Positions 1-64,000 of a stretch of DNA of 64,000 nucleotides are shown here, piece after piece (the first letter of the stretch is position 1; each line of letters begins with the position of its first letter). A program made the position numbers and the translations under genes. This DNA is from Wenjunlia vitaminophila DSM 41686 (lineage in GTDB: Bacteria; Actinomycetota; Actinomycetes; Streptomycetales; Streptomycetaceae): contig NZ_KB904691.1 in the NCBI RefSeq assembly GCF_000380165.1, forward strand, positions 2,565 through 66,564, in the 5' to 3' direction. Below the pieces are notes generated by a model. It worked only from the letters and a program-made list of their open reading frames with translations. It searched no databases and had not been told where the DNA came from.

Positions 1-319
1 GGGGTCTCTGTCCCGGCTCCAGGACCCGTGGCAGCCGGCGCTGCTCGACCTGGTCGCGGCGTCGGCGGAGGCGGCGCGGGAACTGGGCAGGGCCTGCGGG
101 GTGTGCGGTGAGGCGGCGGCGGACCCGGCACTGGCCTGTGTGCTGACCGGGCTCGGGGTGACCAGTCTCTCCATGGCGGCCCAGGCGATCCCGTTCGTAC
201 GGGCGACGCTGGCCACGCACACCCTGGCCCAGTGCCAACGCGCGGCGGCCGCGGCCCGGGCGCAGGACAGCGCGGCACAGGCGCGGACCGCTGCCATGGC
301 GGTGCTGTCCGGGGAGTAG
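1..319 (+). CDS. ptsI: PTS enzyme I (phosphoenolpyruvate-protein phosphotransferase), C-terminal fragment
   Basis: The gene runs off the left edge; only about 105 C-terminal residues are present, in the frame starting at base 2. Enzyme I takes phosphate from phosphoenolpyruvate and passes it to HPr in the cytoplasm, feeding all PTS-dependent steps. The visible part carries the conserved stretch RLQDPWQPAL followed by VCGEAAADP, which contains the conserved active-site Cys of the PEP-binding domain, then the family-typical G(L)GVTSLSMAAQAIPFVR and a C-terminal helix rich in Ala and Gln. It matches actinobacterial PtsI closely by eye. The fragment matters for this window because the DhaM encoded at 40257-40682 is a single EIIA domain and would need an external enzyme I and HPr. 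HPr is not in the window. Confidence 0.9.
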   Translation, partial: GSLSRLQDPWQPALLDLVAASAEAARELGRACGVCGEAAADPALACVLTGLGVTSLSMAAQAIPFVRATLATHTLAQCQRAAAAARAQDSAAQARTAAMAVLSGE

Positions 320-327
320 ACGCAGGG

Positions 328-350
328 GCGGTGCCGGGCACCGGCACCGC
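328..350. terminator. Candidate hairpin after ptsI
   Basis: GCGGTGCC (328-335) and GGCACCGC (343-350) form an 8-bp stem with a 7-nt loop, 9 bases after the ptsI stop and before the converging gene that ends at 380. No U-tract follows, as is usual in high-GC actinomycetes. Confidence 0.4.
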
Positions 351-379
351 GGAAGCGGTCGCGGAGGGGCCCGGGGACG

Positions 380-1333
380 TCATGGCGCGTCCCCGCTGCC
401 GTCCGGCCCGTGCCCGGACGGGGGGAGGTCGAGGGGGAACCCCGCCTCGTAGTCGACGCCGTGCTCCGGGGCGATGGGCTCGCCGGTGCGGTGGTCGGTG
501 CAGTAGGCGTCGAACACCTCGCCCGCGGTGAGGGGGCGCAGCGCGCCGTCGCGCACGGCCCAGCCGCGGACGGTGTCCCGGCCTTCGGGCTCGGGGCGGG
601 TGCGCAGGACCACTCCGCCTCCGCCCCCGCTGAGGAGGCCGGCGGCGAGGACGGCGCAGAACAGCGCGGCGTCGTCCTCGGGCAGCTCCCGGGGGCCGGG
701 GGTGGAGCGGACGTGGACCGCGGCGAGCAACGGCGTGCCGTGCACGGTGGCGCTGCACACCAGGTGGTGCTCCCCCGGGCCGGCACGCTCCACCAGGGCG
801 GTCAGCTTCCCGTGCATCTGCTGGTAGGCGACCGCGCCGGAACCGTGGGCGTCAACGACGGCGCGGGCGGCGGCGTGGACCCTTCTGCGTTCGGCGCCGT
901 GGAGCGCGGAGTGGACCAGGTCGTCCAGCGGCTCCCCGCCGTAGGGCACCGCGGCGCCGGGCCCGGCGGCGTCCGCCGCGTAGCGGGCGCGGGTGACCGG
1001 GGTGTCGGGGTCCAGGCCGTGCCGGGCGCAGAAGGCAGTGAACTCGGCGGGGTCGAAGACGGCGACCCGCACGTGGAGGCCCCGGGAGCGCAGGGCGCGC
1101 AGCAGCTCCTCGACGTGGCGGAGGTAGGTGCGGTAGTCGGAGAAGCCGAAGCTGGCGTACTGGCGCATGGCGCAGAAGTCCTCGGGCCCGACGAGCACGG
1201 CCACGGTGCACGGGACGTCCCGGCGGAGCGCTGCCCGGGCGGAGCGGCCCCGGCCGCCGGCGGCTCGGGAGCGCCGGGGCCCCGGCGGCCGGGGTGACGG
1301 GCTCGGCTGCTCGGGCTGGTACCTGGTGGCCAT
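380..1333 (-). CDS. Conserved hypothetical protein, 317 aa
   Basis: I do not recognise a named family. The N-terminal 40 residues are Pro/Arg/Ala-rich and look disordered. From about residue 40 (DVPCTVAVLVGPEDFCAMRQYASFGFSDYRTYLRHVEELLRAL, in part) the protein appears globular and alternates hydrophobic strands with helices; a Gly-rich patch (SGGGGGVV) lies near residue 240. The ATG at 1333 is chosen over the longer frame to 1363 because AAGGGGG lies 7 nt upstream, an excellent ribosome binding site. It sits downstream of acetoacetyl-CoA synthetase on the same strand across a 106-bp gap holding a hairpin, so it is probably transcribed separately. Function unknown. Confidence 0.75.
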   Translation of the reverse strand: MATRYQPEQPSPSPRPPGPRRSRAAGGRGRSARAALRRDVPCTVAVLVGPEDFCAMRQYASFGFSDYRTYLRHVEELLRALRSRGLHVRVAVFDPAEFTAFCARHGLDPDTPVTRARYAADAAGPGAAVPYGGEPLDDLVHSALHGAERRRVHAAARAVVDAHGSGAVAYQQMHGKLTALVERAGPGEHHLVCSATVHGTPLLAAVHVRSTPGPRELPEDDAALFCAVLAAGLLSGGGGGVVLRTRPEPEGRDTVRGWAVRDGALRPLTAGEVFDAYCTDHRTGEPIAPEHGVDYEAGFPLDLPPSGHGPDGSGDAP

Positions 1334-1413
1334 GGCTTTCCCCCTTGGCTCGGCGTGTGACACGACAGGAGTCGATGCTCACTCACCGTAACCGGGGAGT
1401 CTGACAACCGGCA

Positions 1414-1434
1414 CCGGGGCGTTCGCCGCCCCGG
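1414..1434 (-). terminator. Candidate hairpin downstream of acetoacetyl-CoA synthetase
   Basis: CCGGGGCG (1414-1421) and CGCCCCGG (1427-1434) make an 8-bp GC stem with loop TTCGC, just past the stop codon at 1440. It would separate the synthetase from the gene at 380-1333. Confidence 0.45.
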
Positions 1435-1439
1435 GCGGC

Positions 1440-3452
1440 TCAGCGGTCGGGGTTCGTCGCGGCGCGTTCCCGAGCGAGCCGGGCGAAGAACTCCAGGAGC
1501 GTCACGTCGTCCACCGAGCCGGGGTTGACGGCCTTGTCCAGGGCGGCGCCCTGGAGCAGCTTCTTCACCGGGACCTCGATGCGCTTGCCGGTGAGGGTGT
1601 GGGGCACCCCGGGCACCTCGATGATCTCGTCGGGGACGTGTCGGGGGGAGACCTGGTCGCGGATGGTCCGCTTGATCTCGTCGCGCAGGGCGTCGTCGAG
1701 GCGGCTGCCGTCGGCGAGGTGGACGAACAGCGGCATCCAGTAGCCGCCGTCGGGTTGTTCGACGCCGATCACCAGTGACTCGCGCACCTGGGGCAGGCGC
1801 TCCACGGCCTCGTAGATGTCGGCGGAGCCCATCCGCACGCCCGCCCGGTTCAGGGTGGAGTCGGACCGGCCGTGCACGATGACGGTTCCGCGGGAGGTGA
1901 GGGTGATCCAGTCGCCGTGCCGCCACACCCCTGGGTACGTGGCGAAGTAGCTCTCCCGGTAGCGCTGGTCGTCGGGGTCGTTCCAGAACCGGACGGGCAT
2001 CGACGGCATGGGGCCGGTGACGACGAGTTCGCCGACCTCGTCGACGACGGGTGCCCCGGTGGCGTCCCAGGACTGCACGTCGCTGCCCAGGCAGGGGGCC
2101 TGGAGTTCGCCGAGGTACACCGGCAGGGTGGGCACTCCCCCGGCGAAGCAGCTACACACGTCGGTGCCGCCGCTGACCGAGGCGAGCCAGATGTCGGACC
2201 CCACTTCCTGGTACACCCAGGAGAAGCCGTCGGGCGGCAGCGGCGATCCGGTGGTGGCGACGCACCTGACCCGGCGCAGGTCCAGGTCGCGGCCGGGGTG
2301 CAGATCGGCCTTGCGGCAGGCCACGACGTAGGCCGCGGAGGTGCCGAAGACGGTGACACCGGTCTGTTCCGCGATCCGCCACTGGGCGTCCCGCTCCGGG
2401 TATCCGGGGCTGCCGTCGTATAGGACGACGGTGGCGCCGGCGAGGAGGCCGCCGACGAGGAAGTTCCACATCATCCAGCCGGTGGAGGTGTACCAGAAGA
2501 ACCGGTCGTCGGGGCCGAGGTCGAAGTGGAGCGCGGTCTGCTTGAGGTGCTCGAGGAGGATGCCGCCCTGGGACTGGACGATGGCCTTGGGCAGACCGGT
2601 GGTGCCCGAGGAGTACAGCACCCACAGGGGGTGGTCGAACGGGACCTGTTCGACGTGCAGTTCGTGGTCCCCGGAGATGGCCTGGTCCCAGTCCACGGCG
2701 CCGTCCGGGGTGGGGGTGCCGAGCAGGGGCACGTGTACCACGGCGCGCAGGGTGGGGAGTTCGCGGCGGAGTTCGGCGACGGTGTCGGTGCGGTCGTGGG
2801 TCTTGCCGCCGTAGGTGTAGCCGTCCACGGTGAACAGGACCACGGGTTCGACCTGCTGGAACCGGTCGAGCACGCTGCGGGCGCCGAAGTCGGGGGCGCA
2901 GGAGGTCCACACTCCGCCCACCGCGGCGGTGGCGAGCAGGGCGACGACGGCGTGCGGGATGTTCGGCAGGTAGCCGCTGACCCGGTCGCCGGGGCGGACC
3001 CCGAGGTCGCGGAGCAGGGCGGCGACGGCCGCGACCTGGCGGCGCAGCTCGGCCCAGCTCGTCTGCTGCGGCTGGCGCCGCTCGTCCAGGTGGATCAGGG
3101 CGGTTTCCGCGGGGTGTTCGGTGGCCCGGCGCAGGGCGTGCTCGGCGTAGTTGAGGGTGGCGCCGGGGAACCAGCGGGCGCCTGGCATGGCAGCGTCGGC
3201 CAGGACCGACTGGTGGGGGCTGGTGAAGCGGACGTCGAACCACTCGGCGACGGCCTGCCAGAACTGGTCGGGTTCACGCACGGACCAGGCGTGCAGGGCG
3301 CGGTAGGACGCCAGGGGGTCGCCTTCGGTGGCGGTGGGGGCTCCGTGCCGCTGCGCCGCCCAGGACTGGAACCGGGTGATGTTGGCGGCTTCCACGCGTT
3401 CCGGCCGCGGCTGCCACAGCGGCTCGGTCTCGTCCTGTTCGGTGCTGCTCAT
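1440..3452 (-). CDS. aacS: Acetoacetyl-CoA synthetase (acetoacetate-CoA ligase)
   Basis: ANL-superfamily enzyme of 670 aa that activates acetoacetate to acetoacetyl-CoA with ATP, in the cytoplasm; this links ketone bodies or PHB-type intermediates to acetyl-CoA. The N-terminal LWQPRPERVEAANITRFQSW (about residues 10-30) is typical of the acetoacetate-CoA ligase family. The AMP-binding P-loop reads YSSGTTGLPKA, the middle motif is STGWMMWN, and the C-terminal TLTGKRIEVPVKK supplies the conserved catalytic Lys. Length fits the family (about 650). The ATG at 3452 is used because GGGAG lies 6 nt upstream; the open frame extends to 3845 without support. It is divergent from the GH31-like gene across about 200 bp. 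It could act on another short 3-oxo acid, but the family fit is strong. Confidence 0.9.
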   Translation of the reverse strand: MSSTEQDETEPLWQPRPERVEAANITRFQSWAAQRHGAPTATEGDPLASYRALHAWSVREPDQFWQAVAEWFDVRFTSPHQSVLADAAMPGARWFPGATLNYAEHALRRATEHPAETALIHLDERRQPQQTSWAELRRQVAAVAALLRDLGVRPGDRVSGYLPNIPHAVVALLATAAVGGVWTSCAPDFGARSVLDRFQQVEPVVLFTVDGYTYGGKTHDRTDTVAELRRELPTLRAVVHVPLLGTPTPDGAVDWDQAISGDHELHVEQVPFDHPLWVLYSSGTTGLPKAIVQSQGGILLEHLKQTALHFDLGPDDRFFWYTSTGWMMWNFLVGGLLAGATVVLYDGSPGYPERDAQWRIAEQTGVTVFGTSAAYVVACRKADLHPGRDLDLRRVRCVATTGSPLPPDGFSWVYQEVGSDIWLASVSGGTDVCSCFAGGVPTLPVYLGELQAPCLGSDVQSWDATGAPVVDEVGELVVTGPMPSMPVRFWNDPDDQRYRESYFATYPGVWRHGDWITLTSRGTVIVHGRSDSTLNRAGVRMGSADIYEAVERLPQVRESLVIGVEQPDGGYWMPLFVHLADGSRLDDALRDEIKRTIRDQVSPRHVPDEIIEVPGVPHTLTGKRIEVPVKKLLQGAALDKAVNPGSVDDVTLLEFFARLARERAATNPDR

Positions 3453-3649
3453 CTGCGGCTCCCGGGTGTTCCCTCGACGTCGGGTGGCGGCGCCGGGTGG
3501 CGGCGCGTTGTTTGCCCTGCCCCCGCCCGGTGCGCGGGTGTGCGCCGGGCGGCTGGCAGGGACGATGCCATGTGATCCTCCCTGGTGCCAAGGGGACCTC
3601 TGACCGGGGGCCGCGATCCCGGTGGGTGAGCAGGTGGGAGGGTATGGGC

Positions 3650-5968
3650 ATGGTGGTGCGTGGCCGGATGCGGTCCCTGGAGTCTCCCGGTGCCGGGCAT
3701 CGGCTGCGTTCGCTGCGGGACGCCTTCGTGCGCCGCCGGTTGGACGCCCGCTACCTGCCGGCAGGAGGCAGGGAACGGGCGAGGGCGCCGGGTCAGGTGC
3801 GGAGCGCGGAGCCGTTGCCGGGCGGCGGGGTGTTCCGGTTCGCACGGGCCGTGTTGCGGGTGCGGGTCGCGGTCGGCGGCGCGGTGTTCTGCGGTTGGGA
3901 CGGGGCGGCGGCTGAGCCGTCCCACGCCCTGGTGGACGGCTGCCCGGCGGCGGACACCCGGGCGTCGCTCGAGCCGGACACCGACGGTGGTTGGCGGGTG
4001 GTGTCCGAGCGGGCGCTCGTGGTGGTCAGCACGCGGGGAACGGTGGAGTTCCGCACCCCGGGCGGGGCGCTGTTGCGGCGGGACCTGCCGCCACGGTGGT
4101 GGGACGCGCCGGAGGCCGTCGGGGGCGGGCGGTGGACGCAGCGTTCCGAGTTGGCCGCGGACGCCGACGTGTTCGGCCTGGGGTGCCGGGCGGCGGGGCC
4201 GCGGCTCCCGGAGGGCGAGTACCGGCTGTGGAACACCGCGCCGGGTGTGGTCGGCCCGGGGGACGATCCGCTGTCGCTGACCATGCCGGTGCAGGTGGTC
4301 GCGGCCGGGGCGGGGTGTCACCTGGTGTTCCACGACAACACCTGGGACGGGTGGGTCCGGTTGCGGGACGGGGCGGAGGGCGCCGGTTCCGGGCACGACC
4401 GGCCCGCGGGGTGCGAGCTGCGGATGGACGGGGGGCCGCTGCGGTACTGGGTGCTCCTCGGGCCGCCGGCCCGGTTGTTGCAGGGGTGGACGACGTTGAC
4501 CGGGCGGCCGGCCCTGCCGCCGCGCTGGGCGCTCGGGCACCAGCACGCGCGGTGGGGTCCGCCGGCCGCCGGCGGGGTGCGGGAGGTGGTGGCCGGTCAT
4601 CTGGGGCGCGGACTGCCGCTGTCCGCGGTGCACCTGGACACCGACCACCCGGGGGGACGCCGGGGGCGGTCGTTCCCCGACCTGCCGGGGTTGGTCGAGG
4701 AGTTGCGGGCCGCGGGCGTGCGGCTGGTGTCGGTGACGCGTCCCGCGGTGCGGGCCGAGCCGGGGGACGCGGAGTACGACAGCGGCACGGCCGCGGACGT
4801 GTTCTGCCGGGACCCGCGGGGTCGGGTGCTGCGGACCACGACACGGGCGGGCACGTCGGTGTTCCCCGACTTCACCTCCGCGGCGGCCCGGCAGTGGTGG
4901 GGCGAGCTCCTGGAGCTCCACGGGTGCGCCGGGGTGTGGCACGTCGGGGACGAGCCGGCGGTGTCCGCGGCGTTCGGGGAGCGGACCCTGCCGCGGTCCA
5001 CGCGGCACTGCGGGGACGGCGCGGGGGGCGACCACCGGTCGGCGCACAACGTGTACGGGCTGCTGATGGCGCGGGCGGCGCACGAGGCCCTGGAGCGGTC
5101 GTGCCCGGACCGGCGCCCGTGGGTGGTGGCGCGGTCGGGCTGGGCCGGGATGCAGCGGTACGCGGGCTGTGGGGTCGGGGAGGTGACGGCGCAGTGGGCC
5201 GGACTCCGGGTCGCGTTGGCGCTCGTCCTGGGCCTGGGGCTGTGCGGCGTCCCCTACTCGGGCGCCGATGTGGGGGCGGGTGCCTCCGGTCGGCCGTCGC
5301 CGGAGCTGTACCTGCGGTGGCTCCAGCTCGGGTCGTTCCTGCCGTTGTTCCGGACCCGCGGGTCGGCCGTGGGGTGGCCGGAGCCCTGGGAGTTCGGGCC
5401 CGAGGTGCTGGAGCGGGCGCGGGCGGTGTTCGCCGAACGTGAGCGGCTGCTGCCGTACCTGTACACGCTGGCCCACGAGGCGCGGCGCACCGGGGCGCCG
5501 TACGTGCGTCCGGTGTGGTGGCACGAGCCGGGTCTTGCCCCGCTGCGCGGTGTCGGTGACGCGTTCTTATTGGGGGACGCGCTGCTGGTGGCGCCGGTGA
5601 TGGAGCCGGGGGTGGAACACCGCCGGGTTCGGCTGCCCAGTGGGCGCTGGTACGACCGGGCCACCGGGCGGGCGTACACCGGGCCGGGTGTGGTCGAGCT
5701 TCCGGCGCCACTGGAGCGGGTGCCGGTGTTGGTGCGCGCGGGCGCCGTGGTGCCGGTCGCCACGGCGGACGGGATGGAGTTGGAGGTGTGGGCGCCGGAG
5801 TCGGGCGACCTGGGCGGCGGCTCGCTGGTGGTGGATGCCGGGGACGGGTGGTCCGGGTCCGTGGTGGAGGAGTACCTGGTGCGTCGGGTCGACGGGCGGG
5901 TCGTGGTGGAGCGGGCCGGTTCAGCCGTCGTCGGCCGCCGGGTGCGCGTGCGCGGGGACGACGGGTGA
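3650..5968 (+). CDS. Glycoside hydrolase family 31 protein with altered catalytic residues
   Basis: A 772-aa GH31-like protein (alpha-glucosidase/alpha-xylosidase family) with N-terminal beta-domain, TIM barrel from about residue 300 (LPPRWALGHQHARWG), and C-terminal beta domains (LLVAPVMEPG, VPVLVRAGAVVP). No signal peptide, so probably cytoplasmic. In the family the nucleophile Asp sits in WxDMNEP; here the motif is WHVGDEP, with Val432 at that place. The acid/base Asp of GD(N/V)xxxW is Glu511 in GEVTAQW. Surrounding sequence (TLPRSTRH, GVPYSGADVGA, FLPLFRTRG) is well kept, so the fold should be intact. The second ATG (3650) has GGGAGGG 7 nt upstream; the ATG at 3644 is too close. Codon 640 is TTA (5567-5569). 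The 3' end overlaps the converging crotonase gene by 48 bp. Activity is doubtful. Confidence 0.85.
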   Translation: MVVRGRMRSLESPGAGHRLRSLRDAFVRRRLDARYLPAGGRERARAPGQVRSAEPLPGGGVFRFARAVLRVRVAVGGAVFCGWDGAAAEPSHALVDGCPAADTRASLEPDTDGGWRVVSERALVVVSTRGTVEFRTPGGALLRRDLPPRWWDAPEAVGGGRWTQRSELAADADVFGLGCRAAGPRLPEGEYRLWNTAPGVVGPGDDPLSLTMPVQVVAAGAGCHLVFHDNTWDGWVRLRDGAEGAGSGHDRPAGCELRMDGGPLRYWVLLGPPARLLQGWTTLTGRPALPPRWALGHQHARWGPPAAGGVREVVAGHLGRGLPLSAVHLDTDHPGGRRGRSFPDLPGLVEELRAAGVRLVSVTRPAVRAEPGDAEYDSGTAADVFCRDPRGRVLRTTTRAGTSVFPDFTSAAARQWWGELLELHGCAGVWHVGDEPAVSAAFGERTLPRSTRHCGDGAGGDHRSAHNVYGLLMARAAHEALERSCPDRRPWVVARSGWAGMQRYAGCGVGEVTAQWAGLRVALALVLGLGLCGVPYSGADVGAGASGRPSPELYLRWLQLGSFLPLFRTRGSAVGWPEPWEFGPEVLERARAVFAERERLLPYLYTLAHEARRTGAPYVRPVWWHEPGLAPLRGVGDAFLLGDALLVAPVMEPGVEHRRVRLPSGRWYDRATGRAYTGPGVVELPAPLERVPVLVRAGAVVPVATADGMELEVWAPESGDLGGGSLVVDAGDGWSGSVVEEYLVRRVDGRVVVERAGSAVVGRRVRVRGDDG

Positions 5969-6817
5969 GGGCCCGTCCCAGGTGAACCGGGGGGCGCGGC
6001 GTTCCGCGAACGCCGCGATGGCCTCGGGGACATCGGCGCAGGAACGAGACTCCCGTTCCCAGGCCAGGGACCGCGCCGGGTCCGGGCCTGGGGCGTCGAT
6101 GAGGTCCTTGGCCGCGCGGACGGTGAGCTGGGAACGGCCCGCGACGGTCCTGGCGAACGCGTAGGCACGGCGCGGCGCCTGGTCCTGGTCCCAGACCTGG
6201 TCGACGAGGCCGATCCGCAGCGCGTGGGCGGCGTCGACGAGCTCGGCCGAGTACAGCAGGTACTTGGCCGCGGCGGGTCCGACCCGACGGACCAGGCGGT
6301 GGGTGGACTCGGCGTCGTAGACGATGCCGAAGCGGGCCGGGGTGATCCCGAACCGGGCTGTGGGGTCGGCGAAGCACAGGTCGCAGGCGACGGCGAGCTG
6401 GCACCCACCGCCCACGCAGACGCCGCTGACCAGGGCGATGGTGGGTTTGGGGAACGTGGCCAGGGCCCGTTCCGCGGCGGCGTTGGCGGCGTGGAAGGCG
6501 TCGGCGGAGCCCGGGGTGGCGTAGTGCCGCCTCAGGTCGTGCAGGTCCGCGCCGGCGGAGAACACGCCGCCGGTGCCGGTGAGCACCAGCACCGCGGTGT
6601 TCGGGTCCCGGGCCAGGCGGTCGAGGATGCCGGGCAGCGCGGCCCACATCCGGGCGGTGAGGGCACCCAGGGCCTGCGGCCGGTCGATGCGCAGGGTGGC
6701 CACCTGGTCGGCGACGTCGACCCGCAGGCCCTCGGGGAGTTGGTCCTCGTCGGGGCCCGTGGCGGGACGGCTCCGCGGAGGCTCGTCGGTCGGGTGCGGG
6801 GGCGCGGTGTCGGTCAT
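5921..6817 (-). CDS. Enoyl-CoA hydratase/isomerase (crotonase) family protein
   Basis: 298-aa crotonase-fold protein that would bind an acyl-CoA in the cytoplasm. The oxyanion-hole motifs are present (GVFSAGADL and CVGGGCQLAVACD). The two Glu residues used by classical enoyl-CoA hydratases are not: GGGCE reads GGGCQ, and the FGxPE position reads FGITPARFG, so Pro replaces the second Glu. The protein may be an isomerase or another crotonase activity rather than a 2-enoyl-CoA hydratase. It follows the NUDIX gene with 10 bp between them on the same strand, so the two are likely co-transcribed. The start ATG at 6817 has only a weak ribosome site. Substrate unknown. Confidence 0.85.
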   Translation of the reverse strand: MTDTAPPHPTDEPPRSRPATGPDEDQLPEGLRVDVADQVATLRIDRPQALGALTARMWAALPGILDRLARDPNTAVLVLTGTGGVFSAGADLHDLRRHYATPGSADAFHAANAAAERALATFPKPTIALVSGVCVGGGCQLAVACDLCFADPTARFGITPARFGIVYDAESTHRLVRRVGPAAAKYLLYSAELVDAAHALRIGLVDQVWDQDQAPRRAYAFARTVAGRSQLTVRAAKDLIDAPGPDPARSLAWERESRSCADVPEAIAAFAERRAPRFTWDGPSPVVPAHAHPAADDG

Positions 6818-6827
6818 CGTGGGCGGC

Positions 6828-7358
6828 TCACCGGTACAGCCCGTCGAACCAGCACCTGGCGGCCCTGGTGTGCAGGGGGAACGCCAGCTCGTCGGGGGCG
6901 GGCAGGAACTCCCAGCCGCCGGTCTCCTCGGTGGGGCTGGACGGCGGCAGGTCGGCGAGGTCCCGTTGTTCGAGCACCCCGAAGACCAGGAGTTCGCCGT
7001 GGCCGGTGCTGATCACGTCGGCCAGGCGGACCTCGGTGGCGTCGGCTTCGATGCCGGTCTCCTCGGTGAGTTCCCGCGCCACGGCCTGCTGCCAGGTCTC
7101 GCCGACCTCCATGTACCCGCCGGGCAGGGCGAGTCGGCCGCGGCGGGGCTCGATCCTCCGGCGGATGACGACCAGGCCGGGCGGGTCGTCGCGCAGGCGC
7201 GCCGGCAACAGGGCGACGGCGACCGGCAGCGGGTTGCGGTAGGTGGTGGCGCCGCACTCGGCGCAGTCACGGGGCCAGCCCAGGTCAGGCGGGAACGCGG
7301 TGCCGCAGGAGGAACAGTGGGAGTTCCTGGTGCGCACGGCAGGGTCAGTCGCGGACAC
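6828..7358 (-). CDS. NUDIX hydrolase with N-terminal zinc ribbon
   Basis: 176-aa protein that likely hydrolyses a nucleoside diphosphate linked to another group. Residues 13-35 carry CSSCG and CAECG, a two-pair zinc ribbon as in NADH-pyrophosphatase-like (NudC-type) NUDIX proteins. The NUDIX box is complete: GGYMEVGETWQQ, then AVARELTEETGIE. The GTG at 7358 is inferred because the zinc ribbon begins soon after it and the longer frame to 7604 adds only low-complexity Pro/Arg sequence; the ribosome site is weak. It appears to lead a two-gene unit with the crotonase gene and is divergent from the DUF962 gene across 265 bp. Confidence 0.85.
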   Translation of the reverse strand: MSATDPAVRTRNSHCSSCGTAFPPDLGWPRDCAECGATTYRNPLPVAVALLPARLRDDPPGLVVIRRRIEPRRGRLALPGGYMEVGETWQQAVARELTEETGIEADATEVRLADVISTGHGELLVFGVLEQRDLADLPPSSPTEETGGWEFLPAPDELAFPLHTRAARCWFDGLYR

Positions 7359-7623
7359 GCTCGGACTGTATCCGCTGCGGGTGACGGCCCGGGGGGCGGC
7401 CCCGCCGGGGCCGGCGGTCCCCCGTCGGGAGGGGCCCGCGGGGGTCGCCGGCCCGGTGACCGGGTGACCGGCGCGGCGGGGCCACCCCCGTGGGTCCCGC
7501 CGCACCGGACAACTGTGGGGAGGCGTGCCGGGCCGTGGGCCGTTCCACCGGTCGGCGACGACCGGGGCGAAGTGGCGCTCCACGACCTGGCCTTGGGGCC
7601 TCACCTCGAACTACCGTGTGGGC

Positions 7624-7989
7624 ATGGTGACGCCGAGCACACAGACGCACACAACGTTCGAGGAGTTCTGGCCGTACTACGTCGCGATGCACTCCAAGGC
7701 GGCCACCCGGTGGGTGCACCTCCTGGGGACGCTGACCGGGCTCGCGGTGACCGGGTACGGTCTGGCGCGCCGCCGCCGCAGGTTGCTCGCGGGGCTTCCG
7801 GTGATCGGTTACGGGACGGCCTGGCCCGCGCACTTCCTGATCGAGAAGAACAACCCGGCGACGTTCGGGCACCCCCTGTGGTCGCTGCGCGGCGACGTCA
7901 AGATGATCAGGACGATGCTCGCCGGGCGTGATCGCGAGCTCGCCGAGACCGCCGAGAAGTGGCTGGCCGAACACCGGGACGCGGCCTGA
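7624..7989 (+). CDS. DUF962 / Mpo1-like membrane protein
   Basis: 121-aa protein. FEEFWPYYVAMHSKAATRWVHLLGT is the N-terminal signature of the DUF962/Mpo1-like family (His residues in YVAMHS and WVHLLGT), followed by hydrophobic segments around GLAVTGYGL and AGLPVIGYGTAWPAHFLIE, and the family-typical NNPATFGHPLWSLRGD. The yeast relative Mpo1 is a dioxygenase acting on 2-hydroxy fatty acids; whether bacterial members do so is unproven. Start ATG 7624 is preferred; an in-frame GTG at 7618 is also possible. Confidence 0.85.
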   Translation: MVTPSTQTHTTFEEFWPYYVAMHSKAATRWVHLLGTLTGLAVTGYGLARRRRRLLAGLPVIGYGTAWPAHFLIEKNNPATFGHPLWSLRGDVKMIRTMLAGRDRELAETAEKWLAEHRDAA

Positions 7990-8048
7990 TCGCAGCGCGG
8001 GACGCGGGGGCCTCGGTCCCCGTCCCGTCGTCTGTGGCAGCCTGCCGC

Positions 8049-8093
8049 GCATAGCGTCCCCGTGTGGTCTCGCGTCTCGCCACACGACTATGC
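8049..8093. terminator. Interrupted hairpin between convergent genes
   Basis: GCATAG (8049-8054) and GTGTGG (8062-8067) pair with CCACAC (8080-8085) and CTATGC (8088-8093), giving a two-part stem between the converging DUF962 and AfsR-type genes. A bidirectional terminator is the simplest reading. Confidence 0.4.
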
Positions 8094-8108
8094 CGAAGGG
8101 CGCTGACC

Positions 8109-8130
8109 GAAACCTGGACGAAACCTGGAC
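8109..8130. repeat. Perfect 11-bp tandem duplication
   Basis: GAAACCTGGAC occurs twice head-to-tail with no spacer, in the intergenic tail-to-tail region just past the AfsR-type gene stop (8162). No function is evident. Confidence 0.8.
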
Positions 8131-8161
8131 GCGGCCGGTGGCCGTGGTGGCCGCTGACGGG

Positions 8162-11100
8162 TCAGCGGGGGTGCTCCACGGGGAGTCGGCCGGCGGCGCG
8201 CAGGCGCGCCCCGACCTCGTCGGCCTCGGGCATGCCCAGGTCGCGGTAGAGGTCCAGGGCTCGTTCCCAGTGCCGCAGGGCCACCTCCCGCCGGCCCCGG
8301 GAGTCCTCGATCTCGGCGATGGCGGCGTGTGCCCGGGCCTGGTGGGCGGAGCGGTGGATCTGGGTGGCCCGGGCCAGCGCGGTCCTGTGGTGGACCAGTG
8401 CCTGTTCGAGTTCGCCGCAGGCGCGCAGGGCCCGGCCGACGCCGTCCAGCGCCGGGATCTCCAGGTCGTGGTCCCCCGCCTCGCGGGTGAACGACAGCAC
8501 CTGGCGGTGGGTCCGCAGCGCCGCCTCCGGTTGGCCCTGCATCCGTGTCACGTGGGCGAGTTCGTTCAGGGCGCGGTGGGTCCCCCAGGGGTTGTCCAGT
8601 TCCCTGAAGACCGTCAGGGCTTGTTCCAGGTGCTGCCTGGCTTCGTCGAGGTGACCGAGGCCGGCCTCGATCCGGGCCAGGTCCTTGAGCACCGCGGCCC
8701 GGTCAGGCGCGTTGTCGTACTGGCGCACGAGGTCCAGTGCCGTACGCAGGTGCGCCAGCGCCTCCCTGCGCTGCCCCAGCCAGTGCCCGGCGATGCCCAC
8801 GGCACACAGCGTGGCCACCTCCTGGCTGCGGTCCCCGGTCCTGCGGACCAGGACCAGGGACCGGCTCAACGAGGCCAACGCCTCACCGAAGCGGGCCAAC
8901 CGGACCTGCACGAGACCGAGTTCGAACAGGGCGCGGCTCTCCCCCGCCAGGTCCTCGTTGCACCGGGCCGCCAGCAGGGCCTGCCGGTGCAGGGTCAGCG
9001 CCTCGGAGTTCAGCGAGCGGGCCTGGAGGTAACGCCCGAGAATGGTGGACAGGTGGCTGACGTGGTGCTGGTGGCCGAGGCGGACGCCGAGGTCGGCGGC
9101 GGCCAGGAGGTTGCAGCGTTCGGCGTCCAGCACGGCCAGGGCCTCGGAGAGCCCGGCCATCGGGGGGCAGCCGGACCGCGGGGGCGCGATGCGTGGCCTG
9201 CGGTGACGACCGTGCGGGGCCATCACGTCCATCGCCACGGAGGCGGTGTGCACGTAGTGGTCGAGGAGCCGCCCCAGGGCCGCGTGCCGCTCGGCCGGTG
9301 ACTCCTCCCGCTGGGCGGTCTCGGCCGCGTGCCGGCGCAGCAGGTCGTGGAAGTGGAAACGGCCGGGCTGGGAGGAGCGCAGCAGGTGGGCGTCGACCAG
9401 GGCCTCGAGTAGCCGACCTGTCTCCGCGCGGCCCGTCTCGAGCAGGGCCGCGGCGGCCCAGACATCGATGTCCGGCCCCGGGTGCAGGCCGAGCAGCCGG
9501 AACAGCCGGCGCTGCGGTCCGGTGAGCTGGCGGTAGGAGAGCTGGAAGGCCGCGGCCACCCCGCGGTCGCCCGCCTCGAGTTCGGCCAGGCGCTGCTCCT
9601 GGTCCCCGAGTCGCTCACACAGGTGAGCGAGGGTCCAGGCGGGCCGTGACCGCATCCGGTTGGCCACGATCCGCAGGGCCAGGGGCAGCCGGCCGCAGAG
9701 CCGGGCGACCTCCTCCAGCAGCTCCGGGCTCTCCCCCACCAGCCGTTCCTGGCCCAACACGGTGGTGAGCAGCGCGACGGCGTCGGACATCGGCAACACG
9801 TCCATGGACAGCGGCCTGGCGTCGTCCAGGCCGGTCAGCCGGTTGCGGCTGGTGATCAGCACCAGGCAGCCGGGGGCGCCGGGCAGGAGCGGGCGGACCT
9901 GGTCCTCGGTGGCGGCGTTGTCCAGCACCAGGAGCGCCCGTCGGTTCGCCAGGAGGCTGCGGAACAGCGCGGACCGCTCGGCCACGCCGTGCGGGACGTG
10001 CTCGCCCGGCACCCCCAGGCCGCGCAGCAGCGTGTTGAGGGCGTCGGCGGGATCGACCGGCGCCATGCCCTCGGCGAAGCCGTGCAGGTCGATGAAGAGC
10101 TGCCCGTCCGGGAAGTGCGGGGCGAGCCGGTGCCCGGCTCGCAGCGCCAGGGAGGACTTGCCGACGCCGGCCATGCCGTCGATGGCGTGGATGACCACCG
10201 CGGTGGGGCCCTCGATGTCCCGGTACCGCAGCAACTGGGCGAGCTCGGGGCCGCGGCCGGTGAAGGAGGCCAGGTCCGCGGGGAGTTGGGCTGGCGGGGG
10301 GAGGACCGTGGCCGCCTCGGGGTCGGGTGTGGCCTGTTCGGGGCCCCGCGTCGTGGCCCCGTCGCGCTCCGGACCCACCGGCCCTGCCCCGGCGGGAGCG
10401 GAACGGGTGGGAGCGGAACGGGTGGGGCCCGAGGCCGTCCCCCGCGCGTCGGCGGGTGCGGAACGGAGAGCGGGGCCACGCCCGTCGGCACGCGACGGCC
10501 GTACGGGGTCGGTGGGGCTCGTGGGAGCCGTGGCGACCGGAGTCGTCCGTGGCCGTCCGGCACCGGTGGTCGTCGCCGTCGCTCCGGCGCCCCGGGGTGG
10601 TGTGGGGCCGGGCGGGAGGGAGGCCGGGGCGTCCACCTGGCCGCGCAGGATGGCCAGTTCCAGCTCCCGGAGGTCCGGGCCGGGGTCGATGCCCAGGTCG
10701 TCCGCGAGCCGCTGGCGCAGGCGCTGGTAGGCATGGAGGGCGTGCGCGGTGCGGCCGGCCCGGTGCAGGGCCAGCATCAACTGGCCCACCAGCCGTTCCC
10801 GCAGCGGGTGGGCGGCGACCAGCTCGGTCAGCTCCGCGACCAGCCCGGCGTGCTCCCCGATCGCCAGGGCGGTGTCGAACCTGTCCTCGAGCGCGGCGAG
10901 CCGGAGTTCTTGGAGCCTGGCCGTGGTGGCGGTCACCGTGGGCGTGGGGGGAACGTCGGCCAGCGGCTGTCCGCGCCAGAGCCGTTCGGCCCGGCCGAGC
11001 AGGGTGACGCAGTGCTCCGGGTGGCCGGCCTGCTGCGCCAACCTGGCCTGGGCGAGCAGCCGCTGGTACCGGTGCAGGTCGAGTTCCTCGTCGGAGACGT

Positions 11101-11380
11101 CGAGCAGGTAGCCGGGGCGGCGGGTGACGAGCCGTCGGGCGGTGTCGGGACCCGCGGGCCGCAGCGCCCGGCGCAGCCGCGAGACGTAGCCGTACACCAG
11201 GGCCCGGGCGTCCGGCGGGGGTTGTTGGGGCCAGAGCTCGTCCACGAACTGGTCCACGGCGACCAGGCGCCCGGGGGTGGCCAACAGGATGGCCAGCACC
11301 GCCCGGGTCCGGGGAGCGCCGAGGGGCAGCGGGCAGCCCTCGTGCCGCACCTCGAGCGGTCCGAGTACGCAGAACTCCAC
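8162..11380 (-). CDS. AfsR/SARP-family transcriptional regulator with NB-ARC and TPR domains
   Basis: 1072-aa pleiotropic-regulator-type protein. Residues 1-90 form an OmpR-like winged helix (VEFCVLGPLEVRHEG), about 95-245 the bacterial transcriptional activator domain (TPR-like), then a Pro/Ala/Thr-rich linker (about 255-375). An NB-ARC ATPase follows, with P-loop GMAGVGKSS (Lys408), Walker B ALLVLDNA and GRLPLAL. The C-terminal third is TPR-like helices. In S. coelicolor AfsR is phosphorylated by AfsK and activates afsS; no afsK or afsS is visible here. Start GTG 11380 has GAGGGG about 9 nt upstream and puts the winged helix at the N-terminus; the longer frame adds unrelated sequence. It could instead be a cluster-type large SARP, but no biosynthetic cluster adjoins. 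Confidence 0.9.
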   Translation of the reverse strand: MEFCVLGPLEVRHEGCPLPLGAPRTRAVLAILLATPGRLVAVDQFVDELWPQQPPPDARALVYGYVSRLRRALRPAGPDTARRLVTRRPGYLLDVSDEELDLHRYQRLLAQARLAQQAGHPEHCVTLLGRAERLWRGQPLADVPPTPTVTATTARLQELRLAALEDRFDTALAIGEHAGLVAELTELVAAHPLRERLVGQLMLALHRAGRTAHALHAYQRLRQRLADDLGIDPGPDLRELELAILRGQVDAPASLPPGPTPPRGAGATATTTGAGRPRTTPVATAPTSPTDPVRPSRADGRGPALRSAPADARGTASGPTRSAPTRSAPAGAGPVGPERDGATTRGPEQATPDPEAATVLPPPAQLPADLASFTGRGPELAQLLRYRDIEGPTAVVIHAIDGMAGVGKSSLALRAGHRLAPHFPDGQLFIDLHGFAEGMAPVDPADALNTLLRGLGVPGEHVPHGVAERSALFRSLLANRRALLVLDNAATEDQVRPLLPGAPGCLVLITSRNRLTGLDDARPLSMDVLPMSDAVALLTTVLGQERLVGESPELLEEVARLCGRLPLALRIVANRMRSRPAWTLAHLCERLGDQEQRLAELEAGDRGVAAAFQLSYRQLTGPQRRLFRLLGLHPGPDIDVWAAAALLETGRAETGRLLEALVDAHLLRSSQPGRFHFHDLLRRHAAETAQREESPAERHAALGRLLDHYVHTASVAMDVMAPHGRHRRPRIAPPRSGCPPMAGLSEALAVLDAERCNLLAAADLGVRLGHQHHVSHLSTILGRYLQARSLNSEALTLHRQALLAARCNEDLAGESRALFELGLVQVRLARFGEALASLSRSLVLVRRTGDRSQEVATLCAVGIAGHWLGQRREALAHLRTALDLVRQYDNAPDRAAVLKDLARIEAGLGHLDEARQHLEQALTVFRELDNPWGTHRALNELAHVTRMQGQPEAALRTHRQVLSFTREAGDHDLEIPALDGVGRALRACGELEQALVHHRTALARATQIHRSAHQARAHAAIAEIEDSRGRREVALRHWERALDLYRDLGMPEADEVGARLRAAGRLPVEHPR

Positions 11381-11970
11381 TGCCGCCAGCCCCTCTTGCC
11401 GTTTCCCCCCGCGGATGTCGGGCCCAGCGGGAACACGGGTGGATGCCGTGCGTCTCGGGTCCTGCGGACCCCGGGTCCCTGGCACGCATGATAGGGACCG
11501 GGAACAGACGGTCGAAGCACGCCGGCGCGGTTCCCACGGGATCGCGCCGATCGGGGCAACGTCCCCACGCGGTGGGCCCGGTGGTCAGGGGACGAGGTCG
11601 GCGTCGCTCGCCGGGCACCCGGGCAGGCTGGAGGACCTCCCGGAACTGGACATGGTCATGATGTCCGGTCAAGTCCTGGTCAAGCCGGATCTCGGCCTGG
11701 TGACGAACTGGGAAACGCACCGAACCGACGGGTAACTGGACCTGTTGATCTCCTTGACGCCCCCTGCCCGCACGGGAAAACTTCCGTTGTCAGTCGGCGT
11801 GATCGCGTATCGATCCCGGGCAGAGGCCTGTCCGCGTCCGGGCACGGCCGACCTTTGCCGGATACCCGAGCGGTGCCGGACGGGGGGCATCGGTCTGTGC
11901 CCGCGGTCGGCTTCGTGACCCTATGAGGGGGTGGGTCCTCGGCTTTCGGCCCTGACACGAGGAGCTGCCA
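11381..11970. promoter_or_regulatory. Divergent 590-bp control region between AfsR-type gene and glpF
   Basis: No convincing gene is present. It holds two exact GGTCAAG heptamers (11667-11673 and 11678-11684), 11 bp apart, with a related GGTCATG at 11654-11660; read on the minus strand each contains TTGACC. Such 11-bp-spaced heptamers resemble SARP/AfsR binding sites. TTGTCA (11787-11792) with TATCGA or TCGATC downstream is a possible promoter toward glpF. No GylR-type operator was recognised. Confidence 0.4.
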
Positions 11971-12684
11971 GTGTTTTCCAACGGCGACGTATTCATAGGC
12001 GAACTGATCGGCACCGCGGTGCTGATCCTCATGGGCTCGGGCGTGTGCGCCGCGGTCACCCTCAAGCACTCCAAGGCGAGGGCGAGCGGCTGGATCGTCA
12101 TCACCTTCGGTTGGGGTTTCGCGGTGCTGGCCGGCGCCTACATAGCGGGTCCGCTGTCCGGTGGACACCTCAACCCCGCCGTCACCTTCGCCCTCGCCAT
12201 CGACTCGGGCGACTGGGACCAGGTCCACCTCTACGTCCTGGGCCAGATGCTGGGTGCGATGACCGGCGCCACCCTGGCGTGGCTCACCTACTACGGGCAG
12301 TTCGAGAAGAACGAGGAGCCCACGCTGGGCATCTTCTCCACCGGCCCGGAGATCCGGAACACCTGGCAGAACCTGGTGACGGAGACCATCGCCACCATGG
12401 TGCTGATCCTGGGCGTGCTGTCGTTCGGCATGACCAAGGGGCTCGGTGAGAGCGGCAGCCTGACCCTGATCGTGGCGCTGCTCGTCGTCGGTATCGGCCT
12501 GTCCCTCGGCGGGCCGACGGGCTACGCCATCAACCCGGCGCGTGACCTCGGGCCGCGGATCATGCACGCGGTGCTGCCGATCCCGAACAAGGGCACGTCG
12601 GACTGGGGCTACTCCTGGATTCCCGTCGCGGGACCGCTCGCCGGTGCGGCGCTCGCCGCGCTACTGTTCCGGGCGGCCTTCTGA
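11971..12684 (+). CDS. glpF: Glycerol uptake facilitator (aquaglyceroporin)
   Basis: 237-aa MIP-family channel in the cytoplasmic membrane that lets glycerol diffuse into the cell. Both pore motifs are present: HLNPAVTF near residue 70 and [11 protein letters not shown] near residue 190, the latter with the Arg of the selectivity filter and the Asp after NPAR that is typical of glycerol-conducting members. About six membrane segments plus two half-helices are visible. Start GTG 11971 follows GAGGAG by about 7 nt. The neighbour glpK starts 90 bp downstream on the same strand, so the pair forms an operon for uptake and trapping of glycerol. Confidence 0.95.
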
Positions 12685-12774
12685 CCCTCGGGCGCGCCCG
12701 ACCCGCCTCCCACTCGTGACCCAGCTTCCGCACATCGACCCGGCGTCCTCCCACCACACCCGCGAGGCACCTCC

Positions 12775-14280
<1,506 letters not shown>

Positions 14281-14346
14281 TCCCACCCGACTCGGCCCGC
14301 GCCCCCCGCCGGGCTCGCCGCTGACTGTCCGTCGGGAACCGTTGTG

Positions 14347-14400
14347 CACGCCGAACGGCCCGTTCCCCTCACTGACGAGGGGAACGGGCCGTTCGGCGTG
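14347..14400. terminator. Strong bidirectional terminator hairpin
   Basis: A perfect 24-bp stem (14347-14370 paired with 14377-14400) with the 6-nt loop ACTGAC lies between glpK and the converging conservon operon, whose last stop is at 14442. It should end transcription from both sides. Confidence 0.9.
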
Positions 14401-14441
14401 GCGTGTGCGCCCCGGCGACGGAACCGGCCGGGCGCGCCCGG

Positions 14442-15059
14442 CTAGGGGGCGCTGGGCTCCGGGGTCCTGCGGCGCACCGAGGCCTCCAGGGCGTGCTCGA
14501 CCACGGAGATCAGCACCTCCTTGGTCGACTCCCGGTCACGGGCGTCGCAGAGCACCACCGGCACGCTGTCACTCAGGTCGAGCGCGTCCCGTACCGCCTG
14601 CGGCGGGAACGTGCGGGCGCCCTCGAAGCAGTTGACACCGACGGCGAACGGGATGCCGCGCCGCTCGAAGTAGTCCACCGCGGCGAAGCAGTCCTCGAGC
14701 CGCCGGGTGTCGGCGAGCACCACGGCACCGAGCGCGCCGGTGGCCAGCTCGTCCCACAGGAACCAGAAGCGGTCCTGGCCCGGCGTGCCGAAGAGGTAGA
14801 GCACCAGGCCCTCGCGGAGGGTGATCCGGCCGAAGTCCATGGCCACCGTGGTGGTCTTCTTCTGTTCCACGCCGGTGGTGTCGTCGACGGGCCTGCCGGC
14901 GGCGCTCAGCGCCTCCTCGGTCCGCAGCGGCCTGATCTCGCTGACCGCGCCGACCAACGTGGTCTTGCCCACTCCGAACCCGCCAGCGATCAGGATCTTG
15001 AGTGCTACCAGATCCTGTTCCGAGTTGGCGGGCCCTGTCTCAGAGCGCCCGAAGTCCAT
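14442..15059 (-). CDS. cvnD: Conservon GTPase (CvnD)
   Basis: 205-aa Ras-like GTP-binding protein of the conservon type. G1 P-loop reads GGFGVGKTTLVG; TTTVAMDFGRI covers the switch I region and FGTPGQDRF is the G3 motif (DxxGQ form altered to GTPGQ as is usual in CvnD). The protein is the last gene of the operon and overlaps cvnC by 20 bp. In conservons the four Cvn proteins form a membrane-associated complex likened to an eukaryotic GPCR-G-protein assembly, CvnD being the switch. Confidence 0.93.
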   Translation of the reverse strand: MDFGRSETGPANSEQDLVALKILIAGGFGVGKTTLVGAVSEIRPLRTEEALSAAGRPVDDTTGVEQKKTTTVAMDFGRITLREGLVLYLFGTPGQDRFWFLWDELATGALGAVVLADTRRLEDCFAAVDYFERRGIPFAVGVNCFEGARTFPPQAVRDALDLSDSVPVVLCDARDRESTKEVLISVVEHALEASVRRRTPEPSAP

Positions 15060-15456
15060 TGATCACCTCGCGCAGGATCCTTTCGTCCGGAAGTTGGGCC
15101 GGTGGCACCGGCCGGCGGACGCGGACCAGTTCCGCGTCCAGCAGGTCGCCGAGCAGCACTCGGACCACACCGACCGGCAGATTGGTGTCCGCCGCGAGCT
15201 CCGCGACCGACATCGGCTCCACCATGCACAACTCGATGATGTGCTGATGCTCGGGGGCGAGCGCCAGTTCGCTGCTCCCCTCCAGGTCGCCGTTGACCGC
15301 TCGGGGCTCAATGACGACCAGGGCGATCAGGTCGAGCTTGTCCTCGGCCGCGCTTCGGGTGCGACCACGAGTCATCGCGTAGGGCCGGACGACCGGCCCC
15401 GCCTCGTCGTCGTACCACTGGCCCCCGTTGGCTCCTCGATCCCCGTGTGCAGGCAT
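15040..15456 (-). CDS. cvnC: Conservon DUF742 protein (CvnC)
   Basis: 138-aa DUF742 protein. VVRPYAMTRGRT near residue 22 and the C-terminal winged-helix-like part (MSVAELAADTNLPVGVVRVLL, split at PVG) are family marks. It lies between cvnB (9-bp gap) and cvnD (20-bp overlap), which indicates coupled expression. It is thought to be a cytoplasmic partner of the sensor CvnA; the exact role is unknown. Confidence 0.93.
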   Translation of the reverse strand: MPAHGDRGANGGQWYDDEAGPVVRPYAMTRGRTRSAAEDKLDLIALVVIEPRAVNGDLEGSSELALAPEHQHIIELCMVEPMSVAELAADTNLPVGVVRVLLGDLLDAELVRVRRPVPPAQLPDERILREVINGLRAL

Positions 15457-15465
15457 CAGCCTGGC

Positions 15466-15882
15466 TCACCCACCCATCGGAATGCCGTCGCGCGGTGCCG
15501 TTGACAGATGGATGCCAACCCGCTTGACGAGCAGTGTCATTTCGTATGCGATTTGCCCGACGTCGGCCTCCGCGTCGGCGAGCACGGCCAGGCAGCTACC
15601 GTCGCCGGCCGCGGTGACGAAGAGGAAGGCGCCGTCGAGTTCGACCAGGGTCTGTCGTACGGCCCCGGCCCGGAAGTGCCGGCCGACGCCCTTCGCAAGG
15701 CTGTGGAAACCTGAGGCGACGGCCGCCAGGTGCTCGGAGTCCTCCCGGGTCAGGCCCCGCGAGGCTCCGGTGGCCAGACCGTCGCTGGAGAGCACCAGCG
15801 CCTTGCGGATGTACGCCACGCGCGAGACGAGGTCGTCGAGGAGCCAGTTCAGCTCTCCCGCCTGGTTCGTCGGTGCGGTCAT
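15466..15882 (-). CDS. cvnB: Conservon roadblock/LC7 protein (CvnB)
   Basis: 138-aa roadblock/LC7-domain protein (ELNWLLDDLVSRV at the start, KALVLSSDGLATGAS, then a conserved HLAAVASGFHSLAKG). Roadblock proteins commonly bind and regulate small GTPases, here presumably CvnD. It overlaps the end of cvnA by 4 bp, a sign of translational coupling. Confidence 0.93.
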   Translation of the reverse strand: MTAPTNQAGELNWLLDDLVSRVAYIRKALVLSSDGLATGASRGLTREDSEHLAAVASGFHSLAKGVGRHFRAGAVRQTLVELDGAFLFVTAAGDGSCLAVLADAEADVGQIAYEMTLLVKRVGIHLSTAPRDGIPMGG

Positions 15883-18485
15883 CGACCGTCCCTTTCTGTG
15901 CTGGTTCCTGGTGCTTGCCGGGCCTGACGCCCGGCACCGCCATCGCCAGAACCGCCGTCGAGGTCGCCGTCGAGGGTGCGGCCGCGCTGGAAGCCGCGCT
16001 GGAACGACGCCATCCTGGACCGTACTTCATCGGCCGAACGCTCACGCACCGGAGCGTCGTCCGTGGTCTCGGCGTCGGGCTGCTGGACCCTGAGCTGCGG
16101 GGCGATGCTGGCCTGGCGGACCCGCTTGGGCAGACTGTAACCGCTCTCCTCCTGACCTGCTCCCGCGGTGCCACGGCTGCCGGCCCGACGCTTCCCGGTC
16201 CCCGGCGTGCCGCCGGACTCACCGCTCGGCGCGGCGTGGCGCCCGGCGGACCGACCGGCGTCGTGCTCTCCCGCGGGCACCGGACGGGGCAGCCGCTCCA
16301 CGGGACGACCGCGGTCGGCGACCAGGACGGGAGAACGGCGGCGTGGGAGGCGCGGAACGTTGCCGTCCCCCGCGCCGACCGAGTCGGGGGCCTGGTCGTG
16401 CTGGTCCGCCTCGTGGTCGGCGGGCAGGTCGTCGCCCGGCAGGTCGCTCACGGGGCTCACGCCCCACTCGCGGAAGGCCTCCTCGCTCTTGGCACGCTCC
16501 CCCACGGGCCTCTCCTCGTTGTCATCCTCGCCCCGCTCGGAGTCCGCGGTGTCCATGGCCGGCTGTTCCGCCGTTGCGCTGTTCTGGTCGTCGGTGAGCA
16601 GGGTGCTGGGAACGAGGACCACGGCGGAGGTGCCGCCGTAGGGCGAGGGACGCAACGAGACGCGCACGCCCAACCGCCGGGCGAGCCGGCTGACCACGAA
16701 CAGGCCGAGCCGGTCGGTGTCGGACAGCTCGAACTCCGGGGTCTCGGCGAGACGCTGGTTGGCCTCGAGCAGCGCGTCCGGGGTCATGCCGAGTCCACGG
16801 TCGTCGATCTCCAGCACGAAACCGTTGGCGACGCGCTCTCCGTGCACCTGGACCTGGGTGTGCGGTGGGGAGAACACGGTGGCGTTCTCGACCAGTTCCG
16901 CGATGAGGTGGGTGATGTCGGCCACGGCGGAGCCGACGACCGCCACCCGTGGGATGCGGCGCACCTCGACCCGCTCGTAGTCCTCCACCTCGGAGACCGC
17001 GGCGCGGATGACGTTGATGAGTTGGACCGGGTTGCGCCAGGCCCGGGAGGGGGCGGAACCGGAGAGGATGACCAGACCCTCGGCGTGACGACGCATACGG
17101 GTGGTCAGGTGGTCCAGGCGGAACAGGTCGGCGAGCTCCTCGGCGTCCTCGGTCCGCCGTTCCATGGCGTCCAGCAGGGTGAGCTGCCGGTGCACCAGGA
17201 CCTGGCTGCGGCGGGCCAGGTTGACGAAGATCTCGGAGACGCCCTGGCGCAGCTCGGCCTGCTTGACCGCGGCCTCGACCGCGGCGCGCTGCACGTCGTT
17301 GAACGCCTGGCCGACCTGGTTGATCTCGTCGTCGCTGTCCCGGAACTCCATGTCGGGCGCCTCACTGCGCACGTCCACCGACTCGCCGGAGGCGAGGCGG
17401 CGCATCACGCGTGGCAGGCGGGTGCCGGACAGCTCGAGCGCGGCCTTGCGCAGTCGCGTCAGGTCGCGGACGAGGGCACGGGCGATGCGGACGGAGATGA
17501 TGATGGAGGCGATCACCGCGAGCAGGCCGAGGATGCCGACGACCGCGGCGTAGACGTTGACCCGGGTCTCGTACGGCTCGGCGCGGTCGGCGTAACTCGA
17601 GGCCCGTTCGTGGGCCATCTGGGCGAGCACCTTGTTGCTGGCGATGATGTTGGCGCGCCACTCATCGGGCTTCACGACAGTCGCGGCGCCCTCGGCCCCC
17701 GCGTTGAGGATCTTCTCCTCCATGCGGAAGCGCTCCATGGGGATCTTCCCCTTGGCGAGCCTGAGGTGCTCCTCGCGGCTCTCCGCGGGCAGGTCCTTGA
17801 CCCCGAGGGTGAACAGCACGCGCTGTTCGGAGATGGCGGCGGACAGGGCCCGGTACTCGCCCTGCGACATGTCACCTGACGCCAGTGCGGCGGAGACCAG
17901 GGAGTCCTCTCGGGTGACGGCTTCCCAGGCGCGCACCAGGGTGACCATCGAGCCGAAGTGCTTGGACAGGTCGTTGTTGTTGATGGCTCCGAGGTCGGCG
18001 AAGAGCGAGTAGCCGGGGTCAACCAGGGCGGTGTAGCCCTTGAACGCCCCGAAGCGGTCGACCGAACCGGAGTTGATCTTCTCGCGCAGCTCCTCGACCT
18101 TGTTGAGCTCCTTCAGCAGAACGTCCAGACCCCTGTTCTGCCGGTCATTGAGAATGTCCCGCTTGTCACCGTCCCTGGCGGAGTTCCGCAGCTTCTCGAT
18201 CTCACCGTCGGTGCGAGCCTGGCTGGCCTGGAGCTCCTTCAGGGAACGGGCGTCCTCGCGCTGGGAGAGGTAGAGCATGGCCTGCCGCCGTTCGTCCTGG
18301 ATGGCCAACATGGTGGCTTCCATGGGACGGCCGAATGCGGCCTGGACATCGTCGATGTCCCTCAGGTCCATCACGTCCTGAACAGCGTCCACCGCGGTGA
18401 ACGCCCACAGGCTGACCAGGGACACCAGTGGCACAAGAAGCAGTACCACGATTTTTCGGCGGATCGATCTCCCGCGAGAGCGCAT
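15879..18485 (-). CDS. cvnA: Conservon sensor histidine-kinase-like protein with NIT domain (CvnA)
   Basis: 868-aa membrane sensor. A first membrane segment at about residues 12-32 (KIVVLLLVPLVSLVSLWAF) is followed by an extracytoplasmic region of about 270 residues with the look of a nitrate/nitrite-sensing NIT domain, a second segment (VVGILGLLAVIASIIISV), HAMP, and a GHKL ATPase domain with N-box ELVENAT, G1 DDRGLGM and GLFVVSRLA. The last 230 residues are acidic, Pro/Arg-rich and probably disordered. It leads the cvnABCD operon. ATG 18485 is the likely start (AAAGG 12 nt upstream, a long spacing); a GTG at 18521 is in frame but has no ribosome site. The ligand is unknown; NIT is by resemblance. 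Confidence 0.88.
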   Translation of the reverse strand: MRSRGRSIRRKIVVLLLVPLVSLVSLWAFTAVDAVQDVMDLRDIDDVQAAFGRPMEATMLAIQDERRQAMLYLSQREDARSLKELQASQARTDGEIEKLRNSARDGDKRDILNDRQNRGLDVLLKELNKVEELREKINSGSVDRFGAFKGYTALVDPGYSLFADLGAINNNDLSKHFGSMVTLVRAWEAVTREDSLVSAALASGDMSQGEYRALSAAISEQRVLFTLGVKDLPAESREEHLRLAKGKIPMERFRMEEKILNAGAEGAATVVKPDEWRANIIASNKVLAQMAHERASSYADRAEPYETRVNVYAAVVGILGLLAVIASIIISVRIARALVRDLTRLRKAALELSGTRLPRVMRRLASGESVDVRSEAPDMEFRDSDDEINQVGQAFNDVQRAAVEAAVKQAELRQGVSEIFVNLARRSQVLVHRQLTLLDAMERRTEDAEELADLFRLDHLTTRMRRHAEGLVILSGSAPSRAWRNPVQLINVIRAAVSEVEDYERVEVRRIPRVAVVGSAVADITHLIAELVENATVFSPPHTQVQVHGERVANGFVLEIDDRGLGMTPDALLEANQRLAETPEFELSDTDRLGLFVVSRLARRLGVRVSLRPSPYGGTSAVVLVPSTLLTDDQNSATAEQPAMDTADSERGEDDNEERPVGERAKSEEAFREWGVSPVSDLPGDDLPADHEADQHDQAPDSVGAGDGNVPRLPRRRSPVLVADRGRPVERLPRPVPAGEHDAGRSAGRHAAPSGESGGTPGTGKRRAGSRGTAGAGQEESGYSLPKRVRQASIAPQLRVQQPDAETTDDAPVRERSADEVRSRMASFQRGFQRGRTLDGDLDGGSGDGGAGRQARQAPGTSTERDGR

Positions 18486-18983
18486 CTTATGCGTACACCT
18501 TTGAGGCTGGGAGGCAGTCACTAAACGGCGCGAGCTTACTACCGGCAGGTGACTGCTCCGAAGTCGTGAACGATGCGTTCTCGCACGTCAACTAGGGCGC
18601 AACATAACTACTTGTCCTAGGGTTTCCGGACATCCCGCCCAGTCGCGACCCAGTGTCAACCTAGATTGTGGCTTGACTCCAGCGACACTGCCGCCACTTC
18701 TCCAGCCATGACGCCAAAAACCAGGAGGAATCTGATAGAAAGGGATATAGCACTCCCACCATCCGTCACATCGCCCTCCCTATCAGCCCCCTTCCTGCTT
18801 CACCAGGGGTTTTCTGGTCGGCAGCGGGGGTTCCGGGCACTCGAGCACGACCCGGGAACGTTCCGGACGTTCCGCGCGCGCTCTCCAGGCCCCTCCCGGA
18901 GTCGGTCCGGAGAGGGTGTGGCCAGCGGCTCGGTGTCCGGATCAGCACGCCCGCGTGGGAGCTCCCGACGAGAACGGGGCAGG
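18486..18983. promoter_or_regulatory. 500-bp divergent region, lower GC than its surroundings
   Basis: Separates cvnA (minus) from a small membrane-protein gene (plus). About 18530-18800 is clearly richer in A and T than flanking DNA, as expected of promoters. On the minus strand TAAGCT (18538-18533) could be a -10 for the conservon. The plus-strand frame reads through from 18666 but gives low-complexity Ser/Arg protein, so I do not call it coding. Confidence 0.4.
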
Positions 18984-19454
18984 ATGAGCTACGTGGCTGC
19001 GGATGGTGGGGGATTCATGGCTGCACAACGTCACCATGAGCTCATTGAACACGCCTTCGCCGCACACGAGCGCAGGAGCCGTTCGCTGTGGGTGGAGGAG
19101 CCGGTCGGCCGGCGGCGGATGCCCGACCCGGTGCGACGGTCGGCGGTGCGGGCGGTGATCATCATCGCCCTGACGATCATCCAGGTGAACATCGCGGTGC
19201 TGGGCGCCCTGGCCGCCGCCTGGATCGCCGCCCCGATGACCCTGTCGGCGGTGGTCAGCACGATCATCGCCACATGGGCGGTGCTCGACGTCTGGGTCAC
19301 CCGTCAGGTCCACGTCCAGCGACACGGGGTGATCTCGGAACCGAGCAGCGTGGCCCGCGCACCCCGGGGACAGCGCGCGCAGGCTCGGCCGGGTCGCCCC
19401 GCCGACCCGCAGTCCCCCGGCTCGCCCTCCCCGCCCCGGCTGCGCGGCGCCTAG
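18984..19454 (+). CDS. Small two-helix membrane protein, unknown
   Basis: 156-aa protein if started at ATG 18984; an ATG at 19017 (after GGGGGA) is an alternative giving 145 aa. It has a charged N-terminus (HHELIEHAFAAHERRSRSLW), two adjacent membrane segments (AVIIIALTIIQVNIAVLGALAAAWI and LSAVVSTIIATWAVLDVWV, each in part) and a Pro/Arg-rich tail. No family recognised. Its stop overlaps the end of the converging SMC-like gene by 4 bp, so the two genes are tail-to-tail. Whether it is linked to the SMC trio is unknown. Confidence 0.65.
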   Translation: MSYVAADGGGFMAAQRHHELIEHAFAAHERRSRSLWVEEPVGRRRMPDPVRRSAVRAVIIIALTIIQVNIAVLGALAAAWIAAPMTLSAVVSTIIATWAVLDVWVTRQVHVQRHGVISEPSSVARAPRGQRAQARPGRPADPQSPGSPSPPRLRGA

Positions 19455-22400
19455 GCACCGGTCGGCTCCTGGGACCTCCGGAAGACCCGGGTGGCGGTGA
19501 CCTCCCCGTGGACCGCGCCGCCGTCCGGGGTCGGCAGCCCGGGGCGCAGGTGCTCCTCCACGGAGATGTACTTCAGCCCGGCCCGCAGGTCGGCGTCGTT
19601 GCGCAGCCTGATGACCAGGGGGAATTCGGCCAACGCGGTGGTGTCGAACAGGCCCGTGGTGTACAGCAACTGGACACCGAGGGCGTCCGCGAAGGACCGT
19701 TGGAGTTCCAGCAGGTAGGCGGCGTTCGCCCGGCCGATGGGATTGTCCAGGAACAGGGTGCCGGCGTGCCGGTGCCGGTCCCGTCCCCGGTCGTTGCTGC
19801 GCAGCGCCGCCATGGTGCAGTACAGGGCGATGGCGGCGGTGAGCAACTGGCCACCGGAGAAGACGTCGCCCATCTGGCCCACCGGCACCCGCTCGGCCCG
19901 CAGCACCGCGTCCGGCTTGAGGATCTCCACGGTGACGCCCTCGGGCTGCAGCGCCGCGTGCACGCCCTGCTGGAGCAGGGTGAGACCGTCCCGCCGGCCC
20001 CACTCGGCCTGGCGGGAGGCGCCGTTCTTCCGCACGGACGCCCGGGTGGCCTCGTCGATCACCTCGCCGAGGCGCTCGGTGAGCGTGGCCGGGTCGGGCT
20101 CGGCGAAGCGGATCCGCAGGAACTCCTGCCCTGACCACTCCCCCAGGCCCTCCGGCAGACGGGACAGCCGCTGCGCCGAGTGCAACGTGTCCAGGGCCGC
20201 CTCGACCAGCCCGCGCAACCGGTCCACGATGCTGTCCCGGTTGCGCAGCAGTTGCTCCAGTTCGTCGCTGAGCACCCGCAGCCGGGGGGCGAACGCGGCG
20301 GCCCAGGCCGGGGCGTGCTCGGGCAGCGAGGCGGCGGGCAGCTCCCGGATCTGCTGGCGGGCGGGCGTGCGCACCATCTCGAACCGGGCCGCGTTGGCGT
20401 GCCGGACCAGGACGTCGCACGACTCCCGGACGGCGTCCTGGGCAGCGGCCAGGTCGGCGGCGCAGCCCCGCAGGGAGCGGCGCGACTCGGCGGCCGCGGT
20501 GCGGGCCCGCTCCAGGTCGTCGGGGTACGCCGTGGGTTCCTCCGCTCCCTCCTCGCCCTGTGTGGTCGCGGCCGGCAGCAGGTCCCGCAGCAGCGCGGCG
20601 ACGTCGTCGAAGCCGGAGGCCCGTTCCTGGGCGGTGCGGTGGGCGCGCACCAGGGCGGCGTGGTCGGCGTGTGCCGACTCCCACGCCTCGGTGTCGGCCG
20701 CCAACCGCCCGTTCGCGGTGCGCAGCAGGGCCTGGGCGTGCTCGGCGTCCCGGGGCCGCAGGTCCTCGGGCAGCTCGGTGTGCGCGTCACCGTCGGCCGG
20801 GGCGTGGCGCTCCGCCTCCCCGCGCAGCCGGCCGAGGTGTTCGCTGGCCGCGGCCGCCCGCCCCTCCAGGGTGTGCACCAGCGCCTCCACCCGGGCCGCC
20901 GCGGCCTGTCGGGACGGGGCCTCGGCGCCGTCCGGGCCCTGGAGCAACGCGGCGGCGCGGGTGCGCACCTTGTTGGTGAGCCGGTCCAGGTCGGCCCGGG
21001 CCGCGCTCTCCTCGCCCTCCGCCCTGGCCTGTTCCGCGCGCAGGTCGGCCCCGACCCCCACCTTCTCGTACACCTGGGACGCGGAACGGTACGCCTCGCG
21101 GAGCGCGGCCAGGGGGGCGCTCGGTGGTTCCGTGGTGGGTTCCTCCGGCGCCCCGGCGATCTCGGCGCGCTCGGCACGCAGGGTGCGCGCGGTGCGCCGG
21201 GAGTCGTCGGCGGCGCGCTGGGCGGCCCGGCGGTCCTCGTCCGCGGCGCGCGCGAGGGCCAGGCACTCCAGGGCCCGGGCGTCGGCCGCCGCCCCGTCCT
21301 CGGCCAGCTCCGCCAACCGCCTGGTCGCCGCGGGGCGCTCCCGCAGTCGGCGGGCGAGCCCGGCCAGGGCGTCGGCGGCGCGGGAAGCCTGCTGCGCCTC
21401 CTGCTGGCGCTGGTCGCGCAGCAGTACCGCACGCGCGGCCTGCCGTTCCGCGTCGTCCGCGGTGGCCCGGGCCTCGGCGAGCCGGGCGCGCGCCTCGTCG
21501 TTCCTCGCGCGGGCGGCGGTCACCGCGTCGGCGAGGGCGGCCAGGTGGCCCGGCGGGCAGGCGGCGCGCCACGAGGCGAGCCGCCCGGCCAACGCCCGGT
21601 CGGCGGCGAGTCGGGCGGTCAGCGCCCGGATCTGTTCGTCGTGGTCCGTCACCCGGGCGCGCAGGACCCGCCGCTCGTCGTCCGCAGCGTGCTCGTCGTG
21701 CATCGCGGGGTTCGGCGGCACCAGGAAGACCTGCGGGTCGGTGGCGCCACCGGGCGGCGGCGGGGCGAGCAGGGCCGCGGGCGTGCCCACCGCCACGGCC
21801 GACCGCGGCAGCAGCGCGGCCGAGGCGAGCAGCTCGCGGGCCCGCTGGTAGGCGGTGGGGTCGGTGACCACGACACCGTCCACCAGCTCGGGCCTGGCCC
21901 CGAGCACCGTGGCGTGGTCCGCCGGGTCCACGGTCTGGGCCAGGAAACGCCAGCCAGGCAGGGCCGGGATGCCGTGCTCACCGAGGAGTTCCACGGTGGC
22001 CAGCACGTCGGGCCCGGGCGGCAGCAACCCGCCGTCGCCCAGCGCGGCCAGGATTCGGTTGTCGTCCGCCGCCGCCGTGCGCAGGTCGAACAACCGGCGC
22101 TCGGCCCCGGCGACGACCCCGTCGAGGAGTTCCTGGAGCCCGTCGGCGTTGGCGTCGAGCAGCGCGGGGGTCAGACCACCGAGCCGGCCTCCGCCCGTGT
22201 CCCGGCCGGACGCCGGCGGTCCCGCGGCGGGCGCCGCGGTGGTGGCCGGTCCCGGGGAACCGTCGGGGTCCGGCGCCGGTGCGCCGAGGAGTTCGGCGAG
22301 CCGCTGGTCCTCGGCGAGGCCCTGGGCAGCCCGCGCCGCGGTGGTGTGTGCGGTCTCCGCCGCGGCCAGCGCGTCGGCCGCGCGCGCCGCGGCCAGGTCG

Positions 22401-24097
22401 GCGCGGGCCACCTCGGCGAGGGCCTCGGCCCTCGCGGCGAGCGCCGCGTCGGCTTCCTGACGGGTCCGGGCCCAGGCCTCCTCCGAGGCACGGCCGGTCT
22501 CCGCGGCGGCCAACGCGGCGCGCACCCGGTCCTCGTCGGAAGCGGACTCCTCCAGCCAGCCGGCGCGCACCGCCTCCGCGGTCTCCCGCTCCACCTCGGC
22601 GAGGCGCTGGCGCAGGTGGTCGGCCTCGCTGCGGGCCCGTTGGGACTCGGTGGCCGCGGTGGTGGCGTCCCGGTGCGCGGTCTCCGACTCGCCCTGCAGC
22701 GCCTCGGCCCGCGCCTCCTGCTCGTCCGCCGCGGCGTCGGCGGCGTCGGCCGCCGTGTCCAGGGCGCGCACCAGCTCCCCGGCCGCCTGCGCCCGGGCGG
22801 CGAGGGCCGGCGCCGCGTCCCGCTCCGCCTCCCGGATGGCCGCGGCGACCCGGGCGGAGCGGTCAGCGGCGGCCCGGTGCCGCAGCACCAGCTCGGCCGC
22901 CTGCCAGGCGGCCTGCGCGGTGCGGGCGTCGGCCAGTTCACGGCGCACCGCGGCGGCCCGCTTCTCCCCCGCGGCCAGCCCGAGGGTGGCGTGTCGGTGG
23001 GCGAGTTCAGCGGCGATCAGGGCGCTGCGTTCGCGCGCCGCCTCGGCCGTCGTCACCGCGTCGGCGGCGTGTGCCACCTGCTCGGCGAGGTCCGCGGCGT
23101 ACCGGCGTTCCTGTCGGGCGCGCGCGGCGAGCTGCTGGGAGAGCCGGCGGGTGCGGCGCTCGGCCTCGGCGTGGATGCCGCGTGCCCGTCCCCTGGCTTC
23201 GGTGGCCTCCACCACGAGGTTGAGCAACCGCACCGAGCCGGCGGTGAAGTCCCGCTCCGCGGTCAGTTCGGCACGCCGGCCCAGCTTGTTGGCGAAGCCG
23301 TGCACCAGGTCGGCGAGTCCGTCGGTGTCGCGGGTGTCGGTGACCGCGCGGAGCAGCAGGTCCACGAAGTCCATGTCGTGGCGGACCGCGAACAGGCCGG
23401 CGGCCTCGCCCTCGTCGGCGTTCATCTCCCGTTGGTAGCGGAAGAGTTCGGGGTCGAGTCCGAGGGTGCCGAGGTGCTCGTTCCAGCGCTCGTGGATCTC
23501 CTCCCAGACGACCTCCAGGTGCGGGTACGTCCTGCCGGCCTCGGTGAGGACGTCCCGGAACCCCTTCATGGTGCGGCGGCGGCCCCGTGCCCCGGCCACA
23601 CCGGGCTCGGCCACGGGCAGCGCGTCCAGGGACATGCCGGGGCCGGGCCGGAAGGAGTACCAGCTCTCGGCGAACCTGCGGGGGTCGGAGGAGACCTGCC
23701 GCCCGCGCCACTCGCTGACCTTGCCGACGACGACGAGTTCACCGGTGCGGGTGTGCTGCCACTCCAGGGCGACGTGCCCGCAGTCGTCGGCGAGCAGGAA
23801 CTTGCGCAGCACCCCGGAGCTGGCCCCGCCGAGGGTGTTCCGGTGGCCGGGCAGCATCACCGAGAAGATCAGTTTGAGCAGCACCGACTTGCCGCCGCCG
23901 TTCTCCAGGAAGATCACACCGGCCGGCGCGGGCCGACGGGGCGGGCCCTGCGGCTCGTCGTCCTCGAAGATGTCGGTCTGCCGCGGGGCCGGGTTCGGCA
24001 CGGGTCCACCGACCCCGCGGAGGTCCAGGACGGTGTCCGCGTAGCGGGCCCCGGCGGGACCGATGGAGTACAGACGGACCCGGGACAGCTCGTACAT
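19451..24097 (-). CDS. SMC/MukB/JetC-like coiled-coil ATPase
   Basis: 1548-aa protein of SMC architecture: N-terminal ATPase half with Walker A ENGGGKS (residues 65-71), very long Ala/Glu/Arg-rich coiled coils (about 270-590 and 830-1300), a central globular hinge-like part (about 640-800, around LLDGVVAGAERRLFDLR and VDGVVVTDPTAY), then a C-terminal head with signature FSGGQ (SGGQ 1414-1417) and Walker B LFLDNP. The residue after the Walker B Asp1451 is Asn1452 where SMC proteins have the catalytic Glu. It is the third gene of a minus-strand operon with kleisin-like and MukE-like partners, the order of MukFEB and Wadjet jetABC. Predicted DNA-loop-extruding ATPase for chromosome organisation or plasmid defence; the choice cannot be made here. 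Confidence 0.8.
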   Translation of the reverse strand: MYELSRVRLYSIGPAGARYADTVLDLRGVGGPVPNPAPRQTDIFEDDEPQGPPRRPAPAGVIFLENGGGKSVLLKLIFSVMLPGHRNTLGGASSGVLRKFLLADDCGHVALEWQHTRTGELVVVGKVSEWRGRQVSSDPRRFAESWYSFRPGPGMSLDALPVAEPGVAGARGRRRTMKGFRDVLTEAGRTYPHLEVVWEEIHERWNEHLGTLGLDPELFRYQREMNADEGEAAGLFAVRHDMDFVDLLLRAVTDTRDTDGLADLVHGFANKLGRRAELTAERDFTAGSVRLLNLVVEATEARGRARGIHAEAERRTRRLSQQLAARARQERRYAADLAEQVAHAADAVTTAEAARERSALIAAELAHRHATLGLAAGEKRAAAVRRELADARTAQAAWQAAELVLRHRAAADRSARVAAAIREAERDAAPALAARAQAAGELVRALDTAADAADAAADEQEARAEALQGESETAHRDATTAATESQRARSEADHLRQRLAEVERETAEAVRAGWLEESASDEDRVRAALAAAETGRASEEAWARTRQEADAALAARAEALAEVARADLAAARAADALAAAETAHTTAARAAQGLAEDQRLAELLGAPAPDPDGSPGPATTAAPAAGPPASGRDTGGGRLGGLTPALLDANADGLQELLDGVVAGAERRLFDLRTAAADDNRILAALGDGGLLPPGPDVLATVELLGEHGIPALPGWRFLAQTVDPADHATVLGARPELVDGVVVTDPTAYQRARELLASAALLPRSAVAVGTPAALLAPPPPGGATDPQVFLVPPNPAMHDEHAADDERRVLRARVTDHDEQIRALTARLAADRALAGRLASWRAACPPGHLAALADAVTAARARNDEARARLAEARATADDAERQAARAVLLRDQRQQEAQQASRAADALAGLARRLRERPAATRRLAELAEDGAAADARALECLALARAADEDRRAAQRAADDSRRTARTLRAERAEIAGAPEEPTTEPPSAPLAALREAYRSASQVYEKVGVGADLRAEQARAEGEESAARADLDRLTNKVRTRAAALLQGPDGAEAPSRQAAAARVEALVHTLEGRAAAASEHLGRLRGEAERHAPADGDAHTELPEDLRPRDAEHAQALLRTANGRLAADTEAWESAHADHAALVRAHRTAQERASGFDDVAALLRDLLPAATTQGEEGAEEPTAYPDDLERARTAAAESRRSLRGCAADLAAAQDAVRESCDVLVRHANAARFEMVRTPARQQIRELPAASLPEHAPAWAAAFAPRLRVLSDELEQLLRNRDSIVDRLRGLVEAALDTLHSAQRLSRLPEGLGEWSGQEFLRIRFAEPDPATLTERLGEVIDEATRASVRKNGASRQAEWGRRDGLTLLQQGVHAALQPEGVTVEILKPDAVLRAERVPVGQMGDVFSGGQLLTAAIALYCTMAALRSNDRGRDRHRHAGTLFLDNPIGRANAAYLLELQRSFADALGVQLLYTTGLFDTTALAEFPLVIRLRNDADLRAGLKYISVEEHLRPGLPTPDGGAVHGEVTATRVFRRSQEPTGA

Positions 24098-24198
24098 GGC
24101 GCTTTCTCGTGCTCGGGCCGGCCCTCCGCGGGGGCGGGCTGGCTGTGGACTGCGGACGGGGGCCGGTGCCGGCCCCGACGGGTGGAGGTCGAATCAGG

Positions 24199-25119
24199 TC
24201 AGGTCAGGGAGTGGTACGGCAGGACGGCGCCGTCCGCCAGGTCCTCGTCCTGGTCGCCCGGCAGCAGCACCGGGGTGCCGTCGCTGATCGGAACCACCCC
24301 CAGGTCGAGGAGCTCGGCCATGGCCGCGCTCGACGCCAGGTCGCGGACCTGGAGCTGGTACCGGGCGGTGGTGCGGTACGTGCCGCCCGCCTCGTCCCCG
24401 GTCCGGTGCAGGAACCCGGAGTCGGCCAGGAAGGCCACGGCCTTGCCCACGATTCCCGTGGTGGAGCCGGAGAGCCTGCGGGCGTCCTTCGTCGCCCCGG
24501 TGGCGCTGCGCCGGGTGTACACCCGCCAGGCGGCTTCGAGGCCGGGGCTCTCCGACGCGGGATCGGTGTTCTCCCCGGCCTGTTCCGCCCTTTCCTGGAG
24601 GCGGCGGCACGCCTGCCGGACGAACGCGTCCACCCCGTGCACGCTGATCCGCCCGACGTAGCCGTCGTCGGCCAGGTCCTGGGGGCGGGGGAACGCGAGC
24701 GCGGCCACGGCCAGGTGGGCGAGCCCGTGCAGGAAGCGGTCCGTGGAGTCGGCGGCGGCACGGCGGGAGTAGTCCCCCAGGCGCACTCCGAACACCGAGT
24801 CCTCGGCGGCGGCCACCGCCATCCCCGCCCTAGTGGACACCTCGAGCACCACCAGTCCCAGGCCGGCGGCGACCGCGTCGACGAGCCGGGCGAAGGAGGG
24901 GTCCTCGCCGTGCCTGCGGATCAGCTCGGCGTACTGCGGGTCGCGGGCCGGCAGGAGCCGGGTGCGCAGGCCGAACGCCACCAGCCGGGCGGCGTCCGTC
25001 ACGTCGGCGGGGGTGACCGGGGCCGGACCGCGGTCCTCGCGCCGCCGGTCGCCGCCGGGAACGTCGTCGTACCCCCCGCCCGGCGCGGGGGCGTAGGGCT
25101 CCGCTGGGGTGTCGGTCAC
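24199..25119 (-). CDS. MukE/JetB-like winged-helix partner of the SMC ATPase
   Basis: 306-aa protein with a disordered acidic N-terminus (about 35 residues), then alpha-helical sequence and, near residues 215-270, a winged-helix-like stretch (GIVGKAVAFLADSGFLHRTG, then GTYRTTARYQLQVRDL). Size, position between the kleisin-like and SMC-like genes and the C-terminal winged helix match MukE/MksE/JetB proteins, but the primary sequence is not one I recognise, so the call rests mainly on context. The gap to the SMC gene is 101 bp and to the upstream gene 100 bp. Confidence 0.6.
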   Translation of the reverse strand: MTDTPAEPYAPAPGGGYDDVPGGDRRREDRGPAPVTPADVTDAARLVAFGLRTRLLPARDPQYAELIRRHGEDPSFARLVDAVAAGLGLVVLEVSTRAGMAVAAAEDSVFGVRLGDYSRRAAADSTDRFLHGLAHLAVAALAFPRPQDLADDGYVGRISVHGVDAFVRQACRRLQERAEQAGENTDPASESPGLEAAWRVYTRRSATGATKDARRLSGSTTGIVGKAVAFLADSGFLHRTGDEAGGTYRTTARYQLQVRDLASSAAMAELLDLGVVPISDGTPVLLPGDQDEDLADGAVLPYHSLT

Positions 25120-25219
25120 GGTCGGGGTCCCTTCCTGCCGCCCGTCCGGGCGCGTGTCCAGCCGCTGACGCCGGGGCGTGCACGGCGCCCCGGGGTCCGT
25201 CCTTCCGGCCCGGGCGCGG

Positions 25220-26725
25220 TCATGACGCGCGCTCCGCGGCCATCCCGGTGACGTCGAGCAGCGCGGTTCCGACGATCAGGTCCGCCCCGCCGAACTCGGG
25301 GTCGTCCAGGGGCGTCCCGTCGTCCCTGGCGAACAACAGCCGCCGCTCGCCCTGCCGGTACGCGACCCCCACCGGAGGACTCGCCGCGTGCACGGCGAGC
25401 AGCGTCACCAGGTAGGGCAGCTCGGGGTCGAGGGTGCGGGCCTCGGTGAGCAGGCCGGAGAGCCGGCGCGGGGCGTCGGCCGGCAGGTCGAGCAGCCGCA
25501 GCGCGGTGTCCATCTGACGGGACGTGAACCGGCTGTCGTCCGGGGTGGCCACCAGCTCGGGCTCGGGCAGCTCGGCGCCCAGGTGGTCGCGCTCGAGCGG
25601 CGGGGAGAGCAGCAGCTCCACCAGGTCCGCGACGCGCACCGCGGCGGGGTTGCGCAACCCGGCGCCCCGGGCGAAGAAGGCGTCGGTGACCCGGGTCGCG
25701 TCGGCCACGGGCATCGGCAGCAACGGGGCCAGGAGCTGCCCGTACAGGTCGGTGCCGGCCCGGCCGGGCGGCGCGGCGAACGCCTGGCGGTCCTGCTCGG
25801 CCCGGAACAGGGGTCCGGCCTCCAGCAGCCGGGACTGGAGCTGGGTGTGCCGACGGATGCAGTCCTTGACGATGTCCACCAGCTCCGCGGCCCGCCGCTT
25901 GTGCTCGGCCTTCCTGGGGTCGTCGGCGTCCGCCTCGTCCCTGACCCGGCGGATGTTGGTCAGGATGGCGTTCTCGTGGCGGTACCGGTCGGCGACGTGC
26001 TCAAGCGCCTCGGCGATCAGGTCCGGCACGCGGTTCAGCCAGTCCACGGCGCGCACGTCTCGTCGCGTGGCCTCCAGGGCGCGGCGGAGCGACTCGGCGT
26101 ACTGCACCGTGCGGTACCGCGCCTGTTCCGCGGCGAGCTGCGCGTCGGCGAGCCGTCCGCGCCCGATGAGCACCTCGAGCTTGACCTCGGCGGCGATCTG
26201 GGCGCTGGTGACGTCCGTGTCCAGCGCACCCACCAGCACGTTGACCGCCTCGTCGGTGGTGCGCAGGTAGACGCCGCCGTCGGGCCCGGGGACCTCCTCG
26301 ATCAGCTTGAAGTCGTAGTCCCGGCGGACGTAGGCGCCGTCCGGTCCGAACGTCCCGTACACCGCGCGGAACCCGCGGTCCACGCTGCCGACGTTGATCA
26401 GATTCTCCAGCACCCAACGGGCGACCCGCTCGTGCTCCTCCGCGGGGCGCTCCGGCGCCTGGGCAGCGACCCGGGGCAGCAGCCGGCCGATCACCTGCTC
26501 GTGCTCCGCCCCCGTGTCGAAGTCCATGCTCAACGTCACCAGGTCGATCGCCGCCAACGCCACCTCCGCCATGGAGTACACCGCGTACTCCCCGGCCAGG
26601 TTCGCCTTGCGGGCGTCCAGGTCGTGCAACGGCGCGGTGCAGGCGAGCGCGCGCAGGCGGCGGGCGAGCCCCTCGTCCGCGGCGGGCCCGGGCGCTGGCC
26701 GGGAAACGGTGGCGGTCACCCGCAC
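25220..26725 (-). CDS. MukF/JetA-like kleisin subunit
   Basis: 501-aa, mainly helical protein. The N-terminal region (about 30-180) resembles the winged-helix part of MukF/JetA (DARKANLAGEYAVYSMAEVAL; a beta hairpin with YDFKLIEE and GVYLRTTDEAVNVLV). The middle (about 180-320) is a helical bundle of Arg/Glu/Ala-rich heptads, and the C-terminal 150 residues form another globular part that would contact the SMC head. First gene of the trio. Two GTG starts are possible (26725 and 26719); neither has a ribosome site, and TAGTCT just upstream could be the -10 of a leaderless mRNA. No JetD-like nuclease gene is adjacent on either side. Confidence 0.6.
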   Translation of the reverse strand: MRVTATVSRPAPGPAADEGLARRLRALACTAPLHDLDARKANLAGEYAVYSMAEVALAAIDLVTLSMDFDTGAEHEQVIGRLLPRVAAQAPERPAEEHERVARWVLENLINVGSVDRGFRAVYGTFGPDGAYVRRDYDFKLIEEVPGPDGGVYLRTTDEAVNVLVGALDTDVTSAQIAAEVKLEVLIGRGRLADAQLAAEQARYRTVQYAESLRRALEATRRDVRAVDWLNRVPDLIAEALEHVADRYRHENAILTNIRRVRDEADADDPRKAEHKRRAAELVDIVKDCIRRHTQLQSRLLEAGPLFRAEQDRQAFAAPPGRAGTDLYGQLLAPLLPMPVADATRVTDAFFARGAGLRNPAAVRVADLVELLLSPPLERDHLGAELPEPELVATPDDSRFTSRQMDTALRLLDLPADAPRRLSGLLTEARTLDPELPYLVTLLAVHAASPPVGVAYRQGERRLLFARDDGTPLDDPEFGGADLIVGTALLDVTGMAAERAS

Positions 26726-26822
26726 AGACTAGGGGCTGCCACGGACGCCTCCGTCCCGGTGGGGCGGTTCCCGGCCTGCCGGTACACGCGCCGCGGACCC
26801 TCCCGGAGGGGGTGACGCGCCG

Positions 26823-30566
<3,744 letters not shown>

Positions 30567-30622
30567 GCGGGCATTGTCCCAAAGCCGACCCGGCCCCGGC
30601 CCCGAAGAGTGCACACGCGGGG

Positions 30623-32020
30623 TCAGTTCGCCCTGAGCCGGCCCCGGACGGCGGTCTGCACCTCTGCCTCCTCCGCCGGGTCGGCGGCGAGCCTGCGCAG
30701 TCGGGCCAGCACCCGGACGTCACCGATGGCGGCGTGTCTCGCGGCCAGTTCCCGGGTGTTCTCCTCACAGTCCCAGAGGCACTCCACCGCGAACCCCTCG
30801 GGGAACGACGGGTCACACGCAGAGAGCGCGTGGGCGACGGTGCCCCGCAGGTGGGAGGAGGAGGTCTCGCGGTAGACGTGGCGCAGCAGCGGGGCGGCGC
30901 AGGGCACGGGGAACCTGGCGACGCCCTCCACCAGGGCGGCCAGGCCCGGGCCGTCGGGGCCCTCGCACCGGACCTGGCGGCGCAGGGCGGCCAGCACCGC
31001 CGGGGCGTCGCGCTCGCTCCCGGCGCAGGCGAGCATCCGGGCGGCTGCCAGGCCGAGGGAGTCGTCGCGGACGCACCACGCCCTGGCCCGTTGCAGGGCC
31101 TCGTCGGTGCGCATCCGCTGGAAGACCTCGAGGGCGACGTGGGACACCCGGGGCAGCGGGTCGGCGGCGGCGCACTCGACGAGGGCGAGCGCCGCGGGGT
31201 CGTGGCGGTCGACGAGGTGGCGCAGGGCCGCGGCGCGGGCGGCCTCCGGGCCCCGGCGGGCGGCGAGCAGGAGTTCCGGGCGGTCCTGCGGGGTGGCGAC
31301 CACGGCCAGGCAGCGCGCGGCGGGCGCGTCGCGGTGTTCGGCCGGGTGGGCGTCGAGGCCGGCCTGGGCCCAGGCGAGCACCTCCGTCACGCTCCAGCCC
31401 GGGGTGGGGCCGCTGGGCCGTAGCTGGCGTTGCCAGCGGCTGAAACTGGCCTGTTCCTGGGCGGCGCGGACCCGGGGGTGGTCCAGGGCCCACAGCCGCC
31501 AGGGCCTCGGCTCGTACGCCTCGGTGACCGCACGGCACAGCGCGGCGTCGCCGTCGCGGTCGCCGGGGAACCTGGCCAGTACGGCGGGACCGAGTGCCCG
31601 CAACCCCTCGTCGTCGTCCCGCAGGGCGAGCTCGTCCAGGGCCCAGGCCCAGTTGGCGCCCACGGCGGCGTACCCGCGCAGCAGGTCCCGGGCGTCCCGC
31701 CGGCCGTAGCCTGTGAGGTGGCCGAGGACGGACAGCGCGAGGCCGGTGCGCTGCTCGTCGTCGTCCAGGGAGTCGTCGGGGTGGAAGAGGTGGTGCTCGA
31801 TCCCGTCCAGTTCGCCCTCGAGCTCGCTGTACAACCGGGCGTAGTACAGGGAGCGCGACTCCACGCGCCAGTCCCGGCGGGGGTCGCGCAGGACGCAACT
31901 CTCCAACGCGGCGAGCGCGTCGGCCCGCCGCGCCGCGAGGGCGTGCAGGGTCCCGTCCCCTCGGCCTCTTTGCAGAAGACCGAGAAGGGACCCGCTGGGC
32001 GCTATGTCTGGGTCGAACAT
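30623..32020 (-). CDS. HEAT-repeat protein, conserved in actinomycetes
   Basis: 465-aa protein built of repeated helix pairs (for example AALRHLVDRHDPAALALVECAAADPLPRV, seen in part, and AALVEGVARFPVPCAAPLLRHVYR). The N-terminus MFDPDIAPSGSLLGLLQRGR is one I recall from Streptomyces orthologues of unknown function, and this sets the start at ATG 32020 although no ribosome site is seen; the frame extends to 32056. Helical-repeat proteins of this kind usually bind other proteins. It stops 57 bp before the oxoprolinase gene start, so they may be co-transcribed. Function unknown. Confidence 0.8.
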   Translation of the reverse strand: MFDPDIAPSGSLLGLLQRGRGDGTLHALAARRADALAALESCVLRDPRRDWRVESRSLYYARLYSELEGELDGIEHHLFHPDDSLDDDEQRTGLALSVLGHLTGYGRRDARDLLRGYAAVGANWAWALDELALRDDDEGLRALGPAVLARFPGDRDGDAALCRAVTEAYEPRPWRLWALDHPRVRAAQEQASFSRWQRQLRPSGPTPGWSVTEVLAWAQAGLDAHPAEHRDAPAARCLAVVATPQDRPELLLAARRGPEAARAAALRHLVDRHDPAALALVECAAADPLPRVSHVALEVFQRMRTDEALQRARAWCVRDDSLGLAAARMLACAGSERDAPAVLAALRRQVRCEGPDGPGLAALVEGVARFPVPCAAPLLRHVYRETSSSHLRGTVAHALSACDPSFPEGFAVECLWDCEENTRELAARHAAIGDVRVLARLRRLAADPAEEAEVQTAVRGRLRAN

Positions 32021-32321
32021 GAGGTCAGCATCCGGTGTCAGGTTGCGCGGTGGCAACGGGATTTTCCCTGCCCTTGACCGGCATCCTTAACCCTGGCAGG
32101 GGAAACATCGCTTGATCCACGCCAGACGGGACCCCGTTGCGGGCCGTCCGGACACAGTCAGGTGCCGTCGAGAGACGCAGCGTACCGGGTGGACCCCCAC
32201 CTTTCAGCCTTACGCCCGAAACACACGATAAGTCCATGAACGTCCCGCAAGGGCCACCCCCACGGTGGACGGTGGAGCCTCACGGACCGTCCACCGGATC
32301 CGCGGCAGGCCCGGGTGACGA
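32021..32321. promoter_or_regulatory. 300-bp upstream region of HEAT-repeat gene
   Basis: No gene seen. The stretch near 32050-32120 is less GC-rich and probably carries the promoter of the HEAT-repeat gene on the minus strand. No clear operator was found. Confidence 0.3.
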
Positions 32322-33794
32322 CTACACCCGCGCCCCGCGGCCGGGCCCGCTCGGCATCACCTCTTTGATCTCCGCACGGAGCTGCCGGATGTCCGCCTGG
32401 TCGGCGTACGCGGCGCTGAGCCGGTACATCTCACGGAGCCGGTCCCAGGTGCGGTGGGAGGAGGTCTCCCCGATGCTGAGCAGTGCCAGCCGGGCGTAGC
32501 GGTCGGCCTGGTCGGGGTCGTCACCGAGGAAGCAGGCCGACGCCATGGAGATGTAGTCGAAGATCATCGACCGTTGCCGGCCCTCGGTGCGCAGGTGGAT
32601 GGCCTTCTTCGCGTGGGCCTTGGCGGGCTCCGCGGCGGCCGGTTCGTGCTCGGCCAGCGACCGGTACGCCAGGGCCTGCATGCCGTGGAGGTCGGCCTCG
32701 TCGAAGAGCTGCATCCAGCCCGGTTGCGGCCCGTCGTCCCGGTCGGAGACGAACAGCTCCTCTGCCTCGCCGAGGGTGCGCCGCACGTCCTGACCCCGCC
32801 CCATGCAGGCCAGCGCCCAGGCCTCGACGGTCCGCAGCATGGCGCGGGTGCGGGGCAACGCCTCCTCACCCGACCCCACGGCGGCGAGCCGCATCAGGTC
32901 CAGGGCGTCGCCCGGCCGTCCGAGGTGCACCATCTGCCGGGCCGCCCGGGACATCGCCTCACCGGCGCGCGGACGGTCCCCGCCCTCCCGGGCGGCGTGC
33001 ACCGCGATCACGAAGTACTTCTGCGCGGTGGACTCCAGGCCCACGTCGTGCGACATCCAGCCGGCGAGCGCGGAGAGGTTGGCGGCGACGCCCCAGAGCC
33101 TGCGGTTGAGGTGCTCCGGGTGCCGGTAGGAGAGCATCCCGCCCACCTCATTGAGCTGGCCGACGACCGCCTTCCGCTGGAGTCCGCCACCGCGGTGGGC
33201 GTCCCAGGCCCGGAAGACCTCGACGGATCTCTCCAGCGCCGCGACCTCCTCCACGCCCACCGGCGCGGCCTCGTAGCGGTCCGCGGAGGCCGGGTCCACG
33301 GAGGGCGGGGAGCCGAAGGGGGCCGCGGAACGGCTCGCGGCCACCGCCGGATCGCCGAGCAGCCAGTCGTGCATGGCACCGGTGAGTGCTGATCCTGCGG
33401 CGAGCGCCGCACCCGCGCCCACCACACCGCGTCGGTTGAGCATGAGGTCCATTCCCGTGAATTCGGTGAGGACCGTCGCGGTTCGCTCGGGCGGCCAGAG
33501 CAGGGAGTCACCGAGCAGGTGTCCTCCCGTGCGCCGCCGCCCCTCGAAACCGAGGTCCTCAGTGGTCACGACACGACCGAGGCGCTCGGTGAACAAGGTG
33601 GCCAACACCTTCGGCACGGGATCGCGCGGGGTCTCGCCCGTGGTGATCCAACGGCGCACCCGCGAGGTGTCGGTCGCCAACTGGGGATGACCCATCAGGG
33701 CCGCCCTCCGGTTGACGAGCCGGGCCAGTTCGCCCTTGGACCATCCGGTGAGCCCGAACAGGTCCGCGAGTCGGGTGTTGGGTTCCTTGCCCAC
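32322..33794 (-). CDS. NsdA-like TPR transcriptional regulator
   Basis: 490-aa protein. The N-terminal 110 residues (GWSKGELARLVNRRA, TDTSRVRRWI, RDPVPKVLATLFTERLG, EDLGF) match the DNA-binding-type N-terminus of NsdA and its many Streptomyces paralogues; NsdA is a negative regulator of sporulation and antibiotic production. The short DLMLNRRGVVGAGAAL hydrophobic stretch near residue 130 is also family-typical. The rest is TPR-like helices. GTG 33794 follows GGGGG by 8 nt. Upstream are three CGCCAG repeats at exact 10-bp spacing. It is a paralogue-type call, not proof that it is NsdA itself. Confidence 0.8.
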   Translation of the reverse strand: MGKEPNTRLADLFGLTGWSKGELARLVNRRAALMGHPQLATDTSRVRRWITTGETPRDPVPKVLATLFTERLGRVVTTEDLGFEGRRRTGGHLLGDSLLWPPERTATVLTEFTGMDLMLNRRGVVGAGAALAAGSALTGAMHDWLLGDPAVAASRSAAPFGSPPSVDPASADRYEAAPVGVEEVAALERSVEVFRAWDAHRGGGLQRKAVVGQLNEVGGMLSYRHPEHLNRRLWGVAANLSALAGWMSHDVGLESTAQKYFVIAVHAAREGGDRPRAGEAMSRAARQMVHLGRPGDALDLMRLAAVGSGEEALPRTRAMLRTVEAWALACMGRGQDVRRTLGEAEELFVSDRDDGPQPGWMQLFDEADLHGMQALAYRSLAEHEPAAAEPAKAHAKKAIHLRTEGRQRSMIFDYISMASACFLGDDPDQADRYARLALLSIGETSSHRTWDRLREMYRLSAAYADQADIRQLRAEIKEVMPSGPGRGARV

Positions 33795-34135
33795 GTTCCA
33801 GCCCCCAGGTTTCCTCGGCGTCTCGAGGCTAGTGGCGCGGATCGACCCGCTGCGAGCATTCGCCAGCCTTCGCCAGGGCCCGCCAGATGGTGTGCCACGC
33901 GCTGGGGGCGGTGCAGTAGGAACGCGCCACCCCGTTCCCCCGGCCGGGGGTGCGGGGCGCGGACGGTGGGGTGTCGCGCCGGACGACCGCATTCCCCAGG
34001 GTGCGGTCCCGCCGGGCGGACGGCCGTCCGTGCCGCCCCGCCCCCGGCCGCCCACGTGCGGGGCGGCACGCCAGTGGTCCGCCGGCCCCCCGCCGGCCGC
34101 TCCGTCAGGCCAGGAAGGGAAGCACCTCCCCCATC
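33795..34135. promoter_or_regulatory. Divergent region with three 10-bp-spaced CGCCAG repeats
   Basis: CGCCAG occurs at 33861, 33871 and 33881 (first base of each), one DNA turn apart, 67-92 bp upstream of the NsdA-like gene start; on its coding strand they read CTGGCG. This looks like a direct-repeat operator. No gene is seen in the 341 bp. Confidence 0.45.
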
Positions 34136-35263
34136 ATGTATCCAAGCCCGTCCTCAGTGTCCGTCCAGTCCCGGCCCCGCCAGAACCGGGCCGGCGTCGC
34201 CCCGCCCCCGGCGGGCCCCGGTCGCCGTTCCCCCGACCCCGGGGCCCTGCAGGTCGAGGGGGTGACCGGATCACGCCCGGCACCGGGCCGACCACGACCT
34301 GCCCCGGGCACCGGCAGCAGGATCGACCTGACCGGTGCGCACGGCGTGCGGCTGCGAGCCGCGATCGGCTCGGTGCAGCGGATATCGCCGGGGTTCGTCC
34401 CGACGCACCTGGTGCGACGCAACAGTCACACCGTCCTGCTCGCTGGCACGGTCGGCCGGTTGCCGGTGGTCGCGAAGTGCCTGCTCGACCACTCCCCCGC
34501 CTGGACCGAGAGGTTCCGGCGGGAGATCGTCGCCTACCGGGGGTTCGTCCGGCACCGCCCCCCGGCCCGGTTACCCCGGCTGGTGGCGGCCGATCCACAG
34601 AGCTGCGCGCTGGTGCTGGAACGGGTGCCCGGGCGGCCGGCGGCGGCCCTGCGCCACCCGGCGTCCCCCCCGCCGCGCGCCGACATCCGGGCCGCCATCG
34701 GCGCCTTCTGCCGGCTCAACCTGTGGCGCCCGCCGACCGGCGTCTTCGACTCGCCGCTGGACTACGTCGGGGAGATCACACGCTTCCACGACCTCGGGCT
34801 GTTCACCGACCGGGACGTGAGCGACCTGAAGCAACTGCTGCGCGGCCTCACCCACGCCCCCGGGCAGTTCTGTCACGGCAACGCCTCGCTGTCGCACGTG
34901 CTGCTGTCGCCCTCCGGGCCCACCCTGCTGGACTGGCAGCGCGCCGGCTGGTACCTGCCCGGGTACGACCTGGCGGTCCTGTGGTCGGTGCTGGGTGACG
35001 AGCCGCTGGCGCGGCGCCAACTCAGCCAACTCGCCCAGTCCCAGGGGACGACGTGGCGGGACGCCTTCCTGGTGAACCTGATGCTGGTGCTCACCCGGGA
35101 GATCCGCACCCACGAGACCGCGGTCCAGCGCTCCGCGTACGGCGCGGACTGCTCCCCCTCGACCCTCGCGGCCAACGAGGCCCGTCGGTTGGTGCTGCGC
35201 CGCCTGCACGACGACTGCCACGTGGCACGTCGGGCGGTGCGTGCGGCCGTCAGCACCCGCTGA
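34136..35263 (+). CDS. APH-fold phosphotransferase with degenerate active site (probable pseudokinase)
   Basis: 375-aa protein of the aminoglycoside/choline-kinase fold. The N-lobe lysine strand reads [11 protein letters not shown]; the helix Glu is in [11 protein letters not shown]. In the C-lobe the catalytic loop, normally HGDxxxxN, is [11 protein letters not shown]: the catalytic Asp is Asn249 and the metal-binding Asn is His254. The metal-binding Asp of the next motif is kept ([17 protein letters not shown]). The N-terminal 75 residues are low complexity and ATG 34136 is uncertain; no good ribosome site is seen. Codon 146 is TTA (34571-34573). Target unknown; an inactive, ligand-binding role is plausible. 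Confidence 0.7.
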
Positions 35264-35269
35264 GGCACG

Positions 35270-35305
35270 CCCCGACCGCCACGTCCGGCGCCGTGGCGGT
35301 CGGGG
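35270..35305. terminator. Perfect 14-bp hairpin between convergent genes
   Basis: CCCCGACCGCCACG (35270-35283) pairs fully with CGTGGCGGTCGGGG (35292-35305) around an 8-nt loop. It sits between the stop at 35263 (+) and the stop at 35307 (-), so it should terminate both transcripts. Confidence 0.85.
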
Positions 35306-35306
35306 G

Positions 35307-35807
35307 TCAGCCCTGCTGGAACATCTCCGCGGGCAGTGGCTTGAGTAGTTGGTACAGGTCGTCGGTGATCGGCCGGTCCCAGGTGGCGATGGTGACCTGG
35401 ACGCCGTCGTCGCGGTCGAACTGGACGCAGGCGACCCGACTCTCCGAGACCTTGATCCGGCGCACGATCAGCAGGTTGTCGCCGTGCATCACCGGGGTGT
35501 CCTCGCGCTCCACCTCGTGCACCGGCTCCTCGTTCTCCAGGGCCGCGAGGAGCTGCGTCACCTCGAACGGCGCCGCACCGGGGCCCACTTCCCGTGCCGG
35601 GGACCCCTGGGGGAGGTTGCCGATGAGCATTGCCGGGCCCCGCCCGCCGTACAGGTCGTAGCGCAGGAAGATGCCCTGGCAGCTTCCGTCGGGGCCGGCG
35701 AGCAGCGCCGCCCCCAGGCTGCCGGGCCAGTCCCCGGGGTCCATGGCGAGCACGTCGAAGTCAGGGCCCGTGGGGGTGTTCGGGGAGCGGCGGCGCAGGA
35801 ACGACAT
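35307..35807 (-). CDS. Conserved actinomycete protein of unknown function
   Basis: 166-aa protein with N-terminus MSFLRRRSPNT and conserved-looking PDGSCQGIFLRYDLYGGRGPAMLIGNLP. It appears to be a compact alpha/beta protein without membrane segments or signal. I recall similar hypothetical proteins in Streptomyces but no function. ATG 35807 is preferred over the frame to 35918 because the upstream residues are low complexity. It converges on the pseudokinase gene. Confidence 0.75.
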   Translation of the reverse strand: MSFLRRRSPNTPTGPDFDVLAMDPGDWPGSLGAALLAGPDGSCQGIFLRYDLYGGRGPAMLIGNLPQGSPAREVGPGAAPFEVTQLLAALENEEPVHEVEREDTPVMHGDNLLIVRRIKVSESRVACVQFDRDDGVQVTIATWDRPITDDLYQLLKPLPAEMFQQG

Positions 35808-35937
35808 GGCGCCATCGTACGTGGCCGAACCGCCTGCCCCGGCCCGGCGTCCCCCGTGGTCCGGCACCGTGGACGGCCGGTCCTGGCCGGGTGTCACGGT
35901 GCCCGTGCTCGGGCCCACCCGGGGCGCTCAGGTCAGA

Positions 35938-36186
35938 TCAGGTCAGGTCGAACTCGCCGTCGCGGGCGCCGAGGACGAAGGCGCGCCACTCGGCCGGGGT
36001 GAAGATCAGCGCCGGGCCGTCGGGGTTCCTGCCGTCCCGCATCGCGATGTAGCCCTCGACGAACGCGATCTGCACGTCGCCGACCCCCTGGGTGCTGGAC
36101 AGCCATTCGGCACCGGACAGGTCCAGCTTGGGCTTCTTGCCCTGACCCTCGCCGGCGGCCGGCTGCTCGGTCATGCTCTCCGCCAC
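35938..36186 (-). CDS. DUF397 protein
   Basis: 82-aa DUF397 protein: DLSGAEWLSSTQGVGDVQIAFVEGYIAMRD, then ALIFTPAEWRAFVLGARDGEFDL, where the second half is the family hallmark. DUF397 proteins usually sit beside a Scr1-type HTH_31 regulator and act with it in development. No such regulator is adjacent here. The GTG at 36186 is chosen because GGAGGAG lies 6 nt upstream; the next ATG is four codons inside. Confidence 0.9.
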   Translation of the reverse strand: MAESMTEQPAAGEGQGKKPKLDLSGAEWLSSTQGVGDVQIAFVEGYIAMRDGRNPDGPALIFTPAEWRAFVLGARDGEFDLT

Positions 36187-36383
36187 GTGTGTCTCCTCCC
36201 GAGGTGGTGGGGTCACCAGACTAGCGATCTCCCAGCACCCGGACAGCCGCTCTTCCCGGTCAATCACCCCTGGAACAAAGGGGCGTGGGGGTGGAGCGGG
36301 GACGTGCGGACGGCGGGCCGCCGCCGGGCGCCGGGCCGGGTGGGAGCCGGGGACCCCACTCGGGGCGCGGCAACGGAACCGGC

Positions 36384-36414
36384 TTGACCTCAAGCAACCT
36401 TGAGGTTCTATCGT
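36384..36414 (+). promoter_or_regulatory. SoxR-type operator/promoter of the ABC exporter
   Basis: TTGACC (36384-36389) and TATCGT (36409-36414) are separated by 19 bp, the long spacer of MerR-family promoters. Between and overlapping them is the inverted repeat CCTCAAG-CAAC-CTTGAGG (36388-36405), which matches the known SoxR box CCTCAAGTTAACTTGAGG at 14 of 18 positions with both 7-bp arms identical. The exporter ATG (36458) is 44 bp further on. SoxR itself is not in the window. Confidence 0.85.
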
Positions 36415-36457
36415 CCTGGCATCGGACGTCGTTGTTGGTCGCCCTGGGAGGCCGCTG

Positions 36458-38404
36458 ATGGACATGGAAATGACCGCCTGGTCGTCGTTGCACCGCACCG
36501 CGACCGCGCAGGCGGACCGCCGGCCGTTCTCCCGGCAGACGTTGCGCAGGATCGGCGGCTTCGCCCGCCCGCACCGGCGCAGACTCACCTGGTTCCTGTT
36601 GCTGAGCGTGGTGACGGCGGCCCTGGCCGTGGCGACGCCCGTGCTCGCCGGGCAGGTGGTGGACACCATCGTCGAGGGCGGGTCCTCCGACACGGTGATC
36701 CGGCTGGCGACGGTGATCGCGGTGATCGCGGTGGCCGAGGCCGGGCTGAACCTGGTGGCCCGCTGGTTGTCCGCGACCATCGGGGAAGGACTGATCCTGC
36801 ACCTGCGCACTGCCGTCTTCGACCACGTGCAGCGCATGCCGGTGGCGTTCTTCACCCGCACCCGCACCGGCGCGCTGGTGAGCCGGTTGAACAACGACGT
36901 GATCGGTGCCCAGCGCGCGTTCAGTGACACCCTCTCCGGAGTGGTCGGCAACCTGGTGACCCTGGTGCTCACGCTCGCCGTGATGGTCCGCCTCTCCTGG
37001 CAGATCACCCTGCTGGCCCTGGTGCTGCTCCCGGTGTTCGTGCTCCCCGCACGGCGGATGGGTGGCCGGCTGGCCCGGCTGCGGCGGGAGGCGGCGAACC
37101 ACAACGCGGCCATGACCACGCAGATGACCGAACGGTTCTCCGCCCCGGGCGCCACCCTGGTCAAGCTGTTCGGTCGGCCGGCGAACGAGTCCGCGGAGTT
37201 CGCCGCCCGGGCACGGCGGGTGCGGGACATCGGGGTGCGCACCGCGATGGTCCAGTTCGTCTTCGTCACCGCGCTGACCCTGGTCTCCGCCCTGGCGCTG
37301 GCCCTGGTCTACGGGCTCGGCGGGTACCACGCGCTGCGCGGCAGCCTGGACCCGGGCGCGGTGGTCGCCCTGGCGCTGCTGCTCACCCGGCTCTACGCCC
37401 CGCTGACCGCGCTGGCCTCGGCGCGGGTCGAGGTGATGAGCGCGCTGGTGAGCTTCGAGCGGGTCTTCGAGGTGTTGGACCTCGAACCGCTGATCAGCGA
37501 GCGGCCGGACGCCCGTCCGGTTCCCGAGGGCCCGGCCTCGGTGGAGTTCGACGACGTCCACTTCGCCTACCCGTCGGCGGACAAGGTGTCCCTGGCCTCC
37601 CTGGAGGAGGTGGCGAACCTCGACACCCGCGGCGGCGAGGAGGTGCTGCACGGGGTGTCGTTCCGGGCCGAGCCGGGCCAGATGGTGGCGCTGGTGGGCT
37701 CCTCCGGCGCCGGCAAGTCCACCACGGCGCAGTTGCTGCCGCGGCTGTACGACGTGGACGCCGGCGCGGTGCGGATCTCCGGGGTGGACGTGCGGGACCT
37801 GACCACCGACTCGCTCCGGGAGACCATCGGCATGGTCACCCAGGACGGGCACCTGTTCCACGAGTCCGTCCGGGCCAACCTCACCCTGGCCCGCCCCGGT
37901 GCCACCGAGGAGGAGCTCTGGGACGCGTTGCGCCGGGCCCGCCTCGACGAGCTGGTCGCCTCGCTGCCCGACGGGCTCGACACGGTGGTCGGCGAGCGCG
38001 GCTACCGCCTCTCCGGTGGGGAACGGCAGCGGCTCACCATCGCCCGGTTGCTGCTCGCCCGGCCCCAGGTGGTGATCCTCGACGAGGCCACCGCCCACCT
38101 GGACTCCACCTCGGAGGCCGCGGTGCAGGAGGCGCTGGGCGAGGCGCTCGCCGGGCGCACCGCGGTGGTGATCGCGCACCGGCTGTCCACGGTGCGCTCG
38201 GCGGACCTCATCCTGGTGATCGAGGACGGCCGGGTGGTGGAACGTGGCACCCATGCCGAACTGCTCGCCTCCGGGGCGCGGTACCAGGAGCTCTACCGGA
38301 CCCAGTTCGACCAGTCCGCCGACGCCCCGCAGCGGTCCGACGGCCCCGAAGGGACGCCCCGGAAGGAGCCGGCCGGCTTCGGCGGACACGGTCCCTCGGC
38401 ATAG
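36458..38404 (+). CDS. ABC exporter, fused membrane and ATPase domains
   Basis: 648-aa half-transporter of the multidrug/lipid exporter type, acting in the cytoplasmic membrane. About six membrane helices lie in residues 40-320 (for example LTWFLLLSVVTAALAVATPVLA). The ATPase half has Walker A GSSGAGKST, Q-loop VTQDGHLF, signature LSGGERQR, Walker B VVILDEAT and switch His in VIAHRLS. It would dimerise with itself unless a partner lies elsewhere. ATG 36458 follows GGGAGG by about 6 nt. The promoter carries a SoxR box, which implies induction by redox-active compounds such as pigments or quinone antibiotics, and S. coelicolor SoxR is known to control an ABC transporter. Substrate unknown. Confidence 0.92.
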   Translation: MDMEMTAWSSLHRTATAQADRRPFSRQTLRRIGGFARPHRRRLTWFLLLSVVTAALAVATPVLAGQVVDTIVEGGSSDTVIRLATVIAVIAVAEAGLNLVARWLSATIGEGLILHLRTAVFDHVQRMPVAFFTRTRTGALVSRLNNDVIGAQRAFSDTLSGVVGNLVTLVLTLAVMVRLSWQITLLALVLLPVFVLPARRMGGRLARLRREAANHNAAMTTQMTERFSAPGATLVKLFGRPANESAEFAARARRVRDIGVRTAMVQFVFVTALTLVSALALALVYGLGGYHALRGSLDPGAVVALALLLTRLYAPLTALASARVEVMSALVSFERVFEVLDLEPLISERPDARPVPEGPASVEFDDVHFAYPSADKVSLASLEEVANLDTRGGEEVLHGVSFRAEPGQMVALVGSSGAGKSTTAQLLPRLYDVDAGAVRISGVDVRDLTTDSLRETIGMVTQDGHLFHESVRANLTLARPGATEEELWDALRRARLDELVASLPDGLDTVVGERGYRLSGGERQRLTIARLLLARPQVVILDEATAHLDSTSEAAVQEALGEALAGRTAVVIAHRLSTVRSADLILVIEDGRVVERGTHAELLASGARYQELYRTQFDQSADAPQRSDGPEGTPRKEPAGFGGHGPSA

Positions 38405-38553
38405 CGGGCACGGGCGGGGGGAGGGTGTCACTGACTCGACGTCAGTTGTCCTGCACCTGTCCTCCTCATCGTCGGCGCGGCGCCACGACACCCGCATTGA
38501 CCTGCGATGACCCCGGGTATGACGGGAGGTGCTAGGCTCGCCCGGAGGTAGCG

Positions 38554-39546
38554 ATGAAGATGCTGATCAACGTCCCCGAGACCGTCGTCTCCGACGCGCT
38601 GCGCGGGTTGGCCGCTGCCCATCCCGAGCTGACGGTGGACGTGCAGAACCGGTTGGTGGTGCGTCGGGACGCACCGGTGGCGGACAAGGTGGGCGTGGTC
38701 TCCGGCGGCGGGTCCGGGCACGAGCCGCTGCACGGCGGGTACGTGGGCATGGGCATGTTGGACGCGGCCTGCCCCGGGGAGGTCTTCACCTCGCCGGTTC
38801 CCGACCAGATGGCCAGGGCGACCGCCGCGGTGCACAGCGGGGCCGGGGTGCTGCACATCGTGAAGAACTACACCGGCGACGTCCTGAACTTCAAGCTCGC
38901 CGCCGAGCTCGCCGAGGACGAGGGGATCGACGTCCGGCAGGTGCTGGTGGACGACGACGTGGCGGTGACGGACAGCACCCACACCGCGGGGCGGCGCGGC
39001 ACCGGCGCCACCCTGTTCGTGGAGAAGGTCGCGGGGGCCCTGGCCGAGGCCGGGGCCCCGCTGGACCGGGTGGCGGCGACGGCCAGGAAGGTCAACGAGT
39101 GCTCGCGCAGCTTCGGTGTGGCGCTGAGCGCATGCACCACGCCGGCCAAGGGCAGCCCCACCTTCGACCTGCCGCCCGGGGAGCTGGAACTCGGGGTCGG
39201 CATCCACGGCGAACCCGGCCGGGAGCGGCGCGGGATGATGACCGCCCAGGAGATCGCCGACGTGGCGCTGGACGCCATCCTGGAGGACCTGCCACCGGGC
39301 GGACCGGTGCTGTTGTTGGTCAACGGGATGGGCGGCACCCCGTTGCTCGAACTGTACGGGTTCAGCTCGCACGTGCAGCGCATCCTGGGCCAGCGGCACG
39401 TCGGTGTGGCCCGCACCCTGGTGGGCAACTATGTGACGTCCCTCGACATGGCCGGCGCCTCGGTGACTCTGTGCCGCGCCGACGAGGAACTGCTCCGGCT
39501 GTGGGACGCCCCGGTGCGGACCCCCGGCCTGCGATGGGGCTGCTGA
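38554..39546 (+). CDS. dhaK: Dihydroxyacetone kinase, DhaK subunit
   Basis: 330-aa substrate-binding subunit of PTS-dependent dihydroxyacetone kinase. It binds dihydroxyacetone covalently through the His in GIHGEPG, which is His218, the same number as the E. coli residue. GGGSGHEPLHGGYVG and IVKNYTGDVLNF are strong family marks. ATG 38554 follows GGAGGT closely. First gene of a dhaKLM operon (69-bp gap to dhaL) in the cytoplasm; DhaL-ATP/ADP transfers phosphate to the bound substrate giving dihydroxyacetone phosphate for glycolysis. The 149-bp upstream gap contains TAGGCT as a possible -10 but no clear -35. Confidence 0.95.
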   Translation: MKMLINVPETVVSDALRGLAAAHPELTVDVQNRLVVRRDAPVADKVGVVSGGGSGHEPLHGGYVGMGMLDAACPGEVFTSPVPDQMARATAAVHSGAGVLHIVKNYTGDVLNFKLAAELAEDEGIDVRQVLVDDDVAVTDSTHTAGRRGTGATLFVEKVAGALAEAGAPLDRVAATARKVNECSRSFGVALSACTTPAKGSPTFDLPPGELELGVGIHGEPGRERRGMMTAQEIADVALDAILEDLPPGGPVLLLVNGMGGTPLLELYGFSSHVQRILGQRHVGVARTLVGNYVTSLDMAGASVTLCRADEELLRLWDAPVRTPGLRWGC

Positions 39547-39615
39547 CCCGGTGACCGGGACGGCGCACGGCGGACGACGACCGGTTGCCCCGGCCGTCGG
39601 GTGACAAGGAGTGCG

Positions 39616-40260
39616 ATGGAAGCGGTGCTCGATGCCGCGTTCTTCCGGCGGTGGCTGACCAGGGTCACCGCGGTGGTGGAGCGTGAGGCGACGGCCCTGA
39701 CCGAACTGGACTCGGCGATCGGCGACGCCGACCACGGCAGCAACATGCGCCGTGGTTTCGACGCCGCCTCGGCGGCGGTGGACAGCGAACCGCCGGACAC
39801 GCCGGGCGGGGTGCTGACAGCGGTGGGTCGTCAGCTCATAAGCAAGGTCGGTGGTGCCTCGGGGCCGCTGTACGGGACGGCACTGCGCCGGGCGGGCCGG
39901 GCCCTGGGCGGGGAACCACGGGTCAGTGCGGAGCAGTTGCGGGACGCGCTCGGCGCCGCGGTGGACGGCGTCCGCGACCTCGGCGGCGCGGCGGTGGGCG
40001 ACAAGACCATGCTGGACGCGCTGGTCCCGGCGGTCGAGGCGTACGGCGCGGCGTTGGAGCGCGGCGCCGACCTGGCAGGGGCGCTGGACGCGGCAGCCGC
40101 CGCGGCCCGGGACGGGGCGGAGGCCACCATCGGGCTCCGGGCCCGCAAGGGCAGGGCCAGCTACCTCGGAGAACGCAGTGTCGGGCATCAGGATCCGGGA
40201 GCGACCTCGACCTCACTGCTGGTCGCCGCGCTCGCCGATACAGCCAGGGAGGCTTCATGA
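39616..40260 (+). CDS. dhaL: Dihydroxyacetone kinase, DhaL nucleotide-binding subunit
   Basis: 214-aa subunit holding a tightly bound ADP that is rephosphorylated by DhaM. The Mg-nucleotide motif IGDADHGSNM (residues 35-45) with Asp residues, KVGGASGPLYGTAL and GDKTMLDALVPA are family-typical, as is the C-terminal RKGRASYLGERSVGHQDPGA. ATG 39616 is used, since AAGGAG lies 4 nt upstream, rather than the GTG at 39601. Its stop overlaps the dhaM start by 4 bp. Confidence 0.95.
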   Translation: MEAVLDAAFFRRWLTRVTAVVEREATALTELDSAIGDADHGSNMRRGFDAASAAVDSEPPDTPGGVLTAVGRQLISKVGGASGPLYGTALRRAGRALGGEPRVSAEQLRDALGAAVDGVRDLGGAAVGDKTMLDALVPAVEAYGAALERGADLAGALDAAAAAARDGAEATIGLRARKGRASYLGERSVGHQDPGATSTSLLVAALADTAREAS

Positions 40261-40682
40261 GGGACCGGTTGACCAGCGAGCGGCCCCTGGTCGGGGTGGT
40301 GCTGGTGTCACACAGCCGGGAGGTGGCGGCGAGTACCGCGGCCATGGCCACGGGGCTCGTCGGGAAGGACCCCGTGGCCCCGATCGCGGCGGCGGGCGGC
40401 ACCGAGGACGGTGGTCTCGGCACCAGCGCGCTCGCCGTGCTCGAGGCGGCGCGCCAGGTGGACCGGGGTGCCGGGGTGGTGGTCCTCGCCGACCTCGGCA
40501 GCGCGGTGCTCACGATCAAGGCGCTGCTCGCTGAGGAGGACGACCTGCCGGAACGCACGGTGCTCGCGGACGCCCCGTTCGTCGAGGGGGCGGTGGGGGC
40601 GCTGGTCACCGCGTCGGCGGGGGCGCCGCTACAGGCCGTGGTCACCGCGGCCGAGGAGGCGCACCAGTACCGGAAGGTGTGA
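40257..40682 (+). CDS. dhaM: PTS-dependent dihydroxyacetone kinase phosphotransferase subunit DhaM (EIIA domain only)
   Basis: 141-aa protein corresponding only to the EIIA-Man-like domain. The phosphorylated His is His19 in VLVSHSREVA; VAPIAAAGGTEDGGLGTS and VVLADLGSAVL are typical. E. coli DhaM also carries HPr-like and enzyme I-like domains; these are absent, so free HPr and enzyme I must supply phosphate. Starts with ATGA overlap on dhaL, so translation is coupled. Confidence 0.95.
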   Translation: MRDRLTSERPLVGVVLVSHSREVAASTAAMATGLVGKDPVAPIAAAGGTEDGGLGTSALAVLEAARQVDRGAGVVVLADLGSAVLTIKALLAEEDDLPERTVLADAPFVEGAVGALVTASAGAPLQAVVTAAEEAHQYRKV

Positions 40683-40724
40683 CCGGGACGACGGCCACCA
40701 CGGCGGCCGGTGACGGCGGGACGG

Positions 40725-41201
40725 CTACGACAGGGGGGCCCGGAACCACGCCGGGCCGTCGCCGGCGGCACACGCGATCACGGCCAGGCTGCGTTCGCTC
40801 AGTTTCGGGAGCGCGTCCAGGGCGAACCAGCCGACCTCGAGCGACTCGTCGTCGGCCACCCGGGCCTCGCCGGAGACCGCCCGGCAGCGGAACACCACGC
40901 TGAGGAACTGCGCCAGGTCCCCGTTGGGGTAGTTGACCTCCTCACTGGTCAGCACCGCGACCAGACGTTCCACCGCCACCCGTACGCCGGTCTCCTCGAG
41001 CACCTCCCGCGCCGCGGCGTCGGCCGGCTGCTCACCCGGTTCCACGATGCCGCCGAGCACGGCCCAGTTGCCGGTGTCACTGCGGCGGTTCAGCAGCAGC
41101 CGGCCCCGGTCGTCGAAGACCAGGGCCGTCACGCCGGGCAGGAAGAGGAGCTGGGAACCCACCTGGGTCCGCAGCTCACGCACGAAGTCAGGTGTCGCCA
41201 T
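40725..41201 (-). CDS. NUDIX hydrolase
   Basis: 158-aa NUDIX-fold protein. The box GGIVEPGEQPADAAAREVLEETGVRV is complete and the sequence begins with the frequent FLPGVTALVFDDRGRLLLNRR pattern (seen in parts). The substrate is probably a nucleotide derivative but cannot be named. Its start overlaps the end of the tetR gene by 14 bp, so it is likely the last gene of the catabolic operon. It converges on dhaM with a 42-bp gap. Confidence 0.88.
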   Translation of the reverse strand: MATPDFVRELRTQVGSQLLFLPGVTALVFDDRGRLLLNRRSDTGNWAVLGGIVEPGEQPADAAAREVLEETGVRVAVERLVAVLTSEEVNYPNGDLAQFLSVVFRCRAVSGEARVADDESLEVGWFALDALPKLSERSLAVIACAAGDGPAWFRAPLS

Positions 41202-41913
41202 GGTGGCACCCTACCCACCCGCCCGGCCCTCCCCCGGTCAGGACGTCGCGGGGCAGGACGTCCCCTGGCGGGGACCCGTGCAGGGCGCCGTGCAGGGTGC
41301 GGGCCCACTGCCGCACCACCCGCGCACGGCGCCCGCTGTCGTCGGTGAGGAGCCCGGCCAGCCCCAGGCCCCGGGCGAGGTCCAACGTGGCCTGCACCGA
41401 CTCCCGCACGCCCGGCCGGGACTCGTCCGCTCCCAGGAACTCCACCGCGGCCCGGTGCGCCTCCCGTCCGACCCTGGCCTCGAGGTCCGTCACCCGGGGA
41501 CGGGGACGCTCGTCGTTGGTGGCCGCGACCCACAGTTGGAGGGCGGCCCGGAACAACGGCCCGGTGTAGAGCTGGACCAGCATCTCCACCACGGCCTCGG
41601 TGCGCCGCGGACCCGCCGGGGGCAGGGACGCGGCGTGCGCCCGCACCGTGGCCAGGCGCCGCGCGGCGACGTCCTCGACCGCGGCGGCGAAGAGTTCCTC
41701 ACGGGTCCTGAAGTGGTGCTGCGCCGCGCCGCGCGAGACCCCGGCGCGCTTGGCGACCACGGACACGGTGCTGCCGTTCCACCCAAGTTCGGCGAGGCAC
41801 TCCACGGCGGCCTCGAGCAGCCGGCGCCGGGTGGCCCGGCTCCGGTCCTGTTTGGGTGCCCTGGCCGGTGGGGGGTCACTCTCGGGGACGGCGCGGACCG
41901 CGTCGGCGGTCAC
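41188..41913 (-). CDS. TetR-family transcriptional regulator of the catabolic operon
   Basis: 241-aa TetR protein: residues 22-72 form the DNA-binding domain (RATRRRLLEAAVECLAELGW, then VAKRAGVSRGAAQHHFRTREELF), the rest a ligand-binding domain with a Gly-rich tail. It overlaps the crotonase gene by 4 bp (GTG start in GTGA) and the NUDIX gene by 14 bp, so it is expressed with the enzymes. The likely target is the 36-bp palindrome at 52332-52367 ahead of the operon, with an acyl-CoA as effector; both are inferences. Confidence 0.9.
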   Translation of the reverse strand: MTADAVRAVPESDPPPARAPKQDRSRATRRRLLEAAVECLAELGWNGSTVSVVAKRAGVSRGAAQHHFRTREELFAAAVEDVAARRLATVRAHAASLPPAGPRRTEAVVEMLVQLYTGPLFRAALQLWVAATNDERPRPRVTDLEARVGREAHRAAVEFLGADESRPGVRESVQATLDLARGLGLAGLLTDDSGRRARVVRQWARTLHGALHGSPPGDVLPRDVLTGGGPGGWVGCHHGDT

Positions 41914-42866
41914 CTGGGGCCGGTCCGGTCGGTGAGCCCGTCCGGTCCGGCGGCGGGGTCGGCGCGCCGCGCGGCGTCGGGAGGGGAGGCGGGGGCCGCA
42001 CGGTGGGCTCCGGAGACCTGGCCCCGGTCCGCGTCGTCGCCCTCGTCCCCCCGCTGGTGCCCCTCCCGAGCAGGGCGCGACCAGTCCGGCTGCCGTCGTT
42101 CCAGGAACGCGGTCATCCCCTCGATGGCCTCGGCGGTGGCGAACAGCCGGGTGGAACGGCGCAGGAAGTCCTCGACGTCCCGGTCGAAGGCGCGCAGCAC
42201 CTCCTCGGCGACCATCGCCTTGGACTCGGCAAGGCCCTGCGGCGAGGCCCTGCGCAGGCCGTCGAGCACGGGGGCCAGGGACTGGTCCACATCGGTGGCG
42301 GCCTCGGTGACCAGGCCGATCCTGGCGGCCTCCGCGGCGTCGAACCGTTCCCCCGTCAGGTAGTAGCGGGCCGCGGCGCGCGGCGCCACCCGGGGCAGCA
42401 GGGGCAGCGAGATCACCCCGGGGGCGAGGCCCAGCCGCGCCTCGGTGAAGGCGAACGTGGAACGGGGCCCCGCGATGGCGATGTCACAGGCCCCGACGAG
42501 GCCGAGTCCCCCGGCCCGCACGTGCCCGTTGATCCGGGCGATCACCGGCTTGCGCATGGCGACCATGGAACGCAGCAGCCACGCCAACCGGCGCAGCGCG
42601 TCGGCCGTACCCGACTCCGCGGCGCCGCGGCGCCGGCCCCCGTTGCGGCCGGTGGCCTCGCTGAGGTCGGCCCCGGCACAGAAGACGTCGCCGGCGTGGG
42701 TGAGCAGCACCGCCCGCACCTGCGGGTCCCACGCCGCGGCGGAGAGGTTCTGGTCCAGCGCGGTCATCATCCGGAAGGACAGGGCGTTGCGGTTGGTCGG
42801 CGAGTCCAGGGTGAGGACGGCGATGCCGTCCTCGTCGGTGCGCCGGACCAGCGGATCGGCCGTCAT
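41910..42866 (-). CDS. Enoyl-CoA hydratase family protein of the catabolic operon
   Basis: 318-aa crotonase. FCAGADL and the region NGHVRAGGLGLVGACD form the oxyanion hole. The first catalytic Glu of classical hydratases is Gly in this protein (GGLGL), while the second is present in FAFTEARLGL. The C-terminal 55 residues are Gly/Asp/Pro-rich and probably disordered. In liu/atu-type pathways a crotonase hydrates the carboxylated enoyl-CoA, which fits its place here. It overlaps the ligase gene upstream and tetR downstream by 4 bp each. Confidence 0.88.
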   Translation of the reverse strand: MTADPLVRRTDEDGIAVLTLDSPTNRNALSFRMMTALDQNLSAAAWDPQVRAVLLTHAGDVFCAGADLSEATGRNGGRRRGAAESGTADALRRLAWLLRSMVAMRKPVIARINGHVRAGGLGLVGACDIAIAGPRSTFAFTEARLGLAPGVISLPLLPRVAPRAAARYYLTGERFDAAEAARIGLVTEAATDVDQSLAPVLDGLRRASPQGLAESKAMVAEEVLRAFDRDVEDFLRRSTRLFATAEAIEGMTAFLERRQPDWSRPAREGHQRGDEGDDADRGQVSGAHRAAPASPPDAARRADPAAGPDGLTDRTGPR

Positions 42867-44545
42867 CGCTGCCCCAGGGTGGAACGGGTGCCGGACGCCT
42901 GCTGGGCCCGGGGCCGCTCGGGCGTGGTGTCGTTCCCGGGGTGCCGTTGCCGGCCCGGCGGCCGGGTCCTGGCCCGGGCGCGCAGCTCCCTGCGCAGGAT
43001 CTTGCCGGAGGCGGCCTTGGGCACCGCGTCGATGAACTCGACCGCGCGGACCTTCTTGTACGGCGCGACCCGGTGGGACACGTAGTCGATCAGTTCCTCC
43101 TCGGTCAGGTGGACCCCGTCCCTGGTGACCACGTACGCCTTGGGGACCTCGTTCCCGTCGTCGTCCAGGACGCCGATGACGGCGGCGTCCGTCACCCCCT
43201 CGTGGGTGAGCAGAACCGCTTCGAGCTCGGCGGGGGGAACCTGGTACCCCTTGTGTTTGATCAGTTCCTTCACCCGGTCCACCACGTAGAGGTAGCCGGC
43301 GGCGTCCACCCGGCCGACGTCGCCGGTGTGCAGCCAGCCGTCGGCGTCCACCATGGCGTCGGTCTCCTCGGGCTGTCCGAGGTAGCCCTTCATCACCTGG
43401 GGTCCGCGCACCAGGAGTTCACCGGTCTGGTCCACCCCGAGGTCCAGGGCGGGATCGTCCACGGAGACGATGCGCATCTGGGTGCCGGGCAGGAGCTTGC
43501 CCACGGCCCCGGGGGGCGGGCAGGGGTCGTCGAAGGCGATCAGGTGGCTGCCGGGGGACAGCTCGGTCATGCCGTACGCCTGTCGGACGCACGGCACTCC
43601 GAGCCGGCGGGCGCAGGTCACGGACAGCTCCGCGTCGAGCGGCGCCGCGGCACAGACGATGGACTTCAGGCTGGACAGGTCGTAGTCGTCCACCACGGGG
43701 TGCTTGGCCAGCGCCAGCACGATCGGGGGGGCCACGGACAGCCGGTTGATCCGGAACCTCTCGATCGCGGAGAGGAACGTGCGCAGTTCGAACCTGGGCA
43801 GCAGCACCACCGTGCCGCCCTGGCTCAGCGGGGTGTTGAGCAGCGCGGTCAGGCCGTAGATGTGGAAGAAGGGAATCACGGCCAGGTGCCGGTCGCCGGG
43901 GTCCGGGTGGTGCGCCGCGTCCACCTGGACGAGGTTGGTGGAGATGCTGCGGTGGGTGAGCATCACCCCCTTGGGCGCCGCGGTGGTGCCGGAGGAGTAC
44001 GGCAGGACCGCGACGTCCTCGGCCGGGTCGAACGTCAGCTCGGGTTCGGCGGCGGTGCAGGACAGCAGGTCGGCGAGGCTCCGGTACCCCGGCGCCCCGT
44101 CGCAGACCAGGACCTCGGGTAACGGGTCGGCCCGCTCGCCGAGGAGTTCCACGGCTGCCAGCGCGGTGGGCAGCAGCCCGGAGACGGTGGCCAGCCAGCG
44201 GGCCGAGCTGTCCCGCAACTGTTTCGCCAGGTCCTCCGCGGTGGCCAGGGCGCTGGCCAGGGTGACGGTGGCGCCGGCCCTGGTCGCGCCGTAGAACACC
44301 GTGGGGAACGCGAGGGTGTTGGGGCTGAACAGCGCGAGCACGTCACCCTTGCGCAGTCCTGACGCGGCGAGCGCGGCGGCGACCCGCCGGTGGTCATGGT
44401 CGAGTCGGGCGTAGCTGACGGTGGTGCCGTCGGTGCCGTCCACCAGGGCCGGCTGGTCCCCGAGGGCCGACGCGCCGTTCAACACGAAGTCGTGGATGGT
44501 CTGGTCGACCACGGACACATCGCCGTACTCGCTGCGGAACACCAT
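42863..44545 (-). CDS. Acyl-CoA ligase, 4-coumarate-CoA-ligase-like
   Basis: 560-aa ANL enzyme that would activate a carboxylic acid to its CoA thioester with ATP. The P-loop reads YSSGTTAAPKGVMLTH, A5 YGMTELSPG, A7 GWLHTGDVG, A8 DRVKELIKHKGYQVPPAELE and the C-terminal Lys is in PKAASGKILRREL. The last 35 residues are an Arg/Pro-rich extension. ATG 44545 follows AAGGAG by 6 nt. Codon 142 is TTA (44120-44122). It probably performs the entry step of the operon pathway. Acid substrate unknown. Confidence 0.92.
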   Translation of the reverse strand: MVFRSEYGDVSVVDQTIHDFVLNGASALGDQPALVDGTDGTTVSYARLDHDHRRVAAALAASGLRKGDVLALFSPNTLAFPTVFYGATRAGATVTLASALATAEDLAKQLRDSSARWLATVSGLLPTALAAVELLGERADPLPEVLVCDGAPGYRSLADLLSCTAAEPELTFDPAEDVAVLPYSSGTTAAPKGVMLTHRSISTNLVQVDAAHHPDPGDRHLAVIPFFHIYGLTALLNTPLSQGGTVVLLPRFELRTFLSAIERFRINRLSVAPPIVLALAKHPVVDDYDLSSLKSIVCAAAPLDAELSVTCARRLGVPCVRQAYGMTELSPGSHLIAFDDPCPPPGAVGKLLPGTQMRIVSVDDPALDLGVDQTGELLVRGPQVMKGYLGQPEETDAMVDADGWLHTGDVGRVDAAGYLYVVDRVKELIKHKGYQVPPAELEAVLLTHEGVTDAAVIGVLDDDGNEVPKAYVVTRDGVHLTEEELIDYVSHRVAPYKKVRAVEFIDAVPKAASGKILRRELRARARTRPPGRQRHPGNDTTPERPRAQQASGTRSTLGQR

Positions 44546-44674
44546 GACCGCTCCTTGTCGCCTGTGGCGGCTCACCGCGGTGGCTCGCCTGTGCTGACGT
44601 GCCTGTGCGACGTGCGTGTACTGACGGGTACCGCAGGGTCGGCGATACCGGCCGGAAGTGCAGCGTGCCATCCC

Positions 44675-45877
44675 TCAGTAGGACTTGGGGAGTCCCAGGG
44701 TGTGCTGGGCGACATAGTTGAGGATCATTTCCCGACTCACCGGGGCAACTCGGGCGGCCCGTGATCCCACCAGGAGGGCCCCGACGCCGTACTCGGCGGA
44801 CAGACCGTTCCCGCCGAGGGTGTGCACCGCCTGGTCCACGGTCCTGACGGCGGCCTCGGCCGCGGCGTACTTGGCCATGTTGGCGGCCTCCCCGGCCCCG
44901 GCGTCGTCACCGGCGTCGTAGAGGTAGGCCGCCTTGCGGGTCATCAGCCGGGCCAGCTCCAGCTCGATGCCGCACTGGGCCAGCGGGTGGGCCACCGCCT
45001 GGTGGGCGCCGATCGGGGTGTCCCAGACCTGGCGGGTACGGGCGTACTCCACGGCGCGCCGCAGCGCGTAGCGGCCCATCCCCACGGAGAACGCCGCGGC
45101 CATGATCCGTTCCGGGTTGAGCCCCGCGAAGAGCGGGCCCAGACCCGCGCCGGCGTCGCCGACCAGCGCGTCGGCCGGCAGTCGCACCTCGTCGAGGAAG
45201 AGCTGGAACTGCCGTTCAGGGGCGGTCAGCTCCATGGGAATGGGCCGGTACTCGAAGCCGGGGGCGTCGCGCGGGACGACGAACAGCGCAGGCCGGAGCC
45301 GCGCTCCGCGCCCGGCCTGAGGGGACTCCCCCCCGGTGTCCGCCACCCGGCCCACGATCAGCACGGCGTCGGCGGCGTCCACCCCGGAGACGAACACCTT
45401 CCGGCCGGTGAGCACCCAGTCGTCGCCGTCCCTGCGGGCCACGGTGGTGAGGCGGTGCGCGTTGGACCCGGCGTCCGGCTCGGTGATGCCGAACGCCATC
45501 AGGCGGGTGCCGTCGGCGAGGCCGGGCAGCCAGCGGCGGCGCTGCGCCTCGGTGCCGAAGCGGGTGATGACGCTCCCGCAGATCGCCGGGGAGACCACCA
45601 GCATCAGCAGCGGGCACCCCACAGAACCCAGTTCCTCGAGGACGATGGTCAGCTCGGTGATGCCGCTGCCCCCGCCGCCGTACTCCCGGGGGATGTTGAC
45701 CCCGAGGTAGCCCAGCTTGCCGGCCTCCCGCCACAGTTCCTCGGTGCGGCCACCGGTCCTGGCGGCGGTGAGGTAGTAGTCGGGCCCGAAGCGGCGGCCG
45801 AGGTCGCCGACGGCTCGGCGCAGCGCCCGGTGCTCCTCGCTCTCGACGAACACGGTGTCCATGGGGTGGGTGCTCAT
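44675..45877 (-). CDS. Acyl-CoA dehydrogenase
   Basis: 400-aa flavoprotein of the acyl-CoA dehydrogenase family, forming a 2,3-enoyl-CoA and passing electrons to ETF. The FAD-binding segment FGITEPDAGSNAHRLTTVA and VLTGRKVFVSGVD are typical. Near the C-terminus, HTLGGNGLSAEYGVGALL lacks the Glu that many short-chain members use as base (PVER position); in isovaleryl-CoA dehydrogenases the base is elsewhere, so this does not exclude activity. ATG 45877 follows AGGAGG; the gene overlaps the biotin carboxylase gene by 4 bp. It would act before the carboxylase in a leucine- or isoprenoid-type route. Confidence 0.9.
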   Translation of the reverse strand: MSTHPMDTVFVESEEHRALRRAVGDLGRRFGPDYYLTAARTGGRTEELWREAGKLGYLGVNIPREYGGGGSGITELTIVLEELGSVGCPLLMLVVSPAICGSVITRFGTEAQRRRWLPGLADGTRLMAFGITEPDAGSNAHRLTTVARRDGDDWVLTGRKVFVSGVDAADAVLIVGRVADTGGESPQAGRGARLRPALFVVPRDAPGFEYRPIPMELTAPERQFQLFLDEVRLPADALVGDAGAGLGPLFAGLNPERIMAAAFSVGMGRYALRRAVEYARTRQVWDTPIGAHQAVAHPLAQCGIELELARLMTRKAAYLYDAGDDAGAGEAANMAKYAAAEAAVRTVDQAVHTLGGNGLSAEYGVGALLVGSRAARVAPVSREMILNYVAQHTLGLPKSY

Positions 45878-47994
45878 GTGTCTGCCTCCTGATGGGCCGC
45901 CCGGGAGTGCTCGGCTGGGGGTGCGGGCCGGTCGTGGCCCGGGGACGGGACGCGGGGCGCCGTGGTCGCCGGGTCCTGCGCCGCGCCCCGGGGCGGGGGC
46001 GTGGCGGCGGTGTCCCGCGGGGTGACCACGGCGAGCGGAGCACCGAGGTCCACCTGTTGTCCCGTGCGCACCAGGACCTCGGTGACGGTGCCGGTGGCCG
46101 GTGCGTTGATCTGGTGCTGCATCTTCATCGCCTCGAGCCACAGCAGGGGTTGCCCCGCGGTGACCCGGTCGCCGGGCGCCGCGGCGACCCGGGCCACCGT
46201 GCCGGGCATCGGTGCCAGCAGGGACCCGGGGGTGGTGGGCGGTTCCGGGTCGGGGAACCGGGGCAGGGCGGTGAGGGCCACCGCGCCCAACGACGATTCC
46301 ACGTACACCTGTTCGCCGTGGACGGTCACCTCGAAGGCCCGGCGGACCCCCGCGGACTCCAGCACGACCCGGTGCGGCGCCAGGTCCAGCAGGCGCACCG
46401 ACGGGTGGTCCTCGGCGGCGAGGCCGGCCCGGGTGAGCCGGTAGCGGACCTCGTGCTCGGTGGCCGCGGAGCGGTAGCGCTTGTGCGCGGGAGCCGAGGG
46501 GACGTTCCGCCACCCACCGGGCAGGGTTCCGAGCACGGGGGCGGCGGCGCGGTTGGCGGCGGCGTCGGCCAGGGCCGCGGCGAGCGCCGAGAGTCGTTCC
46601 GCCTCCTGCTCGGCGGCCGGACGGGAGGTCAGCGTCCCGTGGTGGCGGTCGAGGAACCCGGTGTCCACCCGACCGGCCAGGAACTCGGGGTGGCGCAGGG
46701 CCCGCACCAGCAGTTCGCGGTTGGTGGTGGGGCCGTGCACCCGGGCGCGGGCCAGCGCGTGGGCGAGCCGGCGGGCGGCGGCGTCGCGGGTCGGTGCCCA
46801 GGCGATGACCTTGGCGAGCAACGGGTCGTAGGACACCCCGACGGTCTCGCCGTCGGTGACCCCGGCGTCCAGGCGCAGCCCGTCGGGGCCGGCCGCGGCC
46901 GTGCCCCCGGGCGCGCAGGCGAACCGGGCGGTCACTCCTGGGACGTCCAGCCGGTGCAGCACCCCGGGGCTGGGCCGCCAGTCGCGGGCCGGGTCCTCGG
47001 CGTAGAGGCGGACCTCGACGGCGCAGCCGCGCGGGGCGGGTGGCGCCGGCGGCAGGGCGTGGCCCTCGGCCACGAGGAGCTGGAGTTCCACCAGGTCAAC
47101 GCCGGTGACGCACTCGGTGACCGGGTGCTCCACCTGGAGCCGGGTGTTCATCTCCAGGAAGGAGAACCGCCCGTCGGGGGCGAGCAGGAACTCGACGGTT
47201 CCCGCCCCCGTGTAGTCGGTGGCCCGGGCGGCGGTGACGGCGGCGCGGTGGAGCCGCCGCCGCACCTCGTCGGACAGGCCGGGTGCCGGGGTCTCCTCGA
47301 GGACCTTCTGGTGACGGCGCTGGAGCGAGCAGTCCCGCTCCCCCAGCGCCCACACCGTCCCGTGGGTGTCGGCGAGGATCTGCACCTCGACGTGCCGGGC
47401 CCGTTCCACATAGGGCTCACAGAAGACCCTGGGATCGCCGAACGCCGCCTCGGCCTCGGCGCCGGCGGCGGCCAGGGCGTCCGGCAGCGCGTCGGGGGTG
47501 CGCACCACGCGCATCCCGCGCCCGCCTCCCCCGGCCACCGCCTTGACCAGCAGTGGCCAGGAACCCTCGGGCACGGCGGCCGGGTCCACGGCGTCCAGCA
47601 CCGGCACCCCGGCCTCCGCCATGATCCGTTTCGCTTCCGTCTTGGCGGCCATCGCGGTCATGGTGTCGGGGGCGGGACCGACCCAGATGAGGCCGGCGTC
47701 GATGACCGCGCGGGCGAACTCGGCGTTCTCAGCGAGGAAGCCGTAGCCGGGGTGGACCGCGTCAGCCCCGGCGGTGAGCGCCGCGCCGACCAGTGCGTCG
47801 ACCCGCAGGTAGGTGTCGGCGAGGGCGGTGCCGGGCAGTCGGACCGCGGCGTCGGCCTCCGCGACGTGGGCGGCGTCGGCGTCGGGGTCGGCGTGGACCG
47901 CGACCGTGGACACACCGAGCCGGCGGCAGGTGTGGGTGATCCGGCGGGCGATCTCGCCCCGGTTGGCCACCAGCAGCGTGGAGATCATCGCCAT
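45874..47994 (-). CDS. Acyl-CoA carboxylase alpha subunit (biotin carboxylase plus BCCP)
   Basis: 706-aa subunit: biotin carboxylase domain (residues 1-450; LLVANRGEIARRI, the Gly-rich loop KAVAGGGGRGMRV, EMNTRLQVEHPVTE), a middle BT-type linker, and a C-terminal biotin carrier domain with EAMKMQH, the biotinylated residue being Lys624. It carboxylates biotin with ATP and bicarbonate; the beta subunit moves the carboxyl to an acyl-CoA. Domain order is that of 3-methylcrotonyl-, geranyl- and propionyl-CoA carboxylases. ATG 47994 follows GGGGA by 6 nt; 100 bp separate it from the beta gene. Confidence 0.94.
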   Translation of the reverse strand: MAMISTLLVANRGEIARRITHTCRRLGVSTVAVHADPDADAAHVAEADAAVRLPGTALADTYLRVDALVGAALTAGADAVHPGYGFLAENAEFARAVIDAGLIWVGPAPDTMTAMAAKTEAKRIMAEAGVPVLDAVDPAAVPEGSWPLLVKAVAGGGGRGMRVVRTPDALPDALAAAGAEAEAAFGDPRVFCEPYVERARHVEVQILADTHGTVWALGERDCSLQRRHQKVLEETPAPGLSDEVRRRLHRAAVTAARATDYTGAGTVEFLLAPDGRFSFLEMNTRLQVEHPVTECVTGVDLVELQLLVAEGHALPPAPPAPRGCAVEVRLYAEDPARDWRPSPGVLHRLDVPGVTARFACAPGGTAAAGPDGLRLDAGVTDGETVGVSYDPLLAKVIAWAPTRDAAARRLAHALARARVHGPTTNRELLVRALRHPEFLAGRVDTGFLDRHHGTLTSRPAAEQEAERLSALAAALADAAANRAAAPVLGTLPGGWRNVPSAPAHKRYRSAATEHEVRYRLTRAGLAAEDHPSVRLLDLAPHRVVLESAGVRRAFEVTVHGEQVYVESSLGAVALTALPRFPDPEPPTTPGSLLAPMPGTVARVAAAPGDRVTAGQPLLWLEAMKMQHQINAPATGTVTEVLVRTGQQVDLGAPLAVVTPRDTAATPPPRGAAQDPATTAPRVPSPGHDRPAPPAEHSRAAHQEADT

Positions 47995-48094
47995 TCGCTG
48001 TCCCCCAGTGAAGACCGTGCGGCCCGGTGCGGGCCGGGATGGGTTCCCCGGATCCGAAGACCCGTTGAGCTCGTCAAGGCGGTGCAGGTGGGTG

Positions 48095-49699
48095 TCACAT
48101 CCGGAAGACCCCGAAGCCGCCGCGGACCCCGCGCACCTCGGCGCCGTGCACGGCCGACAGGCACAGCCCGAGCACGGTGCGGGTGTCCCGGGGGTCGATC
48201 ACCCCGTCGTCGTAGAGCCGACCGGACAGGAACAGCGGCAGCGACTCGGCCTCGATCTGCTGCTCGACCGCTGCCCGGACGGCGGCGTCGGCGTCCTCGT
48301 CGTACGGCTTGCCGCGGGCGGCGGCGGACTGTCGGGCGACCAGGGAGAGCACCCCCGCGAGCTGCTGCGGGCCCATCACCGCCGCCTTGGCGCTGGGCCA
48401 GGCGAACAGGAACCGCGGTTCGAAGGCCCGCCCGCACATGCCGTAGTGCCCGGCTCCGTAGGAGGCCCCGAGCAGCACCGACAGGTGCGGCACCCGGCTG
48501 TTCGCGACCGCGTTGATCATCATCGCGCCGTGCTTGATGATGCCGCCCTGCTCGTACTGGCGGCCGACCATGTAACCAGTGGTGTTGTGCAGGAAGACCA
48601 GCGGGATGTCCCGCTGGTTGGCGAGCTGGATGAACTGCGCCGCCTTCTGCGACTCCGGGCTGAACAGCACTCCCTGGGCGTTGGCGAGGACCCCCACCGG
48701 GTGGCCGTGGACGCGCGCCCAGCCGGTGACCAGGCTCGGCCCGTAGAGCGGCTTGAACTCGTCGAAGTCCGAGCCGTCCACCACCCGGGCGATCACCTCC
48801 CGCGGGTCGAACGGCGCCTTCAGGTCCTCCGGGACGATGCCGAGCAGCTCGTCCTCGTCGTACCGGGGCGGTCGCACCGGCGCCGGGGACACCGGTGGGC
48901 CGGCCTTGCGCCAGCAGAGCCGGGCGACGACCCGCCGGGCCTGCCGCAGCGCGTCCGGCTCGTCCACCGCGAAGTAGTCGGCGAGCCCGGAGGTGCGGGC
49001 GTGCATCTCGGCGCCGCCCAGCGACTCGTCGTCGGACTCCTCCCCCGTCGCCATCTTGACCAGGGGCGGACCGCCGAGGAACACCTTGGACCGCCCCCTG
49101 ACCATCACCACGTGGTCGGACATCCCCGGCACGTAGGCGCCCCCCGCGGTGGAGTTGCCGAAGACGACGGCCACGGTGGGGATCCCGGCCGCGGACAGCC
49201 GGGTCAGGTCGCGGAACAGCGCCCCGCCGGGGATGAAGATCTCCTTCTGGCTCGGCAGGTCGGCGCCGCCGGACTCCACCAGGTTGACCAGGGGAAGCCG
49301 GTTGGCCAGGGCGATCTCGTCGGCACGCAGTGCCTTGCGCAGCGTCCAGGGGTTGGTGGCGCCCCCGCGGACCGTCGGGTCGTTGCCGGTGATCATGCAC
49401 TCCACGCCCTCGATGACCCCGATGCCGGTCACCAGGCCGGCCCCCACGGGGTACTCGCTCCCCCAGCCGGCCAGCGGCGACAGCTCGAGGAACGGGGAGT
49501 CCGGGTCCAGCAGCAGCTCGATGCGCTCGCGCACCAGCAGTTTGCCGCGCCCCCGGTGCCGTTCCACGTACCGGGGACCTCCGCCGCCGACCGCCGTGGC
49601 GTGCTCCGCCTCGAGGGCGGCCAGCCGGTCCAGCGCGATCCGCCGGTTGGCGGCGTACTCGGCGCCGTTGACGTCCAGGGCGGAGCGCAACACCGTCAC
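48095..49699 (-). CDS. Acyl-CoA carboxylase beta subunit (carboxyltransferase)
   Basis: 534-aa carboxyltransferase (crotonase-like twin domains). RHRGRGKLLVRERIELLLDPDSPFLELSPLAG (seen in parts), GLVTGIGVIEG, FGNSTAGGAYVPGMSD and the second-half LHNTTGYMVGRQYEQGGIIKHGAKM-like stretch (here GAMM) are closest to the 3-methylcrotonyl-CoA/geranyl-CoA carboxylase group. It transfers carboxyl from biotin to the gamma carbon of a branched enoyl-CoA if that placement is right. GTG 49699 has GGAGG 7 nt upstream and overlaps the AtuA-like gene stop by 4 bp (GTGA). Confidence 0.93.
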   Translation of the reverse strand: MTVLRSALDVNGAEYAANRRIALDRLAALEAEHATAVGGGGPRYVERHRGRGKLLVRERIELLLDPDSPFLELSPLAGWGSEYPVGAGLVTGIGVIEGVECMITGNDPTVRGGATNPWTLRKALRADEIALANRLPLVNLVESGGADLPSQKEIFIPGGALFRDLTRLSAAGIPTVAVVFGNSTAGGAYVPGMSDHVVMVRGRSKVFLGGPPLVKMATGEESDDESLGGAEMHARTSGLADYFAVDEPDALRQARRVVARLCWRKAGPPVSPAPVRPPRYDEDELLGIVPEDLKAPFDPREVIARVVDGSDFDEFKPLYGPSLVTGWARVHGHPVGVLANAQGVLFSPESQKAAQFIQLANQRDIPLVFLHNTTGYMVGRQYEQGGIIKHGAMMINAVANSRVPHLSVLLGASYGAGHYGMCGRAFEPRFLFAWPSAKAAVMGPQQLAGVLSLVARQSAAARGKPYDEDADAAVRAAVEQQIEAESLPLFLSGRLYDDGVIDPRDTRTVLGLCLSAVHGAEVRGVRGGFGVFRM

Positions 49700-51423
49700 A
49701 GCAGCACCTCCGGGATGTCGAGTTCGCGGGCGCGCAGCCACTCGCCGAGCGCCTTGGCCTGGGGGTCGAACCGGGCCCGCGCCGCGGCGCCCTCGCCGAG
49801 GAGTCCGTCCACCACGAAGTTCACCGCCCGCAGCCGGGGCAGCAGGTGGCGCGACACCGGCAGGTCCGCGGTCTCCGGCAGCAACCGGCGCAGCGCGGGC
49901 ACGGTCAGCTCGTGCGCCAGCCAGCGCCAGCCCGGGTCGTCCCGCGCCCACACCCCGACGTTGGCCGCGCCGCCCTTGTCGCCGCTGCGGGCCCCGGCGA
50001 CGAGGCCCAGCGGGGCGCGGCGGGTGGGACCGGGTGGCAGCGGCGCCGGGAGCGGCGGGGCGGGCAACGGCGACGGGTCGGGCGGGGCGGTGCGCGGGGG
50101 CGGGGCCACCGGGACCCGTTCCCCGTCGGGGAGCACCACCGTGTGCGGCACCGACGCGGCGTCCACGTACCGGGCCAGGAACACCCCGTAGGGGCTGGCC
50201 GCGGCGGGCGGCGCGAGCAGGTGGAAACCGGGGACGCTGGCCAGCCCCAGTTCCACCGCCGCCCCGCTCACGGCCCGGCCGACCACGTCCGGGTCCTGGT
50301 CACGCACCACCAGGCGCAGCACCGCGCTCGCCGCCTCCTGCACCGGTGCGTCGGGGTGGTCGGTCCTGGCCAGCGTCCAGCGCACGTCGGCCGGGCGGCG
50401 CCCGGCCAGCGCGGCCTCCATCTGCGTGCGCACCAGCTTCGCCTTGGCCTCGACGTCGAGTCCGGTGAGCACGAACGCGACCTCGTTGCGCCAGCCGCCG
50501 AGGGCGTTGAGACCGACCTTGAGCAGCGGGGGCGGCGGCTCCCCGCGGACCCCGCTGATCCGCACCCGGTCGGGGCCCTGCTGGGTGAGCTCGACGGTGT
50601 CGAGCCTGGCGGTCACGTCAGGCCCGAGGTACCGGGGGCCCGCGGTCTCGTAGAGCAGTTGGGCCGTGACGGTGCCGACGGTGACCGCGCCCCCGTGGTC
50701 GGGGTGCTTGGTGACCACGCTGCCGCCGTCCTCGGCGATCTCGGCCAACGGGAACCCGGGGCGGAGCATCCGTTCCCCCGGGAGGTCGGTGAAGAACGCG
50801 TAGTTGCCGCCGGTCGCCTGGGCCCCGCACTCCAGGACGTGCCCGGCGACCACGGCGCCGGCGAGCCGGTCCCAGTCGTCCGCGGCCCAGCCGAAGTGCG
50901 CCGCCGCCGGCCCGCAGACCAGCGCCGCGTCGGTGACCCGCCCGGTCACCACCACGTCCGCGCCGGCCCGCAGCGCCGTGGCGATGCCCTGGCCCCCGAG
51001 GTAGGCGTTGGCTGCGAGCACCCGCTCGCCCCAGCCCCTGGCCAGCAGGTCGTCACCCTCCACGTGGGCGATCCGGGAGGGCACGCCGACCCGCGCGGCG
51101 AGGTCCCGCAGCGCGCCGGCGAGCCCGGCGGGGTCGAGTCCGCCCGCGTTGACCACGATCCGCACACCGCGGTCCGCGGCCAGCCCCAGGCCCTCCTCCA
51201 TCTGCCGGAGGAACGTCTTGGCGTAGCCGCGCCCGGGACCTCCCGCGGGCCCCGGCCTGTCCCGGTCGCGGGCCAGGATCAGCATGGTCAGCTCGGCCAG
51301 GTAGTCACCGGTGAGCACGTCCAACGGACCGCCGGTGAGCATCTCGCGCACGGCGTCCAGCCGGTCACCGTAGAACCCCGAGGCGTTGCCGACGCGTAAC
51401 GGGGCCGGGCCGCCCGGGGTCAC
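49696..51423 (-). CDS. AtuA-like protein (acyclic terpene utilisation family, DUF1446)
   Basis: 575-aa protein of the AtuA/DUF1446 family. RVGNASGFYGDR at the N-terminus, DYLAELTMLILAR, VNAGGLDPAGLA, GADVVVTGRVTDAALV and GNYAFFTDLPG are family marks; the C-terminal 115 residues (LGLVAGARSGDKGGAANVGV onward) form the separate small domain often fused or encoded alongside. In Pseudomonas AtuA belongs to the citronellol/geranyl-CoA cluster, but its reaction is not established. GTG 51423 overlaps the upstream gene by 4 bp. Codon 9 is TTA (51397-51399), so translation should need the rare leucyl tRNA. Confidence 0.9.
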   Translation of the reverse strand: MTPGGPAPLRVGNASGFYGDRLDAVREMLTGGPLDVLTGDYLAELTMLILARDRDRPGPAGGPGRGYAKTFLRQMEEGLGLAADRGVRIVVNAGGLDPAGLAGALRDLAARVGVPSRIAHVEGDDLLARGWGERVLAANAYLGGQGIATALRAGADVVVTGRVTDAALVCGPAAAHFGWAADDWDRLAGAVVAGHVLECGAQATGGNYAFFTDLPGERMLRPGFPLAEIAEDGGSVVTKHPDHGGAVTVGTVTAQLLYETAGPRYLGPDVTARLDTVELTQQGPDRVRISGVRGEPPPPLLKVGLNALGGWRNEVAFVLTGLDVEAKAKLVRTQMEAALAGRRPADVRWTLARTDHPDAPVQEAASAVLRLVVRDQDPDVVGRAVSGAAVELGLASVPGFHLLAPPAAASPYGVFLARYVDAASVPHTVVLPDGERVPVAPPPRTAPPDPSPLPAPPLPAPLPPGPTRRAPLGLVAGARSGDKGGAANVGVWARDDPGWRWLAHELTVPALRRLLPETADLPVSRHLLPRLRAVNFVVDGLLGEGAAARARFDPQAKALGEWLRARELDIPEVLL

Positions 51424-52271
51424 CCGGCACGCTCCGGTGCCTGTCCCCGGTCCTCCCGCGGTCCCGCCGCGTGGTCCCCGACGCCCACGGGCCCCGGCGG
51501 CCGTCCTCCGCCGGGAGGGCCGGCGAAGGCCTGGGCGATGTCGAGCCACCGGTCGGCGTCCCGGCCGTGCGCCGTGACCGCCAGGTCCGCGCGGTGCCGG
51601 CGCTGGGTCACCAGCAGGCAGAAGTCCAGCGCGGGACCGGTCACCCGCTGCCCCGCGTCCTGCGGCCCGAACGCCCACAGGCTCCCGTCGGGTGCCGTCA
51701 ACTCGATCCGGAACGGCTCGCTGGGAGGGGACGCGCCGCGCACCAGGTAGGCGTAGTCCCTGGTCCGCCACCCGATCCTGGCCACCTGCCGGAGCCGGGC
51801 CGTGGCGGTGCGCCGCCGCCCCAGCGCGTCGGCGACGTCCTGGCCGTGCGCCCAGGTCTCCATCAGCCGGGCGGTGGCCACCGAGGCGACGCTCATCGGC
51901 GGGCCGTACCAGGGCACCCGGGTCCCGGGGCTGGCGGTGCGCAGTGCCCGGTCCACGGCCGTCCTCGACTGGCGCCAGCGGCGCAGCAGCGCGGCGGGGT
52001 GTTCTCGGGCGCCGTCGTTCGCCGCGTCGTCCACGAAGGTCCGGGACCGCCGCAGGTCGTGTTCCGCCCGGGCGCGGAAGCCGTCGGGGTCCGTCAACGC
52101 CAGCAGGGTCACCTCGTCGGTCCAGGCGAGGTGGGCGATCTGGTGGGCGACCGTCCAGCCGGGGGACGGCGTCGTCAACGCCCAGGAGGCCGGTGCCAGC
52201 GGCGCCACCAGCGCGTCCAGTTCGTCGCCCTCGGCCGTCAGGTCGTCCAGCACCGCTGTGGGGTCCGCCAC
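51420..52271 (-). CDS. TIGR03084-family metal-binding protein
   Basis: 283-aa protein of the DinB/mycothiol-dependent maleylpyruvate-isomerase-like fold. WTVAHQIAHLAWTDEVTLLAL carries the metal-ligand His region, and LMETWAHGQDVADAL the second. The central part (WYGPPMSVASVATARLMETW) and the downstream beta part are typical of TIGR03084. The last 35 residues are Gly/Pro-rich. It leads the operon; members are often next to AtuA-like genes in actinobacteria. Role unknown; a mycothiol-linked step is possible. The GTG at 52271 has AGGAG about 10 nt upstream. Confidence 0.85.
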   Translation of the reverse strand: MADPTAVLDDLTAEGDELDALVAPLAPASWALTTPSPGWTVAHQIAHLAWTDEVTLLALTDPDGFRARAEHDLRRSRTFVDDAANDGAREHPAALLRRWRQSRTAVDRALRTASPGTRVPWYGPPMSVASVATARLMETWAHGQDVADALGRRRTATARLRQVARIGWRTRDYAYLVRGASPPSEPFRIELTAPDGSLWAFGPQDAGQRVTGPALDFCLLVTQRRHRADLAVTAHGRDADRWLDIAQAFAGPPGGGRPPGPVGVGDHAAGPREDRGQAPERAG

Positions 52272-52331
52272 GGCTCAGTCCTCTCCTGGACCTCGCGTCG
52301 GTCGCGCGTCGCAGCACAGGGTGGCAGTGGT

Positions 52332-52367
52332 CCAAGAAACAATCAAGCACGCTTGCATGCTTCTTGG
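52332..52367. promoter_or_regulatory. 36-bp imperfect palindrome, probable TetR operator
   Basis: Outer arms CCAAGAA (52332-52338) and TTCTTGG (52361-52367) and inner arms CAAGC (52344-52348) and GCTTG (52351-52355) share the same centre, between 52349 and 52350. The site lies 61-96 bp upstream of the operon start codon at 52271, in a locally AT-richer stretch. It is the best candidate for the binding site of the TetR protein encoded at 41188-41913. Confidence 0.65.
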
Positions 52368-52596
52368 GTACCGTCACAACTCCAGCAGACCGTTCCGGTT
52401 GGCCGAAACCCGTGCCGTGCCCGCCCAGAGCACTCATGGTTTCTGCGCGGCATGTCCACATCCGTGCCAGTCACCCGTTACCGTGTGCCCACCCGATCCG
52501 CGCACGGCGGCCTTCGGCCACGGACCGGATTGCGGGGGCAAGTCCGGGGAACGGTGGCACTTTCCCCGGGTCGCATGGTGTCGGGGGGTCGGACGG

Positions 52597-53685
52597 ATGC
52601 CGGTGGCAACCGGAAGTATGCCGTCGTCGCACGAACAGAACAGCAACGCACCCGACCTCGTCGGGGCGGCGTTCCTGGTGTGCTGCGCCCTGTGGGCGCT
52701 GATCAGCGCGGCCGGGCGGGACGCCAGGCCCGAGGGGTTCCTGCTGGCGCTGCTCGCCGTGGTGGCCGGGTACGCGGCCGGTCGGATCGCCGGCGCGGTG
52801 CTGCCCCTGGCCGCCCCGGCGCTGGCGGCCTTCGCCGTGGTCGCGGTCGTGGGCTGCGTACCGGACGGCCTGTCCGGGGAACCACTGGCCCCGCCGCTGG
52901 GCTACAGCAACGCCAACGCCGCCCTGCTCACCCTCGCCGCGGGCGCCGCCTGCTGCGCGGCCTGGGCGACCAGGATCACGCCGCTGCGCCTGGCCCTGCG
53001 GCTGCTCGCGGTGACCGCGGCAGGCATGTCCCTCGCCCTGGGGTCGCTGGCCGGGGGCGCCGCGGCGTTCGGCGTGGTGCTGTGCTCGCTGGCCGCGGCC
53101 CGGGTGCGGCGCCGGCTGCTCGGCCTGGCCGCCCTGGCCCTGTGCTCCGCGGCGGTGGTGACCAGCACCTTCCTGGTGGGGGCCGACCGGATGCCGGAGC
53201 CGGACGTGGTGCGCACCCAGCTCACCGAGGAACGGGTGAGTCTGTGGCACGACGCGGTCGCGTTGGTGGAGAAGGACCCGCTGCGCGGAGTCGGCCCGGA
53301 CCGTTTCGGCCAGGAGAGCCCCGCGGCCCGTGGCGAGGCCGACGCCGACAAGGCCCGCTCCGCGGGGCTCCAGCAGGCCGCCGAGCAGGGCGTCCCCGGG
53401 GTGCTCCTGCTGAGCGGCGCCTACCTGTGGACGTTCTTCGCGCTGTGGCGGTCCGGTCGTTCCACCCCGGTGGTGCTGACCGCGGCGGCGGCGCTGACCG
53501 GCCTGGCCGCCCAGGCCAGCGTGGACAGCGTGCTCAGCTACGCCGCGGTCACCTCGGGCGCCGGTCTGCTCGCCGGGATGGCGACGGCCAGGCGGCTCAC
53601 CGACGAGCCCGCCGACGAGGACGAGCCGGGCCCCCGGTCGGAGCCCGACCGGCTGCCCACCTCCGCGGGCGGCTGGTCGCCGTGA
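52597..53685 (+). CDS. O-antigen-ligase-like membrane protein
   Basis: 362-aa protein with about eight hydrophobic segments (LVGAAFLVCCALWALISAAG, FLLALLAVVAGYAAG and others) and, at about residues 210-240, RVSLWHDAVALVEKDPLRGVGPDRFGQ, which resembles the periplasmic loop of O-antigen ligase/polymerase (Wzy_C) proteins. These join sugar chains at the outer face of the membrane. The protein is short for the family and no polysaccharide cluster adjoins, so the substrate is open. ATG 52597 (GGGGGG 8 nt upstream) or ATG 52618 are both possible starts. Confidence 0.7.
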   Translation: MPVATGSMPSSHEQNSNAPDLVGAAFLVCCALWALISAAGRDARPEGFLLALLAVVAGYAAGRIAGAVLPLAAPALAAFAVVAVVGCVPDGLSGEPLAPPLGYSNANAALLTLAAGAACCAAWATRITPLRLALRLLAVTAAGMSLALGSLAGGAAAFGVVLCSLAAARVRRRLLGLAALALCSAAVVTSTFLVGADRMPEPDVVRTQLTEERVSLWHDAVALVEKDPLRGVGPDRFGQESPAARGEADADKARSAGLQQAAEQGVPGVLLLSGAYLWTFFALWRSGRSTPVVLTAAAALTGLAAQASVDSVLSYAAVTSGAGLLAGMATARRLTDEPADEDEPGPRSEPDRLPTSAGGWSP

Positions 53686-53807
53686 TCACCGGCGGACGTC
53701 CGCGCCCCCCGGGGGCGCCGGCGACGAGGAGCGGCTCCGCCTGCTGGGGCACGGCTCCGGCCGGACCGGGGAGGCCACCCGACCGGCACGCACCGCGGGG
53801 AACCGGC

Positions 53808-54124
53808 TCAGGGGCCGAGTCCCGCCCCGCCCAGCGGTGTCAGCTCGGTCCTTTCCGGCGGCCCGGCCAGCAGCGGCGTCGCCCGCTCGACGAGTTCCCG
53901 CACACCCCGCGCCGCAAGCGACGCCTCGTGGTCCTCGGCGCTGCGCCAGATCTCGGTCACCCACACCGTGTCGGGCTCCTGCGGTGAGACGTTGACGACG
54001 TACGCCTGGCAGCCCCGGGCCCCGTCCATCAGGCCGGCGGCCTCCAGGAGGAGAGCTCGGCCAGTTCGTCCCGCCGTCCGGGGCGGGCCACGAACCTCAC
54101 GTACAGGCCGAGCGCGTCGCTCAC
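53808..54124 (-). pseudogene. Antibiotic-biosynthesis-monooxygenase (ABM) domain gene with internal frameshift
   Basis: Translation from GTG 54124 (GGAG 8 nt upstream) gives LYVRFVARPGRRDELAEL, the usual ABM N-terminus, then runs to a stop. The rest of the domain (LLEAAGLMDGARGCQAYVV, then DTVWVTEIWRSAEDH) continues in another frame to 53808. The junction near 54046-54056 reads ..ggaggagagctc.., two bases longer than the in-frame expectation, consistent with a GA dinucleotide duplication. Total length 317 bp equals a 104-aa ABM gene plus 2. Either a young pseudogene or an assembly error. The intact protein would be a small dimeric ferredoxin-like monooxygenase or quinone-binding protein. Confidence 0.8.
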
Positions 54125-54144
54125 CCGTCCACTCCGTCCGCGGC

Positions 54145-54723
54145 TCAGACCGCACCGGGGCTGGGGCGGGAACCGGGTGGGTGCGGGGCGTGACGACGGA
54201 GCCTGGCCTGGATCGCCCGGACCGCACCGGCCGCGTCATCCACCGTGACGGTGAACTCCCGGCCGCCGCCCAGCTCGAGCACGATGCCCTCGCCCCTCCG
54301 GACCACCACCGCGGTGCCCTTCTCCGGGCGCCAGCGGTACCCCCAGCCACCCCAGTGGCACGGGGTCACCTTGGCCTGTCGCACGGCGGCGACCTCTTCC
54401 CAGCGGAAGCGGCAGCGCGGCAACCCGAAGTGGCCGCAGCGCACCTCCAGCCCGTCCCGGTCGACCCTGACGGCCACGTGCACGAAGGCCAGCGTTCCGG
54501 CGAGCACCAGGAGGCCGGCGGTGAAGCAGCCCGCGACCGACATCACCCAGGGGGTGATGTTCCCCTCCCAGGTGTAGCCGACGACGAGCACGATGCCGAG
54601 CGCGAGGCAGGCGGCACCCACGACCGCGAGCAGCCACTGCACCCGACTGGTCGCACGGCCCGTCCACACCTCGGCGGTGTCTTTGGGGAGAGCCTTTCCG
54701 GCTCCACCACGGAGCTGGTTCAT
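54145..54723 (-). CDS. Membrane protein with PH-like C-terminal domain, unknown
   Basis: 192-aa protein with two membrane segments (WLLAVVGAACLALGIVLVVG near residue 30 and VMSVAGCFTAGLLVLAGTLAF near 60) followed by a beta-rich cytoplasmic domain (VAVRVDRDGLEVRCG, FRWEEVAAVRQAKV, VVVRRGEGIVLELG) that resembles bacterial PH/DUF proteins. No named family recognised. ATG 54723 has a weak ribosome site (GCGAAG). It ends 20 bp ahead of the ABM gene, same strand, so the two may be co-transcribed. Confidence 0.7.
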   Translation of the reverse strand: MNQLRGGAGKALPKDTAEVWTGRATSRVQWLLAVVGAACLALGIVLVVGYTWEGNITPWVMSVAGCFTAGLLVLAGTLAFVHVAVRVDRDGLEVRCGHFGLPRCRFRWEEVAAVRQAKVTPCHWGGWGYRWRPEKGTAVVVRRGEGIVLELGGGREFTVTVDDAAGAVRAIQARLRRHAPHPPGSRPSPGAV

Positions 54724-55117
54724 ACTTCGCAGCGTAACCGGACGCCGGTTCGGACGCCGCTGGACCTCACTCCCGCGGTGGACGCCCCGGCCCGGCGGAG
54801 CCGCCCCGGCGACGCCCGGACAAGTCGGGACCCATCCAGCGGAGTTCCGGTCGTCCCGGGCGCTCCACGGCCCCGTTGGGGGCTCCCACGCCGTACGGCC
54901 GGACGGCGGTGTCCCGAACCAGGTCCGACACACCACGCCCATATTGGGCCGAACGGGTGAATTCTCCCGGGCCCGCTCCGGACCGGCCCCGTCGGACACC
55001 CCTCCTGTCCAAGGCCAGCGACACCGGAGAACCGTTCGATTCATTCGAAGGCGACCTCCCCGGACCGGTGGTCCCCGCGGTACCTTGAGCGGCGCTGACC
55101 CAGGGAGGGGGAACCTC
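54724..55117. promoter_or_regulatory. 394-bp divergent region before the deacetylase gene
   Basis: No gene found. A small palindrome, TTCGA (55035-55039) and TCGAA (55045-55049) around TTCAT, sits about 70 bp upstream of the deacetylase start and may be a regulatory site, but it is short. Confidence 0.3.
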
Positions 55118-56056
55118 TTGCCGGAGTCCACCGTGGCCAGGCCCAGGCGGCGCAGACACTGGGACGTGGCGCTGCGCATCTCACCGGCCCAGCCCTACTT
55201 CCGCGCCCGGTCCTCGAACCGCCTCGCGGTGCTCGCCTACCCCGGCGTGGAGGACCCGGGGCGGTTCACCGCCCAGCTCGACCGGCTGCGCCAGGTCGCG
55301 AACCCGGTGGGCCTCACCGAGGTGGCCGAGGCCGTCGCCACGGGCCGGTCACTCCCCGCACACAGCGTGCTGCTCACCTTCGACGACGCCGGCCGCTCCC
55401 TGGTGGAGCACGGCCTGCCGCTGCTCGCCGAGCGGGGCATCCCCGCGGTGGCGTTCGTCGTCGCCGAGCTGATCGGCACCGACCGACCGTTCTGGTGGCA
55501 CGAGGCCGAGTTCCTGGTGCGCAACGGCGGGCGTGCCCGCGGCCTCGCCGGCACCGCCCCGACCGCGGCCGTCGGGATCATGCGCCGGATGCCCGACCCG
55601 GACCGCCGCAGGACCCTCCAGGAGCTACGGGTGACCGCCCGCCGGCCGGCCCCGCCCCGGCGCCAACTGACGGTGGCGGACCTGCGCCGACTGGCCGAGG
55701 CCGGGGTGGAGATCGGCAACCACACCCTGGGCCACGCCTGCCTCGACCAGTGCGACGAACACACCGTGCGGACCGAGATCGCCGAGGCCCACCAACTCCT
55801 CACCTCCTGGCTCGGCACCCCGCCACGGGCGTTCGCCTACCCCCACGGCACCGCGGCGCCACCGGCCCAGGACCAGCTCAGGCGCCTCGGCTACCAGGCG
55901 GCGTTCCTGTTCGACCACCGGCTCGCCGACGGCCGCCCGTCGCATCCCCTGCGGATCAGTCGGCTCCGCATCGACTCCGCGGTCTCCGTCAGCCGACTGG
56001 ACACCGTGCTCTCCGGCCTCCACCCGGCGCTGCACCGGCTCCGCGGCGGAGCGTGA
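55118..56056 (+). CDS. Polysaccharide deacetylase (NodB-type, CE4)
   Basis: 312-aa CE4 protein that would remove acetyl groups from a polysaccharide or related substrate. Motif 1 is LLTFDDA (the usual TFDDG with Ala in place of Gly, both Asp kept); motif 2 is NHTLGH with both metal His; motif 3-like YPHGTA follows. TTG 55118 has an excellent site, GGGAGGGGG 6 nt upstream; GTG 55133 is the alternative. No signal peptide is evident, unlike many secreted members, so the protein may act inside the cell. It converges on murI. Confidence 0.85.
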   Translation: MPESTVARPRRRRHWDVALRISPAQPYFRARSSNRLAVLAYPGVEDPGRFTAQLDRLRQVANPVGLTEVAEAVATGRSLPAHSVLLTFDDAGRSLVEHGLPLLAERGIPAVAFVVAELIGTDRPFWWHEAEFLVRNGGRARGLAGTAPTAAVGIMRRMPDPDRRRTLQELRVTARRPAPPRRQLTVADLRRLAEAGVEIGNHTLGHACLDQCDEHTVRTEIAEAHQLLTSWLGTPPRAFAYPHGTAAPPAQDQLRRLGYQAAFLFDHRLADGRPSHPLRISRLRIDSAVSVSRLDTVLSGLHPALHRLRGGA

Positions 56057-56086
56057 CCGCCCCGGGCCCGCGTCCGTCCCCCAGGG

Positions 56087-56896
56087 TCAGCACGCACGGT
56101 CCCCGGCGGGGCCGACGGCCCCGGCACCGACCACCCCGGAGACGAGTACCCGCCCCTCCGGGTAGGCCAGGGCCCGTCGCGGCAGGACCCCGGTCCGGCC
56201 GCTGAGCAGCACGGACACCGAGCCGGCGCCGCGGGCCCCGGGCTCCCGCAGCCGACGCAGCGCCTGACCGGCGACGGCCTCCGCGGAGCCGTACAGGACC
56301 ACCGGGGGGCCGCCCGGCCGCTGCACCGCGGCCCGGATCTGCTCCGCCACCAACTCGTAGTGCGTACAGCCGAGCACCACCGCCCGCACCCCGACGGGGG
56401 TGCGGGCAGCCGCCACCGCCACGGCGTCGGCCACCGCGTCGGGGTCCGCGCGGTCCACCGCGTCGGCGAGGCCCGGGCAGGCCACCTCGGTCACCGGCAC
56501 CGTCGCGGCGAAGTCACTGATCAACCGCCGCTGGTAGGGGCTGCCGGTGGTCGCCGGGGTCGCCCAGATCGCCACCGGACCGCCCGACGCCGCGGCCGGC
56601 TTGATCGCCGGAACGGTGCCGACCACCGGCAGGCCGGGTTCGAACTCGTCCCGCAGCGCCGCCAGCGCGTGCACCGACGCGGTGTTGCAGGCGATGACCA
56701 CCGCGTCCGGCCGGTGCGCCGCTGCCGCCCGCACGCACGCCAGCACGTGCTCGCTGACCTCCCGCGGGGCACGCGGCCCCCAGGGCATGCCGTCCGGGTC
56801 GCAGGACAGCACCAGGTCCGCGTCCGGCCGCAACTGCCGCAGCGCGGCGGCCGCGGGCAGCAGCCCCAGCCCGGAGTCAATAAGCGCGATCTTCAC
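56087..56896 (-). CDS. murI: Glutamate racemase family protein
   Basis: 269-aa Asp/Glu racemase. It interconverts L- and D-glutamate for peptidoglycan. The N-terminal IALIDSGLGLLP holds the conserved Asp-Ser; the two catalytic Cys lie in VIACNTASVHA and LGCTHYE. Length matches. It is divergent from the isochorismatase gene across 121 bp. A second MurI-type gene may exist elsewhere in the genome; this one could be a paralogue. Confidence 0.88.
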   Translation of the reverse strand: MKIALIDSGLGLLPAAAALRQLRPDADLVLSCDPDGMPWGPRAPREVSEHVLACVRAAAAHRPDAVVIACNTASVHALAALRDEFEPGLPVVGTVPAIKPAAASGGPVAIWATPATTGSPYQRRLISDFAATVPVTEVACPGLADAVDRADPDAVADAVAVAAARTPVGVRAVVLGCTHYELVAEQIRAAVQRPGGPPVVLYGSAEAVAGQALRRLREPGARGAGSVSVLLSGRTGVLPRRALAYPEGRVLVSGVVGAGAVGPAGDRAC

Positions 56897-57017
56897 AGAA
56901 CCACTTTATGTGGTGCCCGCCGAAGCCGGGGGCGGGAGGCCGATCAACGCGGTGACCGAGGTGACGGCCGCCGCCGTCCCTGTCGCCGACCAGCGGGTAA
57001 GCCGCTACGGTGAGCCG

Positions 57018-57578
57018 GTGCCTCACACCCCCGCGCTCCTCGTCATCGACATGCAGAACGCCCTGGTGGCCATCGCGCACCGGGCCGCCGAGACCGTCGC
57101 CGTGATCAGCGGGCTCCGCGAACGGGCCAGGGCCGCGGGCGTACCGGTCGTGACGGTCCAACAGCAGGATGACGAACTCGAGGTCGGGACCGAGCGCTGG
57201 CGGGTGACCCCCGAACTCGCCCCCGACGCTGGCGAGACCGTCGTGCACAAGACCAGCCCGGACGGTTTCCTCGGCACCGACCTCGACAGGACCCTGAGGG
57301 CGCTGGGGGTCACGGAGGTGGTGGTCACCGGGTTCGCGACCGAGATCTGTGTCGACACCACGGCGCGGCAGGCGCTGAGCCACCAGTACGACGTGGTGCT
57401 GGTCGCCGACGGGCACACCACCTCCGTCCGGCCCGAGACCGGCGAGTACGCCTCGCCGAACGACTCGATCGCGCACCACAACGAGATCTTCCGGCACCTC
57501 GGCTTCCCGGGGCGGAGCATCCGGGTGCTGCCCGCGTCCGAGGTGGACTTCGCAGCCACTCGGGAGCCGCGCCGGTAG
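57018..57578 (+). CDS. Isochorismatase-family (cysteine) hydrolase
   Basis: 186-aa protein. PALLVIDMQNALV carries the catalytic Asp; the Lys is in VVHKTSPDGFLGTDLD, and the Cys in VTGFATEICVDTTARQAL (seen in parts). Such a triad is found in nicotinamidase and related amide hydrolases, so isochorismate is not the only candidate. GTG 57018 lies 6 nt after TACGGT (57006-57011), the spacing of a leaderless actinomycete promoter; no ribosome site is seen. Confidence 0.88.
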   Translation: MPHTPALLVIDMQNALVAIAHRAAETVAVISGLRERARAAGVPVVTVQQQDDELEVGTERWRVTPELAPDAGETVVHKTSPDGFLGTDLDRTLRALGVTEVVVTGFATEICVDTTARQALSHQYDVVLVADGHTTSVRPETGEYASPNDSIAHHNEIFRHLGFPGRSIRVLPASEVDFAATREPRR

Positions 57579-57658
57579 GCGGTTCCTGCGGGCATCGGCT
57601 CGGGCACCGCCCGGTGACGGTCAACGGTGTGGCGCGACGGTCCCAGAGAAACGATTCG

Positions 57659-57718
57659 GCTCACGCGCTCCGAGTTCACGCGCTCCGAGCTCACGCCCTC
57701 CGAGCTCACACGCTCCGG
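57659..57718. repeat. Four tandem 15-bp repeats across the 3' end of the MFS gene
   Basis: Units start at 57659, 57674, 57689 and 57704, consensus GCTCACGCGCTCCGA with one to three changes per copy. The last unit contains the MFS gene stop codon (57706-57708); the other three lie just downstream. It looks like a small expansion of the gene end. Confidence 0.9.
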
Positions 57719-59163
57719 GCGCGGGCGGCCAGCAGGGCGGCCAGGACACACGGCGCGAGCAGCAGCCCGAAGGCGGCGCCGTAGCCGACGGCGTCGGCCG
57801 CCCCACCGCCCAGGAACACGTTGAACAGTGCGGAGGAGAAGCCCAACACCGCTATCTGCCCCAGGTTCTGGGTGGTCTGCATCGCGCTGCTCGCGTGGCC
57901 CTGCCGGCCGGGAGGGCTGTGGGTGAGGGACAGCACGGTGAGCGAGGGGGCGAACATCCCCATGCCGACTGCCGCGACGACCATCGCTGACGCGGCGGTG
58001 TACGCGGGCGTCGCGGGCAGCGTCCCGGCGATGGCGAGCACGACGGCCGCCGCCTGCACGATCGCGCCGGCCGCCACCAGGCGATGGCGCGGGGAGCGCT
58101 CCAGCAGGCGGCCCTGTACCCAGGAGGAGCCGGCCCAGGCCACGGCGGCGCCCGTGAAGGCCAGGCCGATCACCACGGGAGGAGCGTCCCGTTCGGTGAT
58201 CAGCAGCAGGGGCACGTACGCCTCCAACGTGAAGAACACCCCTGAGCCCAGGCCGCGGAGCAGGACCGTGGCCGGCAGGCCGCGTTCGGCGCGCCACGTA
58301 CCCGGCGGCAACAGCCGTGAGGCGAACGCCGTCACCAGGACCAGCGCCCCCGCCGTGCACAGCAGGTGGCGCAGGTCCCAGCCGGAGACGCCGTACTGGC
58401 CCAGCGCCGCTCCCAGGCTCACCGCCGTCGCAACCACGAGCGCCGGGCGCGGCGCCCCTTCTCCCGACGGTGCGGGCACGACGCCCCAGGAGGGTCCGCG
58501 CAGCACGACCGCCACGGCCACGGCGGGCAACACCGTGATGCCGGCCAGGCCGAAGAACACCGCGCGCCAGGACCACCACTCGGTCACCAGCCCGGCCAGC
58601 GGCGGACCAACCAGCGAGGGGACGACCCAGCAGGCGCTCATCAACGCCAGGACGCGCGGGCGCAGGCGGTCGGGGTAGGCCTGACCGATGGCGGCGTTGA
58701 CGGACACCGCGACCATCCCCCCGGCCAGCCCGTCCAGGAAACGCCCGGCGGCCAGGTGCCAGATGGAGGTGCTGGCGGCCGAGACCAGCAGGGTGACCAC
58801 CGCGAGCACCATTCCCGCCGCCAGCGGACGGTGCGCCCCGGCGCGGTCCGCCCAGTGACCACCCAGGACCCCACCCAACAGGCTCGCGGCCACGAAGCAC
58901 CCCGCAACCAGCGGGTAGAGCGACACCCCGTCCAGGTCCTGTGCGGCCGAGGGCAGGGTGGGCACCACGGCCAACGCGGCGAATCCGGTCAGGAACATCA
59001 CCGCGGCGAAACTGACAGTGGCTGGCGCGTGGGTTCCGGAGAACAGTCCCCCGGTCGCTTCCCCCCGCACCGGTGCGTGGTCAGCGGTCATCGACGCGTC
59101 GTCGGAGACCGCCGCGGTCGGTTCTGCGCGGGCGGGCGAGCCACTCGGTGGGTCTTGGGGCAC
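57706..59163 (-). CDS. MFS transporter, drug-efflux-type
   Basis: 485-aa membrane protein with about 12 membrane helices. After a 50-residue cytoplasmic N-terminus the first helices include VSFAAVMFLTGFAALAVVP and LYPLVAGCFVAASLLGGVLGG; the loop GHWADRAGAHRPL is the MFS motif A. PTLPSAAQDLDG at the first loop and WWSWRAVFFGLAGI are seen in DHA-type efflux pumps. Export of a small molecule by proton antiport is likely; substrate unknown. GTG 59163 is used; TAGCTT just upstream could be a leaderless -10. The last codons fall in a tandem repeat. Confidence 0.87.
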   Translation of the reverse strand: MPQDPPSGSPARAEPTAAVSDDASMTADHAPVRGEATGGLFSGTHAPATVSFAAVMFLTGFAALAVVPTLPSAAQDLDGVSLYPLVAGCFVAASLLGGVLGGHWADRAGAHRPLAAGMVLAVVTLLVSAASTSIWHLAAGRFLDGLAGGMVAVSVNAAIGQAYPDRLRPRVLALMSACWVVPSLVGPPLAGLVTEWWSWRAVFFGLAGITVLPAVAVAVVLRGPSWGVVPAPSGEGAPRPALVVATAVSLGAALGQYGVSGWDLRHLLCTAGALVLVTAFASRLLPPGTWRAERGLPATVLLRGLGSGVFFTLEAYVPLLLITERDAPPVVIGLAFTGAAVAWAGSSWVQGRLLERSPRHRLVAAGAIVQAAAVVLAIAGTLPATPAYTAASAMVVAAVGMGMFAPSLTVLSLTHSPPGRQGHASSAMQTTQNLGQIAVLGFSSALFNVFLGGGAADAVGYGAAFGLLLAPCVLAALLAARARSV

Positions 59164-59359
59164 GAGCGCACAAGCTACGGGGGCACGCTACCGGACGCCA
59201 CCCATTTGGGGGCCGTCAGAGCCCCGGCGGCGGAGCGCCAGCCGGCCCCCGGCGCCCGGCAGGTCGGACGCCGCACGGGCGGGCGGTCACGGGGGATCAC
59301 CGGCCACCGACGGCGAGCGCCCACCAGAGGAGGGAGAACCGCGAGACACTGCGGCAGTG

Positions 59360-60529
59360 ATGTTCGCTGCCGTGGTGACCGCCGTGTTGTCCCTGCTCGC
59401 CTGGGTGTGGCTGACCCTGTGCCAGGGGGGGTTCTGGCGCACCGACGTGCGCCTGCCGCCGCGGGACGGCCCCGCCGGAGGGTTGCGGGAGTGGCCGTCG
59501 GTGACCGTGGTGGTCCCGGCCCGGAACGAGGCGGGGGTGCTGCCGGTCAGCCTCCCCTCGCTGCTCGCGCAGGCCTACCCGGGGCGGGTGCGGGTGGTGC
59601 TGGTGGACGACAACAGCGACGACGGCACCGCCGAGCTGGCCAGGTCGCTGGCCGGGCGGCACGGCGGGGTGCCGCTGGAGGTGGTGGCGCCCGGTGAGCC
59701 GGAGCCGGGGTGGACGGGGAAGCTGTGGGCGGTGCGGCACGGGGTGGCACTGGCCCGTTCCGAGTTCGTCCTGCTGACCGACGCCGACATCGCGCACGAG
59801 CCGGACTCCCTGGCGGAGTTGGTCTCCGCCGCCGTCCGCGCGGACCTCGACCTGGTCTCGTTGATGGCCAGGCTCCGGGTGGTGACCGCCTGGGAACGGC
59901 TGGTCGTTCCCGCGTTCGTCTACTTCTTCGGCCAGTTGTACCCGTTCCGCTGGGTGAACCGGCCTGGTTCCCGGACCGCCGCCTGCGCCGGCGGGTGCGT
60001 GCTGGTGCGGCGCGCGGCGCTGGAGCGGGCGGACGCCCCTGCGTCGATCCGGCACGCGGTGATCGACGACGTGGCGTTGGCCCGGGCGGTGAAGCGCAGT
60101 GGCGGCCGGATCTGGCTCGGCCTGGCGGACCGGGTGCACAGCGTGCGGCCGTACCCGGGCCTGGACGAGCTGTGGCGGATGGTGGCGCGCAGCGCCTACG
60201 CGCAGTTGCGGTACCGGTTGTCGCTGTTGGCCGCGACGGTGCTGGGGCTGGTTCTGGTCTACCTGACGCCGCCGTTGGCGACGGTCGCCGGGGCGCTGTC
60301 CGGGGACCGGGTGCTGTTCGGGGTGGGGGCCGCGACGTGGCTGCTGATGTCGGCGACCTACCTGCCGATGCTGCGCTACTACGGTCGGACGCCGTGGTAC
60401 GCACCGCTGCTGCCGTTCACCGCGGGCCTGTACCTGGTGATGACGGTGGACTCGGCGGTGCGGCACCACCGGGGCCGGGGCGCGGCGTGGAAGGGGCGCA
60501 CCTACTCGGCGCCCAGCGGAACCACCTGA
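59360..60529 (+). CDS. hpnB: Glycosyltransferase family 2, HpnB-like
   Basis: 389-aa membrane glycosyltransferase. An N-terminal helix (FAAVVTAVLSLLAWVWLTL) precedes the GT2 domain (VTVVVPARNEAGVLPVSLPSLL, VVLVDDNSDDGTAELA, LLTDADIAHE with the DxD), then VIDDVALARAVKRSG, RMVARSAYAQLRY and two or three C-terminal helices. This arrangement matches HpnB of hopanoid-associated clusters, a protein whose substrate is not settled. No squalene-hopene cyclase or other hpn gene is in the window. ATG 59360 is preceded in frame by GTG; the good AGGAGGGAG at 59328 is too far, so the start is uncertain. Confidence 0.8.
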   Translation: MFAAVVTAVLSLLAWVWLTLCQGGFWRTDVRLPPRDGPAGGLREWPSVTVVVPARNEAGVLPVSLPSLLAQAYPGRVRVVLVDDNSDDGTAELARSLAGRHGGVPLEVVAPGEPEPGWTGKLWAVRHGVALARSEFVLLTDADIAHEPDSLAELVSAAVRADLDLVSLMARLRVVTAWERLVVPAFVYFFGQLYPFRWVNRPGSRTAACAGGCVLVRRAALERADAPASIRHAVIDDVALARAVKRSGGRIWLGLADRVHSVRPYPGLDELWRMVARSAYAQLRYRLSLLAATVLGLVLVYLTPPLATVAGALSGDRVLFGVGAATWLLMSATYLPMLRYYGRTPWYAPLLPFTAGLYLVMTVDSAVRHHRGRGAAWKGRTYSAPSGTT

Positions 60530-60697
60530 AGCCGGTGCGGCACGGACCTCCACCGCCACGGGCCGGGCGGTGTCCCCGGGCCCGGCACCGCCGAGGTCAC
60601 GGGACCGCGGGACACGTCCCCGGCGGTCGGCCCGCGGGGTGTTCCGCCCTGCCGGTCGGTCGGTCGCCGGGCACACCCCGGGGCGCCGCCCGGGCGG

Positions 60698-61951
60698 TCA
60701 GTGTCCCGTGGAGAGCAGTTCGTGGGCCTGGAGTGCCAGGGAGAGCTCCACCAGGTCCCTGGGCACCGACAACGACCGCCTGGTGAGCCGTTCCAGGCGG
60801 CGCAGCCGGTTCAGGACGGTGTTGCGGTGGCAGTACAGGGCGGTGGCGGCCCGGGACGAGGCGCCGTCAGCGTCCAACCACGCCTTGAGGGTGGCCAGCA
60901 GCAGGTCGCGGTCGGAGGGCTCGAGGGCCAGCACCGGGGCCAGGGTGCGCTGGCTGAGTTCCCCGGCCAGGTCGGGGCGGACCACGAGCAGCGCGGCGGG
61001 GAGTTCGTCGGCGAGGCAGGCCGCCCCCTCACGGGAGGTGACGGTGCGGGCGGCGAGCTCAGCCAGCCTGCGGGCGGTGCCCAGTTCGCTGAGCCCGGAG
61101 ACGTCGAGGCTGACGCCGGTGCACCGGCCGGGGGCGGTGGGCAGGGCGTCCACGAGCGCCGAGGGCGCCGTCTCGCCCAGGACCGCGAGGCCGATGGCGC
61201 ACTCGCCGTGCATGCGCCAGATCGTCCGCACCCCGGCGACGCGGCCGGGCAGTTCTGCGGCCACCACGGGACCGCCGCCCGGCGCGGGCCGTTCCACCAC
61301 CACGGCGTACCGGCCGTGCTCGGGCAGGGCGAGCCCCCGGGCGACGGCGGAGCAGAACGCCGGGTCGGACTCGCCGTTGAGCAGCGTGTCCAGCAGGCTC
61401 CCGAAGGCGCCGACGCGGCCGTCGCCCGACCCGGCCTCCGCCTCGGCCGCGCGGAAGGTGCGCACGGCCGCCGCGCAGTGCAGGTCAACGATGTTCCACA
61501 CGTCGTCGACGAGGAGTGCCGAGGGGGAGCTGGCGAGGTCCTCTTCGGCGGCCCACCGCATCAGGGCCAGGCACAGCACCTGGCCACCGGTGTGGTAGGC
61601 GCGCAGCATGGAGTCCAGGGGCACGCCCTGGCGGGCTCTGGCGTGCCCGAGTTCGCTGGCCCAGTCGCAGGTGGCCGCGCGTTCCTCGGGGCGGACCCGG
61701 AAGGCCGCGAGTCCCCTGCTGAGCGACCTGTCGATCCACGGTGCCAGTTCCCCGGCGGGGAACCTGCTCCCCCGGTACGCCTCCTCGGTGGAGCGGAGCG
61801 AGGCCACGACGCGTTGGGTGAGGGTGGACCTGTGGGAGCTGAGGGTGCGTAGGCCCCGGTCCCGGAGCGCCGCCGCACGGGCGGGGCTGAGGCGGTCGGA
61901 GGGCGCTTCGGGGACCGCGGTCACGGCCGCGGTGGCTCGGTGGGTCGGCAT
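60698..61951 (-). CDS. PucR-family transcriptional regulator
   Basis: 417-aa regulator with the PucR C-terminal helix-turn-helix (DRDLLLATLKAWLDADGASSRAATALYCHRNTVLNRLRRLERL, seen in parts). The middle part (about 175-300) resembles the GGDEF-like domain of CdaR/PucR proteins, and the N-terminal 150 residues an RsbR-type helical region. ATG 61951 follows GAGGAGG by 5 nt. It lies 104 bp after the acyl-CoA ligase gene on the same strand and may control it; PucR proteins often act on nearby catabolic genes. Confidence 0.9.
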   Translation of the reverse strand: MPTHRATAAVTAVPEAPSDRLSPARAAALRDRGLRTLSSHRSTLTQRVVASLRSTEEAYRGSRFPAGELAPWIDRSLSRGLAAFRVRPEERAATCDWASELGHARARQGVPLDSMLRAYHTGGQVLCLALMRWAAEEDLASSPSALLVDDVWNIVDLHCAAAVRTFRAAEAEAGSGDGRVGAFGSLLDTLLNGESDPAFCSAVARGLALPEHGRYAVVVERPAPGGGPVVAAELPGRVAGVRTIWRMHGECAIGLAVLGETAPSALVDALPTAPGRCTGVSLDVSGLSELGTARRLAELAARTVTSREGAACLADELPAALLVVRPDLAGELSQRTLAPVLALEPSDRDLLLATLKAWLDADGASSRAATALYCHRNTVLNRLRRLERLTRRSLSVPRDLVELSLALQAHELLSTGH

Positions 61952-62055
61952 GTATACCTCCTCGTCATCGACGGGACCGGCGACGTTCGTGGCGCTTTCC
62001 TGTTCCGTGGGTGGCGGCGACGGCCGGTTGCGGACGCGCCGGCCCTCGTGGTGGT

Positions 62056-63963
62056 TCAGGCCGGGTCGGGCCGGCCGACGGGTCCCGTGGTCCGCGTTGT
62101 CACCGGGAGGCCGGCGAGGGCGTCGAGCAGGGCCTCTTGGGTTCGGCCCGCCCCGGTGTCCGGTGTGAGGGTCAGGACCACCTGGCCGGTGTTCTCGGTG
62201 GTCGCCCCGAGTTCGACGGCGACGCCGGGGAACCGGTCGGCGAGGAGCTGTCGGGCGGCGCGGACGGCGGCGTCCTCCCGCAGCGGCACCTTGTTCACCT
62301 TGCCGACGGGGGTGACGGGCAGGGCCGGCAGGACCCGGACGTCCTTGGGCACCGCGGCCCGTTCGACGGTGTGTTCCCGCGCCCAGGCGAGGAGTTCCTC
62401 GCGGGTGGTGTCGGCCCCTTCCGCGAGCTGGACGTACGCCACCGGAACCTCACCGCTGTGCCGGTCGGGGCGGCCGACCACGGCGGCGGCCACCACCCGG
62501 GGGTGGGCGAGCAGCGCGTCCTCCACCGGCGCCGGGTCGATGTTGTGGCCGCCGCGGATGATGAGGTCCTTGGCGCGTCCGGTGAGGAACAGCCAGCCGT
62601 CCTTGAGGGTTCCGAGGTCACCGGTGTCCAGCCAGCCCTCGGCGTCCACCGTGTCCCGGGGTCCACCGCCCCAGTAGCCGGCGAAGACGTTGGGCCCCTT
62701 GATCTGGACGCGTCCTGGTTCGCCGGCCGCGGCGACGGCTCCGTCCCCGCCCAGGACCCTGATCTGCTGGTAGGGCAGCCGCAGCCCCACGGTTCCGGGC
62801 GGCGGGGCGTCGGCGCAGGCCGGGGTGAGGGCGGTGACGCAGGTGCCCTCGGTCAGGCCGTACCCCTGGAACACCGGGGTGCCGCAGTGCTCCTCGAACC
62901 CGCGGCGGACCGCGTCGGGCAGCGGTGCCGCGCCGGAGTACACGCAGCGCAGGCTCGACAGGTCCGCGCCCTCCGGCACCGGGATGCGGGTCAGCGCGGA
63001 GAGCACCGTCGGCACGGCGCTGAACGTGGCGATCCGGTGGTTCTGCACCAGTTCCCAGAACCCGAGCATGGCTCCGGTGTCCCGGAAGCCCTCCGGGCCG
63101 AGGAAGACAACGTGGAGGCCGGAGAACAGCGGTCCGAGGCCGGTGGCGTGGACCGCGTTGACGTGGAACGGGGGCAGCCCGCAGAGCATCACCTCGCCCG
63201 GCGTCAGCTCGAGCCCGAGGGTGAGCGCCCAGGCGGTGTACACCTCGTTGCGGTGCCGGTGGGCGGCGAGCTTGGGGCGTCCCGTGGTGCCACCGGTGTG
63301 GAACAGCGCGCAGACCTGGTCCTGGTGCGGGGGGACGACCGGTGCCGCGGTCTGCTCCGGGGCGACGCGCTCCAGCGGCAGGACCGGCACCGGCCAGCGC
63401 GGTGCGGGGCCTGGCTCCTGGGCCCGGGGACCGGCTCCCGGAAGGGTGTCCACGGTGAGGACGGCCCTCAGCTCGGGCAGGTCGCCGGCGATGTCGGCCA
63501 GGTGGGCGTGGCGGGCGGGGTCGGCCTGGTGCGACGGCACCACCAGGACGTGGGTGCCCGCGGTGCGCAACAGCGACCGGAGGTGATCGCTGGCCAGCGC
63601 GGGGTTGACCGGGTTGGCCACCCCTGCGGCCTGGGCCCCCCACTGGCCGGCCATCACCCACGGCCCCTGGGAGAGCAGCAGGGAGGTCACCGGACGGGCC
63701 ACGTCGCCGGCGACCGCACTGATCGTCCTGGCCACGCGGGTCACCCGGTCGGCGAGGGCGCGGAAGGAGAGGACCTCCACCGGCTTCCTGCCGCCGGTGG
63801 CCAGATACGTGTGCGCGGGCGCGTCGCCGTAGCTGGCCGCGGCGGCCAGCAGCAGCTCGTAGGTGGTTCCCGGCAGTCCCCACCGCTTCAGTGGCTGTTC
63901 CTCGATGCGGGCCAGGTCAGCGGGGTGGCGGACGACCGGGCGGGCCGCGATCCCCTTCGGCAC
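62056..63963 (-). CDS. Acyl-CoA synthetase (FadD-like AMP-binding enzyme)
   Basis: 635-aa ANL enzyme activating a fatty or other acid to its CoA ester. P-loop ALFHTGGTTGRPKLAAH, A5 FQGYGLTEG, A7 GWLDTGDLG, A8 GRAKDLIIRGGHNIDPAPVEDAL and C-terminal catalytic Lys in VTPVGKVNKV are all present. A short extra C-terminal domain of about 60 residues (VAVELGATTENTGQVVLTLT) is unusual among FadD proteins and may be regulatory. GTG 63963 follows GGAGGG by 6 nt. Upstream sequence beyond 63964 is too short to judge the promoter. Confidence 0.9.
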   Translation of the reverse strand: MPKGIAARPVVRHPADLARIEEQPLKRWGLPGTTYELLLAAAASYGDAPAHTYLATGGRKPVEVLSFRALADRVTRVARTISAVAGDVARPVTSLLLSQGPWVMAGQWGAQAAGVANPVNPALASDHLRSLLRTAGTHVLVVPSHQADPARHAHLADIAGDLPELRAVLTVDTLPGAGPRAQEPGPAPRWPVPVLPLERVAPEQTAAPVVPPHQDQVCALFHTGGTTGRPKLAAHRHRNEVYTAWALTLGLELTPGEVMLCGLPPFHVNAVHATGLGPLFSGLHVVFLGPEGFRDTGAMLGFWELVQNHRIATFSAVPTVLSALTRIPVPEGADLSSLRCVYSGAAPLPDAVRRGFEEHCGTPVFQGYGLTEGTCVTALTPACADAPPPGTVGLRLPYQQIRVLGGDGAVAAAGEPGRVQIKGPNVFAGYWGGGPRDTVDAEGWLDTGDLGTLKDGWLFLTGRAKDLIIRGGHNIDPAPVEDALLAHPRVVAAAVVGRPDRHSGEVPVAYVQLAEGADTTREELLAWAREHTVERAAVPKDVRVLPALPVTPVGKVNKVPLREDAAVRAARQLLADRFPGVAVELGATTENTGQVVLTLTPDTGAGRTQEALLDALAGLPVTTRTTGPVGRPDPA

Positions 63964-64000
63964 GACACCCTCCGCCGTCTGTTGTGCACCCCGCGCACGC

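Follow-up and report, generated by a model that had tools for sequence, protein, structure and literature searches.

A Wadjet type III-derived SMC trio lacking a detectable JetD nuclease is a core complex of the Streptomycetaceae

We analysed a stretch of 64,000 nucleotides from Wenjunlia vitaminophila DSM 41686, referred to below as the window, in which three consecutive minus-strand genes encode a predicted SMC complex. Two further minus-strand genes lie upstream, and the features are as follows.

19451-24097, minus strand: jetC-like gene, SMC ATPase, 1548 aa (PADLOC JetC3 match)
24199-25119, minus strand: jetB-like gene, KITE/MukE-like winged-helix subunit, 306 aa (homology to jetB of JetD-bearing Wadjet III operons)
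25220-26725, minus strand: jetA-like gene, kleisin subunit, 501 aa (PADLOC JetA3 match)
26823-30614, minus strand: hydantoinase/oxoprolinase gene, between the HEAT gene and jetA (Pfam Hydantoinase_A/B)
30623-32056, minus strand: HEAT-repeat protein gene, 477 aa (HEAT_2 and predicted structure; start uncertain, 427 aa if the start is at 31906)

A preliminary description of this DNA had read the three genes as an SMC, kleisin and MukE-like (KITE) trio of MukFEB/Wadjet-like type. Open reading frames of exactly the lengths it gave are present on the minus strand, spaced by about 100 bp each, and all three pass a GC-frame gene test. Very long antisense frames are also seen opposite jetC (for example 20180-24661 on the plus strand, 1493 aa); these are by-products of the 77-79% GC content and not genes.

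JetA matches the PADLOC profile JetA3 (PDLC00567) at 608 bits (E 3.6e-183) and JetC matches JetC3 at 1376 bits. JetB has no match among the PADLOC and curated profiles, and aligns with jetB of complete Wadjet III operons at 27-53% identity, with 35-39% for most of the distant Wadjet III jetB aligned and 27% for the most divergent. Searches of Pfam and NCBIfam gave no match for JetA, JetB or JetC, sequence searches of the PDB found no relative of any of the three, and no sequence similarity to MukF, MukE or MukB was detectable in the Pfam and PDB sequence searches. The best PDB match of the low-confidence AlphaFold model of JetB (pLDDT only 46.5) is 3euh_C, the MukE of the MukE-MukF crystal structure (probability 0.89, E 0.085), and other MukE and JetB structures occur further down the match list. 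JetC carries a Walker A motif ENGGGKS, a signature FSGGQ and a Walker B LFLDNPIG. The DN of this Walker B, where DE is usual, led us to suspect a special ATPase, an idea rejected because DN is common to JetD-bearing systems. Judged by homology, the trio is the kleisin, KITE and SMC ATPase of a Wadjet type III complex. The SMC/kleisin/KITE composition first described is upheld by these matches, while the broader MukFEB/Wadjet-like label stands only in its second half: the PADLOC matches make the trio Wadjet type III-derived and not a generic MukFEB. With MukBEF of the enterobacteria, where it replaced Smc-ScpAB (PMC10586767), the trio appears to have in common the kleisin-KITE-SMC architecture, and with Wadjet type III it shares homologous JetA, JetB and JetC in the same order and the Walker B LDNPIG common to complete systems.

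In Wadjet, JetABC extrudes DNA loops and JetD cuts small circles (PMC10586767). No JetD gene adjoins the trio in the window. Across the entire genome (6.43 Mb, 99% complete), no match was obtained with the profiles JetD_C (PF09983) and JetD3 (PDLC00594), both of which find matches in other genomes; a search of the same 6.43 Mb with DUF2399 (PF09664) was also empty, and since this profile matched nowhere else it has no positive control. Inspection of the flanks together with these searches confirms the earlier statement that no JetD lies on either side of the trio. Two of the options then offered can now be separated. A trio that uses a distant nuclease is not upheld where that nuclease would be JetD, of which PF09983, PF09664 and PDLC00594 detect no homologue in the genome, so that, within the reach of homology searches, a distant JetD is excluded; the nuclease-free variant is borne out, in the sense of no detectable JetD. 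A conserved JetD beside the trio was also looked for across the loci of close relatives, and none was found.

Among the relatives searched, JetD3 is matched strongly (E below 1e-50) in six genomes only: G010, G040, G041, G051, G060 and G075. Five of the six belong to the family, and there JetD comes directly after jetC in a jetABC operon that is separate and more divergent; G010 has the JetD-bearing operon only, without the core trio. JetD3 in family genomes always accompanies a Wadjet III operon that is additional to, or different from, the core trio. PF09983 has its stronger matches in JetD genes that are not of type III, in G030 and G036. Within the family, the JetD-bearing locus nearest to the core trio is L031 (G041:C80), whose JetA is about 60% identical; it offers a natural JetD donor for testing whether the complex can be re-armed. 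A survey of 72,556 plasmids returned no record with a copy of at least 60% identity and no copy of the core lineage. The best match (55% identity) lies on a Rhodococcus plasmid, where all four genes are present and JetD is annotated; in a Streptomyces plasmid relative at 31% identity, an HMM identifies the fourth gene as JetD-like. In this sample the systems carried on plasmids are armed and the trio fixed in the chromosome is not, the JetD status of the former being that of the two plasmid relatives inspected.

The trio itself is widespread. Of 299 Streptomycetaceae genomes, 295 have JetA (E below 1e-30), most of them in a single copy; identity to the JetA of the window is 76-88%, and the pattern is unusual for a defence system. 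Among 57 long named loci of the Streptomyces family, jetA and jetB are intact in all and jetC in 56, and the ATPase motifs are intact in all 62 full-length JetC proteins. Median pairwise dN/dS (Nei-Gojobori, pairs with dS of 0.05-0.8) is 0.12 for jetA, 0.16 for jetB, 0.21 for jetC and 0.27 for the HEAT gene; as judged from these ratios, all four genes evolve under purifying selection. Split frames were seen for jetC in G012 (L043/L076), where the end of jetA is affected too, and in G044 (L045), through either sequencing errors or real decay; one named locus also has a broken frame. These frames and the missing JetD could be taken as signs of a Wadjet III operon that has degenerated into a remnant and is heading for loss, but the low dN/dS, the conserved ATPase motifs, the intact frames in 56 of the 57 named loci and the near-universal presence contradict such a reading, which we regard as highly improbable. 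By its distribution and conservation, the trio is core to the Streptomycetaceae and vertically inherited; it is neither a defence island that is damaged or occurs sporadically nor an odd local operon. In this it differs from Wadjet type III proper, which has JetD and is sporadic, as well as in the HEAT gene linked upstream.

Concatenated JetA, JetB and JetC trees, which were quick and contain some long branches and uneven composition, place the Streptomycetaceae trio in one clade (SH-aLRT 100) that joins a clade of a second actinomycete family (f20). The f20 trio is likewise JetD-less and syntenic, and relatives of the trio occur in 19 of the 35 f20 genomes sampled. The JetD-bearing loci L189 and L200 group with the relatives of f20, and the JetD-bearing L031, L032 and L033 and the Rhodococcus plasmid lie outside. 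This topology needs at least three changes of JetD status. With JetD-bearing outgroups at the base, the ancestor of the trio most likely had JetD, which implies that JetD was lost; this would have been followed either by independent losses in the second actinomycete family or by later regains. The JetD-less trios of f20 (L180-L199) and of f48 (L179) have no HEAT gene, and a TerD-domain gene is found nearby. A divergent JetD considered after jetC in L179 was rejected, the genes there encoding GAPDH and PGK.

The flanks agree, by Pfam and gene calls, with what had been described, an oxoprolinase upstream and a small membrane protein and conservon downstream. On the downstream side are a short ORF, on the plus strand after jetC, and genes for a NIT-domain kinase and the conservon. 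As a replacement effector the short ORF was rejected, since none was found next to the trio in the early-branching genera and Pfam gives no match for it. The HEAT, oxoprolinase, jetA, jetB and jetC genes all run in one direction in the window, and the gaps between them do not exceed about 100 bp, so HEAT-oxoprolinase-jetABC may be read as a single transcript; a promoter and terminator scan of the window gave no evidence either way. Despite the shared strand and short gaps, we consider the hydantoinase/oxoprolinase gene a passenger and reject it as an operon partner, because only some relatives have it and others have unrelated genes or nothing in its place. The interval between jetA and the HEAT gene (26725-30623 in the window, and L072-L087) is a recurrent insertion spot, occupied by the hydantoinase or by unrelated gene sets depending on the Streptomyces species. 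A PAS-SpoIIE phosphatase gene (L072:9850-11331 and homologues) is a frequent upstream neighbour of the HEAT gene, and is not found there in the early-branching genera.

The HEAT assignment comes from weak HEAT_2 matches in 23 of 26 relatives (best E 2.5e-6) and from an AF2 model that is an all-alpha solenoid (pLDDT 80), with Foldseek matches to PP2A-A, importins and CAND1. The preliminary description did not mention this gene, which 295 of the 299 family genomes carry. It lies upstream of jetA on the same strand, 0.1-20 kb away, in all 44 genomes of a first set, and 74 of 84 further genomes keep this arrangement, with three inversions and seven cases on other contigs. In the early-branching genera g2 and g5 it precedes the jetA match by about 180-270 bp, although every other neighbour is unlike those in Streptomyces, and in G015 it adjoins jetA within the Streptomyces context. 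Gene order shows an ancestral linkage of the HEAT gene with the trio, and we propose that it was the first gene of the ancestral operon.

Whether linkage also reflects shared function is close to evenly balanced, with a near-even chance that the HEAT gene is merely a syntenic neighbour of unrelated function. In most Streptomyces 2.5-20 kb separate it from jetA, in 10 of the 84 further genomes it is inverted or on another contig, the JetD-less f20 trio has no HEAT neighbour, and HEAT proteins are common scaffolds. Against mere synteny stand its abutment to jetA in two genera that share no other neighbour with Streptomyces, and also in G015, and its constant strand and upstream position in the first set. 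Three of the four genomes that lack the HEAT gene also lack JetA and the trio, a coincidence weakened by the physical linkage and by assembly gaps, one of these genomes being 71% complete. The HEAT gene was not found beside the JetD-bearing operons or f20 trios examined. A bolder reading, which we think unlikely, is that the Streptomycetaceae complex swapped its nuclease for a HEAT subunit and became a HAWK-like partnered condensin on a large chromosome; if true, this would be a convergence with eukaryotic condensin and cohesin.

As to function, we think it rather probable that the JetD-less trio is a vertically inherited core complex that serves as a second condensin-like chromosome organiser beside Smc-ScpAB. 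From the established Wadjet mechanism (PMC10586767), JetABC without JetD should load and extrude but not cut. With JetD permanently lost, and the complex become core to the family, JetC dimers closed by JetA and JetB would load on DNA and extrude loops through ATP hydrolysis like Wadjet; extrusion, once completed or stalled, would end without a cut, and the trio would thereby organise the large chromosome as a second condensin. The protein encoded upstream, with its HEAT repeats, is a plausible regulatory or loading partner. Loop extrusion, the chromosome role and contact with the HEAT protein are inferred. Near-universality, purifying selection and immobility argue for housekeeping work on the chromosome, the kind of role proposed for MksBEF of Pseudomonas aeruginosa, which follows the same logic as a nuclease-less SMC trio acting on the chromosome and is thought to derive from JetABCD through nuclease loss (PMC10586767). 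MksBEF is a separate lineage in the literature classification, whereas the trio described here is type III-derived, near-universal in one family and HEAT-linked, and its host is a mycelial actinomycete that also has SMC.

The trio might instead still serve defence or plasmid control, with loop extrusion sensing small circular DNA that is then silenced or sequestered, or handed to an unrelated chromosomal nuclease; we hold this to be possible, if doubtful. The trio descends directly from Wadjet III, and the related actinobacterial MksBEFG/EptABCD systems of Corynebacterium and Mycobacterium act on plasmids (PMC10123090). These are Wadjet-type SMC complexes like the trio but have the nuclease MksG, and in C. 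glutamicum MksB, with its nuclease partner, affects plasmids and not chromosome organisation (PMC10123090). Here, however, JetD homologues are absent from the genome, published Wadjet restriction requires all four subunits (PMC10586767), and the near-universal, single-copy trio under purifying selection stands against the sporadic, plasmid-borne pattern of complete four-gene systems. The case of C. glutamicum MksB is a counter-example to the condensin-like reading. Against that reading it also counts that a nuclease unrelated to JetD and encoded elsewhere could be missed by homology search, and that a second condensin could be redundant: condensin work in Streptomyces concerns SMC, which already aligns the chromosome arms and carries out compaction (PMC13121528). 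No mention of the trio complex was found in the text of that study.

Actinobacteria are rich in Wadjet by DefenseFinder, and in Streptomyces Wadjet is enriched toward the chromosome arms (PMC10482375). Our results suggest that JetA and JetC profile matches in actinomycetes need not signal anti-plasmid defence: the PADLOC JetA3 profile matches the trio, and defence-gene counts could mistake it for immunity. In the literature searched, mostly without subscription journals, we found no description of a nuclease-free core Wadjet III trio or of a HEAT partner, so that novelty is unproven.

Accounts of chromosome biology in Streptomyces usually feature a single condensin, SMC. The data point to a second SMC complex in the Streptomyces family, near-universal and selectively maintained, and probably a neglected housekeeping complex given that it also lacks a DNA-cutting subunit and is usually linked to the HEAT gene. 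As a naturally occurring example of a Wadjet disarmed by JetD loss and fixed by vertical descent, it would make the switch of a loop extruder between genome organisation and DNA immunity testable.
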